From Sphingobacteriaceae bacterium (GTDB taxonomy: Bacteria; Bacteroidota; Bacteroidia; Sphingobacteriales; Sphingobacteriaceae), in contig CANHGR010000005.1 in the NCBI GenBank assembly GCA_947460875.1, forward strand, positions 62,001 to 126,000: a stretch of 64,000 nucleotides of DNA, read 5' to 3'. The translations under genes were made by a program, and so were the position numbers. Numbering within the stretch: position 1 is the first letter of the stretch; each line of letters begins with the position of its first letter. This document shows positions 1 to 64,000 of the stretch, piece by piece. The notes under the pieces were generated by a model. The model was not told where the DNA came from and searched no databases. It worked only from the letters and a program-made list of their open reading frames with translations.

Positions 1-497
1 TATGTTGCCTCTTCCGCCGCAGTATCTCCTGCTCCAACTATCGCAACGTCTTGTCCTTTGAAAAAGAAACCATCACACACAGCGCAGGCTGAAACACCAA
101 AACCATTATATTTTTGCTCACTTTCTAAACCTAGCCAACGAGCAGTCGCGCCAGTTGCAATGATCACTGTATCAGCAGTTATAGTCTTATTTTCATCAAT
201 AATCACTTTATGTACCGGTCCTGAGAAATATACTGAAGTAACATAGCCAAACCTGATTTCTGTACCGAAACGTTCTGCTTGCTTTCTGAAATCTTCCATC
301 ATCTCCGGACCCATAATCCCCTGAGGATAGCCTGGAAAATTATCAACATCTGTGGTTTCAGTTAACTGTCCGCCAGGGACAATTCCGGTATACAAAACAG
401 GCTTGAGATCTGCTCTTGCTGCGTAGATAGCGGCTGTATATCCTGCCGGACCTGAGCCAATTATAAGACAATGTACATGTTCGATTTCTTGTGACAT
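1..497 (-). CDS. trxB: Thioredoxin reductase, C-terminal part cut off by window edge
   Basis: NADPH-dependent flavoenzyme that reduces thioredoxin in the cytoplasm. The ATG lies at 495-497 and the gene runs out of the window at base 1, so only about 165 N-terminal residues are present. The FAD-binding GSGPAGYTAAIYAAR motif starts near residue 13. The redox-active CAVCDG motif is encoded around positions 75-92, and the start of the NADPH-binding GAGDTAAEEA motif follows at the very edge. All of these are intact and in the order expected for the family. The gene lies 98 bases beyond the 3' end of guaB on the same strand. Thioredoxin itself (44984) and other redox genes are elsewhere. The assignment is firm; the missing C-terminal half cannot be judged. 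Confidence 0.95.
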   Translation of the reverse strand, partial: MSQEIEHVHCLIIGSGPAGYTAAIYAARADLKPVLYTGIVPGGQLTETTDVDNFPGYPQGIMGPEMMEDFRKQAERFGTEIRFGYVTSVYFSGPVHKVIIDENKTITADTVIIATGATARWLGLESEQKYNGFGVSACAVCDGFFFKGQDVAIVGAGDTAAEEAT

Positions 498-595
498 AAG
501 ATTTTAATGAGCGACAAATTTAGGTCTTTGATCTGAGATTAGTTTCCTGGCATTGTCAAAAAACACTCGATAAATTGACTATTTTTAGTGAGTTA

Positions 596-2113
<1,518 letters not shown>

Positions 2114-2175
2114 TTATTGTGAAGATGTGCAAATGCCGAAATGTCCTCACAGCGAGCTTATATGAGCATGTGAGG

Positions 2176-2592
2176 CTAATCTAATTTCCTTAATCGCAAT
2201 GTACCGCCTAACCTACAGAGATTACTCCACCAATTCCCTTCCAACACAAGGGAACTTCTCTCATCTTTAATTCTTAGAAACATTTCCTGAGTACAAAGAG
2301 GGATTGATATTTTAGAGCCAATTGACACAGATTCTTTAAGATAAACAGAATCGATGCTCAGCATTTCAAAATAGATTTTAGCTTCCGTTAGGTATTTGTT
2401 CCCATCATCCGCTAAAACCTCACTAGAGCTGCGCACGTCGTAGGTATTATCAGCGTTAAAGGAAAATGTAATTTTCATGGGATAGTTAGTACCCTCGTAC
2501 TTAAAAGTTCCTTCCCAGTTGCCTTCTAATATCTGCGAGGATGCATTGATAGAAAAGAAAACTAGAAAAAATAGAAAGCCTCTTTCTTTCAT
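2176..2592 (-). CDS. Small secreted beta-rich protein of unknown function
   Basis: I do not recognise a named family. The ATG at 2592 gives 138 residues; a GTG three codons upstream would also be in frame. The N-terminus (MKERG followed by a hydrophobic run and NASSQ) looks like a signal peptide, so the product is probably periplasmic or surface-exposed. The mature part begins with a LEGNWEGTFKY segment and ends with an LEGNWWSN segment, and has alternating hydrophobic strands. This is the pattern of small lipocalin-like or DUF-type beta-barrel proteins of Bacteroidota. It lies 91 bases downstream of the TonB-dependent receptor on the same strand and could be co-transcribed with it under the cobalamin riboswitch. 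That link is inference only. Confidence 0.6.
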   Translation of the reverse strand: MKERGFLFFLVFFSINASSQILEGNWEGTFKYEGTNYPMKITFSFNADNTYDVRSSSEVLADDGNKYLTEAKIYFEMLSIDSVYLKESVSIGSKISIPLCTQEMFLRIKDERSSLVLEGNWWSNLCRLGGTLRLRKLD

Positions 2593-2683
2593 CGTTATCA
2601 CTGATAACTAAATATAATCTAATTCTAGACAGATTTAAAATGTCGCCCCGTTCTAATACTCAATCAGCTAAATCAATTCGGAA

Positions 2684-4636
2684 CTATTTTATCTCATATC
2701 GTAATCCTGCATTAAAGTTTCTGCCTTTAGTATTGTATCCCTCCCATTCGGTGTACTGCTCATTAAGTATATTTTTTATATCTGCAAAAATGGTCAGATT
2801 GGTTCTCGGCTTTGCCTGTAAATAAATATCGAACATTGAAAATGCCTGTTGGTTAATATTTACTGTGCTAAAAATTGTGGAGTCGTAATAGGGGTCGAGC
2901 CGGTCTCCGGTATATTTATAAATGAGATTAAACGAAAGTGCTTCGTTGATTTGGTAACCTACATTTGCTCCAAATGTACTTTTCGGTCGTCTTAGGAGGT
3001 ACGTTATTTCATCTCCGTCAGAATTTTGCCCTTCACCCTTCACAAATGCATACCAGGTGCTAATATCTAACCTGTCTAAAGGGTTCGTCATCACTTCTAG
3101 TTCAAAGCCGGTATCATTTTGTTTATACCCATTTAAATACTGCGATGCAAACGTAACGGGATCTGAGTAGAAATAAATTAGTTCATTTATATCTCTTTTG
3201 AAGAAGGAAGTACTCAAGCTTAACTTAGATGGCAAAAGATCAAAATCAAAGCCGACTTCATAAGTCAACGACTTTTCCGGCTTAAGGCCGAGATTTCCAT
3301 ACTCGCTATAAAGCTGATATATACTCGGGATTTTGTATCCGGAAGCAACGCTTGCGAAAAATTTATACCTATTATTTAAAACATATGAAGGATTTATTGT
3401 GAACGTATTATTGCTGCCATATACGGAGTGATTAGTATATCGTCCGCCAAGATCTAGATTGAAATTATTGGCGTTGAAGAAAAGATCGGCGTAGGTACTA
3501 AAAACATTAGTTTTAGATAGCGGTAGATAAGCATTGAAAGGACCGTACAAAGCACTAATAGACTCGAAAAGTTGCTCAGATTTGATGCGGCGGTAATTTG
3601 CTCCCGCGATGAGATTAGTAGCAGTAGTTAGCTGCTGATTAATTATCCCTTCAAAATAGCTAATCTTACCTTCGTTTTTTTGTCTTGAAAAGTCGCCGGT
3701 TGACCCAGTTTGATCGACAAAACTATTAAAGACATTGTTTTGATTGAAAATCAGGTTCAGGTCGCCTTTCGGTAAAAGATATTTACCGTTTAATCCGCCA
3801 AAGAACGCGGTATTCTTAGCCTTGAAGTCGATATCATCTATAAATGCTCCTCCATCTAAATCAAAGTAATTTTGTCCGGCCTGCACATGCGCAGAAACCG
3901 AAAATTGATCACTAAACGTTTGTTTGATATCAGTTGTGAAAGCAAATTGTTTAAATCCATCATGTTCAAAATTCCCTGTGCCAGACTTATCTTTCGAGAT
4001 TGAGATTCCATCAGCAGACGTATTTGAAAAATTAAAAGCTATACCGGTTTCACCAAGTGTTCCATTTAAATCAATGGCCTGTCTAAAAGTATTATACGAT
4101 CCCGCGGTACCCTGTAGAGATGCGTTTAACTTGCCTGCGAGTGGTTTTTTGGTAATGATATTGATAACGCCTGCGACAGCATCAGAACCGTAAAGCGTAG
4201 AATTTACCCCTCTAAGTATCTCAATGCGCTCTATTTGATCGATAGCAAAAGACGTGATATCATATTCGCCGGTTATTCCCGATGCATTATTAACCGGAAT
4301 GCCGTCTATTAAAATCAACGTATTCCCTGCCGTCGCTCCACGGGCAAATAATGAAACATTCGAGCCCATATTATTACCGGTACCGGATAGACTTAGTCCG
4401 GCGATATTATTCAATAGTTCGGGCAATGTTCTACCTTGATTTTTTGCTAGTTGTTCAGAGCTGATAATCCTAACTACCCTTCCAACATCTGTTAATTTTC
4501 TCGCCGAGCGATTGGCAGTAACTACGACTTCATCTAATGATCGTACAGGTTCATCCTGTGCGATGGCTACTGTTGAGAACAGTGCGAACTGTACAAACCC
4601 CAGGCTTGCAGCAACTGATAAATAGTTTTTTTTCAT
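2684..4636 (-). CDS. btuB: TonB-dependent receptor, probable cobalamin receptor BtuB
   Basis: Outer-membrane beta-barrel that imports a scarce ligand using TonB energy. The 650 residues fit the vitamin-type receptors, which lack the long SusC-type N-terminal domain. A signal peptide ends near AIAQDE. A TonB-box-like stretch (SLDEVVVTA) follows, then the plug domain at roughly residues 45-160 with the motifs LILIDGIPVN and IERIEILRG, and a barrel to the C-terminus. The C-terminal residue is Lys rather than the usual Phe or Tyr, which is unusual but seen in this phylum. The substrate call rests mainly on the cobalamin riboswitch immediately upstream on the same strand (4745-4917), as expected for BtuB. 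No BtuF, BtuC or BtuD gene is in the window. Confidence 0.88.
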   Translation of the reverse strand: MKKNYLSVAASLGFVQFALFSTVAIAQDEPVRSLDEVVVTANRSARKLTDVGRVVRIISSEQLAKNQGRTLPELLNNIAGLSLSGTGNNMGSNVSLFARGATAGNTLILIDGIPVNNASGITGEYDITSFAIDQIERIEILRGVNSTLYGSDAVAGVINIITKKPLAGKLNASLQGTAGSYNTFRQAIDLNGTLGETGIAFNFSNTSADGISISKDKSGTGNFEHDGFKQFAFTTDIKQTFSDQFSVSAHVQAGQNYFDLDGGAFIDDIDFKAKNTAFFGGLNGKYLLPKGDLNLIFNQNNVFNSFVDQTGSTGDFSRQKNEGKISYFEGIINQQLTTATNLIAGANYRRIKSEQLFESISALYGPFNAYLPLSKTNVFSTYADLFFNANNFNLDLGGRYTNHSVYGSNNTFTINPSYVLNNRYKFFASVASGYKIPSIYQLYSEYGNLGLKPEKSLTYEVGFDFDLLPSKLSLSTSFFKRDINELIYFYSDPVTFASQYLNGYKQNDTGFELEVMTNPLDRLDISTWYAFVKGEGQNSDGDEITYLLRRPKSTFGANVGYQINEALSFNLIYKYTGDRLDPYYDSTIFSTVNINQQAFSMFDIYLQAKPRTNLTIFADIKNILNEQYTEWEGYNTKGRNFNAGLRYEIK

Positions 4637-4744
4637 TTTGTTGTGAGATATCCCACAGCAAACAAGAAGAATGAGGAGGAAATACGAATAAACAGTATTT
4701 TCATCCTAGCTTCAATCCCCGAAAGCTATGAATTAATAAAATGC

Positions 4745-4917
4745 TTATAGGCAGGTCTTCTGACTTACTCCCGGCTTATCCGACCTTCCCATCCCGATTT
4801 TAATTCGAAAAAGTGGCTCAAGAATGGATAACCGTTATGGAGAACACAGCAGCGGGTCTGTCCCGGATTCGCACCAGGTTCCCTTTTAATCCCGTAATAA
4901 CGGGCACCAAAAGCGTT
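4745..4917 (-). promoter_or_regulatory. Cobalamin (adenosylcobalamin) riboswitch
   Basis: Read on the minus strand, the leader contains the conserved blocks of the cobalamin riboswitch in the right order. First comes GGTGC...GGGAA, then GGTGCGAATCCGGGAC, then the B12 box and its surroundings (GACCCGCTGCTGTG at about 4848-4861). The GCCACT element is at about 4812-4817, then GGGAAGGTCGG, then AAGCCGGGAG, and the closing AGAAGACCTGCC at about 4751-4762. The 5' GGTGCCCG and 3' blocks enclose the aptamer. It ends about 110 bases before the start of the TonB-dependent receptor. Known members switch off downstream expression when cobalamin is bound, so the receptor should be repressed under B12 sufficiency. 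Confidence 0.94.
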
Positions 4918-5011
4918 CGAATGTAGAAAATTTATTTACCACTAGAAATTATTGTGGATAAAATAGTACGATGTGATGAAATCCTTTCATTAGATTTTAA
5001 ATAAGTATTAA

Positions 5012-5041
5012 TTGACATCTCATATATATTTTCTATAATTG
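5012..5041 (+). promoter_or_regulatory. Promoter of thymidine kinase gene
   Basis: TTGACA at 5012-5017 is separated by 16 bases from TATAAT at 5034-5039. The same bases fit the Bacteroidota pattern of a TTG element followed by TAnnTTTG (here TATAATTG, 5034-5041) with 19 bases between. A start site near 5047 would leave a leader of under 20 bases before the ATG at 5064. This is the clearest promoter-like sequence I saw in the window. Confidence 0.6.
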
Positions 5042-5063
5042 GCGGCTATCGAAGTTGTTAAAA

Positions 5064-5633
5064 ATGTTTATAGAACCAAATTTTAAAGGAGAAAGACGTG
5101 GCTGGATCGAAATAATCTGCGGTAGTATGTTTAGCGGCAAAACTGAAGAGCTGATCAGGCGCCTAAAGAGAGTTAAAATAGCACACTTAAAAGTTGAAAT
5201 TTTCAAGCCTGCCATTGACACCCGTTATGACGAGGTAGATATTGTTAGCCACGATACCAATAAGATCAATAGCACACCTGTCGATAGCTCGCAAAATATC
5301 CTTTTACTTGCAAATGATATTGATGTCGTAGGAATAGACGAAGCCCAGTTTTTTGATGATGAAATAGCCAATGTCTGTGAAAATCTTGCACTGAGGGGGA
5401 TGCGTGTAATCGTAGCCGGCTTGGATATGGACTATCTAGGCAGACCTTTCGGCCAAATGCCTAACCTACTTGCAAAAGCGGACTATATCACCAAGCTTCA
5501 TGCTATTTGTGTGAAATGCGGGAACATCGCCAATGTGAGCTATCGCAAATCTGCGCAGCACGCACAAGTGATATTGGGTGAAATGGATGTCTACGAGCCG
5601 CGCTGCAGACATTGTGCTCAATTAGCAGATTAA
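5064..5633 (+). CDS. tdk: Thymidine kinase
   Basis: Phosphorylates thymidine to dTMP with ATP in the nucleotide salvage pathway. I start at the ATG at 5064 rather than the in-frame TTG at 5055, because family members begin close to the RRGWIE segment. The protein has 189 residues. The Walker A motif GSMFSGKT is at residues 20-27. The DEAQFF motif, with the conserved acid after the Walker B strand, follows near the middle. A C-terminal zinc ribbon is suggested by the CVKCG and CRHC pairs. This is the type II (TK1-like) architecture. A TTGACA/TATAAT promoter precedes it and a bidirectional terminator follows. Confidence 0.96.
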
Positions 5634-5640
5634 AAGGCAT

Positions 5641-5675
5641 AAAAAAAGGATCGATGTGTGTACCGATCCTTTTTC
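5641..5675. terminator. Bidirectional intrinsic terminator
   Basis: A stem of AGGATCG (5647-5653) and CGATCCT (5664-5670) is flanked by an A-run on the left and a T-run on the right. It can therefore terminate both the thymidine kinase gene on the plus strand and the NIPSNAP gene on the minus strand, which converge here. Confidence 0.88.
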
Positions 5676-5692
5676 ATTTGTTCTTTAATGTA

Positions 5693-6484
5693 TTAGAAAT
5701 CAGAATACTCTACAGGATATAAGTAAGTTCTTTCGTTTTTCGAAACAGTACCTCCACCATACTCCGGTAACCTTCTTAAAACAGCCCAATTGGGATCGTT
5801 ATTAAAAAGCGCCCAATGTGCTTCCTGATCAGCAGCATTGTTAAAAGTAGTCATATACATTAGGTTCGGCATCTTACTACCTGAAATAACTTCTGCATAA
5901 AAAACAGCGTTAAAGTTATGTTTAGTAAAAATATCCAACTCACTACCATTTTCTTTATTTCCCACGGTAAACTGCTTTATCTTAGTTGCCGCAAGCGTTT
6001 CGGATGGACTTTCATAACTTCTTAGTTCGTATACCCTTTGAGCCTTTGGTCCGTTCAGTTTCGGAACTGCCGGTTTTGGCATTGCAGAAAACGCACGTAG
6101 TAAAATTGATTCAATTCTCCCGTATGAACGATTTGTGCTCAATGCTTCTAGATACTCTTTTCCGGCAACTTTATATTGATTATCTGCAGCTAGAACTGAA
6201 TTGACATTGTCAAATTGCGTTAAAGAATTGTAGGGAACAAATACATAAAGCTTGTTGTCCAAGGTGTCTGGCGTGATTAGTTTAAACACGCCAACATTGG
6301 CTATACCGGCCTTTTTCAGAGCAGGGATATAGGCTGATTTTAAATAGTTCTCAACAACCGGCTCTTGAGCTTTTGATAAATGGTAAATTTTAAACTGATA
6401 ATAAGTGGTTTGAGCATTTACAGACGTTGAAAAACTCATACAAACTGCAAGGGCACTTAGCAAAAGAAAGGAACGAATTTTCAT
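5693..6484 (-). CDS. Secreted NIPSNAP family protein
   Basis: I chose the ATG at 6484, giving 263 residues beginning MKIRSFLL. This yields a clean signal peptide ending at VNAQ, whereas the longer reading frame to 6556 adds an unlikely hydrophobic prefix. The mature protein starts YYQFKIYHLSKAQEP, and a second segment begins RVYELRSYESPS. Each matches the ferredoxin-like NIPSNAP fold (a dimeric alpha/beta barrel), so two NIPSNAP domains are present in tandem. Bacteroidota export many such proteins; their biochemical role is not settled. It faces tdk tail to tail and shares its terminator. It starts about 130 bases from murI on the opposite strand. Confidence 0.85.
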   Translation of the reverse strand: MKIRSFLLLSALAVCMSFSTSVNAQTTYYQFKIYHLSKAQEPVVENYLKSAYIPALKKAGIANVGVFKLITPDTLDNKLYVFVPYNSLTQFDNVNSVLAADNQYKVAGKEYLEALSTNRSYGRIESILLRAFSAMPKPAVPKLNGPKAQRVYELRSYESPSETLAATKIKQFTVGNKENGSELDIFTKHNFNAVFYAEVISGSKMPNLMYMTTFNNAADQEAHWALFNNDPNWAVLRRLPEYGGGTVSKNERTYLYPVEYSDF

Positions 6485-6615
6485 GTTAATTTTCATTTTT
6501 ATAAATAGTTTAGTGTTCAAATTTAATAAGAAAAGCAGAATGATTTCTATTATCACAAAAATTTACAGCCGGAATATTGCTCCGCCTATCATAGATTTCT
6601 GTTTATATTAGTGGC

Positions 6616-7449
6616 ATGATTCAAAAAGCCGGACCGATAGGGATTTTCGATTCAGGATACGGGGGCTTAACCGTCTTCAAGGAGATCATCAAAGAACTTC
6701 CACAATACGATTATATTTACTTAGGTGATAATGCTCGTGTTCCCTATGGAAGCAGATCGTTTGAAACCGTTTATCGCTACACGTTAGAATGCGTGAATGA
6801 ACTTTTCGAAAAGGGCTGTCGCCTCGTACTTATCGCGTGTAATACCGCATCCGCGAAAGCGCTGAGAAACATTCAACAACTTGATTTGCCGAAATTAGCA
6901 GAAATGCACCGAGTTTTGGGTGTCATCAGGCCTACAACAGAAATAGTGCGCACATTAACTAAAACCGGGCATATCGGAATATTTGCAACAACGGGCACAG
7001 TAGAATCTGATTCTTATCCCGTAGAAATCCATAAATTTTTTCCTGAGATTAAAGTCTATCAACAGGCATGCCCAATGTGGGTATCGATAGTTGAAAATCA
7101 TGAGCATGAATCACCGGGTGCTGATTATTACGTAGAAAAGTATATTAATTCTCTGCTAAAAAAATCATCAGACATTGATACGGTTGTTCTTGCTTGTACG
7201 CATTATCCCCTTCTAATTAATAAAATAAAGCAGTTTCTCCCTGCCGGGATATCTATCATATCGCAAGGCGACATCGTAGCAAAAAGCTTTGCCGATTACC
7301 TAAATAGACATCCCGAAATAGACATGTTATGTACCAAAAACTCAAAATGCAGTTTTTATACCACAGAATCTGCAAAAAGTTTTAATGAACAAGCCGGAAT
7401 TTTCTTCGGTCGCGCAGTCAATTCTACTCATTTAGATCTCGGCAAATAG
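6616..7449 (+). CDS. murI: Glutamate racemase
   Basis: Converts L-glutamate to D-glutamate for peptidoglycan precursors in the cytoplasm. The 277 residues match the family. The N-terminal IGIFDSGYGGLTV motif supplies the Asp-Ser pair near residues 12-13. The first catalytic cysteine is C75 in ACNTASA, and the second lies in ACTHYPLL in the C-terminal half. Both are present, so the enzyme should be active. The start ATG at 6616 gives the standard short N-terminus. It is a single-gene unit facing away from the NIPSNAP gene. Confidence 0.97.
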   Translation: MIQKAGPIGIFDSGYGGLTVFKEIIKELPQYDYIYLGDNARVPYGSRSFETVYRYTLECVNELFEKGCRLVLIACNTASAKALRNIQQLDLPKLAEMHRVLGVIRPTTEIVRTLTKTGHIGIFATTGTVESDSYPVEIHKFFPEIKVYQQACPMWVSIVENHEHESPGADYYVEKYINSLLKKSSDIDTVVLACTHYPLLINKIKQFLPAGISIISQGDIVAKSFADYLNRHPEIDMLCTKNSKCSFYTTESAKSFNEQAGIFFGRAVNSTHLDLGK

Positions 7450-7535
7450 CCGTTGATTAGTGTAATATTTAAGAAGGCTCGGTTTGCTTTTTACATTTAT
7501 TGCTTATTTTTAATAGTAAGACTAATTTAAAACCC

Positions 7536-8282
7536 ATGAAAACACTCTTCCAATTTTCATCTTTTCTTGCAATAGGGATACTCGGAGTATTGGTACTTAC
7601 ATCTCTAAAATATGCCCCTGTAGAGTCTAAAGACCTAATTGGCGCTTGGGAGTACGGCACTTCGACTAATAAAACCGTTATGATCAAAACAGATAAAGTT
7701 TTCTCTGTAGCGACGTACGACTTTACAGGCAAAAAATTTATTAGTAGTTACGGAGGTACATGGAAAGTTGATGGCAATAATATCGTCACAAAAATTGAGT
7801 GGAACTCTTTAAACAAAGAACAGGTTAGCAAAGAACTCAGTTATGAAGCTCAACTTCTCGGAGGAAAACTCTTAAACAAAACAAAAAATGAGACCTGGTC
7901 ACGCGTTGACGACGGAAAACCGGGTGTGTTAATGGGCGCCTGGATAATCACCGGAAACTTCGCCGATGATAAGGCATCAAAAAGAGCGGCACCATTTTAT
8001 CCTAGAAGAACTATGAAAATTCTTTCAGGCACTCGTTTTCATTGGATTGCCTACAATATTGAAACAAAAGAGTTTACAAATGCGGGAGGCGGAAGCTATA
8101 CCACCGAAAACGGAAAATATACCGAGAATATAGAATTCTTCACGAAAACAGCGGAGAGTGTAGGGAAGAGTCTTTCATTTCAATATTCTTTTGTGAATGG
8201 AGATTGGCGCCATAAAGGTGAAAAATCTACCGGCGGCCCGATAGACGAGTGCTGGTCTAGGCGTGAGATACTTGAGAAATAA
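7536..8282 (+). CDS. Membrane-anchored or secreted protein with two lipocalin-like repeats
   Basis: The ATG at 7536 gives 248 residues; an upstream in-frame TTG is less likely because it lies before the hydrophobic N-terminus. Residues 5-25 form a signal or anchor segment. Two internal copies of a beta-rich domain can be seen. The first begins LIGAWEYGTS and closes with ETWSRVDDG. The second begins LMGAWIITGNF and closes with DECWSRRE. This repeated GAW...W pattern resembles the DUF4488 or lipocalin-like proteins that Bacteroidota annotate as membrane or secreted proteins. The function is unknown. It converges with aroQ, with only 6 bases between stop codons and no obvious terminator. Confidence 0.7.
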   Translation: MKTLFQFSSFLAIGILGVLVLTSLKYAPVESKDLIGAWEYGTSTNKTVMIKTDKVFSVATYDFTGKKFISSYGGTWKVDGNNIVTKIEWNSLNKEQVSKELSYEAQLLGGKLLNKTKNETWSRVDDGKPGVLMGAWIITGNFADDKASKRAAPFYPRRTMKILSGTRFHWIAYNIETKEFTNAGGGSYTTENGKYTENIEFFTKTAESVGKSLSFQYSFVNGDWRHKGEKSTGGPIDECWSRREILEK

Positions 8283-8288
8283 ATCCTT

Positions 8289-8711
8289 CTAACAACTAGT
8301 CAGGAAACTTTCGATGGCTAAGCGGTAACCGTCTAAACCAAACCCGGTAAGTACACCTTTGCAATTTTTCCCTGTAAGAGAAACATGCCTATATTCTTCA
8401 CGGGCATAGATATTGGAGATGTGCACTTCAATTACCGGCACTTTTATGGCAGCTATTGCATCTGCAATTGCAACAGAAGTGTGGGTATATCCTCCACCAT
8501 TTAAGATAATACCGTCAAAGCTAAAGCCAACCTCGTGTAATTTATTGATGATCTCTCCTTCGACATTAGATTGATAATAATCCAGTTCTGTGTTGGTATA
8601 TTTTATCTTCAATTCAGCATAAAAGAACTCAAAACTGCTATCGCCATAAATTGATTTTTCACGGACTCCAAGTAAATTCAAGTTAGGGCCATTTATTATC
8701 TGTATTTTCAT
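8289..8711 (-). CDS. aroQ: 3-dehydroquinate dehydratase, type II
   Basis: Dehydrates 3-dehydroquinate to 3-dehydroshikimate in the shikimate pathway. I use the ATG at 8711 (140 residues); the preceding TTG is unnecessary. The type II signature is present: IINGPNLNLLG at the N-terminus, the active-site loop with REKSIYG, NGGGYTHTSVA around residues 72-82, and PVIEVHISN with EYRHVS further on, supplying the catalytic histidine and arginine. The loop Tyr of the YG motif is also retained. It is divergent from xerD, with about 70 bases between the two starts. Confidence 0.95.
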   Translation of the reverse strand: MKIQIINGPNLNLLGVREKSIYGDSSFEFFYAELKIKYTNTELDYYQSNVEGEIINKLHEVGFSFDGIILNGGGYTHTSVAIADAIAAIKVPVIEVHISNIYAREEYRHVSLTGKNCKGVLTGFGLDGYRLAIESFLTSC

Positions 8712-8780
8712 CAAAAATTATTTAAGTATCTCCAGAAGATTCAACATTCCAAACTTAAACTTTTAAATTGTAAAATTAAA

Positions 8781-9677
8781 TTGGATTGGCACTCATGTAT
8801 TAAAGGATTTAAGTCCTATCTGCGTTTAGAACGCTCACTTTCTCCAAATACGGTAGAAGCATATATACACGATGTAACTAAGTTACAGGAATTCTCAGAA
8901 GCCGACATTAAGAAATCACCAGACAAGATCACAACAGAAGACCTAAAAAACTTTATTTATTGGATCAATGAACTTGGCATGCTGGCACCTACACAAGCGC
9001 GTGTACTTTCAGGGATCAAGGCCTTTTTCAAATACCTGTTGCTAGAAGATGTAATTAAAAATGATCCTTCGGCCTTGCTTGATAGCCCGAAAATGCGTCG
9101 AAAATTGCCCGACACGATCAATATTCATGAAATAAACGAACTCATTGCTGCAATTGACCTCTCTAAACCGGAGGGCATGCGAAACAAAGCAATGTTAGAG
9201 GTTCTTTATGGATGCGGCTTGCGTGTTTCTGAACTTACCGGACTCCTTATTTCGAATTTGTTTCTAGAAATAGAATTCATAAAAATTATAGGGAAAGGAA
9301 ACAAAGAGCGATTGGTTCCCATTGGTTCTGAAGCTATAAAATACTTAAAAATGTATTTGCATGAAACACGGGTGCACATACCTGTGAAAACAGGAAAAGA
9401 GGATTTTTTATTTTTAAATCGAAGAGGCAGTCCCTTGTCGAGAGTAATGGTTTTCATGTTGATAAAAGACCTGGCCCTAAAAACAGGTTTGACGAAAACT
9501 ATTAGTCCGCATACTTTCAGGCATTCATTTGCGACACATTTGATCGAAGGAGGCGCGGATCTTCGCGCAGTACAGGAAATGCTTGGTCACGAAAGTATTA
9601 CTACAACCGAAATATATACACATCTCGATCGGGATTATTTGAAACAGGTGATTACCCAATACCATCCAAGAAGCTAG
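8781..9677 (+). CDS. xerD: Site-specific tyrosine recombinase XerD
   Basis: Resolves chromosome dimers with XerC at the dif site during division. The SAM-like N-terminal domain begins WHSCIKGFKSYL and the catalytic domain starts near residue 110. All six catalytic positions are visible: Arg in GCGLRVSEL, Lys in GKGNKERLVP, HxxR in SPHTFRHSF, His in LGHES, and the nucleophile Tyr in EIYTHL. At 298 residues the length is that of chromosomal Xer proteins, not of a phage integrase. The start appears to be TTG at 8781, because no in-frame ATG lies nearby and this start aligns with the usual N-terminus. No att-like repeats flank it, so I read it as a housekeeping gene. Confidence 0.94.
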   Translation: MDWHSCIKGFKSYLRLERSLSPNTVEAYIHDVTKLQEFSEADIKKSPDKITTEDLKNFIYWINELGMLAPTQARVLSGIKAFFKYLLLEDVIKNDPSALLDSPKMRRKLPDTINIHEINELIAAIDLSKPEGMRNKAMLEVLYGCGLRVSELTGLLISNLFLEIEFIKIIGKGNKERLVPIGSEAIKYLKMYLHETRVHIPVKTGKEDFLFLNRRGSPLSRVMVFMLIKDLALKTGLTKTISPHTFRHSFATHLIEGGADLRAVQEMLGHESITTTEIYTHLDRDYLKQVITQYHPRS

Positions 9678-9854
9678 CTTTTTTTGGCCCAGCGCTCTAT
9701 AAAAGCAAACCTACTTAGTATTTTCTGGTTTAATTTATCGATCATCCTACCGTCGAATTATTCGCTTATGCGCTCGCAATTAGTTTAATTTTTATTCACG
9801 CATTTGCGGATATTATCTTTATCTTGCGTGACATCAGTAATTTATAACAATACA

Positions 9855-10049
9855 ATGCAAGAAGGTAAAGTAAAATTTTTCAACGAAACAAAAGGCTTTG
9901 GGTTTATCGTTCCAGCGGATGGTAGCGAAGATATTTTTGTACACTCTTCCGGTCTGACTGACAGGATCCGTGAAAATGACAATGTAACTTATGATGTTGA
10001 GCGTGGCAAGAAAGGGCTAAACGCTGTTAACGTAAAAGTTGTCTTTTAA
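9855..10049 (+). CDS. Cold-shock domain protein
   Basis: Single-strand nucleic-acid-binding protein of 64 residues, acting as an RNA chaperone. The ATG at 9855 is chosen over an upstream in-frame start because the protein then begins MQEGKVKFFNETKGFGF, as in other CspA-type proteins. The RNP1-like KGFGFI and RNP2-like DIFVHSS motifs are complete. The gene stands alone, about 180 bases after xerD, and ends in a strong hairpin with T-run. The long untranslated region upstream is in keeping with cold-shock genes, but I cannot show a thermosensor structure. Confidence 0.93.
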   Translation: MQEGKVKFFNETKGFGFIVPADGSEDIFVHSSGLTDRIRENDNVTYDVERGKKGLNAVNVKVVF

Positions 10050-10072
10050 GGTTCAAGATATACATTGATCTT

Positions 10073-10110
10073 AAAAAAAATAGTCCCGTAATCTGCGGGA
10101 CTATTTTTTT
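10073..10110. terminator. Bidirectional intrinsic terminator
   Basis: The arms AATAGTCCCG (10079-10088) and CGGGACTATT (10096-10105) form a 10-base-pair stem with an A-run before it and a T-run after it. It lies between the cold-shock gene and the end of the efflux operon, which converge here, so it can serve both strands. Confidence 0.92.
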
Positions 10111-10148
10111 TATAAAATTTTTTAAATCAGCGCTAAGCACTGAGAAAA

Positions 10149-13100
10149 CTAGGCATCAATGTGACCATAATCCAACTTTACTCCTTGTACCCAAAGTACG
10201 ATTCTTAAAATAAGGACGAATAATGGAACATACATCATGCCTTTTGAAACCCCAAAATGATCAAGGATTACTGTCGATCTTTGTTTTTGAACAGCAGCTA
10301 GTAAACTAAGACAAGGAACGAGCACCAATGTTAAGAATGTTGCGAAGCTTAATCCGAATATCATTGTCCATGACAACGGACCCCAAAAAGCAACGTTGTC
10401 TCCTCCGAAATAAATATGTGGATTGAACTCGCTAAACAACGTTACGAAATCGATATTAAATCCGACGGCAAGAGGCACCAGACCCAGCATCGTGGCTGTA
10501 GCGGTTAACAGTACGGGGGTCATTCTAGTCCGTCCTGCTTCGATAATTGCTTCTTTGACAGACATCCCCTGATCGATCATCAAATCGGTAAATTCTACCA
10601 GTAGGATTCCATTACGAACGACGATCCCCGCAAGGGCAACTATTCCTATTCCAGTCATTACAATCGACATATCCATATTGAATATCGTCACTCCCAAAAT
10701 AACACCAATAAAACTGAATAGAATTTCAGTCAGAATAATAACAGGCTTGCTGATCGAATTAAACTGGGTAACCAAAATAATTAAAATAAGGCCTAATGAA
10801 ATCATTAAAGCGGAGCCCAAAAAATTCATTGTTTCTTGTTGTTCCTCCTGCTCCCCAGCCATTTTAATTTCAATTCCTTCAGGAGATTTAAATTCATTCA
10901 CTTCTGCTTCGACATTTGCAACCACTTGATTTGCATTAAACTCGCCTAACACGTTTGAAGATAAAATGATAATCCTTTTGTCTTGCTTACGCTTAATCCC
11001 TCCGTACGTATCGATAAAATCAATATTCGCAAATGAAGACATTGGCACTTGACGAATGGTTCCTCCCATGGCCATATCCCTGTAGGTCATTTTCATATTT
11101 CTTAATGCCTCCAGATTATTGCGTTGATCTTCTTTCGCGCGGATATTTATCTCATAATCTTCATTCAGGTCACGAAATTTGGAAACTTCCTTGCCATATA
11201 CTGCAGTGCGCAGATCAGAACCAACCTGTCCGGTGGAAATTCCCTCACGATTTGCTCTCTCACGATCGATATTAAACAATATCTCTGGTTTATTGTTTTG
11301 AAAATCTGATTTCAACTCCTCAACGCCCGCAATTTGCCTTCCTTCTAAGTGCTTCTGTAAGCTCTCTGCCGTCTTAACGAGCGAATCAAGATCATCTCCA
11401 GTGATTTCAATACTGATTGGCTTTGCTGTCGGCGGACCACCTTGCTCTTGCGCAACTGTTATCGCCGCTTCCGGAATACCCTTTAAAGCCTCTCGAATTT
11501 TGCTAAGGTACTCAGACGTGCTTTTGCCGTTTCGTTTTGAAAATTCGACAAATGCCACACTCACCTTTCCCATATTGGGATAATTTCCCTGATCCTCGCT
11601 TTGCGGGTCGGTTACGCCAACAGTCACATTTGAAATAATAGATGTTACCATCTCATTATTTCTTCCAACAACATCTGTAACGCGCTTTTCTACCTGATTT
11701 ACTACCTGATTCGTATAGGCCTGATCTGTTCCAACTGGCAAATTAACGTAGACATAAATAAAATTAGGCTCCCCAGCCGGGAAGAAAATGATCTTCTGTC
11801 TGCCTATTCCTACCATAAAAATGAACGTAGCAAAGGTAATGATCAATAAACCTACTGTACTCCAGATCATGGTTCTGGGGCGATCAAGAGCCCATTTCAG
11901 AACACTAACATATTTATCTTGAAACTTGGGCCACACCTTTTTTTGAAAGTTCCGAACGGTTCCGGCAAGGACGAAATGGTTCAGCAGATATAACAATCCC
12001 ATAAGGACAATGAAATTGCCTAAACCAAAACTTACAATGTATGAGACCACGGCTAATCCTGCAAAAACAAAGGTTGCGCGTTTGGTACTCCTGTCAAACG
12101 TTGGTCGGTGATTTTCATGTTCATCATGGGGTTTCATGAAGTCAACCGCAAACACCGGATTAATAATGTAAGCAACAACTAATGACGCTAATAGCGTGAT
12201 AATTAGCGTTGCGGGAAGAAAGAACATAAATTCTCCGATTATACCCGGCCAAAATAATAAGGGAACAAATGGTGCTAAAGTAGTCAGCGTTCCAGAGAGA
12301 ACCGGCAAAAATACTTCTCCAGCTGCCATTTTCGCAGCCTTTTTGATTGGAACTTTTCCGTTATCAAAAATTCGGTGAGTATTCTCAATTACGACAATCG
12401 CATCATCCACGACGATTCCCAATCCAAGTAAGAACGAAAATAGCACCATCATGTTCATCGTAAAGCTAAATCCAAAAATACTGCCTAGAGCAGGCATGGA
12501 AATAAAAGCAATAAACATAGACAACGGGACAGACAAAGCTACAAATAGCGCATTGGTTACGCCCATAAAAAACATCAGGATAACTGTTACCAGAATAAAT
12601 CCAATAATGATGGTATTTATTAAATCGTGCAGGGTAATTCTGGTCCTGTTTGACTGATCACCAGTAACTGTAACTTCAAGACTTTTAGGCAATGTTGCCC
12701 TCATCTCTTTTAAAAGCGTGTTAATTTTGTCTGATGCTTCGATCAGATTTTCTCCACTCCTCTTCGCAACATTGAGAGTAATTACATTTTTTCCGTATAG
12801 ATGGGCGTAGCTTTCCTGCTCCTTAAAAGCATCTTTAACCTCTGCCAGATCTTTCAGGTATACGGAAGCACCGGTAGGACTTTTAATAATAATATTTTCA
12901 ATCTCGACAGCATCCTTAAATTCCTTCTTCACGTTTAACGTACGGCGCACACCATCCATCTGGACTGTCCCGCCGGAGATCGTCATGTTCTCATACTTAA
13001 CAGCATTTTCTACATCTGAAAAGGAGATTTGAGCGGCAGCCATTTTGTTGAGATCTAAATTAATCTGAACTTCAGGATCTAAAGCGCCAACCACCTGAAC

Positions 13101-13637
13101 ATAAGAGATTTCTTTAAAAGCCTCAATTCTATCTTTCAAATCATCGGCGTACTCCTTCAAGCGTTTAAGGTCGAAATCACCCGAAATATTGATATACATG
13201 ATCGGCAAATCGGATAGATTAATATCCATAACATCCGGCTCCTGAGGTAAATCATTGGGCAAATCTTGTCTTGCTTTATCGACAGCATCCTTTACACTTT
13301 GCTTCGCAGTCTTTATCTCAACGTTAGTGTTGAATTCTGCTGTGATAATAGAATAATCCTGATAAGAATTAGACGTGATCTTTTTTAAGCCTGTTGTACT
13401 TTTGATCTGCTTCTCAATCTGCTTAGTAACCAAGTTCTCCATGTTTTCTGGAGATGTGCCCGGATAGACTGTTTGCACAATGATCTTAGGTATAACTACT
13501 TCGGGAAAGTTTTCCTTCGGAAGGCTGTTATAAGAGAAATAGCCGATAACTGTGATAATGATCGTCAATACATAGATTGCCGTTTTATTATCAATTGCCC
13601 AGCTAGAGGGTTTAAATTCTGTATTGAGATCTTTCAT
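10149..13637 (-). CDS. RND multidrug efflux permease (AcrB/HAE1 type)
   Basis: Proton-driven inner-membrane pump of a tripartite efflux system. The 1162 residues exceed the usual 1020-1050. The N-terminal membrane helix, porter domain, helices 2-6, a second porter domain and helices 8-12 follow the AcrB plan. The proton-relay acids are D411 and D412 in GIVVDDAIV, matching AcrB D407/D408. The lysine of AcrB helix 10 is replaced by arginine (R1008 in GIVVRNGIL). Extra length comes from an insert after helix 6 (roughly residues 505-580) with two more hydrophobic segments, and from an additional hydrophobic segment near the C-terminus. It is the last gene of the tetR-tolC-MFP-RND operon. Substrates cannot be read from the sequence. 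Confidence 0.93.
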   Translation of the reverse strand: MKDLNTEFKPSSWAIDNKTAIYVLTIIITVIGYFSYNSLPKENFPEVVIPKIIVQTVYPGTSPENMENLVTKQIEKQIKSTTGLKKITSNSYQDYSIITAEFNTNVEIKTAKQSVKDAVDKARQDLPNDLPQEPDVMDINLSDLPIMYINISGDFDLKRLKEYADDLKDRIEAFKEISYVQVVGALDPEVQINLDLNKMAAAQISFSDVENAVKYENMTISGGTVQMDGVRRTLNVKKEFKDAVEIENIIIKSPTGASVYLKDLAEVKDAFKEQESYAHLYGKNVITLNVAKRSGENLIEASDKINTLLKEMRATLPKSLEVTVTGDQSNRTRITLHDLINTIIIGFILVTVILMFFMGVTNALFVALSVPLSMFIAFISMPALGSIFGFSFTMNMMVLFSFLLGLGIVVDDAIVVIENTHRIFDNGKVPIKKAAKMAAGEVFLPVLSGTLTTLAPFVPLLFWPGIIGEFMFFLPATLIITLLASLVVAYIINPVFAVDFMKPHDEHENHRPTFDRSTKRATFVFAGLAVVSYIVSFGLGNFIVLMGLLYLLNHFVLAGTVRNFQKKVWPKFQDKYVSVLKWALDRPRTMIWSTVGLLIITFATFIFMVGIGRQKIIFFPAGEPNFIYVYVNLPVGTDQAYTNQVVNQVEKRVTDVVGRNNEMVTSIISNVTVGVTDPQSEDQGNYPNMGKVSVAFVEFSKRNGKSTSEYLSKIREALKGIPEAAITVAQEQGGPPTAKPISIEITGDDLDSLVKTAESLQKHLEGRQIAGVEELKSDFQNNKPEILFNIDRERANREGISTGQVGSDLRTAVYGKEVSKFRDLNEDYEINIRAKEDQRNNLEALRNMKMTYRDMAMGGTIRQVPMSSFANIDFIDTYGGIKRKQDKRIIILSSNVLGEFNANQVVANVEAEVNEFKSPEGIEIKMAGEQEEQQETMNFLGSALMISLGLILIILVTQFNSISKPVIILTEILFSFIGVILGVTIFNMDMSIVMTGIGIVALAGIVVRNGILLVEFTDLMIDQGMSVKEAIIEAGRTRMTPVLLTATATMLGLVPLAVGFNIDFVTLFSEFNPHIYFGGDNVAFWGPLSWTMIFGLSFATFLTLVLVPCLSLLAAVQKQRSTVILDHFGVSKGMMYVPLFVLILRIVLWVQGVKLDYGHIDA

Positions 13638-13668
13638 CTTGTAAATTGATGAGTTTAATTTTTTTTGA

Positions 13669-14757
13669 TTAAAACTTAATCGTGTCGCCTTCGTCTAAAT
13701 CCTTCATTCCCTTGACGATTACCTTATCGCCTGCTTTTAGGCCTGAGACAATTTCTGCTTGTCCGTCAGAAAATTTACCCGACCTAATAATGACTTTCTT
13801 TGCCTTACCATTTTCAGCGACAAAAACATAATCGCCATTTTCAGCTCTCTGAATCGCATTAACAGGTATCACTAATGCTTTTAGGTTTCTATAGTCAGTG
13901 ATTTTAAGAACCGCTAGCATATTTGTGCGATAAGAACTTTTTGATGGCAATTTCACTTCAACCGTGAAGCTCCTAGACACCGGATCAATCACTTTTGACG
14001 CAAAATTTAAAGTTGTAGAAAGGGAGTCGGGAATATCCGGAAATATGACCGCTACTTGGTCTCCTTGATTTACTCTGCCTGCGTACGACTCTGCAATCAA
14101 AGCCTTGACTTTCAAATTATTCGTATTTATCACTCTAATGCCTGAATTTCCAGGCATTATTGCTTGCCCTAGTTTCAAATCCATTTGATCTATGGTACCC
14201 GAAATAGGTGATTTCACTTTATACAAATTCAGTTGGGAGTTTAAAACCGCCATCTGTCTTTCAAGTCCATCTTTTTGCGACTTAGCATTAATAAACTGTA
14301 CTTCTGTGCCTATTTTTTGATCCCATAAATTTTTCTGTCTATTGTAAATGTTTGTCACATAATCAATCTGGGTTTGAAGTTGAGCCATGTTTTGACGTAG
14401 AACAGCATCGTCTATTTGCGCTAATACTTGCCCCTTTGAAACGTTTTGTCCGGCTCTGACGTAAACCGCTGTAACAACGCCCTGAGCTTCCGGATTCACC
14501 ATCACGTTGTCCTTAGCGTCTATTCGACCTTGAACTTCTACATAGCTTCTAAACAAACTCTCCTTAACCTCTGATACTAACACATCTGTCTCATCTACAC
14601 TGGCGGTCGTCCCTACTTCCACTTCAAGCTTAGCAATTTTTAGATTTAGCTCCATACGATCACTTTTTAACTTCTCTAGCTCGGCTTTTTTATCTGCCGG
14701 CTTATTAGTGCAGGCCGAGATCCATACAGCAACTGCGAGGTAAACTATCTTTTTCAT
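13669..14757 (-). CDS. Efflux periplasmic adaptor (membrane fusion protein), lipoprotein
   Basis: Links the RND pump to the TolC channel in the periplasm. The 362-residue protein begins with a lipoprotein signal (hydrophobic run ending ISAC, so Cys is acylated). It has a short coiled coil at residues 20-50 (LEKLKSDRMELNLKIAKLE), a barrel-sandwich lipoyl-like half starting VVTAVYVRAGQNVSKGQVLAQID, and a helical hairpin around residues 125-165. The second lipoyl half is KSPISGTIDQMDLKLGQ, and the beta-barrel and membrane-proximal domains follow. This is the AcrA/HlyD order. It lies 17 bases after tolC and 31 bases before the permease, which implies co-transcription. Confidence 0.93.
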   Translation of the reverse strand: MKKIVYLAVAVWISACTNKPADKKAELEKLKSDRMELNLKIAKLEVEVGTTASVDETDVLVSEVKESLFRSYVEVQGRIDAKDNVMVNPEAQGVVTAVYVRAGQNVSKGQVLAQIDDAVLRQNMAQLQTQIDYVTNIYNRQKNLWDQKIGTEVQFINAKSQKDGLERQMAVLNSQLNLYKVKSPISGTIDQMDLKLGQAIMPGNSGIRVINTNNLKVKALIAESYAGRVNQGDQVAVIFPDIPDSLSTTLNFASKVIDPVSRSFTVEVKLPSKSSYRTNMLAVLKITDYRNLKALVIPVNAIQRAENGDYVFVAENGKAKKVIIRSGKFSDGQAEIVSGLKAGDKVIVKGMKDLDEGDTIKF

Positions 14758-14774
14758 ATTTGTGGTTTAATTCT

Positions 14775-16124
14775 TTAATTAATTACAATATTTCCTGATG
14801 CTTTTTGCATATCAACCTTGCTGATTAATGCATTATAAAGTGCTTGAATATAATTTGTATCGGCCTGTTCTAATAGAGTTTGTGCTTGAGTGACTTCAAT
14901 ATTCGATCCGACGCCCTGTTCATATTTTATCTTTGTAACTCGAAGCACCTCTCTGGCGAGCTCCATGTTCTGACGTTGATTATTTAGAGACACAATTGCG
15001 TTCAAATACATCGTACGTACTTGGTCAAGCTCAAGGTTGATAGCATTCTTGATCAGGTTCAGGGTATTGTCTATTTTCAAAACTGCTACTTGGGCTTGCT
15101 TTACGCGATTAAGTCTTTGAAAACCACTGAATATTGGCACATTAAGTCTCAAACCAATTACAGTTGTTGGAAAGTTCTGTTTAAATAACTCGCCAAACGA
15201 GTTATTTTGATAATTAATTGAACTACTTCCAAATGCGGAAAGCGATGGGAGAAATTGACTTTTATAGCGCTTTAAATCGTATTTACTAACCCTTAGCTGT
15301 GTTTCAAGTAAACTATATTCAATTCTATTGCGATAAATACTTGTATCGGCATTATCAACAGCAGCCTCGGCTCCAAGTGAGATATCAGAAATAGAGCCTT
15401 CGACAATTAAATTTTCTGACACCTGCATACCGATCTGGAATTTAAGTACCTGATAACCGAGTGCCAACATTCTGATGGTATTTTCACGAGTAGTATTCAG
15501 ATTATTGAATTGTACGGTTAGACGATCAACATCAATTTTTTCAATGAAACCCTGTTTGTTCAGTTCAGTAGTTTCAGTTAGCTGCTGACGTAGCTGATTA
15601 ATATTGGCATCCAATAATTTAAGCTGTTCTGCACTAACTAATACTTGATAGTATGCTTTTGTAACTGAAACGTTGGTTGCAATCTTCGTACGATCATAAG
15701 CACGCTCAGAAAGTTCTTTATATACCTTTGCCGCTTGCAATCCAACTAGATAGGTGCCATCAAAAATTAGCTGATCTACATTAATGCCTAAAGTACTTTG
15801 ATATTTTACACCAAACTTAACGGGGATGAATGTGCCAGGTTGTCCGAAAAAATCGCCGGGTAATAGTGAAGTTGGTAACTTTAAGAAATCCTGAAGATTC
15901 ACAGTACCACTCACTTGCGGCAACCCCAAACCGATGATCTCTTTTACCTTGTATCCTGCTGTTTCAATATCTAGCTTTGCATTCTTTAAGGAATCTTGAT
16001 TTTCATAGGCATATTTCAAACAAGCTTGAAGATTGAAGCGGTAAGCTGACGGTGTTATATTTTGCTGTGCCCTGACTACTATATTCATCAGCAAGAACAA
16101 GCTTATCAAAAAAATATGTTTCAT
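14775..16124 (-). CDS. TolC family outer-membrane efflux channel
   Basis: Outer-membrane trimeric channel for the efflux pump. The 449 residues start with a signal peptide ending near VVRAQQ. The mature protein shows the two repeated long helical halves of TolC proteins. The first repeat is CLKYAYENQDSLKNAKLDIE, and the second repeat carries LNVPIFSGFQRLNRVKQA near residue 345, the classic start of the second half. A C-terminal EVTQAQTLLEQAD helix completes the tunnel domain. It is the second gene of the operon, 5 bases after tetR, consistent with translational coupling. Confidence 0.93.
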   Translation of the reverse strand: MKHIFLISLFLLMNIVVRAQQNITPSAYRFNLQACLKYAYENQDSLKNAKLDIETAGYKVKEIIGLGLPQVSGTVNLQDFLKLPTSLLPGDFFGQPGTFIPVKFGVKYQSTLGINVDQLIFDGTYLVGLQAAKVYKELSERAYDRTKIATNVSVTKAYYQVLVSAEQLKLLDANINQLRQQLTETTELNKQGFIEKIDVDRLTVQFNNLNTTRENTIRMLALGYQVLKFQIGMQVSENLIVEGSISDISLGAEAAVDNADTSIYRNRIEYSLLETQLRVSKYDLKRYKSQFLPSLSAFGSSSINYQNNSFGELFKQNFPTTVIGLRLNVPIFSGFQRLNRVKQAQVAVLKIDNTLNLIKNAINLELDQVRTMYLNAIVSLNNQRQNMELAREVLRVTKIKYEQGVGSNIEVTQAQTLLEQADTNYIQALYNALISKVDMQKASGNIVIN

Positions 16125-16129
16125 TTTTT

Positions 16130-16741
16130 CTATTCTTCGTTTATCTGTTTGTACTTATTTATTAGACGATGCCCTTTCAATGTACAGATACCATATAGGT
16201 AATGTTCTGTTAGTTCATTCATTACTTGTAGTACACTGTATTTATTTGCGGGCAAAATACTATGACTAAAAGCCATATCGATGTGTTCAATGCGCATTCT
16301 GGATATTATTTCTAAATACATTTCAGTCCGGTAATAACCTTCCTGTATCCCCCGTTCAAGATTATTTCTAATTACCTTGTACATGCTACTTTCTTTAAAT
16401 GTCTTAAAGACCAGCCAGGCTTCCGGGTGATATTTCTGCATATCATAAAAAAGCATCGGGTTCATGTTAGACAACATAGATTGCATATGTGTTACCGCAA
16501 TAAATACTTCATCAATAGCATTTGTTGCAGCTGCACTCCCCTCGTCCATCATGCAAACCTGATTTTCCATCCGATTTTTTATTACGGTACATACAAGATC
16601 ATTTTTATCAACAAAATGAGTATAGATTGTTTTTTTAGATATGCCAAGGTGCTTTGCCATATCATCCATTGTAACACTTTTTATACCATACTGGCAAAAT
16701 AGCTTATCGGACTCTACTAAAATATGTTCCTTTAAATCCAA
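16130..16741 (-). CDS. TetR/AcrR family transcriptional regulator
   Basis: Probable repressor of the efflux operon that it heads. The 203-residue protein has a TetR-type helix-turn-helix at residues 15-50 (GIKSVTMDDMAKHLGISKKT, then IYTHFVDKNDLV). The C-terminal ligand-binding half is divergent, as usual for the family. The gene is first in the operon, and its stop is 5 bases from the tolC start. Autoregulation through an operator upstream of 16741 is therefore the natural expectation. I could not identify a convincing palindrome there. The inducer cannot be predicted. Confidence 0.92.
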   Translation of the reverse strand: MDLKEHILVESDKLFCQYGIKSVTMDDMAKHLGISKKTIYTHFVDKNDLVCTVIKNRMENQVCMMDEGSAAATNAIDEVFIAVTHMQSMLSNMNPMLFYDMQKYHPEAWLVFKTFKESSMYKVIRNNLERGIQEGYYRTEMYLEIISRMRIEHIDMAFSHSILPANKYSVLQVMNELTEHYLYGICTLKGHRLINKYKQINEE

Positions 16742-16849
16742 TTCTATCTCATTAAAATCTTACAGGGCCAAAACTATAGAAACTTTTTTTAATTCGAAAG
16801 TTTCCATGAAGAAATTTGTACCAATTATTTAAATACTTTTCCACTTAAG

Positions 16850-16876
16850 TTGATACAGGCAAAAAATGTAAATTAG
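16850..16876 (+). promoter_or_regulatory. Possible promoter of purB
   Basis: TTG at 16850-16852 and TAAATTAG at 16869-16876 resemble the Bacteroidota TTG ... TAnnTTTG arrangement with a 16-base gap, shorter than the usual spacing. One position of the downstream element deviates. It lies 16 bases before the purB start, so the leader would be very short. Confidence 0.3.
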
Positions 16877-16891
16877 CGCAAAGTTTTATTT

Positions 16892-18235
16892 ATGAGTCTA
16901 TCCCCACTATACGCTATCTCTCCTATCGACGGACGATACAGAAACACAAGCGAAGAACTTGCTTCTTTTTTTTCAGAAGCAGCACTAATTGAATTCAGAG
17001 TATATGTTGAAATCGAGTATTTCATCTCTTTATGCGAGCTACCGCTACCCCAGTTAAAGAACTTCAGTCCAACTTTATTTCAATCATTGCGATCAATCTA
17101 TACAAGCTTTCATGAGAATGATGCAGAAAGGATAAAGTCCATTGAAAAGATTACTAATCATGATGTGAAGGCGGTCGAGTATTTTATCAAAGAAAAATTC
17201 GATGAGCTTGGTCTAAGTGATTATAAAGAATTCATCCACTTCGGACTTACGTCCCAAGACATCAATAATACAGCAATTCCACATTCATTTAAGTTAGCAG
17301 TTGAAAAATCTTATTTGCCAACTCTAAATCAACTTTTAGAAAAGTTAAAAAATCTAGCTGAAGAGTGGAAAGACGTGCCTATGTTAGCGCATACGCATGG
17401 GCAACCTGCAAGCCCTACCCGCTTAGGCAAAGAAATATCAGTATTTATTGAGCGATTAGCATCACAATTAAAATTATTTAAGCAGATCCCTTTTTCTGCA
17501 AAATTCGGAGGTGCCACTGGCAATTTCAATGCGCATCATGTCGCATATCCGGAAATTAATTGGACCGCTTTTGCCAATAATTTTGTGGATAAGAAATTGG
17601 GATTAAATCGTTCACAATACACTACCCAAATTGAACATTATGACAATTTCGCGGCTCACTGCGATAACTTAAAGCGGATAAATACCATTTTGATCGATAT
17701 GGCCAGAGATTTTTGGACCTATATCTCAATGAGTTATTTTAAGCAAAAGATCATTGCGGGAGAGGTTGGCTCATCGGCCATGCCGCATAAAGTAAATCCA
17801 ATTGATTTTGAAAATGCTGAAGGTAACTTAGGTATGGCTAACGCGATATTTCAACATCTATCGGCTAAATTGCCCGTTTCAAGACTTCAAAGAGATTTAA
17901 CAGATTCTACAGTTCTTAGAAATATTGGTGTTCCAATGGCGCATACCCTCATCGCATTAAAATCTATAGATAAAGGCTTAAATAAAATTCTTTTGAATAA
18001 AGATGCCCTAAAAGCCGACCTCGAAAATAATTGGGCGGTGGTAGCGGAGGCCATCCAAACTATCTTGCGCCGCGAAGCCTATCCAAATCCTTATGAAGCG
18101 CTAAAAGAACTTACACGCACGAATACCGCAATAGATGCCTCTGTCATTGCTGCGTTTGTAGAAACATTGGATATCGCGCAGGAAGTAAAAATTGAAATTA
18201 AACAGATTAGTCCAATGAATTATACCGGTATATGA
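16892..18235 (+). CDS. purB: Adenylosuccinate lyase
   Basis: Cleaves adenylosuccinate to AMP and the SAICAR intermediate to AICAR, both with release of fumarate, in purine synthesis. The 447 residues begin LYAISPIDGRYR, typical of the E. coli-like branch. The catalytic HTHGQPASPT motif contains the first active-site histidine. The fumarase-superfamily signature GSSAMPHKVNPIDFEN supplies the catalytic serine loop. Both motifs are intact. The gene is a single unit divergent from the efflux operon. Confidence 0.97.
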   Translation: MSLSPLYAISPIDGRYRNTSEELASFFSEAALIEFRVYVEIEYFISLCELPLPQLKNFSPTLFQSLRSIYTSFHENDAERIKSIEKITNHDVKAVEYFIKEKFDELGLSDYKEFIHFGLTSQDINNTAIPHSFKLAVEKSYLPTLNQLLEKLKNLAEEWKDVPMLAHTHGQPASPTRLGKEISVFIERLASQLKLFKQIPFSAKFGGATGNFNAHHVAYPEINWTAFANNFVDKKLGLNRSQYTTQIEHYDNFAAHCDNLKRINTILIDMARDFWTYISMSYFKQKIIAGEVGSSAMPHKVNPIDFENAEGNLGMANAIFQHLSAKLPVSRLQRDLTDSTVLRNIGVPMAHTLIALKSIDKGLNKILLNKDALKADLENNWAVVAEAIQTILRREAYPNPYEALKELTRTNTAIDASVIAAFVETLDIAQEVKIEIKQISPMNYTGI

Positions 18236-18318
18236 GTCGGTAGTCATTTTGATGTAAAAACTTCCAATTTCATCAGATAAAGAGCTAAAATTGATAATTT
18301 TGTAAGAAAAATCACACG

Positions 18319-18885
18319 ATGAGTACGAGCACCTCCAGCATTAATATATACACAGAATCGACTCCAAACCCGGCTACGATGAAGTTTCTTGTTAACAAGT
18401 TACTTATCAATAATAGCCTCGACTTTCCTACTCAAGAAAGTGCTGAAAATTCCCCGTTTGCGCACGAGCTGTTTAAATTCAATTTTGTCAATGGCGTATT
18501 CTTTGCAAGCAATTTTGTAACAGTTACGAAAGTTGAAGGTATAGAATGGCCGGAGATTGAAGCTATCTTGAAAGAATGTATTAAAGGCGCAGTAGAATCT
18601 GAGCTTAAAATCACGCAAGAAGGTGAAAAGGAAGCCGCCGCTTTTGAAGGCACAGAAGCCGAAATTAAAATTCAACAAATTCTTAACGACTATGTGAGGC
18701 CAGCTGTTGAGCAAGATGGGGGTGCAATAAGCTATAAATCGTTTACAGATGGTGTTGTTACTGTAGAGTTAAGAGGCTCATGTAGCGGCTGTCCCTCGTC
18801 GACAATTACCTTAAAGTCTGGAATCGAGAGTCTTTTAAAAAGAATGGTTCCAGAAGTAACGGAGGTTGTTTCAGAAGCTTTATAA
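18319..18885 (+). CDS. NifU-like Fe-S scaffold/carrier protein (Nfu type)
   Basis: Delivers Fe-S clusters to target proteins in the cytoplasm. The 188 residues comprise an N-terminal Nfu_N domain (IYTESTPNPATMKFLVNK, with PFAHELFKF) and a C-terminal NifU domain (IQQILNDYVRPAVEQDGG). The cluster-binding pair is C155 and C158 in GSCSGCPSS. This architecture matches the Nfu proteins of mitochondria and many bacteria rather than the NfuA of enterics, whose first domain differs. It starts 83 bases after purB and converges with the haem-binding protein gene, with 7 bases between stop codons. Confidence 0.93.
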   Translation: MSTSTSSINIYTESTPNPATMKFLVNKLLINNSLDFPTQESAENSPFAHELFKFNFVNGVFFASNFVTVTKVEGIEWPEIEAILKECIKGAVESELKITQEGEKEAAAFEGTEAEIKIQQILNDYVRPAVEQDGGAISYKSFTDGVVTVELRGSCSGCPSSTITLKSGIESLLKRMVPEVTEVVSEAL

Positions 18886-18892
18886 CACAAAT

Positions 18893-19351
18893 CTAAGGGA
18901 CAATTTTCTTTCTTGCTTCTTCTGCCCAGTTAATAATCGCGTCTCTCTGAGCGTCGGTCAACCGTGAATGATCATGTATCCAGGTATAAGACTCTAGTGG
19001 CATTTCTTTTTCTTTTACCATTTCGATGGTTTCTTCTAATTTATGATCTGCTTTTTTTGCATCATAAGTGATAAATTCCGAGAAATTCAACTCAGCCTTT
19101 CCTTCTTGAACATGGCTGTCTAACCACCATGCTACCGGTTGAATAGTTGAATACCATGGATAATATGTATTATTTGAATGGCAGTCATAGCATGACGACA
19201 CAATTAACTGTTTGGTGCTATCTGTCGCAGGGTAATCATTAAAAACATCTTTTACCGGATCCAACACTGATTGATTCTTTTCGGGCTTTATAAATTGAAT
19301 GATTACAAGTACTGCTAAAAATCCTAGGATTATCTTTGTGCTCCTTTTCAT
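18893..19351 (-). CDS. Membrane-anchored haem-binding domain protein
   Basis: Residues 6-21 form a single N-terminal membrane anchor. A c-type haem attachment motif CYDCH is at residues 54-58, followed by SNNTYYPWYS, which is the signature of the Haem_bd (PF14376-like) family. A later MPLESYTWIHDHSRL segment probably supplies the distal ligand. At 152 residues the length is normal. The haem would be attached on the periplasmic face. It is the last gene of the minus-strand cluster ubiX-mtaB-lgt-suhB, 11 bases after suhB. A role in respiration or stress is likely, but the partner is not visible here. Confidence 0.85.
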   Translation of the reverse strand: MKRSTKIILGFLAVLVIIQFIKPEKNQSVLDPVKDVFNDYPATDSTKQLIVSSCYDCHSNNTYYPWYSTIQPVAWWLDSHVQEGKAELNFSEFITYDAKKADHKLEETIEMVKEKEMPLESYTWIHDHSRLTDAQRDAIINWAEEARKKIVP

Positions 19352-19362
19352 GATTAAAATTG

Positions 19363-20157
19363 CTAATTATCAAAGTAAAACTTCACCGAAGTTATCAATT
19401 CCTCGGTGATTTTTCCATTAGTAGCAATAACTTCTCGCTTTTCAATAGGATTAAAACCTCCAGAAAAATCAAAAACTTCTCCTCCCGCTTCTCTAACCAA
19501 AACGATTCCTGCCGCTATATCATAATCATTTAGGTTATATTCAAAATAACCATCAAATCGACCGCAAGCAACGTAAGCTAGATCAACGGCGGCAGAACCG
19601 ATGCGCCGTAAACCATGGCACTTCTGCATGATGTCGGCAAATAACTTTAAATATTCTTCCTGTCTATCAAAATTATAGTATGGAAAACCGGTTGCTAGAA
19701 GACTTTGTGAGAGGCTCGCGGATCTTGAAACACTTATCGCTTGTCCGTTTAAATATGCTCCTCCAGCATCCCACGCATAAAAACATTCATCGCGATTTAC
19801 TTCATAAACCACACCAAGAATCAACTTTTCTTCAGATTTGAGCGCTATGCTAACAGAATAAGTAGGAATCCCATGAATGAAATTTGTCGTGCCGTCTAAT
19901 GGATCGATCACCCAATTATAGGTCCTTCCGATTTTGCTTACTGTTTTTTCTTCAGTTATAAACCCTGCTTCGGGCAGTATAAGTGACAATTCGGAAACCA
20001 ATAACGTTTCGGCTAATTTGTCGACGTATGAAACCAGATCATTTAGTCCTTTGTATTCGACGCTCTTCAGTTCGAAGGTTAATGCCTGCTGACGGATAAA
20101 TCCACCGACTTCCTTTGCAAGCGCAGCAACTCGTCCTGTTAAATCCCCTAAATCCAT
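19363..20157 (-). CDS. suhB: Inositol monophosphatase family protein
   Basis: Mg2+-dependent sugar-phosphate phosphatase. The 264 residues carry the metal-binding EEKTVSK segment. The main motif is WVIDPLDGTTNFIHGIP, with the three acidic residues of the lithium-sensitive phosphatase family. The C-terminal motif YDIAAGIVLVREAGG is also present. The true substrate is uncertain; enteric SuhB acts on inositol-1-phosphate and also binds transcription complexes. The start codon overlaps the lgt stop (TAATG), so translation is coupled. I use the symbol as a family label. Confidence 0.9.
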   Translation of the reverse strand: MDLGDLTGRVAALAKEVGGFIRQQALTFELKSVEYKGLNDLVSYVDKLAETLLVSELSLILPEAGFITEEKTVSKIGRTYNWVIDPLDGTTNFIHGIPTYSVSIALKSEEKLILGVVYEVNRDECFYAWDAGGAYLNGQAISVSRSASLSQSLLATGFPYYNFDRQEEYLKLFADIMQKCHGLRRIGSAAVDLAYVACGRFDGYFEYNLNDYDIAAGIVLVREAGGEVFDFSGGFNPIEKREVIATNGKITEELITSVKFYFDN

Positions 20158-21326
20158 TAACCAGTAGCTAATTGCTTATCTTTTTTATCATGACGGAGTG
20201 ATAAGAATACCCCCACAATACCTGAAATAATGAGAATAAATGAAATAAGTTCCGCTTGTGTAAAGTTTAAACCCATAACATGATACTTTGAATTTACCCG
20301 AATGAGTTCAATCAAGAAGCGTTCAATACCATTTACGATCATATAGATTGACCACATCATGCCCGTAATTTTAATACGCTTACGTATATTCCACAAAATA
20401 ACAAACAATATCAGGCACATTAAAAACTCATAGAAGGACGTTGGGTAGACAGCTACAGGAAGCTCATGGCAAAACCTTCCAACGCAAGCTGGAATTGGCA
20501 CTCCCTCACTCAAAACGTTATGTGGATAGTTGAACGACCATATCCAATCGGGTGCCCAGCTAAGCCAATCGGGCTTGAGAGCAGCATTTTCAATGCCCCA
20601 GTCACCATCACCAGACATATGGCAACCTAGTCTGCCCACACAATAGGCAAGCATGAGCCCGGGCACACTGGCGTCCAACATATGAATGGGCTTAATTCCG
20701 TGTTTATTTGCTATGTATAAAACTGCTGCACCTCCGCAAATCAAACCCCCATAAAAGGTTAGCCCGCTGAATGCTAAAAGCCCACCTATCGGATCTTGAA
20801 TAAACGTATCCCAGTACTCCAGATTATGAAAAATTTTAGCGCCTAAAAATCCCCAAACCGCAGCCCAAATTAATAAGGTACCCATGATATCCTGGGGATG
20901 AACTATTTCTTCAACTTCCTTAGGTTTAACTAATTGGACCTTCTTTTTTTCAATATAAGCCCAATAAACAAATATCGCGCTGAACGTTAAAGCTCCTAAA
21001 ATACTTCCTCGCGTAGACAATATAAAATCCTGAGGATCATCGACAAAGGCAATGTAGTTAGTCAATGCATCAACTAACTTATATCCTACTAGAAAACCAA
21101 AAAAGCCGTTTAATATCAGCTCGAATAGAGAGGCCGGCTCGCCAAGGGTGACTTTAGTTTTGTGAGGCTTTAAAATTCCTTCTGCTTCCTTTCTTTGGAG
21201 TTCAGTTGAAAAGCCCCAGTAGCCCGCCATAAAAGCAAGGGCGACAAAAAAGCCAAATGTTTGTATTGGAAGAGGAATAATTATCCCCGTAAGGAATTCG
21301 ATCAGGTAGGAAATGGTTGGAAACAT
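20157..21326 (-). CDS. lgt: Prolipoprotein diacylglyceryl transferase
   Basis: Inner-membrane enzyme that attaches diacylglycerol to the lipobox cysteine of prolipoproteins. The 389 residues exceed the approximately 290 of E. coli, with the extra length in the cytoplasmic loops, as in other Bacteroidota. Several membrane helices are visible. The [12 protein letters not shown] segment corresponds to the conserved His-Gly-Gly region of the enterics, with Tyr instead of His. The signature [14 protein letters not shown] with its essential Arg is intact. It lies 29 bases after mtaB and overlaps suhB. The lipoprotein adaptor of the efflux pump is one visible client. Confidence 0.94.
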
Positions 21327-21355
21327 AGTTTAATGATAGAATTTATACTATTAAA

Positions 21356-22675
21356 TTAATGAGCAAAAATTTCGGCGGATTCCTCAATCTCTACTTCGCC
21401 TTCGGCTGATATCGACGTCAACTTCGCGATCATAATTTCATTAACTAAAAGAGGATCATACTTCGCTTTGACCTTTACATAATTTTTACTGAAACCGTAA
21501 ATATTACCATCTTTATTTTCGGCTTCAAATAATATTTCATGATTTTTTGCTAATTCTGCTTCGTAAAAACTTCGGCGCTTTTTTTCCGAAAGTATATGCA
21601 GCATTTTGCTTCTGTCAGCGCGTTCATGCTTACGAACCGACCCTGGCATTTCAAACGCAGGTGTATTTTCACGTTCTGAATAGGCAAAAACATGTAAGTA
21701 TGATATATCGAGTTGGTTTAAAAAATTGTAGGTTTCTAGAAAATCTTCTTGTGTTTCGCCAGGGAACCCAACAATTACGTCTACCCCGATACAGCAATTT
21801 GGAATTAAAGTTTTGACCATGGAAATCTTTTCGGCATATAGACTTCGTTTGTAGCGGCGACGCATCAAGCCTAAAATCTTATCAGAACCCGATTGTAAGG
21901 GAATATGGAAATGCGGCACAAAGCGTTTTGATTGTGCTACAAACCGAATGATATCCGTGCTCAACAGATTGGGCTCAATGGATGATATTCTAATACGGTT
22001 GATTCCATTTACTTCGTCGAGCGCCTTGATCAAATCTAGAAAAGCGTATTCCCTTATACCCCCATTTAAACCGAAATCGCCTATATTAACCCCTGTGAGT
22101 ACTATTTCCTTTGTTCCGGACGCTACAACATCCTCCGCCTGTTTAATGATGTTTTCAATGGTATCGCTCCTACTTGAACCACGCGCCAGCGGTATTGTGC
22201 AAAAGGCACAGGAATAGTCACAACCATCCTGCACTTTTAAAAAAGTTCTTGTACGGTCGCCCAAAGAATAGGATGGAATAAATTCTTTCGCTTCCTTTAC
22301 CGGACGATTATATACAAGGGCTTTAGGATTTTTTGTAAGGTCAGTGATATAGTCTACAATCTGAAATTTTTCTGCTGCACCAAGAACCATATCTACTCCA
22401 GGTATTTCAGAAATCTCTGTGGGCTTCAATTGAGCATAGCAACCAACTATTGTTATATACGCAGCAGGCGAATATTTAAGGGCTTCACTTACGATTTTTC
22501 TGCATTTTTTATCGGCATTGTCAGTGACCGAACAAGTATTTATCACATAAACATCCGGTTTATTGGCAAAATCAACGATTTCAAATCCAGCGTTTACAAA
22601 TAGTCGACCGATCGTGGAACTCTCAGAGTAATTTAACTTGCATCCAAGTGTATAAAAAGCAACCTTTTTTGCCAT
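21356..22675 (-). CDS. mtaB: tRNA t6A37 methylthiotransferase MtaB
   Basis: Radical-SAM enzyme that adds a methylthio group to N6-threonylcarbamoyladenosine at tRNA position 37. I use the ATG at 22675 (439 residues); the upstream TTG is unneeded. The N-terminal UPF0004 domain holds three cluster cysteines in LGCKLNYSES, NTCSVT and GCYAQ. The radical-SAM motif CAFCTIP follows in DGCDYSCAFCTIPLARG. A C-terminal TRAM-like region ends the protein. The start LGCKLNYSES distinguishes MtaB from MiaB and RimO, whose first motifs read differently. It is 24 bases after ubiX in an apparent operon. Confidence 0.93.
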   Translation of the reverse strand: MAKKVAFYTLGCKLNYSESSTIGRLFVNAGFEIVDFANKPDVYVINTCSVTDNADKKCRKIVSEALKYSPAAYITIVGCYAQLKPTEISEIPGVDMVLGAAEKFQIVDYITDLTKNPKALVYNRPVKEAKEFIPSYSLGDRTRTFLKVQDGCDYSCAFCTIPLARGSSRSDTIENIIKQAEDVVASGTKEIVLTGVNIGDFGLNGGIREYAFLDLIKALDEVNGINRIRISSIEPNLLSTDIIRFVAQSKRFVPHFHIPLQSGSDKILGLMRRRYKRSLYAEKISMVKTLIPNCCIGVDVIVGFPGETQEDFLETYNFLNQLDISYLHVFAYSERENTPAFEMPGSVRKHERADRSKMLHILSEKKRRSFYEAELAKNHEILFEAENKDGNIYGFSKNYVKVKAKYDPLLVNEIMIAKLTSISAEGEVEIEESAEIFAH

Positions 22676-22699
22676 ATAGAGCAAAACTACTGAATTGAT

Positions 22700-23266
22700 T
22701 TAACTTTCACCCCAACGATAAGACTCGCTTTCAAATCCCGCTAAATCGATAATTCTATCGACAACGGTTGTGGCGAGCTCTTCAATCGTTTTTGGCTTGC
22801 TATAAAATGAAGGCACTGCTGGACAAATGATTCCGCCTGCTTCAGTTACAGCCTTCATATTATTAATATGAATCAAGTTCAAAGGAGTATCCCGAACGGC
22901 AAGGATTAGTTTTTTTCTCTCTTTTAAAATTACATCAGCAGCTCGGGTGATCAGATCATTTGAGATGCCAGCAGCAATCCTTGCCAGGGTTCCCATTGAA
23001 CAAGGACAAATAATCATTGTGTCGTAACCGGCAGAGCCAGATGCAAACGGCGCGCTGAAATCAGACTTATCATACTTTTTGAACAAATAGTTAGAATAAG
23101 ACTCGTCCCCAAGCTCATATTTCCATACTTGTTTTGCATTATCAGACATTACCAGCCCTATTTCAATAGTTTGTTCTGAAAGTGCGGACAATTTGTCTAA
23201 CAAAATTCTTGCGTAAATTGCTCCACTAGCACCTGTAACGGCGATTACAACTTTTTTCTTTTTCAT
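22700..23266 (-). CDS. ubiX: Flavin prenyltransferase UbiX
   Basis: Makes prenylated FMN, the cofactor of UbiD-type decarboxylases. I use the ATG at 23266 (188 residues); the GTG at 23272 would add only two residues. The FMN-binding start VVIAVTGASGAIYARILL, the CPCSMGTLARIAAG motif with the catalytic-region cysteine and serine, and the LAVRDTPLNLIHINNM motif are all present. No ubiD partner is in the window. It heads the minus-strand cluster. A hairpin terminator on the same strand (23291-23328) sits in its leader, which may mean attenuation or the end of an upstream small RNA. Confidence 0.93.
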   Translation of the reverse strand: MKKKKVVIAVTGASGAIYARILLDKLSALSEQTIEIGLVMSDNAKQVWKYELGDESYSNYLFKKYDKSDFSAPFASGSAGYDTMIICPCSMGTLARIAAGISNDLITRAADVILKERKKLILAVRDTPLNLIHINNMKAVTEAGGIICPAVPSFYSKPKTIEELATTVVDRIIDLAGFESESYRWGES

Positions 23267-23290
23267 AAACACTGCAAATATAGATGTTCG

Positions 23291-23328
23291 AAAAACAAAA
23301 AAAGTGTCGAATGCAAGTATTCAACACT
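23291..23328 (-). terminator. Minus-strand intrinsic terminator in the ubiX leader
   Basis: Read on the minus strand, AGTGTTGAAT, a 6-base loop, and ATTCGACACT form a 10-base-pair stem with one G-T pair, followed by seven T residues. It lies just 25 bases before the ubiX start and after no coding sequence on that strand. It is therefore either an attenuator for ubiX or the end of an unannotated small transcript from 23329-23584. Confidence 0.75.
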
Positions 23329-23584
23329 ATATCTACTGATAAAAGACATGCCTCTAAACAGGAGCGTTAAAAATGCAACCTTTAATTAGAAAATTTACGT
23401 CCGTTTTATACTTCTTTGCGACAACTGTCTAATAAAATGAAGTCAGATTTCCGTGTGTTTTCTGTCGAGTCGATAATCCCTGTCAACATCCAAAGATGCA
23501 GCTATTGCGATAGTATTTTAGTACAAATTAAAATCTAGTTCCTAATTAAAATAGCTAATTTTAAGGTATATCTCATATAAGAAT
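23329..23584. other. Intergenic region between ubiX and amn, no gene seen
   Basis: With the terminator, this 318-base gap separates two divergent genes. No open reading frame with a plausible start and composition is present. On the minus strand a CTCGACAG segment at about 23462-23469 could pair with the 5' arm of the terminator hairpin. This would be compatible with an antiterminator but is short. I could not identify a known RNA family. Confidence 0.4.
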
Positions 23585-24439
23585 ATGACCAAAGGAAACG
23601 ATCTAACGAAAGTCGGTGCGGAATCATCAGCTTCAAAAAAAGTTCATTCGCCAATCAAAGAAGGCCTTAAATCAAAGCAAGATATTGTAAACAATTGGCT
23701 TCCCCGGTACACCGGCAGAGCGCTTGATGAATTTGCCGATTTTATAATTCTAACCAATTTTTCGAGGTATGTACAGCTGTTTTCTGAATGGCACAACCAC
23801 GTCCCGATAATAGGTCTAGACAAACCTATGCAAAGTGCTAGTGCAGAAGGTATTACAATTATAAATTTCGGAATGGGGAGTCCGATGGCAGCAACTATGA
23901 TGGATCTTCTTAGTGCGATCAAACCAAAGGCGGCGCTCTTCTTGGGCAAGTGCGGCGGGCTAAAAAAGAAGAACAATATTGGCGATTTCATACTTCCAAT
24001 TGCAGCTATAAGAGGTGAAGGAACCTCAAACGATTACTATCCGCCTGAAGTGCCTGCGCTCCCATCCTTTGCGCTTCAAAAAGCGATATCTACCACCATC
24101 AGAGACAGCGGACTGGACTATTGGACCGGTACCGTGTATACAACAAACCGACGGGTTTGGGAGCACGATAAGAATTTCAAAAAATATCTAAAATCCTTGC
24201 GAGCAATGGCTATTGATATGGAAACTGCAACGATTTTTTCAACTGGGTTCGCTAATAAGATACCGACGGGTGCTTTGTTACTGATTTCTGATCAGCCCAT
24301 GATCCCTGAGGGTGTTAAAACTGTAAAAAGTGATTCAAAAGTAACCGAGCAATTTGTAGAAACACATTTGAGAGTCGGAATTGATTCATTAAGGCAGTTG
24401 ATAAACAATGGCTTAACAGTGAAACATCTGAAATTTTAG
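23585..24439 (+). CDS. amn: AMP nucleosidase
   Basis: Hydrolyses AMP to adenine and ribose-5-phosphate, controlling the adenylate pool. The 284 residues comprise mostly the phosphorylase-type catalytic domain and lack the large N-terminal regulatory domain of the 484-residue E. coli enzyme. This short form is usual in Bacteroidota. The nucleotide-binding INFGMGSPMAATMMDLL segment, FLGKCGGLKKK, and the purine-site AIDMETATIFSTGFA with its conserved Met-Glu are intact. A Lys-rich N-terminal tail of about 30 residues precedes the domain. The next gene downstream is a pseudogene, so amn may be monocistronic. Confidence 0.92.
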   Translation: MTKGNDLTKVGAESSASKKVHSPIKEGLKSKQDIVNNWLPRYTGRALDEFADFIILTNFSRYVQLFSEWHNHVPIIGLDKPMQSASAEGITIINFGMGSPMAATMMDLLSAIKPKAALFLGKCGGLKKKNNIGDFILPIAAIRGEGTSNDYYPPEVPALPSFALQKAISTTIRDSGLDYWTGTVYTTNRRVWEHDKNFKKYLKSLRAMAIDMETATIFSTGFANKIPTGALLLISDQPMIPEGVKTVKSDSKVTEQFVETHLRVGIDSLRQLINNGLTVKHLKF

Positions 24440-24486
24440 AATTAACATATTTCCCGACAGCGGCACTAAAATTCGTAAATCACATA

Positions 24487-25095
24487 ATGCGTTACAACAA
24501 TATTTTAGAAACGATTGGAAATATTCCCTTAATAAAACTCAATAAAATAACCAAGGAAATTAGTGCTACAATTCCAGCTAAAATCGAGCCTACTAATCCG
24601 GGCAATTCAATAAAGGATCGAATGGCTCTTTAACTAATAAAAGATGCAGAGCGGAATAGAGAATTAAAACCAGGCGACAGATAATCGAAGGGACATAGGA
24701 AAACACAGGCTTGGATTTAGCGATTGCTGCAGCGATCAAAGCATATACATGCATTTTAACCACCACGGATAAAGAATCAAAAGAGAACGTCGATGCCCTA
24801 CGCGCCCTTGGAGCACAAGTAATTGTTTGCCCAACCAATTTTGGGCCCGAAGATCCAAGCTCTTATTATTCTGTTTAGTCAAGTTTAGAACGCGAAACTC
24901 CAAATTCATGGAGCGCAAATCACTATGATAACGACTCCAATACTGGGGCTCAGTATCAACAAACCGATTCCGAAATCTGGGAACAAACGGAAGAGAATAT
25001 TACTCATTTAGTAGTCGATGTCGGTACAAGGGGAACTATCTCGGTGGCAAGAAAATATTAGAAATAAAAAAATCCAGCAACTACAGTATAGGGAA
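24487..25095 (+). pseudogene. Cystathionine beta-synthase / cysteine synthase-like pseudogene, 3' end missing
   Basis: The ATG at 24487 opens a frame reading NNILETIGNIPLIKLNKIT, with the PLP-lysine motif NPGNSIKDRMA. It stops at TAA 24631 after 48 codons. Homology continues across stops and frameshifts: LIKDAERNRELKPGD, then TTDKESKENVDALRALGAQ, then CPTNFGPEDPSSYYS, then ETPNSW.ANHYDNDSNTGA, then EIWEQTEENITHLVVDVGT. This is the fold-type II PLP beta-synthase order of a CBS-type enzyme. The middle SGNTG substrate loop is deleted or mutated. The sequence ends near KNPATTV and then merges at GID into an unrelated transporter fragment. No functional product is possible. Confidence 0.88.
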
Positions 25096-25557
25096 TTGAT
25101 CATGCTATTCTGATTGGAGCTATTTTTACGCTGCTAACCTTATTCCCTGTGTTGGCGTCCTCTCTGTAAACTTGCTCGGAGTACTTTAACGCTAACATCA
25201 TCTCAAGTGATTTGGCCTGTGCTTGCCGTCCTTGGAATTATAGCTTTTGTTCAGTTTTTGGACAATAATATCCTGATGCCAAGAATTATGGGATCTAAAG
25301 TAAAGATTAATGCTTTAGGAGCCATTTTGGGTGCATTTATCGGCGGTAGTATTGCTGAAATATCCGGGTTTTTTTTGTCGTTGCCGATTATCACTGTACT
25401 TAAAGTCATTTTCGACAGGTCAAAAATAGTGAAACATTGGGGAATGCTACTCGGCGACGAAAAGCCTGAAGAAAATCCGATGAATTCTAAGAACATGGCG
25501 CGTAAAAAAAGAAAAGATATAAAAGGACGCCCTTTTTGGAGTGAAATAAAAATTTAG
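25092..25557 (+). pseudogene. AI-2E family transporter pseudogene, 5' part missing
   Basis: After the cystathionine synthase-like remnant, the sequence encodes DHAILIGAIFTLL, then (after frameshifts) NLIPCVGVLSVNLLGVL, then LTLTSSQVIWPVLAVLG. From 25207 an open frame gives VQFLDNNILMPRIMGSKVKI and membrane segments with IITVLKVIFDRSK. This is the C-terminal third of the AI-2E (PF01594, PerM-like) transporters, with the typical QxxDNNxLxP motif. The N-terminal helices are absent. At least two frame changes and in-frame stops precede 25187. The last 116 codons stay open but would encode only part of a membrane protein. The stop abuts the stop of the next gene on the other strand. Confidence 0.85.
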
Positions 25558-25884
25558 TCAGGCCCCCACTTCCATCTCTTTTCTTCGCTTAAGCTCATCT
25601 CTAATTTCGGCACATTTTTCAAATTCTTCGAGCGATTTATTTATGGAAAGTAGCTTATATAGCTCTTTCTCCGATTTGTCTCGAAGTTCAAGAGGGACCG
25701 GGAGCCCATAAAAAAGAATTTTTACAGTCTCCATGAGGCTTAGTCGTGAAATACGTAAATAATACGCACATCCTATGAAAAGAATCAGAAGAAGTATTAA
25801 TAAAGGAATTAACGATGCTTTCACAAAAGTTCTATCGTCCAAAGTTAATAATTTGAACAATTGAATACTGACTTCAGTAGGCAT
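25558..25884 (-). CDS. Small membrane protein with UVR-like motif
   Basis: I do not recognise a named family. The 108-residue protein has one strong membrane helix at about residues 22-45 (LIPLLILLLILFIGCAYY) and a soluble C-terminal tail. The tail ends with SLEEFEKCAEIRDELKRRKE, which matches the UVR motif of UvrB/UvrC and McsA, a short helical hairpin used for protein contacts. Membrane anchoring of such a motif is uncommon. The ATG at 25884 is clear. Its 3' end directly abuts the pseudogene stop on the other strand. It diverges from the Anbu gene, with about 60 bases between them. Confidence 0.6.
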   Translation of the reverse strand: MPTEVSIQLFKLLTLDDRTFVKASLIPLLILLLILFIGCAYYLRISRLSLMETVKILFYGLPVPLELRDKSEKELYKLLSINKSLEEFEKCAEIRDELKRRKEMEVGA

Positions 25885-25945
25885 TGGTCTATGAGGAATA
25901 AAATTTAGCTATTTTCGGCCATTCAATTATAACTAGCAATTAATT

Positions 25946-26704
25946 ATGACATATTGTTTAGGCATTAAAGTAAAAGAAGGACTTATCGCTATTGCAGATA
26001 CAAGGATCACATCCGGTACAGAGACTACAACAAAAAGAAAATTATTTCTTGAACAAAAAGATCATCATTCTCTTTTTATAATGACCAGCGGCTTACGCTC
26101 TGTTAGAGACAAAGCCATCCTTTATTTTAGGGAACTGGTACAAGAAGCAGAATACAACAAACTCTATAAAGCAGTAAATGCCTTCGGAGATCAAGTAAAA
26201 CGTGTTGGAGAAGAAGACCGGGAATCACTTGAAAAAGCGGGATTAAAATTTAATTTAAATACCATCATAGGCGGTCAACTAAAGGACGACGAAGATCATA
26301 AGCTATTTCTGCTGTATCCTGAAGGCAACTGGGTTGAGCTCGGTGAAGGAGCACCATACGTTATTATTGGCAACTCCGGACATGGAAAGGCAATATTAAA
26401 TCGTACGCTAAACGAAGATTCAAGCATGGAATTAGCACTAAAAGCAGGCTTTTTATCGTTTGACTCGACAAGGGCTAGCGCTAACGATGTAGAATTTCCT
26501 ATTGATGTGGCACTTTATAAAAAAGACTCATTCAATATTGTAGAGCATCGGTATGAAAAGAAGGACCTAGAAGATATTTCAATCCAATGGGCACAAGAAC
26601 TAAAGACAGCTTTACAGCATATCCCAGAAAATTGGATGAATGCCGCATTCGACAAGTTAAAGAAAGTTGAGCAGTCTAATAAGACAGAACAAACAGGTAA
26701 ATAA
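25946..26704 (+). CDS. Anbu proteasome-like peptidase
   Basis: Self-assembling Ntn-hydrolase of the HslV/proteasome superfamily. The protein starts MTYCLGIKVKEGLIAIADTR. Removal of Met exposes Thr2, the expected nucleophile, and the SGTE and KR segments and the TSGLRSVRDKA helix fit the Anbu pattern. The 252 residues exceed HslV and match Anbu proteins. The C-terminal Lys- and Glu-rich tail is low in complexity. It is followed after 2 bases by a transglutaminase-like gene, a known Anbu neighbour. In the commonly reported clusters an ATP-grasp and an alpha-E protein also occur; neither is here. Peptidase activity has been hard to show for the family. Confidence 0.88.
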   Translation: MTYCLGIKVKEGLIAIADTRITSGTETTTKRKLFLEQKDHHSLFIMTSGLRSVRDKAILYFRELVQEAEYNKLYKAVNAFGDQVKRVGEEDRESLEKAGLKFNLNTIIGGQLKDDEDHKLFLLYPEGNWVELGEGAPYVIIGNSGHGKAILNRTLNEDSSMELALKAGFLSFDSTRASANDVEFPIDVALYKKDSFNIVEHRYEKKDLEDISIQWAQELKTALQHIPENWMNAAFDKLKKVEQSNKTEQTGK

Positions 26705-26706
26705 TT

Positions 26707-27552
26707 ATGAAATTCAGGATTGCGGCCGAGATGGAGTATGAGGTGAGTTCGCCGGGAACACTGATATTAAATATTCAAGCCTTAAAAACGTTTAATCAAC
26801 ATGTTTTAGAAGAATCGTTTAGCACTTATCCTTTTTTGGAAGCCGAGGAGTTAAGTTCAGAACAAAGTGAAAATCGTTTACTAAGACTTAACATTCCAGA
26901 AAATTGCACTTTCAAGATCTCGTATAACGCCCTTGTCGATAATTCCTGCAAATTCATCGACAAAGAAATTTTAACTGACGTACCAATCAAGGCGTTAGAT
27001 GCTGCTGTGCTTCCTTACTTCTATCCAAGTCGGTACTGCCAATCTGATAAATTATATAGAATGGCAAATAACAAATTTGGCCATATCGAAAATTCGTACG
27101 AAAAAGTTGTAGCAATTACCGAATGGATTCAAAGAAATGTTAAATATTTAAGTGGTTCAACAAATTCTCATACTTCAGCCTATGATACCGTTACAGAGCA
27201 AGCTGGTGTGTGCCGTGATTTCGCTCATCTTGGTATCGCTTTGTGCCGAGCGTTAACGATTCCAGCCCGTTATTTTACAGGCTATGCAGTTGAAATTAAT
27301 CCACCTGATTTCCATGCTTGTTTCGAAGCATATCTTGGTGGCGAATGGATAATATTCGACGCAACAAAACTTATCCCACTTAATGGTCTTGTTAAAATTG
27401 CAACAGGCCGCGATGCAACTGATACCGCAGTTGCCAGTATGTTTGGCAATATAATATGCACTCGCGTTAATATAAGCTGTTATTCGGCAGACGAACAATT
27501 CCAACCTTTCTACTACCATCCATCCGGATCAAGCGGTATTTCCTATTCATAA
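26707..27552 (+). CDS. Transglutaminase-like cysteine protease, Anbu partner
   Basis: Papain-fold protein of 281 residues without signal peptide, hence cytoplasmic. The N-terminal third (about residues 1-95) matches the beta-rich Bact_transglu_N domain. The core domain has the catalytic triad Cys169 in AGVCRDFAH, His203 in DFHACFEAY and Asp218 in WIIFDATK, so activity is likely. The gene is 2 bases after the Anbu gene, so the two are translationally coupled. In other bacteria it sits in the predicted peptide-tagging or degradation cluster with an ATP-grasp and an alpha-E protein. Here only the two protease-type members remain together. Confidence 0.9.
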   Translation: MKFRIAAEMEYEVSSPGTLILNIQALKTFNQHVLEESFSTYPFLEAEELSSEQSENRLLRLNIPENCTFKISYNALVDNSCKFIDKEILTDVPIKALDAAVLPYFYPSRYCQSDKLYRMANNKFGHIENSYEKVVAITEWIQRNVKYLSGSTNSHTSAYDTVTEQAGVCRDFAHLGIALCRALTIPARYFTGYAVEINPPDFHACFEAYLGGEWIIFDATKLIPLNGLVKIATGRDATDTAVASMFGNIICTRVNISCYSADEQFQPFYYHPSGSSGISYS

Positions 27553-27941
27553 CTTGCCATTTTTTCACAAATTTTAATTGGTGAATACGGAGTCAATTCT
27601 ACGTTAAGTTTAAAATTGGCACAAAAACTCAGAAATTATGTGATTTCTGTGGCTCGAATTAAGATATTCTACTATATTTTTAATTATTTTATCCAATTAA
27701 ACAGAATTAACTATTTTTTTGGCATATATTCTTATTTATTTTAATAATAAAAACAATATAAAAGGTATTTTTAAGTATTTTTACTTGTTTTTTAAAAAAA
27801 ATAAACAATAATTATTGAAATATTAAAATATTAATCTATTTTTATCGTATTAATTAGAAAAAATGCAACAATTAATTTTTTTTTAATGAAAAATATCTAT
27901 TATTCATATAAATTTTCACCAATCTCTAATCCCTACTAAAA
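27553..27941. other. Very AT-rich intergenic region upstream of amt
   Basis: No gene or RNA is visible in these 389 bases. The stretch from about 27690 to 27910 is almost entirely A and T, with runs of A or T. A 9-base inverted pair ATTGGTGAA (27577-27585) and TTCACCAAT (27915-27923) brackets it. I looked for a sigma-54 type GG-N10-GC element for nitrogen control and found none. The region may act through bent DNA or hold the amt promoter close to its 3' end. Confidence 0.5.
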
Positions 27942-29255
27942 ATGAAAAAAATCCTACCGTTTTCGATACTTGTTATCGTAGTAATTCTCGGACTCCTCTA
28001 TCCCGGTGTTGCACCAGCAAATGTTGAGGAAAGTACTCTTGACACAGGCGACACGGCCTGGCTTCTTGTATCAACTGCCCTTGTGTTATTAATGACACCA
28101 GGCTTAGCTTTCTTTTATGGCGGAATGGTTCAAAAGAAAAACGTGATTTCTACCATGCTCCAAAGTTTTGTTTGCATGGGCCTAATCACGGTAATTTGGA
28201 TAGTTTTCGGATTCAGTCTTGCATTTGGAGAGGACGTAAACGGACTTGGTATTATTGGCGATCCTTCTACTTTTTTCATGATGAAAGGAATGATCGGCAA
28301 TACTAGTTGGTCATTAATGCCAACAATTCCTATCGTTCTATTTGCTATGTTTCAATTAAAATTTGCAGTTATAACGCCAGCGCTTATAACTGGTGCATTT
28401 GCAGAGCGTATCAAGTTTAACTCTTACTTGATTTTTCTTTCTCTGTTCATGATCGTTATCTACGCGCCACTTGCACATGCGACATGGCATCCAGAAGGCT
28501 ACTTCTTCAAATTAGGAGTGCTCGACTTTGCCGGTGGAACTGTAGTACATATGTCTGCTGGCTGGGCAGCACTTGCCTCAGCATTATATCTAGGAAAACG
28601 TAATGTGACTTCACATACACCTGCCCGTATCAGCTATGTAATTCTTGGAACTGGTTTATTGTGGTTCGGATGGTTCGGATTTAATGCCGGTTCTGCAGGT
28701 GGAGCAAATGCCCTTGCAGCTACTGCTCTAGCAACAACTACCACCGCGTCTGCTGCTGCTGCAATGGCTTGGGTTTTCTTTGACATGTTTAGAGGCAAAA
28801 AACCATCTGCATTGGGTGCTTGTATAGGTGCTGTAGTGGGTCTGGTAGCAGTAACTCCAGCGGCTGGTTATGTTACTGTTCCACATTCTTTGGTTATCGG
28901 TATTGTAGCTGCGATAGTAAGTAACCTTGTTGTTCTTTTACGATCTAAGACTAATATTGACGATACATTAGATGTATTCCCTTGCCATGGTGTAGGAGGT
29001 ATGGTTGGTATGCTTTTAACAGGTGTATTCGCAAATCAGGCAGTAAACAGTGCAAATACAACAGGAAATGGCCTTTACTATGGTGAGACAGGATTATTTT
29101 TCATCCACTTGCTTGCTTTAGTTACAGTATCTGCATTCGCATTCTTTGGATCATTGCTTTTATTAAAAGTAACCGATCTTATCAGTCCGCTACGCGTTTC
29201 TGTTGAAGAAGAAAGTGCTGGCCTTGACTTAACTCAGCACCAAGAGGAATTATAG
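27942..29255 (+). CDS. amt: Ammonium transporter Amt
   Basis: Inner-membrane ammonium channel of the Amt/Mep/Rh family. The 437 residues begin with a signal-like helix (residues 1-26), then TAWLLVSTALVLLMTPGLAFFYGG, the conserved first core helix. The family signature DFAGGTVVHMSAGWAAL carries one pore histidine, and the second twin-pore histidine is in CHGVGGMVGMLLTG. Eleven membrane segments can be traced. No glnK/glnB gene adjoins it, which is unusual since these usually pair. The long AT-rich leader suggests complex control. A strong hairpin terminator follows. Confidence 0.95.
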   Translation: MKKILPFSILVIVVILGLLYPGVAPANVEESTLDTGDTAWLLVSTALVLLMTPGLAFFYGGMVQKKNVISTMLQSFVCMGLITVIWIVFGFSLAFGEDVNGLGIIGDPSTFFMMKGMIGNTSWSLMPTIPIVLFAMFQLKFAVITPALITGAFAERIKFNSYLIFLSLFMIVIYAPLAHATWHPEGYFFKLGVLDFAGGTVVHMSAGWAALASALYLGKRNVTSHTPARISYVILGTGLLWFGWFGFNAGSAGGANALAATALATTTTASAAAAMAWVFFDMFRGKKPSALGACIGAVVGLVAVTPAAGYVTVPHSLVIGIVAAIVSNLVVLLRSKTNIDDTLDVFPCHGVGGMVGMLLTGVFANQAVNSANTTGNGLYYGETGLFFIHLLALVTVSAFAFFGSLLLLKVTDLISPLRVSVEEESAGLDLTQHQEEL

Positions 29256-29282
29256 CCTCTGGATATCTTTTAAATACCTAAC

Positions 29283-29313
29283 AAAAAAAGGATCTCAGAT
29301 GAGATCCTTTTTT
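29283..29313 (+). terminator. Intrinsic terminator after amt
   Basis: The arms GGATCTC (29290-29296) and GAGATCC (29301-29307) with a 4-base loop are flanked by an A-run and a T-run. It ends the ammonium transporter transcript 28 bases after its stop and could also work on the other strand. Confidence 0.9.
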
Positions 29314-29430
29314 GTTTTATTTTATTACCAGAAGTATCGTGTCGTATACAACTCAATCATGCGTAAATATGTTGTTCCCAATTCTACCTAACCGTATTTT
29401 TTAAAATCTGGACGTACTAATATCTTTTTG

Positions 29431-29622
29431 CTAATTAAAAAAAGAAGAGATCATTAATCCAGCAACAATTAAGAAAAAAAACACCACAGCTTTTGCATGC
29501 GCAAAATTAAGCGTCCATCCCATCGATCTATTGCGCTTAGGTACCAGAAATCTTGAATCAGACTTATTAAAGTAAAACATCCCGAATTTGTAGTTTATCA
29601 AGTTGTCAATTGGATCTAACAT
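29431..29622 (-). CDS. DUF5808-type small membrane protein
   Basis: The 63-residue product begins with a soluble part, GMFYFNKSDSRFLVPKRN, then MGWTLNFAHAKA, and ends with a membrane helix VVFFFLIVAGLMISSFF. The YFN..D.RFLVPKR...GWTLNF pattern matches the DUF5808 family, which occurs in Bacteroidota and Firmicutes, usually beside membrane domains. Here it is nearly the whole protein. The function is unknown. The start ATG at 29622 is unambiguous. It lies between amt and an MFS gene without an obvious operon partner. Confidence 0.65.
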   Translation of the reverse strand: MLDPIDNLINYKFGMFYFNKSDSRFLVPKRNRSMGWTLNFAHAKAVVFFFLIVAGLMISSFFN

Positions 29623-29758
29623 AGTTAAAGTTAGTTAACACATTCTAAATATCAATTTATAATCAGATAAAATTTAAAATGATCACTACTTCATTTATAC
29701 TTGCAAACAAATGAGTCTGCAGGAATTTTAGTGGAGATACAATATCGTCGAGGGAATA

Positions 29759-31009
29759 ATGGTTAAAGCGGAAGAACGAAAAAAACAAGGCTTTACAGTC
29801 TACCAAATTTTTGTTATTATCATACTGGCAATTCTACAGTTTACCGTAGTTCTTGATTTTATGGTTCTGTCGCCCTTAGGGGCAATTTTACTAGTTGAGC
29901 TGAATATCCAACCGGCTCAATTTGGCTGGGTCGTTTCAGCTTACGCGTTCAGTGCCGGCGCATCAGGGCTTCTTGCCGCGGGTTTCGCCGATAAATTCGA
30001 CAGAAAAAAACTATTATTATTCTTTTATTTCGGTTTCGTCATAGCGACGATACTTTGTGCGATAGCTCCAACATACGAATTTTTACTTGCTGCAAGGATC
30101 ATTACCGGCATTTTTGGAGGCGTTATTAGCTCTGTCACTTTCGCGATTATTACCGACCTTTTCAATTTAGAAAAAAGAGGACAGGTGATGGGTTTTGTTC
30201 AAATGTCTTTTGCTGCAAGTCAGATATTAGGTCTTCCTATCGGCTTAATATTAGCCAATCGCTTTGGCTGGCACTCTCCTTTCTGGATGATCGCCGGCTT
30301 TGGTTCTTTAATATGGTTAGCTATCGCCGCTTACATGAAACCGATTACCGGTCATATTAATAGCAGTACTGAACAAAGCGCCTTCCAACACCTCCTAAGT
30401 ACGTTGTTTAAAAAAATATACCTCAGAGCATTTTTAGCTACTGTGTTCCTGGCTACAGGCGGATTTATGCTTATGCCTTTTGGCAGCGCATTCAGTATAA
30501 ATAACCTTCATGTCAGCCTTGAACAATTACCTATACTCTATTTAGTTACAGGCCTTTCAACGATCTTTTTCGGTCCGATTCTCGGCATGATGAGCGATAA
30601 ATTTGGAAAGTACCGATTGTTTGCATCTGGCTCGGTACTGACGATCATCATGGTTGTGGTCTACACCAATTTGGATGTCAGCCCATTCTGGATTGTTGTT
30701 CTAGTAAACGTTTTCTTATTTGCCGGAATTACATCGAGAATGATTTCAGGCTCCGCTTTGATGACAGCAGTACCTGAGCAGCACGATCGGGGGGCCTTTA
30801 TGAGCATTAATTCATCTGTACAGCAAATTTCTGGCGGTATTGCAGCAGGTGTGGCAGGCTTAATCGTCGTCCAGAATGATGGTGGCACGTTGGCAAACTA
30901 TGATACCTTAGGATATCTAGTCGTTTCTTCTGTATTAATAACTATCGGACTGATGTTTATATTGAACAAGAGGTTGAATAACAGAGCGATTAATTCAAAA
31001 GTCGATTGA
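29759..31009 (+). CDS. MFS transporter (drug:H+ antiporter type)
   Basis: Twelve-helix permease of 416 residues. The N-terminal half begins FTVVLDFMVLSPLGAILL, typical of the DHA families. The loop 2-3 signature appears as AAGFADKFDRKKLLLF. The AARIITGIFGGVISS helix and the central charged loop are in place. The second half contains MMSDKFGKYRLF, the counterpart of the same loop motif. The gene is probably monocistronic, 136 bases from the DUF5808 gene on the other strand. The substrate cannot be inferred; arabinose-efflux-like sugar or drug exporters are the closest pattern. Confidence 0.88.
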   Translation: MVKAEERKKQGFTVYQIFVIIILAILQFTVVLDFMVLSPLGAILLVELNIQPAQFGWVVSAYAFSAGASGLLAAGFADKFDRKKLLLFFYFGFVIATILCAIAPTYEFLLAARIITGIFGGVISSVTFAIITDLFNLEKRGQVMGFVQMSFAASQILGLPIGLILANRFGWHSPFWMIAGFGSLIWLAIAAYMKPITGHINSSTEQSAFQHLLSTLFKKIYLRAFLATVFLATGGFMLMPFGSAFSINNLHVSLEQLPILYLVTGLSTIFFGPILGMMSDKFGKYRLFASGSVLTIIMVVVYTNLDVSPFWIVVLVNVFLFAGITSRMISGSALMTAVPEQHDRGAFMSINSSVQQISGGIAAGVAGLIVVQNDGGTLANYDTLGYLVVSSVLITIGLMFILNKRLNNRAINSKVD

Positions 31010-31138
31010 GCTTGAAATAAATTCTGTATCCGAATTAACGTGCGTAAACCCTAGGAGTTGGAGATGTGGCAGCTGGGGTTTAGTGGACGGAAGTAGAAAA
31101 CAAAAAGCTTTTTGAAGAACTCCAAAATAGATAGATCC

Positions 31139-31170
31139 ATGAACTATTGAACCAATGAACGACTGAACGA
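31139..31170. repeat. Tandem 8-base repeat, four copies
   Basis: Four consecutive octamers, ATGAACTA, TTGAACCA, ATGAACGA and CTGAACGA, share the core TGAAC with a period of exactly 8. They sit between the MFS transporter and the DUF1456 gene, just beyond the 3' end of the latter. This is a small variable-repeat type element. Confidence 0.6.
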
Positions 31171-31174
31171 TTTT

Positions 31175-31402
31175 TTATTCAGGAGCCTTAGGACCTCTCT
31201 TGTAAATAACCAAGCCATTTAGAAAATTACGTAGGATCTGATCTCCGCAAGGCTTAAAATTTGGATGATCTTCATTTCGAAAAATCGCGCCAAGCTCCGT
31301 TTTAGTAATCCTAAAATTGACCAATTCTAATATTTTCACAACATCATCATCGCGCAATTGAAGGGCTACGCGAAGCTTTTTCATAATATCATTGTTAGAC
31401 AT
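31175..31402 (-). CDS. DUF1456 (YehS-like) protein, single-repeat form
   Basis: The 75 residues match one DUF1456 unit: MSNNDIMKKLRVALQLRDDD, then a helix pair, then CGDQILRNFLNGLVIYKRGP. E. coli YehS has two such units in about 156 residues; here one is present. The function of the family is unknown. It starts 11 bases after the stop of the DEAD-box helicase on the same strand, so the two are likely co-transcribed. The 3' end runs into the 8-base tandem repeat. Confidence 0.85.
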   Translation of the reverse strand: MSNNDIMKKLRVALQLRDDDVVKILELVNFRITKTELGAIFRNEDHPNFKPCGDQILRNFLNGLVIYKRGPKAPE

Positions 31403-31413
31403 CTCTATTCCAT

Positions 31414-32712
31414 TTAACGTGAAACTTCAATTTTTACTTTCTTATTCTTTATCTTCTCCGTACAAATGCGTCTAACGACATCATCGATACGATTGCGATT
31501 CACAGCGGCGTATGAAGAGTGGTCGAGTACTTCTATTAAACCTAACTCACCTTTTTGAAGTCCACCTTTCTTTAAAAGCAGGCCAACGATATCTATCTTA
31601 TTAATTTTGTCTTTCTTTCCTGCCCCGATGTAAAGCGAATTCCACAAAGTAGGTTCAGGCAAAACCAATTTTTCAGGTAGTTCTTCTATGTCAGGCCTTT
31701 GTTTTAAAAAAGCGGGACTCTCATCCGGACATAGAATTAAAAAGGATGTACCTTTTGCGTGCATTCTAGCTGTTCGTCCGTTCCGATGCAAGAAAGCTTC
31801 TTCATTATGAGGCAGTTGATAGTGAATAATATACTCAATTTCAGGAATATCTAGTCCGCGCGAAGCTAAATCGGTCGTAATAAGTAAGGTATGGCTCCCA
31901 TTTCTGAACTTCAAAAGCGCCTTTTCTCGATCTTCTTGTTCCATGCCTCCATGAAACACATCATGAATAATTCCTCTATCGAATAATAACTCACTAATAC
32001 GCTCGACAGCATCTCGGTGATTGCAAAATACAAGAGTTGCCTTATTACCGATTTTACAGATAAGAGAGAATAAGGTGTCGAGCTTGTCTTCCGCCTCAGA
32101 AATTACGGCTTTGAGTTGCAAATCTGGTGATATTGAATTTTTGAGAAGGTAATCAAGCTCAATAGGGTCAGTTACACCGGCAAAAGAAGGGATTTCATCC
32201 ATTCTTGTTGCGGAAGTAAGAATTCGCTTCTTTAGTCCGCTGAGTTGTTTGATAATAGACGACATATCTTCTTGAAAACCAAACTCAAGGGCTTTATCAA
32301 ATTCGTCGAGAATCAGAGTGTGAACAGTATCAGTCTTAAAACTTTCTTTGCGTACATGGAAGAGAATCCTACCCGGCGTACCGATGAGAACGACGGGAGC
32401 TTCGATAAAATTGTTCATTTCAATCTTAGTATCGTGACCGCCATAGCAGCAATTTACTTTATATCCGGTACCCATCGACTTAAACACCTGTTCAATCTGT
32501 AAGGCAAGTTCACGAGAAGGCACTAAAATTAATGCTTGAACTGCGTTACGATTTTCTAGCCGAGACAAAAGTGGAAGCAAGAATCCGAGTGTTTTTCCCG
32601 AGCCTGTAGGCGAAAGAAGAATCAAATCGCTTTCTTGCGCGGCATTAAGCGAAGCGTCTTGCATTTCGTTTAATGCAGTAATACCAAAATTTTCAAGAGC
32701 TTTTTTTATCAT
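31414..32712 (-). CDS. DEAD-box type RNA helicase with DbpA-like C-terminal domain
   Basis: ATP-dependent RNA helicase of 432 residues, probably acting in ribosome assembly. I use the ATG at 32712, which places the Q-motif (FGITALNEMQ) at the start; an in-frame GTG or similar further upstream is not needed. Motif I is SPTGSGKT. Motif II is DEFD at residues 136-139 instead of DEAD. Motif III is SAT, and motif VI is HRNGRTAR. A C-terminal domain of roughly 75 residues (DKINKIDIVGLLLKKGGL and YAAVNR) matches the DbpA RNA-binding domain, which recognises 23S rRNA in E. coli. DUF1456 follows in the same unit. Confidence 0.93.
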   Translation of the reverse strand: MIKKALENFGITALNEMQDASLNAAQESDLILLSPTGSGKTLGFLLPLLSRLENRNAVQALILVPSRELALQIEQVFKSMGTGYKVNCCYGGHDTKIEMNNFIEAPVVLIGTPGRILFHVRKESFKTDTVHTLILDEFDKALEFGFQEDMSSIIKQLSGLKKRILTSATRMDEIPSFAGVTDPIELDYLLKNSISPDLQLKAVISEAEDKLDTLFSLICKIGNKATLVFCNHRDAVERISELLFDRGIIHDVFHGGMEQEDREKALLKFRNGSHTLLITTDLASRGLDIPEIEYIIHYQLPHNEEAFLHRNGRTARMHAKGTSFLILCPDESPAFLKQRPDIEELPEKLVLPEPTLWNSLYIGAGKKDKINKIDIVGLLLKKGGLQKGELGLIEVLDHSSYAAVNRNRIDDVVRRICTEKIKNKKVKIEVSR

Positions 32713-32857
32713 TTCAACACAAAGGTACAAGAAATACAGCGTAGAAGCCTTTCTATTCGATAGAGACAAATTTAAAGCGATATTTCGATTATTGCTGAGC
32801 TATTGACCGTACTGGCTGGCCCCCAGAAAGCACCTTTCAAGAATTTGACTAAAAACC

Positions 32858-33163
32858 TTAGACGCTTTGTTTTCTAAACAACACTTTATCTGCATAGAAT
32901 GTCCCGAAGGGCACTAAAGAGGCTAAAACTGAGAAAAGAAGCTTTGTAAAAGGCCATTTATATTTAAACCATACCTGAATTAAAAGAACAATGTAGAAAA
33001 TAAATAAAACGCCATGCACCATCCCGACGACATAATTTGGGCGAGGTATGAGGAACTTATATTTTAGAATCATAGTCGTCCCTATAAGTAGGTATGAGCA
33101 TCCTTCGATGAAAGCTATAATTCTAAAGCGTCCGATAACTGTTTTTGCAAGAGTTGACAACAT
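32858..33163 (-). CDS. DUF3817 membrane protein
   Basis: Integral membrane protein of 101 residues with three hydrophobic segments. The RFRIIAFIEGCSYLLIG start, the central GMVHGVLFIFYIVLL segment with its conserved histidine, and the SLVPFGTFYADK end match DUF3817. This family also covers the C-terminal domain of some MFS and cytochrome-assembly-related proteins. Its function is not established. It begins 12 bases after the flavoprotein on the same strand, so the two are likely one transcription unit. Confidence 0.88.
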   Translation of the reverse strand: MLSTLAKTVIGRFRIIAFIEGCSYLLIGTTMILKYKFLIPRPNYVVGMVHGVLFIFYIVLLIQVWFKYKWPFTKLLFSVLASLVPFGTFYADKVLFRKQSV

Positions 33164-33175
33164 TTGATTAACTCG

Positions 33176-34366
33176 TTAAATATTTTGAGCGATAATAAAA
33201 CCACTAGCCCATGCCCATTGAAAATTATAACCTCCAAGCCAGCCGGTAACATCAACACATTCGCCACCGAAATACAAACCGGGAATTTTTTTCGATTCAA
33301 GGGTCTTAGAAGATAATTCGTTCGTGTCAACACCTCCCCTCATCACTTCGGCTTTATCGTAACCTTTATCCCCTGCCGGTTTTACACGAAAATGGTGAAT
33401 ATGTGCATGAATTAGATCCAAGTCTGCTTTTGTCAAAGTAGCTAAATTCTTATCTATCGGAAGAAATTTTTCAAGAGCAGCGGCAAACTTCCTGCTATAT
33501 AATGCAGAGAGGAAACTAAGCAGTTGCTTTTTTCCGTTGCTCTCCCGCTCTTCCATAATAAGTTTCACGATATCTTTTCCGGGAAGAAGATCAATGTTAA
33601 TCCATTCACCGGGCCTCCAATAGGATGATATCTGTAATATTGCCGGTCCACTAAGACCCCAGTGAGTAAATAAGATGTTTTCCTCGAATGTGATTCGATC
33701 GTTTGACACCGCGCAGAATACCGTATTGCCTGAAAGCTCCGCAAACCATTCGGCATCTTTCCCGGTGATAGTAAGAGGAACCAACGCAGGTGCTGTTTCT
33801 GTAATATTTATTCCGAATTGCCTTGCGATGCGTAGTCCAAAATCAGTTGCCCCCATTTTGCTTATCGGCAATCCGCCAGAGGCGATCACCACTTTTTGAG
33901 TCTTCAATTGGATTTGCTCACCTTCTCGCTCGTAGATGATATCAAAGCGGTCATGCTCTGCCTTAATTGCTTTAACCTCTGCATTGCAGTAAACCGTCTG
34001 ACCTAGTTCGTTGCACAGCTGGGTAAAAACGTTGACTATGTCTTTCGCATTATTACTTGCAGGAAACAATTGTCCCAAGGTTTTTTCCTCGCCGTAAATA
34101 CCATAGGTTTCAAAAAAGCTAATAGTATCTTCAACTGACCATCTTGAAAATGTCGATTTGGTAAAATGTTGGTTTTGTGAGATGAAATTGTCGTTGGAGG
34201 AGTAGAGGTTAGAATAATTACAGCGTCCACCTCCGGAAATCAAAATCTTAGCACCCGGCGCGTCGTTTTTTTCTAGAATCAAAGTTCTTTTTCCTAAAAA
34301 TCCAGCTTGTACTGCACACATTAGTCCGCAGGCTCCTCCACCAATTATGACCGCATCAAAATCCAT
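33176..34366 (-). CDS. HI0933-type FAD-dependent oxidoreductase
   Basis: Flavoprotein of the BaiN/HI0933 family, of unknown physiological substrate. The 396 residues start at ATG 34366 with DFDAVIIGGGACGLMCAVQAG, a Rossmann dinucleotide fold. GGGRCNYSN follows at about residue 45. Near the C-terminus VMRGGVDTNELSSKTLESK and GLYFGGECVDVTGWLGGYNFQWA form the typical FAD-contacting end. This segment order is diagnostic of the family. It precedes DUF3817 and lies back to back with the 93-residue protein on the other strand (about 60 bases apart). Confidence 0.9.
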   Translation of the reverse strand: MDFDAVIIGGGACGLMCAVQAGFLGKRTLILEKNDAPGAKILISGGGRCNYSNLYSSNDNFISQNQHFTKSTFSRWSVEDTISFFETYGIYGEEKTLGQLFPASNNAKDIVNVFTQLCNELGQTVYCNAEVKAIKAEHDRFDIIYEREGEQIQLKTQKVVIASGGLPISKMGATDFGLRIARQFGINITETAPALVPLTITGKDAEWFAELSGNTVFCAVSNDRITFEENILFTHWGLSGPAILQISSYWRPGEWINIDLLPGKDIVKLIMEERESNGKKQLLSFLSALYSRKFAAALEKFLPIDKNLATLTKADLDLIHAHIHHFRVKPAGDKGYDKAEVMRGGVDTNELSSKTLESKKIPGLYFGGECVDVTGWLGGYNFQWAWASGFIIAQNI

Positions 34367-34424
34367 TGACAAAGATTGTCAAATTTTATTTGCACAAATA
34401 TGTTTCTTATGCTTTATTTTGGAT

Positions 34425-34706
34425 ATGAGTAATTCATTTACACACCGCTTACAGAACTACAGTCTAGATACACAAACATCCGTTTATCTAAAGTCATTAT
34501 GGTACGAGGCCAGCGGAGATTGGGAAACGGCACATGACATGATTCAAGATTTGACAGATAAGCATGCAGCAAGGATTCATGCCTATCTCCACCGGAAAGA
34601 GGGTGACAATGCAAATGCCTCCTATTGGTACGCTAGAGCGGGCCTGCAAATTGCCAATATTACACCTGAAGAAGAATTAGAACTTCTCATTAAAGAACAT
34701 CTTTAA
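34425..34706 (+). CDS. Small conserved protein of unknown function (TPR-like helices)
   Basis: The ATG at 34425 gives 93 residues beginning SNSFTHRLQNYS. The segment SLWYEASGDWETAHDMIQDLT, followed by AARIHAYLHRKEGDNANASYW and YARAG, is widely conserved in bacteria as a short helical protein with TPR-like pattern. I know no function for it. An upstream in-frame ATG at 34347 would overlap the flavoprotein start and is rejected. There is no operon partner on this strand. Confidence 0.75.
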   Translation: MSNSFTHRLQNYSLDTQTSVYLKSLWYEASGDWETAHDMIQDLTDKHAARIHAYLHRKEGDNANASYWYARAGLQIANITPEEELELLIKEHL

Positions 34707-34952
34707 TGCCAACAGCAGCTTCAATAAATTTAAGCAGCTTTTCTTTAAGCAGACTGAAAATTTTCTCCAACAATAAGCGCACAAATGAATAAAATTGTCA
34801 TTAACGCCTGCAAGACCTATTTCAACATTTCTACAGCCGTGTTTTGTCTTTTTAGACTACCAGTTCCTCAAACATTTTATGGCATTTTTGTGTGATATAT
34901 TTTTTATCAATGGCTGTTTGCGGGGTTAAATTTATTGTCGAGCGCTTCCGGT
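34707..34952. other. Intergenic region without detectable gene
   Basis: No open reading frame with a credible start, no RNA fold and no terminator stands out. It precedes the glycine-zipper remnant on the other strand. Both stretches together form a 438-base gap with signs of decay. Confidence 0.5.
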
Positions 34953-35064
34953 CTATTTATCTTTTTCACGTCCAATAGTATAACTGCCTCCGGCGCCAAG
35001 GACGCCTCCAATGACTGCTCCACGTTTGTCTTTTTTATCAATCACTACTGCAATCGAAAGTATT
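34953..35064 (-). pseudogene. Remnant of a glycine-zipper domain protein
   Basis: On the minus strand the frame ending at the TAG 34953-34955 reads DKKDKRGAVIGGVLGAGG, then SYTIGREKDK. The GxxxG-type repeats flanked by Lys and Asp are the C-terminus of YMGG/glycine-zipper proteins, commonly lipoproteins of Bacteroidota. Upstream the frame stays open to about 35100 but has no start codon and no lipoprotein signal. It runs into the leader of the receiver gene on the other strand. I take it as the relic of a deleted gene, at moderate confidence. Confidence 0.45.
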
Positions 35065-35144
35065 CGCTCAATAACGCATCTAGTGGCTAGAGAAAAAAAT
35101 TATAGTCAATTTATAGTAATAGAATTATTTTTATCTTTAAGAGC

Positions 35145-35561
35145 ATGAAAAGGAAAATTCTTGTCATCGAAAACGACAAGAACATACGCAAATTTGAAAC
35201 CAGCGTTCTTGTACAAAAACGCTGTGAAATCCTTGCCATGGATGCAGAATTAGAAGTATTTGAACACTTGGTGAGTTTTTTGCCAGGTGTGATTTTACTT
35301 GATCTCATAAAGCCAAGCGATCTTGGCACGCAAATCTGCGATTCGTTAAAAAAAGATGAACGTACTAAACATATCCCGGTTCTTACGCTTTACACGGCTT
35401 TCAAAATAGTTGATGTAATTTCAAACGGCACCGACAGGGTTATCTCAAATGCTTTTAACGGTTCTAAATTAATCGAAACAATTGAAAAGCAAATTGAAGC
35501 GTTTAAACGATCCCTTTTTGAGCTTATTTTTATCACTAGGCAAAATTTTCTAAATGGATGA
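35145..35561 (+). CDS. Degenerate receiver-domain protein
   Basis: A 138-residue CheY-like protein with no output domain. The strand-1 motif reads ILVIENDKN where the acidic pair of typical receivers is E-D or D-D, so one acid is Asn. The phospho-acceptor D53 is kept in VILLDL. The Thr of strand 4 may be kept in VLTLYT, but the conserved Lys of strand 5 is lost (SNAFNG). This suggests a receiver that cannot be phosphorylated in the normal way or is decaying. Its last 8 bases overlap the start of the MFS gene downstream, which implies co-expression. The C-terminal tail (LFELIFITRQ) is hydrophobic and atypical. Confidence 0.75.
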   Translation: MKRKILVIENDKNIRKFETSVLVQKRCEILAMDAELEVFEHLVSFLPGVILLDLIKPSDLGTQICDSLKKDERTKHIPVLTLYTAFKIVDVISNGTDRVISNAFNGSKLIETIEKQIEAFKRSLFELIFITRQNFLNG

Positions 35562-36756
35562 TGCTTCCCCATTGAGCAATAGCATAGGAAAAACGGTATT
35601 CCCGATCCTCTTTGCGATTAGTTTCTCCCATTTATTAAATGATACGATCCAATCGCTAATTCCTGCTATTTATCCAATTATAAAAGGTAAATATCAATTA
35701 AGCTTTTCACAGATCGGACTTACCACCTTGACATTTCAGTTGACGGCCTCGATCTTGCAGCCTTTTGTGGGACTTTATACAGACCGAAAACCACAACCAT
35801 TTTCTTTAGCGGCCGGCATGGGATTTACTCTAATAGGCCTGATTATTTTATCGCAAGCCGCAAATTTTTACATAATACTCGTATCCGTCGGCTTAGTTGG
35901 AATCGGTTCATCTATCTTTCATCCGGAAGCCTCCCGTATGGCCTATGTTGCTTCGGGCGGCAGGCGTGGTCTGGCTCAATCCGTATTTCAATTGGGAGGC
36001 AATGCCGGAAGTGCATTGGGTCCCCTGCTTGCTGCTTGGATCATTGTGCCTTACGGGCAAACAAGTGTTATTTGGTTCTCGGCGATTGCTCTCTTAGCAA
36101 TCGTTATACTAAGTACGGTTGGAAGTTGGTACAAGAAGCGCATTTCAGATATCTCATCTGCGAAAAATAAGATATCACCGCTAACATCCAAACTGTCCAG
36201 AAGGAAAATTACCGTCGCAGTGGTCGTTTTACTGATCCTAATATTTTCAAAGTTTTTCTACATGGCAAGTATGACAAGCTATTTCACCTTTTATCTGATT
36301 GATAAATTTCATCTTTCGGTTCAAGATTCGCAGTTCTATCTTTTTATTTTCTTGTTCTCCGTCGCAGCGGGCACACTTGCCGGAGGTCCCATTGGGGACA
36401 AAATTGGGAGAAAGTACGTCATCTGGGTTTCTATCTTAGGAACGGCGCCCTTTACTTTAATGCTTCCTTATGCAAATCTCTTTTGGACCGGCGTCTTAAT
36501 TATCCCTATCGGGATTATTCTTGCATCTGCATTTTCTGCCATATTAGTTTATGCACAAGAGCTTTTACCTGGAAAGGTGGGCTTGATTTCGGGTCTGTTT
36601 TTCGGATTTGCTTTCGGGATGGGAGGAATCGGATCCGCTCTTTTGGGTATTTTAGCGGATATCACAACCATTAATTACGTGTTTCATATCTGCTCCTTTT
36701 TACCGCTTATCGGTTTGTTGACCGGATTTTTACCGGCGGTAGAAAAAACAAAATAA
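35554..36756 (+). CDS. MFS transporter of the fosmidomycin-resistance (Fsr) family
   Basis: A 400-residue permease with 12 segments. The start (ISFSHLLNDTIQSLIPAIYP) and GLYTDRKPQPFSLAAGMGF are characteristic of the Fsr branch. GIGSSIFHPEASRMAYVASGG carries its diagnostic HPEASR motif, and QLGGNAGSALGPLLAA follows. The second-half loop motif is GPIGDKIGRKYVIW. It would export small hydrophilic drugs such as fosmidomycin by analogy with E. coli Fsr, but its natural substrate is unknown. Its start overlaps the degenerate receiver gene. No terminator is obvious after it. Confidence 0.9.
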   Translation: MDDASPLSNSIGKTVFPILFAISFSHLLNDTIQSLIPAIYPIIKGKYQLSFSQIGLTTLTFQLTASILQPFVGLYTDRKPQPFSLAAGMGFTLIGLIILSQAANFYIILVSVGLVGIGSSIFHPEASRMAYVASGGRRGLAQSVFQLGGNAGSALGPLLAAWIIVPYGQTSVIWFSAIALLAIVILSTVGSWYKKRISDISSAKNKISPLTSKLSRRKITVAVVVLLILIFSKFFYMASMTSYFTFYLIDKFHLSVQDSQFYLFIFLFSVAAGTLAGGPIGDKIGRKYVIWVSILGTAPFTLMLPYANLFWTGVLIIPIGIILASAFSAILVYAQELLPGKVGLISGLFFGFAFGMGGIGSALLGILADITTINYVFHICSFLPLIGLLTGFLPAVEKTK

Positions 36757-37150
36757 ATTAATGCACTACTAAGCGCTTACAGCGACATTTTAAACCAGTC
36801 AACAGTCATGCTTACATGAATGGAAATTATGCGGTGCGGCTCATTAGTTGCTACATAAATTTTAGGTTATCACCATTTACGCTCTTGAAAAATGGCATTT
36901 AAAGGTACGATCGGTCGCTATATCAGAGCTTTTACCTGATGAGAAACTTGATTGCGCAGAAGCAAACTCGGCGGCTGCGCCTGTAGCGTGAAAAATGTAT
37001 AAAAGTGGCAGATAACCCTCCGCAAAAACGTCCAATTGTTTTTTTTAGCATGAAGAATAAAATTGAAAAATCAGGAAGCGTACCACAGACTTTGCTTTGC
37101 AGCAGTAATTCCCTAACTTTATTACAAACCAATTAGCCAAGCATATAATC
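36757..37150. other. Intergenic region, nothing recognisable
   Basis: In these 394 bases I find no gene, RNA or strong hairpin. A 66-codon reading frame on the minus strand (36932-37132) has no plausible composition or start context. The promoter of the esterase gene must lie near its right end. Confidence 0.5.
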
Positions 37151-38749
37151 ATGTACAAACCTGAGCATCTTGAAAATTCAGTACTTAATCGTCGCGAGTT
37201 TTTAAAACAAACTTCTATACTCGGCGCAGCAGCCGCTGCGAGCGCTATTTTTCCATGGTCGGCTTTTGCTGCAGATAGGTTTCCCGTAGTTGAAACAATC
37301 TACGGTAAAATTAGAGGGATGGATGTTGCCGGAATCAAGACCTTTCGCGGTATACATTATGGAGCAAATACCGCCGGAGTGAATCGTTTTATGCCCCCGA
37401 TTAAACCAAAAAAGTGGACAGATATAGTTGATGCATTCGCTTATGGGCCCGCATCACCTCAGACGCCGGGTAATCCGGCCGACGGATACACGCAAGCAGT
37501 AAATTGGGATACACACGTAAAATCGGGTGTTAGTGAGGATTGTCTTGTACTAAATGTGTGGTCGCCGGCGCTGAATGATGGAGGCAATCGGCCAGTATTC
37601 TTTTATATTCATGGTGGAGGATTTACCAACGGATCCGGCGGTGCATTGTTCGACGGAGACCCACTATCACGTTTGGGAAATGCTGTGGTCGTAACAGTGA
37701 ATCATCGTATCGGACCGATGGGCTATATGGATCTTAGTCAGATAGGTGGTTCTAAATTTGCATCTTCAGGCTTAGTTGGGCAGTTAGATTTAGTAGCGGC
37801 ATTAGAATGGGTACGAGATAACATCACCAATTTTGGAGGAAATCCGGGTAACGTGATGCTATTTGGCCAGTCGGGCGGTGGTGCAAAAATATCTACTTTA
37901 ATGGCAATGCCATTAGCAAAAGGGCTTTTTCATAAAGCTGCTGTGCAAAGTGGTTCGACAATCACTCTAGCTCCACGTGAGCGGAACGCAGAACAGGCGG
38001 CCAAACTATTTGATGAGCTGAAGATTAGCAAATCAAAAATTAAAGATATCCAGAATGTGTCATGGACAAGTATACTTGAAGCGCAGGCTAACAGCGGATT
38101 TAGTCCGTTTGTAGACGGAAATATAATCCCTAATCATCCATTTGATCCCGGAGCGCCGGAAGTATCTGCTGATGTACCGCTTATTATTGGTTATACCCGC
38201 GAAGACGCCGGGCTACGTACGCTTAGCGCATCAGAACTAACTGAAGAGGGTCTAAAGAAATGGGCGCAGGAAACTTATCAGGATAAGGGTTCTAACATCT
38301 TAAATCTTTACAAAAAAGTATACCCGAATGCTAGTCCATTTTTAATACAATCGAGAATCAGAACTGATTCAACTACCCGCAAAAGGGCAACCACAATGGC
38401 CGAAAGAAAGGCCGCACAAAATCGTGGAGCCGCCTACTTATTCGAGCTGGATTGGGCATCGCCTTCCTTTGAAGGTCGCTTTGGAGCAACACATGGCACT
38501 GATCTGGGACTGGTTTTCGGAAATCCGCGCGATCCTATTGCGGGCAACACACCCGAAGCACGTAAAATGGCAAATATTGTCGGCTCGGCATTTGTTGCAT
38601 TTGCAAAAACAGGTAGTCCTAATTGTGATAAGATTCCGGACTGGAAGCCGTATAGCGCTGAAAATCGCTCAACCATGATTTTTGATCTCGAATGCCGTGC
38701 TGTGAATGACCCCACAAAGGAGTTGAGATTGTTGTGGGAAACGATGTAG
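37151..38749 (+). CDS. Tat-exported type B carboxylesterase
   Basis: Alpha/beta-hydrolase of 532 residues, cutting carboxylic esters in the periplasm. A twin-arginine signal (NRREFLKQTS, then an Ala-rich core, ending AFAAD) directs folded export. The core has FRGIHYGA, the oxyanion segment IHGGGFTNGSG, and the nucleophile S241 in FGQSGGGAK, where most relatives have GESAG. The likely acid is E351 in GYTREDAG, and the histidine is H448 in THGTDL. The length is that of para-nitrobenzyl esterase or cholinesterase-type enzymes. It stands alone and ends at a strong bidirectional terminator shared with rpmA. Confidence 0.92.
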   Translation: MYKPEHLENSVLNRREFLKQTSILGAAAAASAIFPWSAFAADRFPVVETIYGKIRGMDVAGIKTFRGIHYGANTAGVNRFMPPIKPKKWTDIVDAFAYGPASPQTPGNPADGYTQAVNWDTHVKSGVSEDCLVLNVWSPALNDGGNRPVFFYIHGGGFTNGSGGALFDGDPLSRLGNAVVVTVNHRIGPMGYMDLSQIGGSKFASSGLVGQLDLVAALEWVRDNITNFGGNPGNVMLFGQSGGGAKISTLMAMPLAKGLFHKAAVQSGSTITLAPRERNAEQAAKLFDELKISKSKIKDIQNVSWTSILEAQANSGFSPFVDGNIIPNHPFDPGAPEVSADVPLIIGYTREDAGLRTLSASELTEEGLKKWAQETYQDKGSNILNLYKKVYPNASPFLIQSRIRTDSTTRKRATTMAERKAAQNRGAAYLFELDWASPSFEGRFGATHGTDLGLVFGNPRDPIAGNTPEARKMANIVGSAFVAFAKTGSPNCDKIPDWKPYSAENRSTMIFDLECRAVNDPTKELRLLWETM

Positions 38750-38808
38750 AAGCTGGAAAGTTGGGCTAAGCAACTAAAGTAGAACCTTTAATTACAAGAA
38801 CAACCCAA

Positions 38809-38846
38809 ACAAAAAGGCCTCGCAGAGAAATCTGCAAGGCCTTTTT
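38809..38846. terminator. Bidirectional intrinsic terminator
   Basis: The arms AGGCCTCGCAGA and TCTGCAAGGCCT pair except for one C-A mismatch, with a 4-base loop, an A-run before and a T-run after. It separates the esterase gene on the plus strand from the rplU-rpmA operon on the minus strand. Confidence 0.9.
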
Positions 38847-38862
38847 GTTTAACGAGGTAAAA

Positions 38863-39366
38863 TTATTCTTCAGTAGCCGGAGCTTCAGGAGCTGCATCCA
38901 TCGCTGCCTTCTTAGCCGGAGCTTTTTTCTTTGCAACTGGAGTTACTACAGCTTTAACTTCTGAGGCCGCTGCTTTTTTAGCCGCAACCTTCTTAGCAGG
39001 AGCTTCTGCTGCTTCAACAGCGACAGGTACAGCTACTTCCTGCACTTCTACTGCCTTTTCTGCAACTGGAGCTGCAACTTTCTTAACCGGAGCTGCGTCA
39101 ACAACAACAGACTGGAAAGGAAGAATAGAAACATATGATTTATCATTCGCTTTCTTTTTGAAAAGTACTGTTCCGTTAATTAAAGCGAACAATGTGTGGT
39201 CCTTTCCCATCCCTACATTTTTATCAGGGTGATGTTTAGTTCCACGTTGACGAACGATGATATTACCTGCAATCGCAGCCTGTCCACCGAAAATTTTGAT
39301 TCCTAAACGTTTGCTATGCGATTCGCGACCGTTATTGGAGCTACCCGCTCCTTTTTTATGTGCCAT
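38863..39366 (-). CDS. rpmA: Ribosomal protein L27 with long Ala/Lys-rich C-terminal extension
   Basis: Large-subunit protein near the peptidyl-transferase centre. Residues 1-85 are a standard L27: [20 protein letters not shown], then [15 protein letters not shown], then GKDHTLFAL, ending near SILPFQ. Beyond that follow 82 further residues made almost only of Ala, Val, Lys, Pro and Glu with KKVAA and KKAPAKKAA units, ending in acidic TEE. Most L27 proteins have 85-95 residues, so this tail doubles the protein. The frame is continuous and ends at TAA close to the terminator, so it is not an obvious read-through artefact. It follows rplU by 49 bases in the usual rplU-rpmA operon. Confidence 0.93.
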
Positions 39367-39415
39367 GAGCTTATTCTATTTTATAAATTGCTAAGCAATT
39401 CAGATTTAAATAATA

Positions 39416-39727
39416 TTATAATGTGATCCCTGTGATCTCGATCTTAGTGAATTGCTGACGATGGCCATTCTTTTTCTTATATCCCTTGCGACGTTTCTTT
39501 TTGAAAACAATCACCTTATCACCTTTTAAATGAGACACTATCTTAGCTGAAACTTTAGCACCTTTCAATCCGGGCGTGCCCACTTGAAACTTACCACCGT
39601 CTTCTGCCAATAATACCTTGTCAAATTCAATACTAGCGCCTTCATCTCCCTGTAAACGGTGTACAAAGAGTTGCTGGTCTTTTGCAACCTTAAATTGCTG
39701 TCCGGCTATACTTACTATTGCGTACAT
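39416..39727 (-). CDS. rplU: Ribosomal protein L21
   Basis: Large-subunit ribosomal protein of 103 residues. The start [21 protein letters not shown] and the C-terminal basic [20 protein letters not shown] are diagnostic. The length is normal and no extension is present, unlike rpmA downstream. The operon order rplU-rpmA is conserved across bacteria. Its promoter must lie between 39727 and mgtE, in about 90 bases. Confidence 0.97.
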
Positions 39728-39819
39728 TATTGATTAAATTATATTTTTAAAATGAGGTGCAAATATAGAATTTTCTTTTTGAAAGAAAAAGTAAATTAAA
39801 CAGCTGGAACAATAGCTTG

Positions 39820-41169
39820 TCATAACAAAACAGAACTTGCAAGGCCAAGTAAAAGCAGAAAACCAAATACGTCTGTAAAGGTTGTGATAATAATAGAAGA
39901 AGCAATTGCAGGGTCTATACCTAAGTGCTTTAAAATCAATGGTATAGACGATCCGGCTATGCCTGCAATAATCAAATTTCCGGTCATTGCGAAAAATACT
40001 ACCAAACCGAGTTTTGGGTCGCCTTGAAAAAAAAGCGCAAACAGGAAAACAATAAAACCGTTTACCGCTCCATTTATTAAACCGACGGTGAACTCTTTTA
40101 AAACCGTACGATACGACTGATTATCCGTAAGATCGTTCAAAGAAATACGTCTCACAGTTACGGCAAGTGCCTGTGTTGCAGCATTGCCTCCCATTCCGGC
40201 AATCATAACCATGAAGCCTGCCAGTGCCGGGATAAGGTTTATCGTGGGCTCAAAGTGTCGAATGACAGAAAACGCTAGAAAAGCTGTTCCTAAATTTAGG
40301 ATAAGCCAGGGTAAACGGCTTTTCACAGCCTCTTTCCAGTTACCTGAGAGCTCTTCGTCTTCTGATACCCCAGAAATTTTCAAGATATCCTCGGTATTCT
40401 CTTCTTCCATCACATCAATAACGTCGTCAAATGTGATTCTACCAAGAAGATGCATTTCATCATCCACTACTGGAATACTCGTTAAATTATACTGGGAAAT
40501 AAGTTTTGCCACCTCCTCCTGATCAGTGTCGGCTTTTACAAATACGAATTCATCATTGATCAGGTCGTCGATCCGAACGGTGTATTTCGCCTTAATGATG
40601 CTTTTTAAAGATACTATCCCCACGAGATGGTTATCATCATCAACGACATTAATCGTATAAAACTCCTCCATTTCTTCCGACTGCCGAATAACTTCGTCGA
40701 GTGCCTCCTTCTTCTTGAAGCTTCGATTCACCCTAATTACTTGAGTGTTCATTAAGCCACCCGCAGAATCCTCAGGGTAATTTAGAAGATTACGAATTTG
40801 TGAAGCATCTTCCTCGTCAAGCTCCTCAAGAATCAGATTTTGCTGGTTTTCTGATAACTGGCTGATAATATCCGTCGCGTCATCATAGTCCAGCTCTTCC
40901 ATGATCTCAGAGCGTTTCTCGGGATGCAGATTCCCGAGTATTTTTTCCGGGTGTATACCGGCGTCCATCTCGGAAATAACCTCTGATGCAATATCAGACG
41001 GCAGAATGTTAATGATCCTCTCTCTCGACTCTTGAGGTAGACTTTCAAACAGAATTGCGATTTCTGAAGCATGATATTCCTCCAACAGGGCTTTAAGCTC
41101 CGTTTCGTTGCCCTCAAGCGCAGTTTTTATGCGCTGAATATCGGTCTTATCAAGTTCGAAAGATTGCAT
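39820..41169 (-). CDS. mgtE: Magnesium transporter MgtE
   Basis: Mg2+ channel-transporter of the inner membrane. The 449 residues show the family order. An N-terminal MgtE_N superhelical domain runs to about residue 135 (repeated LPSDIASEVISEM, LDYDDATDIISQL), two CBS domains follow at about 140-260, and a C-terminal transmembrane part holds five helices. The pore-lining GGNAATQALAVTVRR and the AGSSIPLILKHLGIDPAIAS motif are intact. The CBS domains sense cytosolic Mg2+. It is the third gene of a WbqC-corA-mgtE series, 51 bases after corA. Confidence 0.95.
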   Translation of the reverse strand: MQSFELDKTDIQRIKTALEGNETELKALLEEYHASEIAILFESLPQESRERIINILPSDIASEVISEMDAGIHPEKILGNLHPEKRSEIMEELDYDDATDIISQLSENQQNLILEELDEEDASQIRNLLNYPEDSAGGLMNTQVIRVNRSFKKKEALDEVIRQSEEMEEFYTINVVDDDNHLVGIVSLKSIIKAKYTVRIDDLINDEFVFVKADTDQEEVAKLISQYNLTSIPVVDDEMHLLGRITFDDVIDVMEEENTEDILKISGVSEDEELSGNWKEAVKSRLPWLILNLGTAFLAFSVIRHFEPTINLIPALAGFMVMIAGMGGNAATQALAVTVRRISLNDLTDNQSYRTVLKEFTVGLINGAVNGFIVFLFALFFQGDPKLGLVVFFAMTGNLIIAGIAGSSIPLILKHLGIDPAIASSIIITTFTDVFGFLLLLGLASSVLL

Positions 41170-41220
41170 GGTGTGCTAAATTAGGAAAAACGAACGGGAT
41201 TCAGCCGTATTGAAGCGATT

Positions 41221-42339
41221 TTAGGATTTTAGCCAGCCCTTTCTCCAAAACCAAATGATTTGTAAAACCGATATGAAGAACATAGCTACGATTGTATACA
41301 CGTAACCGTTCTCGGCATATAACTCGGGCATATTATTGTGCAGAACGTTTCCGGTTTTCGGATCCTGATAAGCGAAGTTCATTCCATAAACCCCGGCGAT
41401 AAATGTTAGAGGAATAAATATCGATGAGATGATGGTGAGCACCTTCATGATTTCGTTCATCCGATTGCTTACAATCGATAAATTCATATCGATTAGACTG
41501 GTGGTGATATCTTTATAACTTTCAACAAGATCGATCAACTGCATGCAATGATCATAGGCGTCTTTTAAAAACGTCTTTGTTTCAAAATGTATCAATGACG
41601 ATTCACTCCTCAACATGTCGTTTAGTTTATCACGCTCAGGCCATGCTGCGCGGCGAACCATAATCATTGCTCTTTTGATATCCTGAATTTTAAACATAAT
41701 CGATTTATCGGGCTTTCTATATAGCAATTCTTCGATCGTTTCCAATTCATCACCTAGCTTAAAAATCAATGTAAAATAATTGTCAATGACAGCATCCATT
41801 AATGAATACATCATATAGGAGGTGCCGCCAGTGCGGATAATTCCTTTTCCCTGTTCAAGAATGGGGATTACCCGGTCTATGCAATCGGTACAGTCTACTT
41901 GAAAGCTAACTAAAATCTTAGGCATCAGCAGAAAAGATATCTGCTCATTCTCTATTTCGAGCTCCGGGTTAACGTATAACATCCTACTTGTCGCAAATAG
42001 ATAGTCATTATATTCATCAAGCTTCGGACGCTGATAGGTATGGGTGATATCATCTGTCACGAGCTTATGAATATTAAATTCCAACTCGAAAAACTCAAGG
42101 AACTCATGTTTTACTTCTCCTCTGAAGTCTATCCAGTGTGTTAAAGATTTGTTTTCTTTTAGCAATAATTTGAGCTGCAAAGCATTGCTGACAAAATTGA
42201 CAAAATATGATTCACTATTATATGAATACAATGTAATCCTGGAAACCGTCGTCTCCCTCTCGGTTAGTGCCGCACCGGACAGGCTGGCAGCCGCCGAGTT
42301 GCGCTTGGGCTTTATCCGAATACGTCTAATTTTGGACAT
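41221..42339 (-). CDS. corA: Magnesium/cobalt transporter CorA
   Basis: Pentameric Mg2+/Co2+ channel of the inner membrane. The 372 residues consist of a long N-terminal cytosolic domain and two C-terminal helices. The GMN signature is in GVYGMNFAY between the two helices, and the second helix starts YVYTIVAMFFI. A basic N-terminal tail (RRIRIKPKRNSAA) precedes the usual start. It starts 2 bases after the WbqC stop and is followed by MgtE, an unrelated transporter of the same ion. Confidence 0.95.
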   Translation of the reverse strand: MSKIRRIRIKPKRNSAAASLSGAALTERETTVSRITLYSYNSESYFVNFVSNALQLKLLLKENKSLTHWIDFRGEVKHEFLEFFELEFNIHKLVTDDITHTYQRPKLDEYNDYLFATSRMLYVNPELEIENEQISFLLMPKILVSFQVDCTDCIDRVIPILEQGKGIIRTGGTSYMMYSLMDAVIDNYFTLIFKLGDELETIEELLYRKPDKSIMFKIQDIKRAMIMVRRAAWPERDKLNDMLRSESSLIHFETKTFLKDAYDHCMQLIDLVESYKDITTSLIDMNLSIVSNRMNEIMKVLTIISSIFIPLTFIAGVYGMNFAYQDPKTGNVLHNNMPELYAENGYVYTIVAMFFISVLQIIWFWRKGWLKS

Positions 42340-42341
42340 TT

Positions 42342-42947
42342 CTAAAAATAAAGTCGACTTTGAGGACCTTGACTGAATAACAAATCGACCACGCTTAAGT
42401 TCGGTAAAAAACCGTTACGTTCTTCAAAAACTTGAAAATAAGGCTTTGTGACATGGAGAGAATAATTTTTAGGATTGACAGTATGCCGAAAATCAGTAAA
42501 GTTATCGTAGCCTTTTTCAAAAGCAGCGGTATAGTTATAACGTTTATCTATTTTAAGGTGCTTGAGTAATAGCTGTAGTATTGCCTCATTAAAATCGAAT
42601 AAATATTTCGCCTTAGTTTCATAAAATTTGGCAAAATCATTTTCATAAAACTCAAAATACGTAGAACTGCGGTAAGATGTTTGAATACTCATCCAATGAA
42701 GGCGCTGCCAGTTTAAATCATAACTAATCCTTACATCTTTGACCGGAGTATATGCTTTCGACCCTCTGACAACCGGCACAGTTAAATCAAGTCGGCCATT
42801 AGGTGATTGTATCGTGGTTCGATTGCGGTATGTCTGCTTCGGAAAATGTTCAAAACGTTCAATTAAAATCTCGCTACTGCGGACGAGATGGCTGAAAAAT
42901 TCTATCGGCGGCAGGTAAAATAATGGTAAAATTGCGCCTTTATTCAT
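42342..42947 (-). CDS. WbqC-like family protein
   Basis: The 201-residue protein matches WbqC: an N-terminal segment GAILPLFYLPPIEFFSHL, RNRTTIQSPNGRLDLTVPV, and W-x-x-LHWMSIQTSYRSS with conserved His and Trp, followed by a TVNPKNY tail. WbqC proteins occur in surface polysaccharide clusters and in Bacteroidota beside signal peptidase; the reaction is not proven. It precedes corA by 2 bases. The divergent gene on the other side is an envelope acyltransferase, which would suit an envelope role. Confidence 0.85.
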   Translation of the reverse strand: MNKGAILPLFYLPPIEFFSHLVRSSEILIERFEHFPKQTYRNRTTIQSPNGRLDLTVPVVRGSKAYTPVKDVRISYDLNWQRLHWMSIQTSYRSSTYFEFYENDFAKFYETKAKYLFDFNEAILQLLLKHLKIDKRYNYTAAFEKGYDNFTDFRHTVNPKNYSLHVTKPYFQVFEERNGFLPNLSVVDLLFSQGPQSRLYF

Positions 42948-42985
42948 CTTATGAATTAAGTTTGTAAATCAATTCGCCGAAATTA

Positions 42986-43876
42986 ATGATAAAAAAAGTT
43001 CTTTTCAGACTCGCAAGTGCTTTTTTATATCTGATCTCATTGTTGCCATTTTGGGCGCTATATATGCTGTCGGATCTGCTTTTTTTAATACTATTTTACT
43101 TAATTCATTACAGGCGAAACGTCGTACAAGAGAATCTAACCAATGCCTTTCCTGAGATGAGTAAAGATGAGCGTGCTGTAATCGAAAGGAAGTACTTTCG
43201 ATTTTTAGCCGACCTCATCGTTGAATCAATAAAAATGTTTTCTATCACCGAAGAAGAGTTGAAAAAGCGTTTCCGATTCAATAATTTAATTGAGATTACT
43301 AAGTATCTCGATAAAAACAGATCGGTTATTGCTGTAACCGGACACTATGGCAATTGGGAATGGGGCTCACTAATTACGGCACTGATATTCCCTGAACCGA
43401 TATTAGTTGTTTACAAACCCTTGGCTAACGAAAGCTTTGGCAAACTCATCAATGACACACGTTCGCGCTTTGGAACGGTAATGGTGTCGATGAAAAACAC
43501 GCTGAGAAAAGTTTTAGAATTTAAGAAAAATGCCAGAAAATATCTGCTCGTTTTAGTAGGCGACCAGACACCGTCGAGAGAGGAAATTAATTATTTCACC
43601 ACATTCCTAAATCAGCCTACATACGTCTTTCTAGGGATCGAAAAAATTGCAAAAATAAACAACAATCCGATCATATACTTTAGTATAACACCTTACAAAA
43701 GAGGTTATTACGAGTGTGATATCGAAGCTCTTGCAGAAAACCCTCAGAGTGTTGAAGAGTACGGGATAACCGAACAACACATACGTGTACTTGAAAAAAT
43801 CATACGTGATAAACCCGAGTACTGGCTTTGGTCGCACCGCAGATGGAAATTTAAGCCCGAGGAGATCAAGAAATGA
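42986..43876 (+). CDS. Lipid A biosynthesis-type acyltransferase (LpxL/HtrB-like)
   Basis: Membrane-bound enzyme of 296 residues transferring an acyl chain to a lipid A precursor or related lipid. Residues 10-40 form the N-terminal membrane segment. The catalytic HYGNWEWG motif (HxxxxE) lies at about residue 118. The GDQTPS motif and the final PEYWLWSHRRWK motif are both diagnostic. Known enteric orthologues act on Kdo2-lipid IVA. It overlaps the next gene by 4 bases (ATGA), so the two are translated together. Confidence 0.92.
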   Translation: MIKKVLFRLASAFLYLISLLPFWALYMLSDLLFLILFYLIHYRRNVVQENLTNAFPEMSKDERAVIERKYFRFLADLIVESIKMFSITEEELKKRFRFNNLIEITKYLDKNRSVIAVTGHYGNWEWGSLITALIFPEPILVVYKPLANESFGKLINDTRSRFGTVMVSMKNTLRKVLEFKKNARKYLLVLVGDQTPSREEINYFTTFLNQPTYVFLGIEKIAKINNNPIIYFSITPYKRGYYECDIEALAENPQSVEEYGITEQHIRVLEKIIRDKPEYWLWSHRRWKFKPEEIKK

Positions 43877-44892
43877 TAAAATACCCAAAAGTATCTGTTA
43901 TAATATTGAATTGGAATGGAAAGCTATTCTTAGAGCAATTCATGCCTTCTGTATACAACTCATCTTATCCGAACCTAGAAATTGTCCTAGGCGACAATGC
44001 ATCGACCGATGATTCAGTTTCATTTATACAGGAGCACTTTCCTACCGTAAAGGTTATTATAAACGACAGGAATTATGGCTTTGCTGAAGGGTATAATCGC
44101 GTTCTAACGCATGTCGAGGCAGATTATTTGGTTTTGTTAAATTCTGATGTTGAAGTCAGCACTAGTTGGATTGAGCCTGTTATCCGCCTGATGGAATCTG
44201 ACCCGAATATCGCTGCTGCACAACCGAAATTGAGATCATACTATGAGAAGGGAATGTTTGAATACGCAGGTGCTGCAGGCGGATTCTTAGACAAATATGG
44301 ATACCCTTTTTGTAGGGGAAGAATTTTCGACACTGTTGAGAAAGATATTGGACAATACGATTTTTCTTCTGAAATATTTTGGGCTTCGGGTGCAGCCCTT
44401 TTTATTAAGAAGCATTATTGGGATGAAATGGGCGGCTTTGATGCTGGCTTTTTCGCTCATATGGAAGAAATTGATCTTTGCTGGCGATTAAAAAACCGAG
44501 GCCATAAAATTATGTATTGCGCTGAATCTGTGGTATATCATGTTGGAGCCGGCACCTTAAGCAAGGATAATCCGAATAAAACGTACCTAAATTTTAGAAA
44601 CAACCTGGCCATGCTGCGCAAGAACTTACATCCGGCGCTGGCGCTATTGATCATTATTACTCGCTTTTGGCTTGATTTCTTCACGCTACTACATTTTTTG
44701 TTTAATGGGAAGTTCGCGCATGCATTATCAATCAGTAAAGCACATGTGGACTTTCTATTGCATATACCTAGAAATTCTTCGAAAACTGAAAAAGACAGAA
44801 CAAATTTTAATTCAAAAGGTATGCTTAATACAAGTATTGTTTGGCAGTATTTTGTCAAGAAAAAGAAGCGTTTCCCGGAAATTAAGTTTTAA
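43873..44892 (+). CDS. Glycosyltransferase family 2
   Basis: Inverting glycosyltransferase of 339 residues for cell-surface glycans. The GT-A fold begins VSVIILNWNGKLFLEQF. The donor-binding GDNASTDDSV, the LVLLNSDVEV (DxD-like) motif and FFAHMEEIDLCWR follow in the order of the rhamnosyltransferase-like branch. A hydrophobic C-terminal segment at about 245-275 probably anchors it to the membrane. It follows the acyltransferase with overlap, so both probably act on the lipopolysaccharide or a related envelope glycolipid. Confidence 0.92.
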   Translation: MIKYPKVSVIILNWNGKLFLEQFMPSVYNSSYPNLEIVLGDNASTDDSVSFIQEHFPTVKVIINDRNYGFAEGYNRVLTHVEADYLVLLNSDVEVSTSWIEPVIRLMESDPNIAAAQPKLRSYYEKGMFEYAGAAGGFLDKYGYPFCRGRIFDTVEKDIGQYDFSSEIFWASGAALFIKKHYWDEMGGFDAGFFAHMEEIDLCWRLKNRGHKIMYCAESVVYHVGAGTLSKDNPNKTYLNFRNNLAMLRKNLHPALALLIIITRFWLDFFTLLHFLFNGKFAHALSISKAHVDFLLHIPRNSSKTEKDRTNFNSKGMLNTSIVWQYFVKKKKRFPEIKF

Positions 44893-44983
44893 ACCGATAT
44901 TATGATTTTATCATAAATAGGATATTTTTTCCTCTATTATTAAACTTTATCAAGGTCGAACCGTTTATCTCTATAATTAGTTC

Positions 44984-45289
44984 ATGGCGAATCAAGGTAA
45001 ATTTTCAGAGATCATTAACGGGAAAAACCCTGTATTGGTAGATTTTTTTGCGGAATGGTGTGGACCTTGCAAGGTAATGGCGCCTATCCTTACCGAATTA
45101 AAAAGCCGGATGAAAGACAATATTACTATTCTAAAGATTGATATCGACAAAAATCCCGCAGCTGCAAATGCTTATTCTGTTATAAGCGTGCCTACACTCA
45201 TTCTCTTTAAAAACGGACAGATCAAGTGGCGACAATCCGGCGTTGTACAATGTTCACAATTGCAAGAAGTGATCAAGAGCGTAATATAG
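44984..45289 (+). CDS. Thioredoxin
   Basis: Small redox protein of 101 residues without signal peptide. The active-site WCGPCK covers residues 25-30, and the cis-Pro loop is SVPTLILF at about residue 67. Cys26 and Cys29 are present. It would be reduced by the thioredoxin reductase at the left edge of the window. Its last 17 bases overlap the 3' end of the gene on the other strand. A promoter must lie in the 90 bases after the glycosyltransferase gene. Confidence 0.95.
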
Positions 45290-45743
45290 CCTCCTCTGCC
45301 CCTTCTTTCACGTTACTCCTTTCATTCAAAGCCAATATTTCTTCAGGCAGTCGATAATCTGCAAGGCCAAGTTCAGCGGCATATCTACAGTTCGAAAAAT
45401 GCCCAGGCGAAATAAAAACGGGCATATCAAAGCCTAATTGAATATAATATTGAGTAATAAAAACTGTTACCGGCAAAGAATTTGCTGTTTCTTTAATGCT
45501 ATCTGTTAAGCGAGAAAGTGGCTTAAGAAGCAATTTAATATTGTAGCAAGTCAGCTTATCGTGAACAATCATCCATTGCCTAAAATCACCTGACTTAATT
45601 TCTACAGCGTCTGACTTTACGCCAGTTAATGTGCCTATCAGGTGTTTACGTTCGCTTCCATCTATATTTTCAATCCATACCTGCTGACCAATATATTTGG
45701 AAAACACCTGTAGTCTGGTTTTTATATCTATAATTCGATTCAT
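45273..45743 (-). CDS. Hypothetical protein of unknown function
   Basis: A 156-residue protein without signal peptide or membrane segment. The first half looks beta-rich ([33 protein letters not shown]) like a small barrel. The centre [16 protein letters not shown] and the end SCGYAAEL-like [12 protein letters not shown] resemble small proteins often seen in Bacteroidota prophages, but I see no phage context. I cannot assign a function. It converges with the thioredoxin gene with a 17-base overlap and diverges from the EamA gene. Confidence 0.55.
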
Positions 45744-45889
45744 AAAACAAAGATAAAAATACTAATATTTTTAGCAAATATTATTGGTATTTATTATAGG
45801 TTTTTGAATGACAAATAGCATAAAAATATCACTATTGCTATTTTAATCGAACAATTGAGATAATTAAATTATTTTAGCGGCGTAAATAA

Positions 45890-46828
45890 ATGATGCCTTC
45901 TCGGAAAAATTCTGCGCCACTGATTTGGGTAATAATAGCATTCGCTATTGTTTACATTGTTTGGGGATCTACCTATTTTTTCATCCAACAGGCCATTCAT
46001 GACTTTCCTCCTTTTGTATTAGGTGTTATCCGATTTCTAATTGCTGGCACCTTAATGATGCTCTGGTGTATTTTGAGTGGAGAGAATGTATTTGAAAGGG
46101 AAAAAATCAAACATGCCATTGTTGGTGGAATACTCATGCTATTTCTTGGTAATGGCGCAGTAATATGGGTAGAACAAACCCTTCCAAGTGCTATGGTCGC
46201 AATAATTGTCTCTTCTGCTCCTATTTGGTTTGTGCTACTAGACAGACCATTATGGGCTGAGAATTTCAAAAGTAAGGCTGCCCTTTTGGGTTTAATCATC
46301 GGCTTTGCTGGAGTTATTTTATTATTCGGCGAACGTATTATTACCGGAGGAGAAGCGATTGAAATAAGCTTTTCGACAATGATTATCTTAATAGCCGGGT
46401 CACTGGCTTGGGCAGGCGGTTCACTTTATTCAAAATATTATTCATCTACTGGATCTGCAGCCGTAAATACAACATGGCAAATGATGGCGGCCGGCATTGC
46501 TTTCATTCCTGGAAGCTTTTTACATAATGAATGGCAGACTATACAATGGTCAGAAATATCTTCTACCGCCTGGTTTGCTTTAGCTTATTTGGTTTTAATG
46601 GGATCGATCGCCGGATTTAGCGCGTATGTGTGGTTATTGCGTGAGCGTCCTGCTACTCAGGTTAGTACCTATGCTTATGTAAATCCAGTAGTCGCAGTTA
46701 TACTTGGCGTATTCCTTGCAAACGAAACTGTGTCTACTACTCAGGTTATTGGATTGGCAATTATACTTTTGAGCGTATTACTCATTAATCTTAACAAATA
46801 CCGGAATTCTACAGTCGAAACAAATTAG
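45890..46828 (+). CDS. EamA family (DMT) permease
   Basis: Ten-helix inner-membrane transporter of 312 residues. The first EamA repeat begins FAIVYIVWGSTYFFIQQAI with the PPFVLGVIRFLIAG segment. The second repeat begins at about residue 155, with SLAWAGGSLYSKYY and the conserved PVVAVILGVFLANE near the end. RhaT or YedA-type exporters are the closest relatives, and the substrate is unknown. It converges with ppnP, overlapping by 4 bases at the stop codons. A 145-base AT-rich gap precedes it. Confidence 0.9.
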   Translation: MMPSRKNSAPLIWVIIAFAIVYIVWGSTYFFIQQAIHDFPPFVLGVIRFLIAGTLMMLWCILSGENVFEREKIKHAIVGGILMLFLGNGAVIWVEQTLPSAMVAIIVSSAPIWFVLLDRPLWAENFKSKAALLGLIIGFAGVILLFGERIITGGEAIEISFSTMIILIAGSLAWAGGSLYSKYYSSTGSAAVNTTWQMMAAGIAFIPGSFLHNEWQTIQWSEISSTAWFALAYLVLMGSIAGFSAYVWLLRERPATQVSTYAYVNPVVAVILGVFLANETVSTTQVIGLAIILLSVLLINLNKYRNSTVETN

Positions 46829-47106
46829 CTGTATTTACATAGATACGAAGTTTGCTTAGTCGCACTTACTTCAAACGATTGATGGGCAGGCACCTTGAAC
46901 TCTTCACCGGCATTAACAGTTATCCATTGCACGGCGCCTGGCAAAAGTACGTCAAGTTGCCCTTCGATTATAAACATTATCTCAGACATTGAGGTTCCAA
47001 ATTTATATTTGCCGGGGTTGATAACACCTATTGTAGATTTACCCTCTTCAGATTCATATCCAAGTGATTTAACATTTCCATCAAAGTACTCATTTGCTGA
47101 AATCAT
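46825..47106 (-). CDS. ppnP: Pyrimidine/purine nucleoside phosphorylase PpnP
   Basis: Cupin-type phosphorylase of 93 residues that splits several nucleosides with phosphate. The ANEYFDGNVKSLGYESEEG start, the TIGVINPGKYKFGTS strand and the EIMFIIEGQLDVLLPG and GEEFKVPAHQSFEV cupin motifs match the YaiE/PpnP family over its full length. It fits the salvage theme with tdk and amn but is transcribed separately. The ATG at 47106 is the only sensible start. Confidence 0.92.
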   Translation of the reverse strand: MISANEYFDGNVKSLGYESEEGKSTIGVINPGKYKFGTSMSEIMFIIEGQLDVLLPGAVQWITVNAGEEFKVPAHQSFEVSATKQTSYLCKYS

Positions 47107-47160
47107 ATTCTTTTAAATTAATTGTCGGCAATAGGCCTTCAGGGTGCTATATTAAGATAA

Positions 47161-48417
47161 TTATTCTAATAACAATGAATCGTCGTCTAATTCATCAGTC
47201 AAACTTAGGTGAATCGTATCACTTCCAGCGATTCCCTCAACCGAGCCACGTATCTGCGCTGCATTGATAAGTACTTTCTCCAACTGCTTTTCTCTTGATT
47301 TCCAGAGCCTTTCCATTGCGTCCCGTTCCTTTTGGATTGATAGTCGCATACTCATAAATCCCTCCCGAATTGCCTTCCACTGTTCTGAAAATTCAGATCC
47401 CGTTAGGTAATCATACAACAGATGTATTTTGTCTCCTCTATTTTCTTGCGAACGAGAGGCATTATAGAGTTTTATTATGCTTTCGCGAAGTACATAAGCC
47501 ACTGCCCTTGCTTCGTCATACGAACAAATCCATACCCCATCTTTTTCACCAAAGCAATCCATTCCCTTTGGATACGATTGAGTAACGATCACAGCCACAT
47601 CTACTCCAACGCTTCGCATATCTTTTTTCAATTTCTCAATCCATTCCATAGAAAAATTGGTTGTTCTTTTACTTTCGTAAATAATTTTTCCGCACTCCTG
47701 ACCAAACTTATTTCTTATAGTTTGTATGCAGTCGGCACCTCTAACTCCCTTGCCCACCTCGCCAATAATATCAAACGGAAACGCATTGCGTAGCATTTCT
47801 TCAAGAATCAACTCCTGCGCTTCACCTTGTAGCTGCATTGATCCCTGCTCTGCTTTTCTCCGCATTTCGTCGGCAAGTTTCTTTTGATCTTCCAACTGCT
47901 TTTCCAGCTCTTTCACCCGAAGTTGGTGTTCAGTTTCTTTAATCTGATTTTTCTCAAGTTCTTGTTTCTTAACTTGCTCGGTAAGCGATGCACGCTCTTC
48001 TTGAAGCTTACGTTGCAACAAAATATCTAGCTCTTCTTCTTTCGTTTTAAGTTCCCTTTCTTTTTTTAGAAATACGAGTTCCTTCTCTCGCCCTAACTTC
48101 AATTTTTCGTCGCTTGCGCTCTTTTCCAGCTCTAGCATCGTGATCTTATTCTCAAACTCTGCAAGGATATTTTTTCGCGTAGCATCTGTAATCTCTTGCT
48201 GGAGCAATATTTTTTGTTCTGCAAGTTTCTTGTCGAACTCTGCTTGTTTTTGACCTAATTGCCTAGTATTTTCTTCAAGCTTTACCCGTAATTCCTCCTC
48301 CTTTTCCTTTTTAAAGTCATTCATCTTATCGCGCAATTCCCTTTTATACTCTTCGGTCATCACTTCCTCTATTGGAAATGTATAACCGCATCCCGGGCAT
48401 TTAACCTCTGTAGACAT
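47161..48417 (-). CDS. DUF2130 coiled-coil protein
   Basis: A 418-residue protein starting at ATG 48417 with VKCPGCGYTFPI, a short Cys-pair zinc-type motif that may bind metal. Residues about 20-215 form a long charged coiled coil (KKEKEEELRVKLEENT, LEKQLEDQKKLADEMRRKA). The C-terminal third carries the DUF2130 domain, with ECGKIIYESKRTTNFSMEWI and VAVIVTQSYPKGMDCF, a restriction-endonuclease-like fold by family description. It could act on DNA, but the role is not settled. No restriction or defence genes adjoin it, so I do not call it a defence gene. Confidence 0.85.
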   Translation of the reverse strand: MSTEVKCPGCGYTFPIEEVMTEEYKRELRDKMNDFKKEKEEELRVKLEENTRQLGQKQAEFDKKLAEQKILLQQEITDATRKNILAEFENKITMLELEKSASDEKLKLGREKELVFLKKERELKTKEEELDILLQRKLQEERASLTEQVKKQELEKNQIKETEHQLRVKELEKQLEDQKKLADEMRRKAEQGSMQLQGEAQELILEEMLRNAFPFDIIGEVGKGVRGADCIQTIRNKFGQECGKIIYESKRTTNFSMEWIEKLKKDMRSVGVDVAVIVTQSYPKGMDCFGEKDGVWICSYDEARAVAYVLRESIIKLYNASRSQENRGDKIHLLYDYLTGSEFSEQWKAIREGFMSMRLSIQKERDAMERLWKSREKQLEKVLINAAQIRGSVEGIAGSDTIHLSLTDELDDDSLLLE

Positions 48418-48682
48418 TTGATTTATATTTTTTCCTGAAATTACTATATTTTTCGAAAAGATCGTCCGCAACAATTAAATACGGCAAGCAACAAAATACT
48501 AGGTACTGGTTAGCCCACAACAGCTAGTAAAACCGGTGTCTTACTTTATTTTGATTCATAATTTCATTTTAAATGTTTTCCCCATTTTGATTTTTTCAAA
48601 TCATTTCACAATGTCATTTATCAATTAAATATTGTCGGAAATAATAGGAATCTATAACATAATCGTCGTTTAAAGGCAATAA
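48418..48682. other. Intergenic region before the kinase pseudogene
   Basis: These 265 bases hold no gene I can support. They are AT-rich, contain several Thr/Asn-like codon runs without a frame, and may include the lost 5' part of the kinase gene. Confidence 0.35.
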
Positions 48683-49774
48683 ATGGAGGTGAAGCTTTCT
48701 CAAATGCAACGTTCAACTTTCGGTCTACTATGTCTCAGGAGCACAGAACTCCTTTGAACGGCATGATTGGGATGACAAACTTGCTACTCATTGAAAATCC
48801 CAAAAAGATCATGCGGAGCACTTAAATATCCTCAGATTTTCTGCCGAAAGCCTCCTTACTCAAATTAATGATATTCTTAATTTTAATAAAATCGAATCGG
48901 ACAAAATTGTTCTTAAACACATAAATTTTGGATCTGTCAGCGTTACTTAAAAATTGTTGCGCCAGCTCTAGGATGCAGTCCAGGGAAAAGGACTTAAGTT
49001 TCGACTTAAAATCGACGATGCCCTTTCTACTATAATTGTTGTAACAGATCCAACTCCGATCGTACAGATTGTATTCAATCTGATCTAGTTAGCACTGTGG
49101 TAATGTTAGGGACGTTTGGTTGTTTCTACTAAATGTTTAATGAAAACTGAAAATCAAATTGATATCCGCTTTTCGGTAAAAGACATGGGCATAGGTATTG
49201 CAAGCGATAAACAGTAAGCATTTTTGAACCATTTATGCAGGCCTCAAAAGACATGACCAGAATGTACGGAGGCCCCGGCCTCGGTTTGGCAACAGTTAAG
49301 CTTTTATTGGAACTACATCATAGTGAAGTCAAAGTAAACAGCAAAAATAGCGAAGGAACTGAGTTTTTATTCCACCTATCGTTCAATTACACGATGTGTA
49401 CTGACGGATTAGCAAACAAAGCTAAACTGCAAAAAAAGTTGAACGACCTTACCCATTTACGAGTCATGGTTGCTGAGGACAACCCTGTAAACATGTCATT
49501 GTTGAAAAAGCTATTCACTCGGTGGAATATAGAGTCAATTGTTGCAGAAAATGGACAAGAAGTTGTTGATAGAAAAACGGCAGTTTGATGTGATATTAAT
49601 GGATATCCACATGCCGATAATGGGCGGTTACGATGTAGCGAAGGCTATTCGGACAATGAGCGATAAATCCAAATCCGATGTTCATATTATTGTGCTAACG
49701 GCATCTTTTTCTCGTAATACACGAGCTGCAATTGAAAAAGCGGCGCTAAATAATTATCCGCCAAAAGCCATTTG
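48683..49774 (+). pseudogene. Hybrid sensor histidine kinase/response regulator pseudogene
   Basis: Translated fragments in the three plus-strand frames trace a hybrid kinase in the right order. The H-box reads MSQEHRTPLNGMIGMTNLL, with Gln (48736-48738) where the phospho-accepting His belongs. After a frameshift come HAEHLNILRFSAESLL and INDILNFNKIES. The ATPase part shows IDIRFSVKDMGIGIASDKQ and later TRMYGGPGLGLATVKLL. The receiver begins LRVMVAEDNPVNMSLLKKLF and ends VILMDIHMPIMGGYDVAKAI after another frameshift near 49560. At least four frame changes and several stops are present, and the N-terminal sensor part is missing. No working kinase is possible. Confidence 0.88.
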
Positions 49775-49851
49775 ATCTAGATGAATTAAGGAAAAAAACT
49801 AGAGAAAGTGTATTTATCGAAAATCGCCGATGAAGTTTGAAAAATTAATCA

Positions 49852-50073
49852 TTAAAAATCCCAGTTCCGGGTACGATTTCTCTTTACATAGTTCCTTATA
49901 TCGAGCACAACTGCTGCGAAAAAATAGAAAACAAGTGGAAAACCTACTGCCAGAAAGGAAGTATAAATGAAGAACAAACGGATTTTGGAGAGCGAAATAT
50001 TAAACCAGCCACTTAAATAAGCACATACTCCAAAAGATTGCTTTTCAAAATAGGTTAGTATATTTTGGATCAT
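49852..50073 (-). CDS. PspC domain small membrane protein
   Basis: The 73-residue protein begins ILTYFEKQSFGVCAYLSGWF and continues with ISLSKIRLFFIYTSFLAVGFP and a second hydrophobic run, then VVLDIRNYVKRNR. This is the PspC layout: an amphipathic start, two membrane stretches and a basic tail. PspC proteins respond to envelope stress in other bacteria. It overlaps the DUF2851 stop by 29 bases, so the two genes are coupled. Confidence 0.85.
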   Translation of the reverse strand: MIQNILTYFEKQSFGVCAYLSGWFNISLSKIRLFFIYTSFLAVGFPLVFYFFAAVVLDIRNYVKRNRTRNWDF

Positions 50074-51370
50074 TTTTTTTATTTATTAACTGTATTCCAA
50101 TGCCACAATTTAAACATTTTTTCTGATCACAGTAATTATTTTCCAGATGCAGTAACGCCTGCGATAAGCTCGCTTTCGTAATTTTTAGGCCCGCCTGCTC
50201 AAAACCTCTGGTAATTTGGTTCTCTTCCGCCGGCAAACTTTCTAAAATTGATAAAGAGCGAGCTATATAATTTTTATTTCCACAGTACCTACCATAACTA
50301 TACAAAGCGACAGCGATTGTGTTTTGTAAAATGTTGTTAATACCCTCCCTACCCATTTGGGCAGATCTAATTTTTGTTTTATTATCGAAACGAAAATGGC
50401 TCTGCCAATACTCATTAACAGGTAGTTCTTTGAACATTTCGCAGACTACGGCAATCTCAGTGATCTGAATAACCTTAGAAAAAAGATGATTTGACTTGAT
50501 CACAAGAGCAGCAAATTGCGCCAGCCGGAGTGTTGGAAAATTCTGAGGGCGTAGGCGAAAAAATTTCCAAATATATCTGTCATTAGACTGAAGTCGATAT
50601 TTCTTTTTGAGAAATCTGTATTCAGAAGTCAGCTTGCGTGGATATTCATCTTTAAGTTGCTGGTTAAGAAATCCCGCCTGACCGAAAACCAGTGCTTCAA
50701 TCTGCATGGCGTTATCCTTATGTCTAGCTAGGATGTGCTGAGGTAAGGACTTGGCAAGAAGTTCAAATGGCAAAGAGTTTGTCTTAAAACCAAAGCTTTG
50801 AGCCATCATTACATAGAAGACATTGTCCCAGCTGCCGTTAGCTTCATCGACAATGTTTTTTAGGGCAATGAATCTTTTCTCAAGTCGCTCTACAAGAAGG
50901 CGGTTTAGCCAGGTATTTATATAAATAGCTTCGACGGATTTTAATTGCTTTTCACATGGAATCCAATTCATATTTTCCATTAAACCTTTATAACGCACTT
51001 GGATATCAGCAGGAATGCGGTCAGCAAGTTCAAGTGTGGGAATTTCTGTTCCGTCAGCGCGTATGATTCGTGTGTCGTAACGAAAGACAACATGTAGTAT
51101 GACGGAATCGTAGGCCTCATCTTGCGTATGGCGATGCTTTTGCCAGTCGGAAGCACTTATGTGAATCTCGACATTTCCCACCCACAATGTCGAGCCGATT
51201 CGGATCTGTGCTTGCTCGAAATCAGGTCCGGAATCACGATTATGAAAACCCGTATTTTTAATTTCCAGTTGCTCGCCGGACACGGTTTCAAGGTCCTTCA
51301 GATCAAATAGTCGATATTTCCACAAGAAATGGACAAAATCTTCAGAAAAACCAAATGTTGCAACATTCAT
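50045..51370 (-). CDS. DUF2851 family protein
   Basis: A 441-residue protein typical of Bacteroidota, with no known reaction. The N-terminus FSEDFVHFLWKYRLFDLKDL, the GFHNRDSGPDFEQAQIRIG and VGNVEIHISASDWQKH segments, and YDSVILHVVF match the family. It is cytosolic: no signal peptide or membrane segment. A C-terminal Cys cluster (NYCDQKKCLNCGIGIQ) suggests a metal site. The neighbour PspC overlaps at the 3' end. The nearby pyrF is separate. Confidence 0.88.
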   Translation of the reverse strand: MNVATFGFSEDFVHFLWKYRLFDLKDLETVSGEQLEIKNTGFHNRDSGPDFEQAQIRIGSTLWVGNVEIHISASDWQKHRHTQDEAYDSVILHVVFRYDTRIIRADGTEIPTLELADRIPADIQVRYKGLMENMNWIPCEKQLKSVEAIYINTWLNRLLVERLEKRFIALKNIVDEANGSWDNVFYVMMAQSFGFKTNSLPFELLAKSLPQHILARHKDNAMQIEALVFGQAGFLNQQLKDEYPRKLTSEYRFLKKKYRLQSNDRYIWKFFRLRPQNFPTLRLAQFAALVIKSNHLFSKVIQITEIAVVCEMFKELPVNEYWQSHFRFDNKTKIRSAQMGREGINNILQNTIAVALYSYGRYCGNKNYIARSLSILESLPAEENQITRGFEQAGLKITKASLSQALLHLENNYCDQKKCLNCGIGIQLINKKNDPKYTNLF

Positions 51371-51422
51371 TCATCCCGTTTATACGGAATACAAAATAAA
51401 ATGTTCCAAAAATTTAAAAGAA

Positions 51423-52256
51423 TCAGACAATCAGCTTGAATTTCTTCAACTCCCGCTCCATCACGATCTGGATTTTGAGCGCTTCTTGTCTGGCCGCGTC
51501 TGCAAAGTCTTCCTTGTTAGAGGCGTAAATAATTGCTCTGGAAGAATTAATTAGGAGTCCGCAATCTGAGTTCATTCCGTAAAAGCAAACATCTTCAAGA
51601 CTTCCTCCCTGCACTCCTATACCAGGAACCAACAGAAAATGGTTGGGCGCATGCTTTCGAACATCCTTAAAGGCCTCTGCGTTGGTTGCACCTACGACAT
51701 ACATTAGGTTTTCTTTATCTGCCCAAGTATTTGCTTTTTCAATTACTTCTTCAAATAAATGAAGGCCACCACTAGAAAGAAACTGAAAGTCAGCACTACC
51801 TTGGTTTGATGTTAGTGCCAATAAAATAACCCATTTATCGACAAATTTCAGAAAGGGCTTTACTGAGTCGATACCCATGTAAGGTGTAACAGTCAGGGCA
51901 TCAAAACTCATTCCGGAAGAACGAACATCGAAAAAAGCTTGAGCATACATTTCTGAAGTATTACCGATGTCGCCGCGTTTGGCATCAGCAATGCTAAAAC
52001 AATCAGAAGGAAGATATTCCCAGGTCTTTACAAGACTTTCCCAACCCTTCACTCCCCTGCTCTCATAAAAGGCTGTGTTTAATTTAAACGATACGCATAG
52101 GTCTTTCGTGGCATCGATAATCCGTTTGTTAAATTCAAAAACCGGGTCATTTTCTGAAAGCAAAAACTCGGGAATCTTGTTAATATCGGTATCTAGGCCG
52201 ATACACAAAAAAGAACGCTTAATTTTGATCTGCTCAATAAGTTGCTTGCGGGTCAT
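51423..52256 (-). CDS. pyrF: Orotidine 5'-phosphate decarboxylase
   Basis: Final step of UMP synthesis, decarboxylating OMP in the cytoplasm. The 277 residues correspond to the longer type 2 form. The barrel starts [18 protein letters not shown], and the catalytic [15 protein letters not shown] motif is intact, with the Asp-Lys-Asp charge network. Later [14 protein letters not shown] and [11 protein letters not shown] complete the phosphate site. The ATG at 52254-52256 gives the normal N-terminus. It ends about 50 bases from the DUF2851 start and is divergent from rho. Confidence 0.96.
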
Positions 52257-52510
52257 TTAGTTGAAGTCTGGTACAAAATTAGCTAAAAAAGGAACTGCCT
52301 TGGCAGAATTTTTTCTCCAATTTTTTGATAATTTAAATTTAATACGTTACAATTGTGATATTATCTCAAAAATTTGGCCCTATTTAAGGGGAAAAATCAT
52401 TGAAAACTTCTTTTAACAACCGTTGTTAGGCCGAGAACCATAGTTCGAACCTTAGCAAACGGGTTCTAAAAAAATAAAAAAATCTTTTTAAAATATAATC
52501 CGAATACTTG

Positions 52511-54133
52511 ATGTTTGACATTAATGAATTGAATGATAAGCTCGTTTCAGAGCTTCGTGAAATTGCAAAATCCTATGGTGTTTCAGATACCGATAATCTT
52601 CGCAAACAGGATCTTGTAAATAAAATTGCTGAACATCAAAACTCTGGTTCTACTGAAAAAGTAGTTGATTCTAGTAGCCAACCGAAAGTCGATTCTCAAA
52701 AAAATGATTCTTCAGACGTCGATCGGCCGAGGAAGCGTGCGCGAACCTTATCTGCGTCTAACGTTAAGCCCCAGATTAAAAAGAAAACCGACGTACCGTT
52801 AGACGATAGTACTCTGTTTGATATTCCAGATTACGATGAGCCCGCACAAGCAAATGATCAAGAAACAAATTTAGACAGCAATACGCAAGCAGAAAGCAAT
52901 GTTTCTCCAATAGAACAAGTTGCAGAGCCGATAAACCTTAGACCAGAGCGGAAGGCTCCTTATCCGCCAAAAGGATCAGAAGGACGAACGTCAGAAAGCC
53001 CAGCAACGAATATGGATTTCGACAACGTTATCCTTAATGAAGGTGTGCTGGAAATCATGCCCGACGGGTATGGATTTCTACGGTCTTCAGATTATAACTA
53101 CCTAACTTCCCCCGATGATATTTACGTATCACAGTCGCAAATCAAATTATTTGGTCTTAAAACAGGCGATACTGTAAGAGGAAGTATCCGTCCACCGAAA
53201 GAAGGAGAAAAATATTTTCCCCTAGTCAGAGTAGAGGCTATCAATGGACGCGTGCCGGCAGAAGTTCGCGATCGTGTGCCATTTGATTACCTTACCCCGC
53301 TTTTCCCTTCAGAACGTTTGAACCTTTTCACCGATGGCGGAAATTATTCGACCCGAATTATGGACCTTTTTACACCAATTGGTAAGGGCCAGCGCGGATT
53401 GATTGTTGCACAGCCAAAGACAGGTAAAACAATGCTATTGAAGGATGTTGCTAATGCTATCGCGAAAAATCATCCAGAGGTATACTTAATCATCCTGTTA
53501 ATAGACGAACGACCAGAAGAAGTAACAGATATGGCGCGCAGTGTACGTGCCGAAGTAGTATCATCAACCTTCGATGAGCCTGCTGAACGCCATGTAAAGA
53601 TTGCCAATATTGTGCTGGAAAAAGCTAAACGCATGGTTGAATGCGGACACGATGTAGTCATTCTATTGGATTCTATTACACGTCTAGCTCGTGCATACAA
53701 TACTGTAGCACCAGCTTCAGGCAAGATACTTTCAGGTGGTGTTGACGCAAATGCATTACACAAACCTAAGCGATTCTTCGGTGCAGCACGTAATATTGAA
53801 GACGGCGGCTCTTTAACGATTTTAGCTACTGCCCTAACAGATACCGGCTCAAAAATGGATGAGGTAATTTTCGAAGAATTCAAAGGCACGGGCAATATGG
53901 AACTTCAATTGGATCGTAAGCTTTCTAATAAACGAGTATTCCCTGCAATTGATATCACAGCATCTAGTACCCGTCGTGATGATCTACTAAACGATCGCGA
54001 AACACTTCAACGTGTTTGGATACTTAGAAACCACCTAGCAGACATGAATTCACAAGAAGCCATGGATTTCCTTTTAGGGCAGATACGCGGAACGAAAACC
54101 AACGAAGAATTTTTGGTTTCAATGAATAGCTAA
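52511..54133 (+). CDS. rho: Transcription termination factor Rho
   Basis: Hexameric RNA-dependent ATPase that ends transcription. I start at the ATG 52511 (541 residues with Met), because the TTG one codon earlier adds nothing. The N-terminal Rho_N helices ([18 protein letters not shown]) are followed by a long acidic and Ser-rich insertion at about 45-170, common in Bacteroidota. The cold-shock-type RNA domain begins [16 protein letters not shown]. The Walker A motif QPKTGKT is residues 301-307, and [13 protein letters not shown] and the [21 protein letters not shown] loop follow. All catalytic parts are complete. It is monocistronic or leads into pssA 43 bases later. Confidence 0.97.
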
Positions 54134-54176
54134 GAGATACCGCGATTATCTTGGATTGCTGTAACAATTTATTGAA

Positions 54177-54875
54177 ATGAAAAAACATATCCCAAATGCA
54201 ATAACCTGTTTAAATCTCTTCTGTGGGTGTATTGGGATCGTGTTGGCGTTTAGCGATAATCTGTTGTATTCATGCTACGCAGTTTTTTTTGCTGCCGTCT
54301 TTGACTTTCTAGACGGATTAGCTGCCAGACTTTTAAAAGCTTATTCTGATATAGGAAAGGAATTAGATTCTTTGGCCGACGTGGTAAGCTTTGGAGTGTT
54401 ACCCTCAGTGATTGTTTATCAATTGTTTCTAATATCTCCAACTGTTGGCGATATTAGCCCCTATCTTAATTTTTCTGCATTTTTGATATCAATTGGCTCA
54501 GCTCTGCGGCTGGCAAAGTTTAATCTAGACACCAGACAGGCAATTAATTTTATTGGTCTACCTACCCCGGCTAATGCCCTATTAATAGCCTCACTGCCAT
54601 TGACTCTAACGGACAGTGGCACCTCCTTTTCCAATTATATTTTAAACGCGTATTTTCTTACATTTTTTAGCGGTGTTTCTACATTTCTGCTTCTTATCGA
54701 GCTGCCGCTTATTTCATTGAAATTTAATGATTTAACCATAGGTGCAAATTTATATCGCTATATTCTGATATTTTCTGGACTTTTATTGTTACTGATACTT
54801 AAATTTGCTGCAATTCCTTTTATCATAGTTCTATATATCCTATTGTCCATCATACAGTTTAGAAAACCGAAATGA
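54177..54875 (+). CDS. pssA: CDP-diacylglycerol--serine O-phosphatidyltransferase
   Basis: Membrane enzyme making phosphatidylserine from CDP-diacylglycerol. The 232 residues carry the CDP-alcohol transferase signature as DFLDGLAARLLKAYSDIG then KELDSLADVVSFG, giving the DGxxAR...G...D...D pattern in full. Six to eight hydrophobic segments follow. It overlaps purS by 4 bases (ATGA), so phospholipid and purine genes are coupled. This pairing is common in Sphingobacteria. Confidence 0.93.
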   Translation: MKKHIPNAITCLNLFCGCIGIVLAFSDNLLYSCYAVFFAAVFDFLDGLAARLLKAYSDIGKELDSLADVVSFGVLPSVIVYQLFLISPTVGDISPYLNFSAFLISIGSALRLAKFNLDTRQAINFIGLPTPANALLIASLPLTLTDSGTSFSNYILNAYFLTFFSGVSTFLLLIELPLISLKFNDLTIGANLYRYILIFSGLLLLLILKFAAIPFIIVLYILLSIIQFRKPK

Positions 54876-55123
54876 AGTTTATCGCAGAAATTAATGTTAT
54901 GCCATTAAAGGAGATCTTAGATCCTCAGGGCAAGGCTGTTACAGGCAGCATGAAGAATCTAGATTTGTCGGAAATATCCAATGTAAGAATAGGTAAACAC
55001 ATCACTCTGGAAGTTGATGCGAATTCAGCAGAAGCTGCCAGCGAAAAAGTAGACATCGCTTGCAAAAAATTGCTTGCAAACATGATTATGGAGAAATATG
55101 AGTTTGAATTAAAAGCAGTTTAA
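54872..55123 (+). CDS. purS: Phosphoribosylformylglycinamidine synthase subunit PurS
   Basis: Small subunit of the FGAM synthetase complex with PurL and PurQ. The 83 residues show FIAEINVMPLKEILDPQG, then the conserved GKAVTGSMKNLD, the core NVRIGKHITLEVDAN strand and the CKKLLANMIMEKYEFEL end. This matches PurS in length and pattern. The subunits purL and purQ are not here. Its start overlaps pssA. Its last bases overlap those of the Hpt pseudogene on the other strand. Confidence 0.9.
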   Translation: MKFIAEINVMPLKEILDPQGKAVTGSMKNLDLSEISNVRIGKHITLEVDANSAEAASEKVDIACKKLLANMIMEKYEFELKAV

Positions 55124-55508
55124 AGCTTTTGCATTAACTCTATTCTTAGTTCTTCAAGCCTCATTATAAGTCGTCGGCAAAGAATTTTTAAGCTGGAACA
55201 CTTGGTTTCTATTTCGTCCAAGTTAGTTGATGCCCTGGCGTTAGACTCTATAACCTCGATATCATCTCTGGAAGAGCCAGCCCCTATCACTGCAAGGCTG
55301 GTCTTAACCTTGTGTGAAATATCAGCCACTTCCTTCCATTTTTTTGTGGCAATCGCTATTTCAAGTTGAATAATATATCTGGGGTTTGATCAATAAAAAA
55401 AGTGATCATATCAACCATAAACTCAATACTTCCACTGGCTATATCCGACAGGGACGATATACATATAACGATGTCGGCGTGATCACTGCTGTTAGAGCTA
55501 TTTGGCAT
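55120..55508 (-). pseudogene. Hpt domain phosphotransfer protein, split by one frameshift
   Basis: The ATG at 55508 opens 50 codons reading DHADIVICISSLSDIASGSI, then MVDMITFFIDQTPDILF, and stops at TAG 55356-55358. A frame shifted by one base resumes immediately as QLEIAIATKKWKEVADISHK and continues to the stop at 55120 with SLAVIGAGSSRDD and a Leu-rich end. Joined, they give about 130 residues, the length of a single-domain histidine phosphotransferase. The phospho-His lies in SHKVK. A single base appears to be lost near 55366-55372. It could be a true frameshift, a recoding site or a sequence error. It is 23 bases behind folK on the same strand. Confidence 0.8.
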
Positions 55509-55531
55509 ACTACAAAATTACCTTTGTCGTA

Positions 55532-56014
55532 TCAGTTTATCTTGCTTACCGCTAAATTATCTTGCAATTGAGAGTATAATTCATAGATAGTTTTATCTAA
55601 AATCGGATGCCGAAAATTTGGAATTAACTCATTAAGGGGAGTTAACACAAATCGCCTTTCGTGCATCCGGGGGTGCGGAATGATGAGATCTGGTTCATTA
55701 ACAGTCAAATTACTTTGTAGTAAGATATCAATATCTATACATCTGGCACCCCATTTTTCAACTCTTTCCCTGCCAATCTCGTTCTCAATTAACTTTATTT
55801 TTTCTAGCACACTTTGTGGTTGCATCGATGACCTTATGAAAATTACCTGATTTAAAAATTCAGGTTGGTCATTTTTACCCCAGGGCGCCGTAGCATAAAC
55901 TGCCGACTTTCTTTGAATCTCTGCTATTTCAATTTCAATTAAATCAGATGCCAAAGCAAGGCAAGCTTGTCGGTCTCCAAGATTACTTCCTAACAATAAA
56001 TAAATATCAAACAT
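55532..56014 (-). CDS. folK: 2-amino-4-hydroxy-6-hydroxymethyldihydropteridine pyrophosphokinase
   Basis: Adds pyrophosphate to hydroxymethyldihydropterin in folate synthesis. The 160 residues begin YLLLGSNLGDRQACLALAS, the family signature, and contain VYATAPWGKNDQPEFLNQV and the WGARCIDIDILL motif with its Asp pair binding Mg2+. The IPHPRMHERRFVLTPLNEL signature follows. The ATG at 56014 is standard. It is divergent from sppA, with about 90 bases between them. The Hpt gene follows on the same strand. Confidence 0.96.
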   Translation of the reverse strand: MFDIYLLLGSNLGDRQACLALASDLIEIEIAEIQRKSAVYATAPWGKNDQPEFLNQVIFIRSSMQPQSVLEKIKLIENEIGRERVEKWGARCIDIDILLQSNLTVNEPDLIIPHPRMHERRFVLTPLNELIPNFRHPILDKTIYELYSQLQDNLAVSKIN

Positions 56015-56104
56015 TTAGCTCTAAATATATAATTATTGTTTGTAATGTCAAGTCCAATAACAGCCGATATTCGTATTATTGCACAGGTAAATATTCAGCT
56101 GCTG

Positions 56105-57868
56105 ATGAGAGATTTTTTCAGGATAGTTTTTGCAACGATGACGGGAGTGGTGCTTTCGATTTTCATCCTTTTTATTTTATCCCTCGGGATGATAGGTGCG
56201 TTAATCAGCTCTGCATCATCGGAAAAACAAACCGATATCAGCCCTAACACCGTGATGCACATTTCACTGAATTATCCCATAAATGAGCGCACATCTAAGA
56301 ACCCCTTGCAGCAAATTGACTTTCTTGGCTTAAAATCGAATAAAACATTAGGCCTTAACGATATCTTGTCGCATATCAAAAAGGCATCGGAAGATGAAAA
56401 CATTAAAGGAATTTATTTGGATCTGAGTGGAATAAGCGCAGGCTTAGCAACAATAGAAGAAATCCGCGACGAGCTGATTGCTTTTAAGAAATCGGGAAAA
56501 TTTATCGTTGCCTACAGTGAGGTTTATACCCAAGGAACATATTATTTGGCTTCCGTAGCAGATAAAATCTATCTGAATCCTGAAGGATTAATTGAATTTA
56601 AGGGTTTTAGCTCAGAAATTACATTTTTTAAAGGAGCTCTTGAAAAACTCGAAATCGAGCCTCAAATTATAAAAGTTGGTACTTACAAAAGCGCTGTAGA
56701 GCCTTTCATTCTCGACAGGATGAGTGAGCCAAATAAACTCCAAGTAAACTCATTTCTTGGATCAATGTATGATCATTTTCTTAACAGGATCAGCGAAAGT
56801 AGAAAAATCCCTAAAGATTCATTATCAATCATTGCCAATAAGCTTCTTGTTCAAAATGCAACAGATGCAGTTAAATATAGGCTGGCTGACGCGCTGAAGT
56901 ATAAAGACGAGGTCCTTTCAGAACTTAAATCACGTACAGGCATCAATAAAGACGAAGACATTAAATCAGTTGCAATAGAAGACTACAACAATGGAGAATC
57001 TTCTGGCTCCAACAATAGTCGTATTGCCGTAGTCTACGCATCTGGTGAAATTGCCGGCGGGGAAGGCAATGATGAAACAATAGGATCTGAACGTATTTCA
57101 AGAGCGATACGTGCGGCAAGGGAAGACGAGAAAGTAAAAGCAATTGTACTCCGCATAAATTCTCCGGGTGGAAGCGCCCTTGCTTCAGACGTAATTTGGC
57201 GTGAGGTCGTGCTTGCAAGAAAAGAAAAGCCATTTATCGTTTCCATGGGCGATGTTGCCGCGTCAGGTGGATATTATATTGCCTGCGCTGCAGATTCGAT
57301 TTTTGCTCAGCCGAATACCATAACGGGCTCTATTGGCGTTTTTGGCATCATTCCAAATCTTAAAAAATTCTTAAACAATAAATTGGGACTAACGTTTGAC
57401 CAAGTAAAAACAGGGGAGTTTGCCGATCTTGGGAGTCTAACGCGTCCACTAACAGCAACAGAAACTCTGATTATTCAACGTGAGGTAGACCGCATTTATA
57501 ATTCCTTTACAAAAAGAGTGGCAAATGGACGCAACCGGAGCCAGTCTTATGTGGATTCAATTGGCCAGGGTCGAGTGTGGAGTGGAACACAAGCGATGGA
57601 AAACGGCTTGGTAGACCGTATTGGAAGTATTGACAATGCAATAACATCAGCGGCAAAAATGGCCAAACTTAGCGACTATAGGATTGTCACATACCCCGCG
57701 CAAAAAGATCCGCTGGAGTCTTTATTTGATAGCGCCGGCGATCAGCTGAAAGATTATTTTGCGAAGCTAGAACTTGGAGAACAATACAAGTACTACAAGC
57801 AGTTGAAAGCTGTGGTAAATACAACCGGCATTCAGGCAAAATTACCATATACTATTTCAATAAGGTAA
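56105..57868 (+). CDS. sppA: Signal peptide peptidase SppA, 67K type
   Basis: Membrane-anchored serine protease that degrades released signal peptides. I start at ATG 56105 (587 residues), where the N-terminal anchor begins RDFFRIVFATMTGVVLSIF; the in-frame ATGs upstream would extend it by 23 residues. Two homologous domains are present. The catalytic Lys is in IKVGTYKSAVEPF of the first, and the nucleophile Ser in SMGDVAASGGYYIACAAD of the second. INSPGGSALASDVIWREV and the GSIGVFGIIP segment complete the fold. It sits between folK and polX with no overlap. Confidence 0.94.
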   Translation: MRDFFRIVFATMTGVVLSIFILFILSLGMIGALISSASSEKQTDISPNTVMHISLNYPINERTSKNPLQQIDFLGLKSNKTLGLNDILSHIKKASEDENIKGIYLDLSGISAGLATIEEIRDELIAFKKSGKFIVAYSEVYTQGTYYLASVADKIYLNPEGLIEFKGFSSEITFFKGALEKLEIEPQIIKVGTYKSAVEPFILDRMSEPNKLQVNSFLGSMYDHFLNRISESRKIPKDSLSIIANKLLVQNATDAVKYRLADALKYKDEVLSELKSRTGINKDEDIKSVAIEDYNNGESSGSNNSRIAVVYASGEIAGGEGNDETIGSERISRAIRAAREDEKVKAIVLRINSPGGSALASDVIWREVVLARKEKPFIVSMGDVAASGGYYIACAADSIFAQPNTITGSIGVFGIIPNLKKFLNNKLGLTFDQVKTGEFADLGSLTRPLTATETLIIQREVDRIYNSFTKRVANGRNRSQSYVDSIGQGRVWSGTQAMENGLVDRIGSIDNAITSAAKMAKLSDYRIVTYPAQKDPLESLFDSAGDQLKDYFAKLELGEQYKYYKQLKAVVNTTGIQAKLPYTISIR

Positions 57869-57921
57869 TTTATCGTCGCGCAAACGCAAACTAAGTACAT
57901 AAATATCTATTTTTGATAGGC

Positions 57922-59607
57922 ATGGAAAACAAGCAAATCGCTAGAACTCTTCGGCTTCTTAGTCAGCTCATGGAGCTTTATGATGAAAATCCCTTTAAAG
58001 TAAAATCAATGGCGAATGCTGCTTTTAATGCAGACAAACTACCCTATTCTATCGCCAAAAGATCAATTGAAGAGATCGAAAAAATAAACGGCATCGGAAA
58101 AAGTATCGCCGCAAAAATCTGGGAATTAATTCACACGGCGCAAATTGAAGAATTAAATACACTGATCAGCCAAACGCCGGAGGGTATCATAGAGATGCTG
58201 CAGATCAAAGGGATCGGACCAAAAAAGCTGAAGGTTATTTGGAAAGACCTAAATATTGAAAACACCGGGGAACTATATTACGCTTGCAATGAAAATCGTC
58301 TCATTGAAGCCAAAGGATTTGGCTTAAAGACACAGGAAGAGATTAAAAAAATTCTTGAGTTTAAGATGGCGAGTAGCGGTCAGTTTTTATATGCTCAAAT
58401 TGAGGAGTTTGCTAAAGACTTATTTAATCAACTTAAAGACATTTGGGAAACAGATCTAATCTCATTTACAGGCACTTACAGACGGCGCTGCGAGATTATT
58501 GAAAGCCTGGATATTTTGATCGGATTAGAGATATCAAACGCTCCAATCGAAAAAATGAAGGAGTGGTCTGATGTGCAGCTAAAATATGTAACAGATAAGC
58601 GTATTGAATTGGAAACTTTAGCGGGCCTAAAAATTAATATTAATTTATGCCCATCAGCTGACTTTTATTACAACTTAGTCATTCAAACTGGCAATGAAGT
58701 TCATATTACAGAGCTAAACGAAAGAATTGGAACACAAAAATTTCATGTTGCGTCTGAAACAGCATTTTATGCTAAGGCGGGACTTGAATTTATTGAACCC
58801 GAGCTTAGAGAAGGGATGGATGAATTAAAGTGGGCTGAAGCAAAGAATCTACCGAAATTAATTGAATTTACAGATTTAAGAGGAAGCCTACATAACCACA
58901 GTGTTTGGAGCGATGGCGTTGACACGATTGAAGAAATGGCAGTTTTCTGTCGCGATCAACTAAATCTTGAGTACCTCGGGATGTGCGACCATTCAAAATC
59001 AGCGTTTTATGCAAATGGATTAACTGAAACACGACTACTGGCACAGCACCTGGAAATTGATAGTCTAAATGAGAGATTAGCACCCTTCAAAATCTTTAAA
59101 GGGATAGAATCAGATATCTTATATGATGGCTCCCTTGATTATCCCAAAGAAATTCTTGCATCATTTGATTTTGTCGTCGCTTCGGTTCATTCCATATTAA
59201 AAATGAACGAAGAGAAAGCTACAGAACGCTTGGTAAAAGCAATAGAAAACCCGTATACCACAATTTTAGGGCACCCGACCGGAAGGTTATTACTTAGCAG
59301 ACGCGGATACCCTATTGACTATAAAAAAGTGATTGATGCTTGCGCAGCTAACGGCGTGATCATTGAAATAAATTCGAACCCACTAAGGCTTGACCTCGAC
59401 TGGAGATGGCATCAATATGCCATAAACATGGGCGTATTGCTATCCATTAACCCTGACGCTCACCGAAAGGATGGATTTTACGATATGCATTATGGTATAT
59501 TAGTGGCCAGAAAAGGTGGAGTACAATCTAGTAATTGCTTGAACACTATGGATCTTAGGCAAATTACCAACCATTTTGAGCAAAGAAAATCAGCAATTTC
59601 CTATTGA
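57922..59607 (+). CDS. polX: PolX-type DNA polymerase/PHP nuclease with degenerate polymerase site
   Basis: A repair protein of 561 residues, starting at ATG 57922. An 8-kDa-type helical region and helix-hairpin-helix motifs come first (INGIGKSIAAKI, IKGIGPKKLKVIW), then a nucleotidyltransferase-like part and a PHP domain. In the transferase part the expected D-x-D reads S195-L196-D197 (GTYRRRCEIIESLDILIG), and the third carboxylate position is N239 (LKININL). So two of the three catalytic acids are gone. The PHP metal motifs are complete: LHNHSVWSDG at about 322-331, MCDHSKS, ESDILYDG, SVHS, GHPTGR and NPDAH. It probably acts only as nuclease. The stop overlaps the next start. Confidence 0.88.
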   Translation: MENKQIARTLRLLSQLMELYDENPFKVKSMANAAFNADKLPYSIAKRSIEEIEKINGIGKSIAAKIWELIHTAQIEELNTLISQTPEGIIEMLQIKGIGPKKLKVIWKDLNIENTGELYYACNENRLIEAKGFGLKTQEEIKKILEFKMASSGQFLYAQIEEFAKDLFNQLKDIWETDLISFTGTYRRRCEIIESLDILIGLEISNAPIEKMKEWSDVQLKYVTDKRIELETLAGLKININLCPSADFYYNLVIQTGNEVHITELNERIGTQKFHVASETAFYAKAGLEFIEPELREGMDELKWAEAKNLPKLIEFTDLRGSLHNHSVWSDGVDTIEEMAVFCRDQLNLEYLGMCDHSKSAFYANGLTETRLLAQHLEIDSLNERLAPFKIFKGIESDILYDGSLDYPKEILASFDFVVASVHSILKMNEEKATERLVKAIENPYTTILGHPTGRLLLSRRGYPIDYKKVIDACAANGVIIEINSNPLRLDLDWRWHQYAINMGVLLSINPDAHRKDGFYDMHYGILVARKGGVQSSNCLNTMDLRQITNHFEQRKSAISY

Positions 59608-60572
59608 AAAAATCGAACCTTAAAATTCTCATAATCAGATTTAGTTCTATTGGTGATATCGTGCTTACAAGCCCCGTGGTTCGCTGTTTAAAACAGCAAT
59701 TATACGGCGCAGAGATTCATTACCTTTCTAAAAAGGCTTTCAGCACAGTCCTGGAGAATAACCCATATATCGATAAGTTACACCTATTGGATGGGGCATT
59801 ATCGACGGTAATGCCTCAGCTGAAAGCTGAAAAATTCGATTATGTAATCGACCTACACAACAATGTTAGAACGATGCGAGTGAAATCACAGTTAGGAATT
59901 AAATCGTTCTCTTTTAACAAGTTAAACATAAAAAAATGGCTCTTGGTCAACTTTAAGATTAACATGTTACCTGATATTCATATCGTTGATCGATATCTAA
60001 AAACTGTCGAATCTCTTGGAGTTAAAAACGATGGGAAAGGACTTGATTATTTTTTATCGAAGGAATATTTTGTTGAAGAGCTTTTGCCTAGCTCGCATGC
60101 TAATTATATTGGATTGGTAATAGGTGCACAACATGCTACCAAGCGATTACCGGTTCATAAACTCGTTGAAATTTGCACGCTTATTAACCGGCCAATAGTG
60201 CTCTTAGGTGGTAAAGAAGATGCAGAAATCGGAAATCAAATAGCATGCGAAACCGGATCGTATGTATTTAACGGATGCGGAAAATTTAGTCTTGATCAAT
60301 CTGCATTCTTAGTTAAGACGGCTACACGCGTTATTACACATGACACCGGACTAATGCATATTGCCGCTGCCTTTAAAAAAGATATTACTTCAGTGTGGGG
60401 TAACACCGTACCTGAGTTTGGGATGTATCCATACGCTGTTGCCCATTCGAAAATGATAGAAGTTAAAGGTTTGAATTGCAGACCTTGTTCTAAAATTGGG
60501 CATTTAAAATGTCCTAAAGACCATTTTAAATGCATGAATGAACATAATGCTGCTGAGATTGTTAGCTTTTAA
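59604..60572 (+). CDS. Glycosyltransferase family 9 (heptosyltransferase-like)
   Basis: GT-B enzyme of 322 residues for lipopolysaccharide core or a similar glycan. The start KILIIRFSSIGDIVLTSPVV is the classic heptosyltransferase N-terminus. The second domain carries GLVIGAQHATKRLPVHK and the ITHDTGLMHIAAAFKK motif with the donor-binding site. A Cys-rich end (NCRPCSKIGHLKCPKDHFKC) resembles relatives. The apparent start is a TTG at 59604 whose bases overlap the polX stop (TTGA). No in-frame ATG lies close by. The next gene starts within its stop. Confidence 0.88.
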   Translation: MKKSNLKILIIRFSSIGDIVLTSPVVRCLKQQLYGAEIHYLSKKAFSTVLENNPYIDKLHLLDGALSTVMPQLKAEKFDYVIDLHNNVRTMRVKSQLGIKSFSFNKLNIKKWLLVNFKINMLPDIHIVDRYLKTVESLGVKNDGKGLDYFLSKEYFVEELLPSSHANYIGLVIGAQHATKRLPVHKLVEICTLINRPIVLLGGKEDAEIGNQIACETGSYVFNGCGKFSLDQSAFLVKTATRVITHDTGLMHIAAAFKKDITSVWGNTVPEFGMYPYAVAHSKMIEVKGLNCRPCSKIGHLKCPKDHFKCMNEHNAAEIVSF

Positions 60573-61075
60573 TGAAAACGGCTAAGCAACTACTGATTAT
60601 ACGCCATGCTAAATCCGACTGGAACAATGGCCTTTCTGACTTTGACCGTCCCTTAAATAAACGAGGTAAACGCAATGCCCCTGAAATGGCCAAAAGACTC
60701 TTGGAAAAGCAAATCATTCCGGACCTTGTGATTAGCAGTCCGGCAAATCGTGCCATTACTACTGCCGGATACTTTGCAGAGATACTGAACTTTGAAAAGC
60801 AAAATATCCAAGTGGAAAAATCGATTTATGAGGCTGAGGTTATTGATTTGATGAACGTCATCAACAGTATTGAAAATAACTATAAACACGTTGCATTATT
60901 TGGACATAATCCCGGACTTACAAATCTTGCCTATCATTTATGCAGTTGTAATTTTAATAATATTCCTACATGTGGTATAGTTTCTATTATATTTCCTTTT
61001 GATAATTGGGCTATGATTAGTGGCAGTACTGGCTATATGGAGTTCTTTGATTATCCAAAAAACGTAGTCGCTTAA
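60572..61075 (+). CDS. SixA-like phosphohistidine phosphatase
   Basis: Histidine phosphatase of 167 residues. The catalytic RHAKSDWN motif begins at residue 11, with nucleophile His12. RPLNKRGKRNAPEMAKRL and SSPANRAITTA follow, and the second His lies in ALFGHNPGLTNL. SixA removes phosphate from Hpt domains in enterics, and a broken Hpt gene lies 5 kb upstream. The start overlaps the glycosyltransferase stop by 1 base, making the third gene of polX-GT9-sixA. It converges with dprA by 4 bases. Confidence 0.9.
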   Translation: MKTAKQLLIIRHAKSDWNNGLSDFDRPLNKRGKRNAPEMAKRLLEKQIIPDLVISSPANRAITTAGYFAEILNFEKQNIQVEKSIYEAEVIDLMNVINSIENNYKHVALFGHNPGLTNLAYHLCSCNFNNIPTCGIVSIIFPFDNWAMISGSTGYMEFFDYPKNVVA

Positions 61076-62163
61076 GCAAGTTTATACATCTTTCCAGGCA
61101 GGGCAACTATAATTCCCTGCATTTCTAAGCCCAGAATAGTCATCGCCAGTTTACTCTGAGGGATACCTGTCGATAGTAATAGGTCGTCAATCGGCACTAA
61201 ATCCTTTTTTTCTAGCAGATCTGTCACTTTTTTTTCATCTGCGCTTAGATTTAGCTGGAGGCTAATCTGTTTCGCTTCCTTCTTGAGGTTTTTTGTCCAT
61301 CCTAATATATATTCAAGATCATTGATATTTGAGATCATGTGCGCCCTGTTCGTTTTGATCAAGTAATTGCAGCCTACAGAGAATTCATCATCGGTTCTGC
61401 CCGGAAACGCGAATACATCCCTGTTATAGGAATTAGCAATTTCTGCGGTAATCAATGCTCCCCCCTTAAAACTAGCCTCTACTACAATTGTAGCATCAGC
61501 CATTCCAGCAATAATCCTATTTCTTCTTGGAAAATTTTCCCTATCTGGAATTGTTCCAGACGGAAATTCGCTTATCAGTCCCCCCTTTGCAATCATCTTT
61601 TCTGCAATACCTGTATGAACGGCAGGATAGATTCTATCAAGGCCATGGCCCAATGCAGCAATAGTTGGTATTTCTTCTTTTAAACACGCCTTATGAGCCA
61701 TAATATCAATTCCATAGGCGAGACCACTTACTACCAGTATATCCTGACTTCTAAGTCCAGAAACTAGCTCATTGCAAAGCTCTTTTCCATAGGCTGTAGC
61801 GTTCCGAGTGCCAACAACGCTAATCACTTTTTTTTTATTTAATTCTGCGGCGCCTTTGAAATATAAAAGCGATGGTGCATCATAACAGTGCCGTAGCCTG
61901 GCGGGATAATTCTCGTCCGTATAAAAATACGAACTAACATTAAGTTGCTCCATAAAGACCATTTCCTTTTCGGCCAGGTCAAAACCCTTTTTCTCTAGAA
62001 TTGCGTTAATAGTTTTAGACTTCATCCCCTCAACAGCAGATAGCTCTCTCTTGCCGGCTTGAAAAATGGAATCTGCGTCGGTAAAATGTTCTATTAAGGC
62101 TCTTGCAGTTATCGGACCAATACCGGGCACAAATGTTAGTGCTACTTGATGAAAATTTGCCAT
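61072..62163 (-). CDS. dprA: DNA processing protein DprA
   Basis: Loads RecA on incoming single-stranded DNA during transformation. The 363 residues start with a helix-hairpin-helix element (VPGIGPITARALIEHF). The Rossmann-like DNA-binding core follows: VVSGLAYGIDIMAHKACL, then GHGLDRIYPAVH, then SEFPSGTIPDRENFPRRNRI, then VVEASFKGGALITAE. It ends with a winged-helix-like domain of about 60 residues. The order is that of full-length DprA. No other competence gene is in the window. It converges with sixA. Confidence 0.95.
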   Translation of the reverse strand: MANFHQVALTFVPGIGPITARALIEHFTDADSIFQAGKRELSAVEGMKSKTINAILEKKGFDLAEKEMVFMEQLNVSSYFYTDENYPARLRHCYDAPSLLYFKGAAELNKKKVISVVGTRNATAYGKELCNELVSGLRSQDILVVSGLAYGIDIMAHKACLKEEIPTIAALGHGLDRIYPAVHTGIAEKMIAKGGLISEFPSGTIPDRENFPRRNRIIAGMADATIVVEASFKGGALITAEIANSYNRDVFAFPGRTDDEFSVGCNYLIKTNRAHMISNINDLEYILGWTKNLKKEAKQISLQLNLSADEKKVTDLLEKKDLVPIDDLLLSTGIPQSKLAMTILGLEMQGIIVALPGKMYKLA

Positions 62164-62482
62164 CTTCTATTCTAATTTATGTTAATTAAATCCAAGCATT
62201 AAATTAATTCGATTACATAAAAGGAGCACAAAGCCCGTAAAAAATGATTAAAGAAATAATTAGCTTATAAAAGTAGTCGGATAACATGCGACCACTCGAA
62301 GAAAATCCTTAAATCAACGATAGAGAATGTATCGAGCAAACAGGCCTAACAACTATGGTTTAATAGCTTTGTACGTGCATTGACCTCAAAAAGTTTCATT
62401 AATTGCAATTCTTATAAATTTCTAGCTCGGAAATCTTGAAAAAGAATCAAAGTATTCCTGTATTTTGAAATTTCAAGCGCTG
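62164..62482. other. Intergenic region, no gene seen
   Basis: These 319 bases between dprA and rsmG show no coding frame, no RNA fold I recognise and no good hairpin. The dprA promoter should lie close to its left end. Confidence 0.5.
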
Positions 62483-63124
62483 TCACTGTGGAATATAAAC
62501 CACATATTTTGTTTCAAAATAGCTTTCGCTAAATTGGATTTTGAGCGGGATACGTTGCGCTTTAAGTCCGGACTCTGAAATCTCTTGCTGCAAGTCGCCA
62601 CCTTTTAGAAATAGAATGCCATTTTGGAGACTGTTTTTTGATTCCTTTAAGAACTTACCCTTTATCCAAGGATAAAATTCTTTTAATTTAGTAACAGCTC
62701 TAGATACAACAAAATCAAATTTTTCATGAATTTGTTCTGCTCTGCCATGCGTTGCCTTTATGTTTTTTAAACCGATTGCCTGTGCAATCTCATGAACCAC
62801 TTTAATCTTCTTCCCTATCGGATCAACAAGATGAAATTGCGTATCCGGAAACATAATTGCCAACGGAATTCCCGGAAAACCACCACCGGTTCCAACATCC
62901 AAAACGCGCTCGCCGGGTAAAAAAGAAATGACTTTTGCGATTGCTAAGGAATGCAAGATATGATGTACATAAAGATTGTCGATATCCTTTCGGGAGATCA
63001 CATTAATCTGTGCGTTCCAGAAACGATAAAGCTTGTCGAGATCGTTAAACTGTACTTTCTGCTGATTAGTCAAATCAGGAAAATAATCAAAGATAATATC
63101 AGAACTCGCAATACAATTTTCCAC
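62483..63124 (-). CDS. rsmG: 16S rRNA (guanine-527-N7)-methyltransferase RsmG
   Basis: Methylates G527 of 16S rRNA, using S-adenosylmethionine. The 213 residues contain the SAM motif GERVLDVGTGGGFPGIPLAI, the FHLVDPIGKKIKVVHE segment, the ATHGRAEQIHEKFDFVVSRAV region and the LKGGD segment. These fit the GidB/RsmG family in full length. It begins 26 bases inside the end of the sigma factor gene on the same strand, so the two are translated together. Loss gives low-level streptomycin resistance elsewhere. Confidence 0.95.
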   Translation of the reverse strand: MENCIASSDIIFDYFPDLTNQQKVQFNDLDKLYRFWNAQINVISRKDIDNLYVHHILHSLAIAKVISFLPGERVLDVGTGGGFPGIPLAIMFPDTQFHLVDPIGKKIKVVHEIAQAIGLKNIKATHGRAEQIHEKFDFVVSRAVTKLKEFYPWIKGKFLKESKNSLQNGILFLKGGDLQQEISESGLKAQRIPLKIQFSESYFETKYVVYIPQ

Positions 63125-63713
63125 TTTTTAAATTTAAGATTTGTAATATCAGATCTTTCGCTCTGTACAGCTGCGCTTTGACCGTACCAACCGGACAATC
63201 TAGCTTACTAGCAATCTCGCTATATGTTAGCTCATCATAAAATCGCATGCTAATTAGCTTTGCATATTGCATTGGAAGCTGATCAATAATTATTTTCATC
63301 TCTTCCCCTCTTTGCTTTTTGATAGATTTTTCTTCGGGATTTAACGTATCTGATTTAATTTGAAACCTTCCAAATTCGACACAATTATCGGTCAAGGCAT
63401 TTAATGATATTGTTTGAAGTTTGCCCTTTCTGACAAAATCAACGCAGTAATTGGCAGCTATTTTGAAAAGCCAGGTACTGAAGGCGAAGTCAGCCTTATA
63501 TTTACCTAAATTCTCAAATACCTTTGCAAAGATTTCTACAGTCAGGTCCTCTGCATCAGCTTTATTTCCAACCATCTTAAAAACAAGGAAATAAACCGTT
63601 CGCTCGTATCGTTGCATCAGGCTGGTATAAGCTTTTTGATCGCCGTTTAACGCAACTCTTATCAGATTAAAATCATTTTGGGCGTTCGCCGAGAAATTAG
63701 GGTTCATCTCCAT
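63099..63713 (-). CDS. ECF-type RNA polymerase sigma factor
   Basis: Alternative sigma factor of 205 residues, starting at ATG 63713 behind an AAAGAAG ribosome-binding site; an ATG two codons later is also possible. Region 2 is YERTVYFLVFKMVGNKADAE with the core-binding DLTVEIFAKVF, then FSTWLFKIAANYCVDFVRK, which contacts the -10 element. Region 4 is MRFYDELTYSEIASKLDCPV, the helix-turn-helix for the -35 element. No anti-sigma gene adjoins it; upstream on the strand is a glycosyltransferase and downstream rsmG. The type may be housekeeping-linked. Confidence 0.92.
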   Translation of the reverse strand: MEMNPNFSANAQNDFNLIRVALNGDQKAYTSLMQRYERTVYFLVFKMVGNKADAEDLTVEIFAKVFENLGKYKADFAFSTWLFKIAANYCVDFVRKGKLQTISLNALTDNCVEFGRFQIKSDTLNPEEKSIKKQRGEEMKIIIDQLPMQYAKLISMRFYDELTYSEIASKLDCPVGTVKAQLYRAKDLILQILNLKSGKLYCEF

Positions 63714-64000
63714 TTTACTTCTTTTTTGAATTGCGTAATTAAATAGAGAGCGAGCAAATAAAAGTAATAAATCAAATCCATAATCGGAAACCACCACAAA
63801 AGATCTCTGTAATTCAGCTTCTTAAAGAGAGGATAATAAACGATAGCTTGAACAATTAAACGGACAAAATAGACGGCAAAAATCCACGGCATATTATTCC
63901 CTGTCAGGATGAGAAGAATAAAAAAAGCATAAAATAATATTCCAGATCCTGCTTGCAGGGAAAGCATTCGTTTGTGCGAGCCTTTGTATAATTTACTTGC
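63704..64000 (-). CDS. Glycosyltransferase family 2, C-terminal part cut off by window edge
   Basis: The visible 98 residues run from the edge of the window. They read ASKLYKGSHKRMLSLQAGSG, then several hydrophobic segments (GILFYAFFILLILTG, PWIFAVYFVRLIVQAIV) and the end DLIYYFYLLALYLITQF. This layout, with two or three C-terminal membrane helices, is that of membrane-bound GT2 enzymes of Bacteroidota. The catalytic domain is outside the window, so the family is a best reading. The stop overlaps the start of the sigma factor gene by 10 bases. Confidence 0.65.
   Translation of the reverse strand, partial: ASKLYKGSHKRMLSLQAGSGILFYAFFILLILTGNNMPWIFAVYFVRLIVQAIVYYPLFKKLNYRDLLWWFPIMDLIYYFYLLALYLITQFKKEVKWR

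Follow-up and report, generated by a model that had tools for sequence, protein, structure and literature searches.

We identified the hairpin and T-run that precede ubiX on the minus strand of the window (the 64,000-nt stretch of Sphingobacteriaceae DNA analysed here) as the likely intrinsic terminator of a small RNA (sRNA) gene. This gene would be the diverged, single-copy member of a conserved family of RNAs, each about 70 nt long, that presumably act in trans and have ubiX as a mere neighbour (probability about 0.8). The gene ending the intergenic region at 23266 encodes a Flavoprotein-family protein, whose identity as UbiX comes from relatives. The first-pass annotation had described a strong hairpin and T-run ahead of ubiX with no gene preceding it on that strand, and both parts of the description stood. 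The hairpin arms on the minus strand (AGTGTTGAAT/ATTCGACACT) are followed by the T-run and then by a G and five more T, down to 23291, and the upstream neighbour is a divergent gene that probably encodes an AMP nucleosidase (Table 1). Taken alone, the hairpin is at chance level, with two terminator-like sites in 3.5 kb versus 2.9 ± 1.7 in shuffled sequence, and the folding of the 295-nt leader is unremarkable beside that of its shuffles (z −0.40). What shows the terminator to be real is the homology of the hairpin in relatives.

Table 1. Features of the ubiX upstream region, in window positions.
Feature	Position	Strand	Basis
ubiX, flavin prenyltransferase family	22700..23266	-	Pfam Flavoprotein, E 3.1e-44
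Predicted ubiX promoter, -7 box TATATTTG	23275..23282	-	exact TAnnTTTG, between terminator and ATG
T-run of intrinsic terminator	23297..23303	-	sequence; seven T
Small RNA gene (model match)	23298..23369	-	model R1, 46.1 bits, E 1.4e-7
Terminator hairpin AGTGTTGAATACTTGCATTCGACACT	23303..23328	-	10 pairs, loop of 6
Linker/seed GUCUUUUAUCAGUAGAUAUA	23328..23347	-	5 of 20 bases differ from family GUUUUUCAUAGGUAGAUGUA
5' hairpin (hairpin 1), weakened in the window copy	23350..23365	-	5 pairs in window fold versus 6 covarying pairs in family
Degenerate -7 box TGCATTTT	23370..23377	-	2 mismatches, at the site of the relatives' TAnnTTTG
Divergent upstream gene, phosphorylase superfamily	23585..24439	+	Pfam PNP_UDP_1, E 8.9e-32

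The comparison drew on 110 ubiX loci, 30 of them kept from 60 related genomes (47 of which matched) and 80 taken from named genome records. A terminator-like hairpin stood upstream of ubiX in 39 of these loci, 34 times of the present kind; five hairpins of differing shape (L063, L098, L107, L108, L110) were set aside and one locus (L037) was omitted because its DNA is identical to that of L016. The 33 aligned loci share a TAnnTTTG box, a hairpin of the form TGCCC..GGGCA or TACCC..GGGTA, a linker and a terminator, and in 32 of them the linker reads ATGTTTTTCATAGGTAGATGT, the exception being the window. The RNA is thus laid out as a 5' hairpin and a terminator hairpin joined by a nearly invariant linker (GUUUUUCAUAGGUAGAUGUA). 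Among the 80 named loci the RNA was present in 17, which comprise all 12 titled Pedobacter, all three titled Mucilaginibacter and two MAGs titled Bacteroidetes; L054 (Daejeonella) and L059 (titled Sphingobacteriaceae) gave no match within the fetched flanks. Pedobacter belongs to the Sphingobacteriaceae and the DNA upstream of ubiX is identical in G034 and Pedobacter sp. Leaf194. From the named relatives and this identity we infer that the sampled family (f1) is the Sphingobacteriaceae.

A covariance search of the leader across relatives, the check proposed in the first-pass annotation, recovered a conserved RNA. The model (R1) was built from the loci of 8 relatives, with the window excluded from the seed, and found the window copy as listed in Table 1, with a runner-up inside the window of 10.8 bits only; a second model (R2), whose seed includes the window, recovered the same copy with an E value of 2.2e-7. 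Matches occurred in 31 of 37 genomes of the same family versus none of 23 from other families. In a larger sample of the family the RNA was found in 380 of 399 genomes (about 95%) and 20 of 25 genera, and in a class-wide sample of 395 genomes it matched 23, namely 15 from f1 and eight weaker ones outside it (best E 1.4e-6). Copy number varies: a single copy was found in the window's genome and at least 12 in G030, and some genomes carry paralogs beside other genes. The copy numbers from the larger family sample are lower bounds, with 12 candidates scored per genome. Plasmid and phage records searched for the RNA gave no match.

The aligned sequences covary as expected of a folded RNA. Pairing is kept in 96.0% of the cells among 73 distinct sequences, in an alignment fitted to the model, which favours pairing, and falls to only 40-50% when the pairing partners are slid by 1-3 columns. 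All 16 pairs vary on both sides somewhere and both stems covary; double changes fill 203 cells versus 37.8 ± 5.8 in shuffles, a count reached by none of 500 (the alignment again being the one fitted to the model). Between the stems, the linker is predicted to be unpaired in folds of intact relatives, and its core (TTTTCATAGGTAGAT) is present in 69 of the 73 distinct sequences, the four without it being the window, G005 and the paralogs L148 and L170. The option that the hairpin forms the end of a small RNA, one of those raised from the initial inspection of the sequence, is well supported by this conserved, covarying family.

The Bacteroidota sigma-A -7 box is described as TAnnTTTG at positions -12 to -5 (PMC9723704). 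An exact box starts 7-9 nt ahead of the model start in 41 of 74 matches (74 of 78 rows were used, the other four being second fetches of the same place), a spacing that would put the 5' end of the RNA at hairpin 1. Among these are 21 of the 23 genomes with ubiX-linked copies, the exceptions being the window's and G005. If the family spacing holds, transcription in the window would start about 4 nt inside the model match, near 23365. Features expected of an intrinsically terminated intergenic sRNA (a predicted promoter of its own, its own terminator and conserved structure) are found at the level of the family; the window copy itself has no exact promoter box.

None of the families in Rfam 15 scored over threshold for this RNA. 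Over the whole window the library returned a cobalamin riboswitch elsewhere (4733-4926, minus strand; 90.7 bits, E 3.8e-21) and no 6S RNA, tmRNA, SRP or other family, and over 20 relative loci it returned only tRNAs above the gathering score. The linker is similar to the FopS/GibS seed of Bacteroides sRNAs, the likeness lying in TGTTTTTCATAG..TAGAT. In B. thetaiotaomicron, FopS sRNAs carry an R1' seed with the consensus GTGTTTTTCATAGTATTAGATTTAAGGTTAACAAA and are described as repressing susC through base pairing at its start codon, an effect opposed by RbpB (PMC11697453). The family core aligns with the R1' consensus in 21 of 26 columns, a fit equalled in 2 of 20000 cases by shuffling and in 2 of 5000 by dinucleotide shuffling; the window copy scores 8 against the R1/R1' seed versus 15 for the family core, the likeness being largely lost. 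FopS (RF04319, BTncRNA_FopS)/GibS and the present RNA are both about 65-70 nt long and have in common a housekeeping-type promoter (for FopS), a terminator after the seed and several copies in some genomes. Both also have a viral link, since a FopS sequence is reported in a phage (PMC11697453) and the exact 19-nt core of the present RNA occurs in two IMG/VR viral contigs, L222 (1924-1942, minus strand) and L223 (4003-4021, plus strand). In L222 the core precedes a terminator-like repeat, so a phage possibly carries the RNA, as reported for FopS.

Differences from FopS are equally evident. The present RNA has a covarying 5' hairpin before the seed, whereas FopS is described as having an unpaired 5' end followed by one terminator hairpin (PMC11697453). 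Unlike FopS, it is often single-copy and an RRM partner is often absent: 17 of the 31 genomes with the RNA, that of the window included, lack RRM_1 proteins, the type of the FopS partner, so that such a partner is not supported as a requirement. Membership in RF04319 was rejected, with none of 37 genomes (23 of the family) over the 56-bit gathering score and L051 at 18.3 bits; the window was not listed against this model at E values up to 10. The main text of the FopS paper mentions neither Pedobacter nor Sphingobacteria (PMC11697453).

Other known RNAs stand further off. The RNA mmgR (Rfam suhB, RF00519) is likewise built of two hairpins, the 5' one of GCCC..GGGC and the other a GGG..CCC terminator, but the present RNA scores 24.8 to 29.1 bits against it, under the 41-bit gathering score, and the linker differs. 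mmgR is alphaproteobacterial. The sub-threshold likeness of L117 and L121 to RF00519 (29.1 versus 41 bits) is probably a convergent layout. The Listeria RNA sbrA (RF01489) has the terminator shape and a UAGAUGU string in common with the present RNA but belongs to a different phylum and gives 25.2 versus 45 bits. Rfp18 of Flavobacterium is also a conserved intergenic Bacteroidota sRNA; its predicted pairing region is described as lying in a third stem-loop, which sets it apart from the present RNA by description rather than by sequence (PMC9723704). Pedo-repair (RF01715) is listed as a candidate structured RNA for Pedobacter (PMC2864571), and its model in the Rfam library matched none of the present loci. 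Searches of the literature (mostly open-access papers, with bioRxiv outside their scope) for sRNAs of Sphingobacteriaceae and ubiX, Pedobacter, Sphingobacterium or Mucilaginibacter, and for GibS homologs, returned no account of the RNA. The two 14-base strings of the core were absent from the same mostly open-access literature, and among the 20 papers containing shorter seed strings the FopS paper alone concerns, by its title, Bacteroidota sRNAs.

Because the linker resembles the FopS/GibS seed, a trans-acting regulator is the likeliest role for the RNA, and our best guess is that it acts on start codons. The linker would anneal to mRNAs at and around CUAUGAAAAAC-type start codons, in the manner of FopS and its near-identical seed. 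The complement of the core contains CUAUGAAAAAC, which reads as a start codon and a signal-peptide-like beginning. The window copy departs from this scheme. Its linker changes include the C of CAU, the triplet that would face AUG, and it pairs worse than the family core with the starts of relatives; GUAGAU is retained. The window copy folds with a z of only −2.06. In the terminator stem, the third pair, G-C in most relatives, has become T-A and the sixth, C-G, has become T-G, so that pairing is kept by a double change and one wobble. Given that the linker has lost CAU and the promoter is poor, whereas the terminator stem still pairs, the RNA of this small genome may be drifting out of, or may have been retuned from, a start-codon role.

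The window copy is most simply read as a case of drift after its targets were lost. The strongest form of this reading, to which we assign somewhat less than even odds, is that the sRNA is functional in the family and dead here, the hairpin surviving by inertia or merely insulating ubiX from upstream transcription. The altered linker in a family that otherwise holds its core nearly constant, the degenerate promoter box, the weak hairpin 1, the lone copy in the genome and the presence of four SusC proteins over the cut-off in that genome all point this way, as does the changed core of another small genome (G005, 1.7 Mb). Speaking against it are the intact terminator stem with its paired double change and the retention of the core by the other small genomes G010, G029 and G032 (about 2 Mb). 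The G005 copy (L169, 1978-2042, plus strand) reads TTTTTTTATAGG in the core, and the congener G029 keeps the family core. Retuning is possible too, and here we are more doubtful: the linker and its targets would have changed together, with regulation continuing at different sites. Such a course is consistent with the preserved terminator pairing and the remaining GUAGAU; speaking against it is the search of the window's own genome for the complement of the linker with up to three mismatches, which returned the gene itself and one place with three mismatches (imperfect pairing escapes a search of this kind).

For the family as a whole, tests of pairing at start codons gave mixed results. The 40 susC starts of relatives, called by a crude signal-peptide score among about 15 places scored per genome, were not significantly paired with the core (24 of 200 shuffles were as good). 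The other tests used starts called in 400 kb and placed, crudely, at whichever ATG came first in the longest frame. In G016 (292 starts), strong pairings with the core exceeded those of all 100 shuffled cores at four cut-offs, and 1 of the 100 attained its mean pairing energy. In G011 (254 starts), the core counts at the four cut-offs were equalled by 19 to 32 of the 100 shuffled cores and the mean by 6 of 100. With the CAU half (GUUUUUCAU) held constant, the core was reached by 10, 7 and 1 of 100 shuffles at three cut-offs in G016 and by 53, 48 and 59 of 100 in G011. Shifted windows showed pairing rising at the start codon in G016 only, with no peak in G011. A search of 37 genomes for the core complement with up to two mismatches returned sRNA genes and scattered places, and each genome also had 0 to 4 matches to a backwards control. 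Of 20 such places that were fetched, eight have an ATG that opens a frame of at least 90 codons; no gene was seen to recur, and one of the places lies in a genome without an sRNA match (G012).

These weak targeting tests, and a linker that is nearly invariant over paralogs and orthologs, would also fit an RNA whose linker is a site for a protein, as a sponge or guide, rather than an mRNA seed. We consider this rather unlikely, since the seed is akin to the FopS/GibS one, which is reported as shown to pair with mRNAs (PMC11697453), and RRM proteins do not track the RNA (they are present in 14 of the 31 genomes with the RNA and in four of the six family genomes without it). Pairing with mRNAs in trans remains our preferred reading of the linker.

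The relation of the RNA to ubiX is one of position. By the best RNA match per genome, 23 of the 31 matching genomes have the RNA about 31 to 380 nt ahead of ubiX, and in the other eight there is no ubiX within 500 nt (in G027 it is 3.5 kb away and G031 has no ubiX match). The ubiX gene of the window has a predicted promoter of its own after the terminator, as its exact -7 box stands 8 nt before the ATG; the -12 to -5 position of the sigma-A box would place the ubiX start near 23270, with a predicted leader of 4 nt, and there was no clear -33 box upstream of TATATTTG. Between terminator and ATG, the 33 ubiX loci contain an exact box in 11 cases (2.0 expected from shuffles) and a box with at most one mismatch in 30. 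An attenuator governed by flavin or another signal had been suggested at first, with a promoter between 23291 and 23266 named as the observation that would speak against it; by sequence, TATATTTG would be such a promoter. The upstream segment CTCGACAG (23469-23462), thought to pair with the 5' arm of the hairpin, makes six pairs with it, a number equalled or exceeded in 500 of 500 leader shuffles, and the longest real alternative pairing, elsewhere in the leader, has nine pairs and was matched in 174 of 500. Moreover, CTCGACAG is separated from the sRNA by about 92 nt on the upstream side, in a stretch that holds 0.21 bits per column over the 33 loci, no more than further upstream. Thus, although 19 of the 31 genomes have the RNA on the same strand as ubiX and only about 31-88 nt ahead of it, we regard as very improbable a riboswitch-like attenuator in which transcription starts upstream and a signal chooses between the terminator and an alternative pairing, given the exact promoter box after the terminator, the variable or absent linkage to ubiX, the paralogs that adjoin other genes, the chance-level pairing and the little conservation upstream of the RNA promoter. 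A leader element sharing the ubiX transcript and constantly linked to the gene was rejected on the same promoter box and the same eight unlinked genomes. From the sequence comparisons, ubiX appears to be a neighbour of the sRNA rather than the gene it regulates.

Matches outside the family and paralogs within it may extend the picture. Five outside-family matches were inspected: L254 and L256 keep CATAGGTAGA, L255 keeps CATAGGT, L257 has CATGGT and L258 is seemingly unrelated. In L254, L255, L256 and L257, which are weak matches from other families of the class, the model alignment gives a hairpin, TTTTCATAGG (TTTTTCATGG in L257) and a terminator, a layout that suggests a wider class of start-facing sRNAs. 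Within the family, 11 of 32 matches without TAnnTTTG (32 of the 33 box-less matches were used, the window being omitted) have TGTAAC-N14-19-GTA, where 0.03 were expected, the pattern having been spotted in these sequences before it was counted. All 11 come from three genomes (G030, G006 and G033), and a relaxed form of the pattern adds one match, in G011. The loci are L143, L144, L145, L146 (four copies), L148, L154, L155 and L162. A CGT -10 box is assigned to ECF sigma factors in Flavobacterium (PMC9723704); the C of CGT is not present in all 11. We consider these putative promoters of RNA paralogs to be of the ECF-sigma type. One cluster in G030 has four RNA copies among genes for a PAS/histidine kinase, a response regulator and a BLUF protein, and some of the paralogs with ECF-type promoters have a kinase, response regulator, BLUF or YtxH gene close by, which hints at a possible light or stress regulon.

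The small RNA family is new to Rfam 15, and for this bacterial family the literature searched gave one candidate motif, Pedo-repair. Seeds that face start codons may be in use throughout the phylum, given the likeness of the linker to the FopS seed of gut Bacteroides. Tentatively, we propose an ancient Bacteroidota class of sRNAs that face start codons and have the seed UUUUUCAUAG as their basis, represented in the Sphingobacteriaceae by a near-universal 70-nt RNA, often beside ubiX, and by ECF-driven paralogs (TGTAAC..GTA), some of them by sensory or stress genes. MicA and RybB are sigma-E sRNAs of enterobacteria. If the proposal is true, the Bacteroidota RNAs would be a counterpart of these sigma-E sRNAs in which one seed exists in a housekeeping and a stress-driven version. 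A single copy was found in many species, which would make deletion analysis simpler than in B. thetaiotaomicron with its 14 FopS copies.

Follow-up and report, generated by a model that had tools for sequence, protein, structure and literature searches.

In this study, we found that a Sphingobacteriaceae genome keeps an intact two-gene unit, Anbu-2 and the transglutaminase-fold protein TG2, and is the sole exception seen to the rule that Anbu-2 occurs with an ATP-grasp gene. On balance, we lean towards the reading that a ligase module was lost from this lineage and that the two-hydrolase unit persisted, probably working as a peptidase pair independent of partners, a function that we infer. Anbu is among the main candidates for an extant relative of the ancestor of the proteasome. 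The source genome has 2.21 Mb in 26 contigs (99.07% complete), about half the genome size of most relatives, and all positions given below without a locus name are those of the window, the whole 64,000-nucleotide stretch of DNA that was analysed.

The Anbu-2 and TG2 genes

The Anbu gene (25946-26704, + strand) encodes a protein of 252 amino acids, recognized as an Ntn-fold threonine peptidase homologue by ORF calling, phmmer, alignment, and AlphaFold/Foldseek comparison. The ORF is intact and begins MTYC, with the start Met immediately 5' of the putative nucleophile Thr1 (ORF residue 2; codon at 25949-25951). Like Thr1, Asp17 (ORF residue 18; 25997-25999) and the equivalent of the catalytic Lys (ORF residue 32, Lys31 when counted from the nucleophile; 26039-26041), all on the + strand, are invariant in an alignment of 38 homologous sequences. 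The protein thus has the N-terminal Thr without a propeptide, the Asp, and the Lys that characterize Anbu, for which the literature numbering is Thr1/Asp17/Lys32(33) (PMC6376114). All PDB Anbu entries are matched by the protein in phmmer searches (E = 4.6e-33 to 2.4e-21), and the 31 top Foldseek matches of its AlphaFold model (pLDDT 91.4) are Anbu chains (best TM 0.83), with 20S proteasome subunits ranking below. The predicted model and the phmmer results together indicate an Ntn-hydrolase (proteasome beta) fold nearest to Anbu structures. Anbu-2 proteins, which are found in Bacteroidetes, Planctomycetes, and other groups, have a strongly basic S1 pocket for which an acidic cleavage specificity has been suggested (PMC5666114). 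In the protein studied here, the S1 residues in Thr1 numbering are I20, K29, T46, R50, and R53, a basic pocket, and the motif SGLRSVRD (26087-26110, + strand) lies in the basic S1 region by which Anbu-2 is distinguished, its Arg at ORF residues 51 and 54 being invariant in the 38 homologues. Based on clade and pocket, we assign the 252-aa protein to the Anbu-2 subtype.

The TG2 gene (26707-27552, + strand) lies on the same strand with 2 bases between the Anbu stop and its start, as a sequence-only reading of this DNA had reported. It encodes a protein of 281 amino acids with a predicted transglutaminase fold and a cysteine peptidase-like character, assigned by its profile matches (PF21295, E = 2e-30; PF01841, E = 8e-24) and by orthology to PDB 3ISR (E = 3.6e-114, 59% identity, TM 0.97). 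The catalytic triad of Cys169 (27211-27213), His203 (27313-27315), and Asp218 (27358-27360), all + strand and located by alignment of homologues, is invariant in 23 homologues; the triad is complete, as that reading had stated, and the combination of PF21295 and PF01841 with a Cys-His-Asp triad is that of the Bact_transglu_N_2 (3ISR) type. The same reading had taken this protein for the transglutaminase of the published Anbu operon, an identification which we rejected on domain content: both proteins contain PF01841, but the N-terminal domain is PF21295 in TG2 and PF08379 in TG1, and within this family it is TG1 that holds the operon's transglutaminase place.

The next + strand gene, from 27942, is amt (PF00909), in agreement with the sequence-only reading. 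It was considered as a functional partner and rejected, because no amt homologue lies near Anbu in any of 90 loci (fetched flanks, up to 8 kb per side) and an AT-rich gap of 389 bp separates it from TG2. A promoter and terminator scan of 25500-28100 gave no more matches than shuffled sequence. On the other side, upstream of Anbu (about 24480-25557, + strand), there are decayed genes, where a cysteine-synthase/CBS-like reading (LETIGNIPLIKLNKI...), an identity read from broken frames without a profile match, is interrupted by several stops and frame changes and runs into what is left of an AI-2E transporter (PF01594), 116 aa that match its C-terminal end only.

Co-occurrence of Anbu-2 with TG2 and with the ligase module

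In 72 of 90 related loci, TG2 comes after Anbu-2, and 61 of these 72 have no ATP-grasp/alpha-E/TG1 module at the locus, which makes this the commonest arrangement (61/90). Judged from these sequence comparisons, the two genes are shown to make up a unit, Anbu-2 + TG2, that is conserved in Bacteroidota, and the earlier idea of a special, reduced two-gene operon was therefore rejected. Wherever the analysis extended to the rest of the genome (L035-L042), ATP-grasp, alpha-E, and TG1 were found elsewhere as a separate three-gene module. Since TG2 is not the transglutaminase that travels with ATP-grasp and alpha-E, and since the module is usually unlinked, the absence of these partners from the locus itself is unremarkable. 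All five genes are found together in 11 loci, either on the same strand as one operon (L032, L050, L095, L106, L110, L121, and L123) or head-to-head with the module facing Anbu (L074, L080, L088, and L099), and the two orientations suggest repeated joining or splitting of the two modules. No TG2 homologue was seen in the fetched flanks of the Dyadobacter Anbu-2 loci L087, L093, L098, L100, L103, L107, L108, L111, L113, L116, L118-L120, and L122, which indicates that the pairing of Anbu with TG2 is not universal.

The sequence-only reading had noted that ATP-grasp and alpha-E are missing from the locus, and the same holds for the genome. Profile searches of the whole source genome found neither alpha-E (PF04168) nor circularly permuted ATP-grasp (PF14403; PF04174 was likewise absent, even at E <= 10), and TG1 (PF08379 + PF01841) is also absent, the single Transglut_core (PF01841) match being TG2. 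Thus the source genome has none of the components by which the four-gene peptide-tagging cluster is recognized (ATP-grasp, alpha-E, and a TG1-type transglutaminase). No unlinked operon with the other genes, which that reading had named as its refutation, turned up in this genome-wide search, although they are unlinked in most relatives.

In contrast to the source genome, other Anbu-2-positive genomes proved to have ATP-grasp (PF14403) in every one of 155 tests (10/10, 69/69, and 76/76). These tests represent ~135 distinct genomes, about 20 having been reached twice as judged by identical contig coordinates, and leave out ~19 further Anbu-positive genomes; the wide survey covered ATP-grasp, and for alpha-E and TG1 the source genome and the fetched loci were examined. 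The reverse rule fails, as ATP-grasp occurs in seven of the 13 genomes of the family that were tested and lack Anbu; Anbu itself is missing from ~70% of the genomes in the family. Given this asymmetric co-occurrence, Anbu-2 looks dependent on the module, and the fact that it was never seen without ATP-grasp elsewhere suggests that it needs the module's product. A second PF14403 match, in an ORF of ~850-866 aa, was observed in genomes G379, G433, G459, G230, G449, G453, G455, G463, G374, G660, G684, G726, and G738, and some large genomes, including those of Mucilaginibacter and Dyadobacter, thus encode a longer, probably fused ATP-grasp protein.

Empty sites and the state of the retained pair

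In a tree of concatenated Anbu and TG2, the source genome is placed beside Paradesertivirga, Arcticibacter, and related genera, though with a local support of only 0.72. The gene order in these sister genera is sigma(c5)-c9-c8-aminotransferase(c7)-ATP-grasp-alpha-E-TG1 in five of the five genomes examined (L038-L042), c7 being a class-III aminotransferase gene. In the interior of a 288-kb contig (L186, contig C1), the source genome keeps c5-c9-c8-c7 in order, with the module missing and with a 38-aa glycosyltransferase-like fragment followed by DUF58, thioredoxin, and dnaE genes downstream of the aminotransferase gene. The fragment (MKIAYISTYPPRECGIATF..., similar to a glycosyltransferase N-terminus; L186 9066-9179, - strand) ends the aminotransferase block at the point where relatives carry the ATP-grasp module, and is a possible deletion scar. 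A second site, at which Hufsiella carries the module between tatA and gatA (L035/L036), is collinear and likewise empty in the source genome (L187, contig C1). Here two tandem tatA-like genes (L187 11301-11700, + strand) lie between the c25 gene and gatA; in Hufsiella one tatA is followed by the ATP-grasp module. The possibility of a decayed module remnant at the two empty sites was rejected, since tblastn found none at either. The aminotransferase block, intact in mid-contig and lacking the module, makes a real deletion much likelier than an assembly gap, and we consider it highly probable that the module has really been lost from the lineage.

With the module lost, Anbu-2 and TG2 may be substrate-less relics that are intact only because little time has elapsed. 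Consistent with this, no Anbu-2 without ATP-grasp was seen among the ~135 other genomes, as compared with the seven Anbu-negative genomes that have ATP-grasp, and the small size of the genome and the pseudogenes directly upstream of the pair point in the same direction. However, the catalytic residues and the invariant positions are all kept in both Anbu-2 and TG2, and neither protein is accelerated: the distance from relatives, scaled to the distances among relatives, is 1.19 for Anbu and 1.04 for TG2 as compared with 1.05-1.59 for seven other genes, which gives no sign of relaxed constraint. Moreover, the lack of any module trace at either site would make the loss old if decay was gradual, and the presence of intact Anbu and TG2 genes beside decayed genes fits selective retention in an eroding region. 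Thus, we regard the relic explanation as rather unlikely, albeit the data favour retention over it only moderately, and whether the pair retains a function of its own seems to us an evenly balanced question.

Alternatively, the ATP-grasp/alpha-E/TG1 module may be present in the organism, within a stretch missing from the 26-contig assembly. At 99% completeness, about one false absence per 136 genomes is expected, so that counts alone cannot separate loss from gap, and both the variable location of the module among relatives and the roughly half of the 52 contig tips that have no matching partner tip would leave room for it. However, about half of the tips have an exact or near-exact overlap with a partner, which implies that nothing is missing there, and the genes that flank the module in 23 loci of relatives have no orthologues at the 52 contig ends, the best matches being under 37% identity. 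Furthermore, each of the two places where relatives are known to carry the module, the sister-genus site among them, is complete and empty within a single contig, and we therefore consider a gap improbable. It is very improbable that the lineage never had the module and received Anbu-2 and TG2 alone from a relative by horizontal transfer: the absence of Anbu from so much of the family does imply that gain and loss are frequent, but the pair branches beside genera that also have the c5-c9-c8-c7 block and not inside Mucilaginibacter, and its divergence matches that of the seven other genes.

The pair without its module and known Anbu systems

In the scenario that we prefer, loss of the module with retention of the pair, genome reduction in the lineage would have deleted the ATP-grasp/alpha-E/TG1 module while the Anbu-2/TG2 unit stayed under selection. 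Anbu-2 and TG2 would then act as two co-translated hydrolases. Anbu-2 would form an open ring with threonine peptidase activity, and its basic S1 pocket predicts a preference for acidic residues. TG2, with its Cys-His-Asp triad, would serve as a peptidase or isopeptidase in the trimming or release of peptides and not as a cross-linking enzyme. Where the ligase module is present, as in most relatives, the two proteins may process or remove what it attaches, and in the source genome, where it is absent, their substrates may be endogenous or imported peptides. The stronger claim, that Anbu-2 and TG2 constitute a self-sufficient two-hydrolase peptide-degrading system in need of no ATP-grasp/alpha-E ligase and that this lineage is a natural deletion showing so, is one that we put forward tentatively, at slightly less than an even chance. 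If true, it would uncouple the function of Anbu from the peptide-tagging pathway that has been proposed. The sampled genomes present a near-absolute rule, in which Anbu-2 occurs only with the ligase module but not the reverse, together with a single clean exception. From the rule, one would expect the module's product to be what Anbu-2 acts on, and the exception offers a natural background for asking what Anbu-2 and TG2 do without it.

In the published four-gene operon of ATP-grasp, alpha-E, transglutaminase, and Anbu, found in Proteobacteria and others (PMC6376114, PMC5666114), Anbu also lies beside a transglutaminase-fold gene. Unlike in that operon, the Anbu described here is Anbu-2 rather than Anbu-1, the gene beside it is TG2 (PF21295) rather than the TG1 type (PF08379), and ATP-grasp and alpha-E are absent from the source genome. 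Anbu-1 has been described as an open ring (PMC5666114, PMC6376114). When the four-gene system of Y. bercovieri was co-expressed, no specific complex was found among the operon proteins; proteasome substrates were not cut by the Anbu proteins of Y. bercovieri, Hyphomicrobium, and P. aeruginosa, and cleavage of a peptide substrate has yet to be shown for any Anbu (PMC6376114). Proteasome inhibitors are bound by P. aeruginosa Anbu, but not by an Anbu-2 (PMC5666114, PMC6376114).

The closest known relatives are those of the Anbu-2 subcluster of Bacteroidetes, Planctomycetes, Verrucomicrobia, and Deltaproteobacteria (PMC5666114), which includes Cytophaga hutchinsonii CHU_3460. The Anbu described here shares 54-80% identity with the sampled Bacteroidota members and, like the subcluster, has two invariant Arg in the basic S1 region and retains the Thr, Asp, and Lys. 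The S1 residues listed for C. hutchinsonii Anbu-2, I20-A29-R46-R50-T53 (PMC5666114), share their basic character with I20-K29-T46-R50-R53 but do not correspond one-for-one, the positions being equated by alignment only. TG2 in turn is a full-length orthologue, without notable difference, of the C. hutchinsonii transglutaminase-like putative cysteine protease in PDB 3ISR. Unlike this genome, every tested Anbu-2 relative also has an ATP-grasp gene. The case is a variant of the known Anbu system, and what matters in it is that a small genome has lost a partner module that is otherwise constant.
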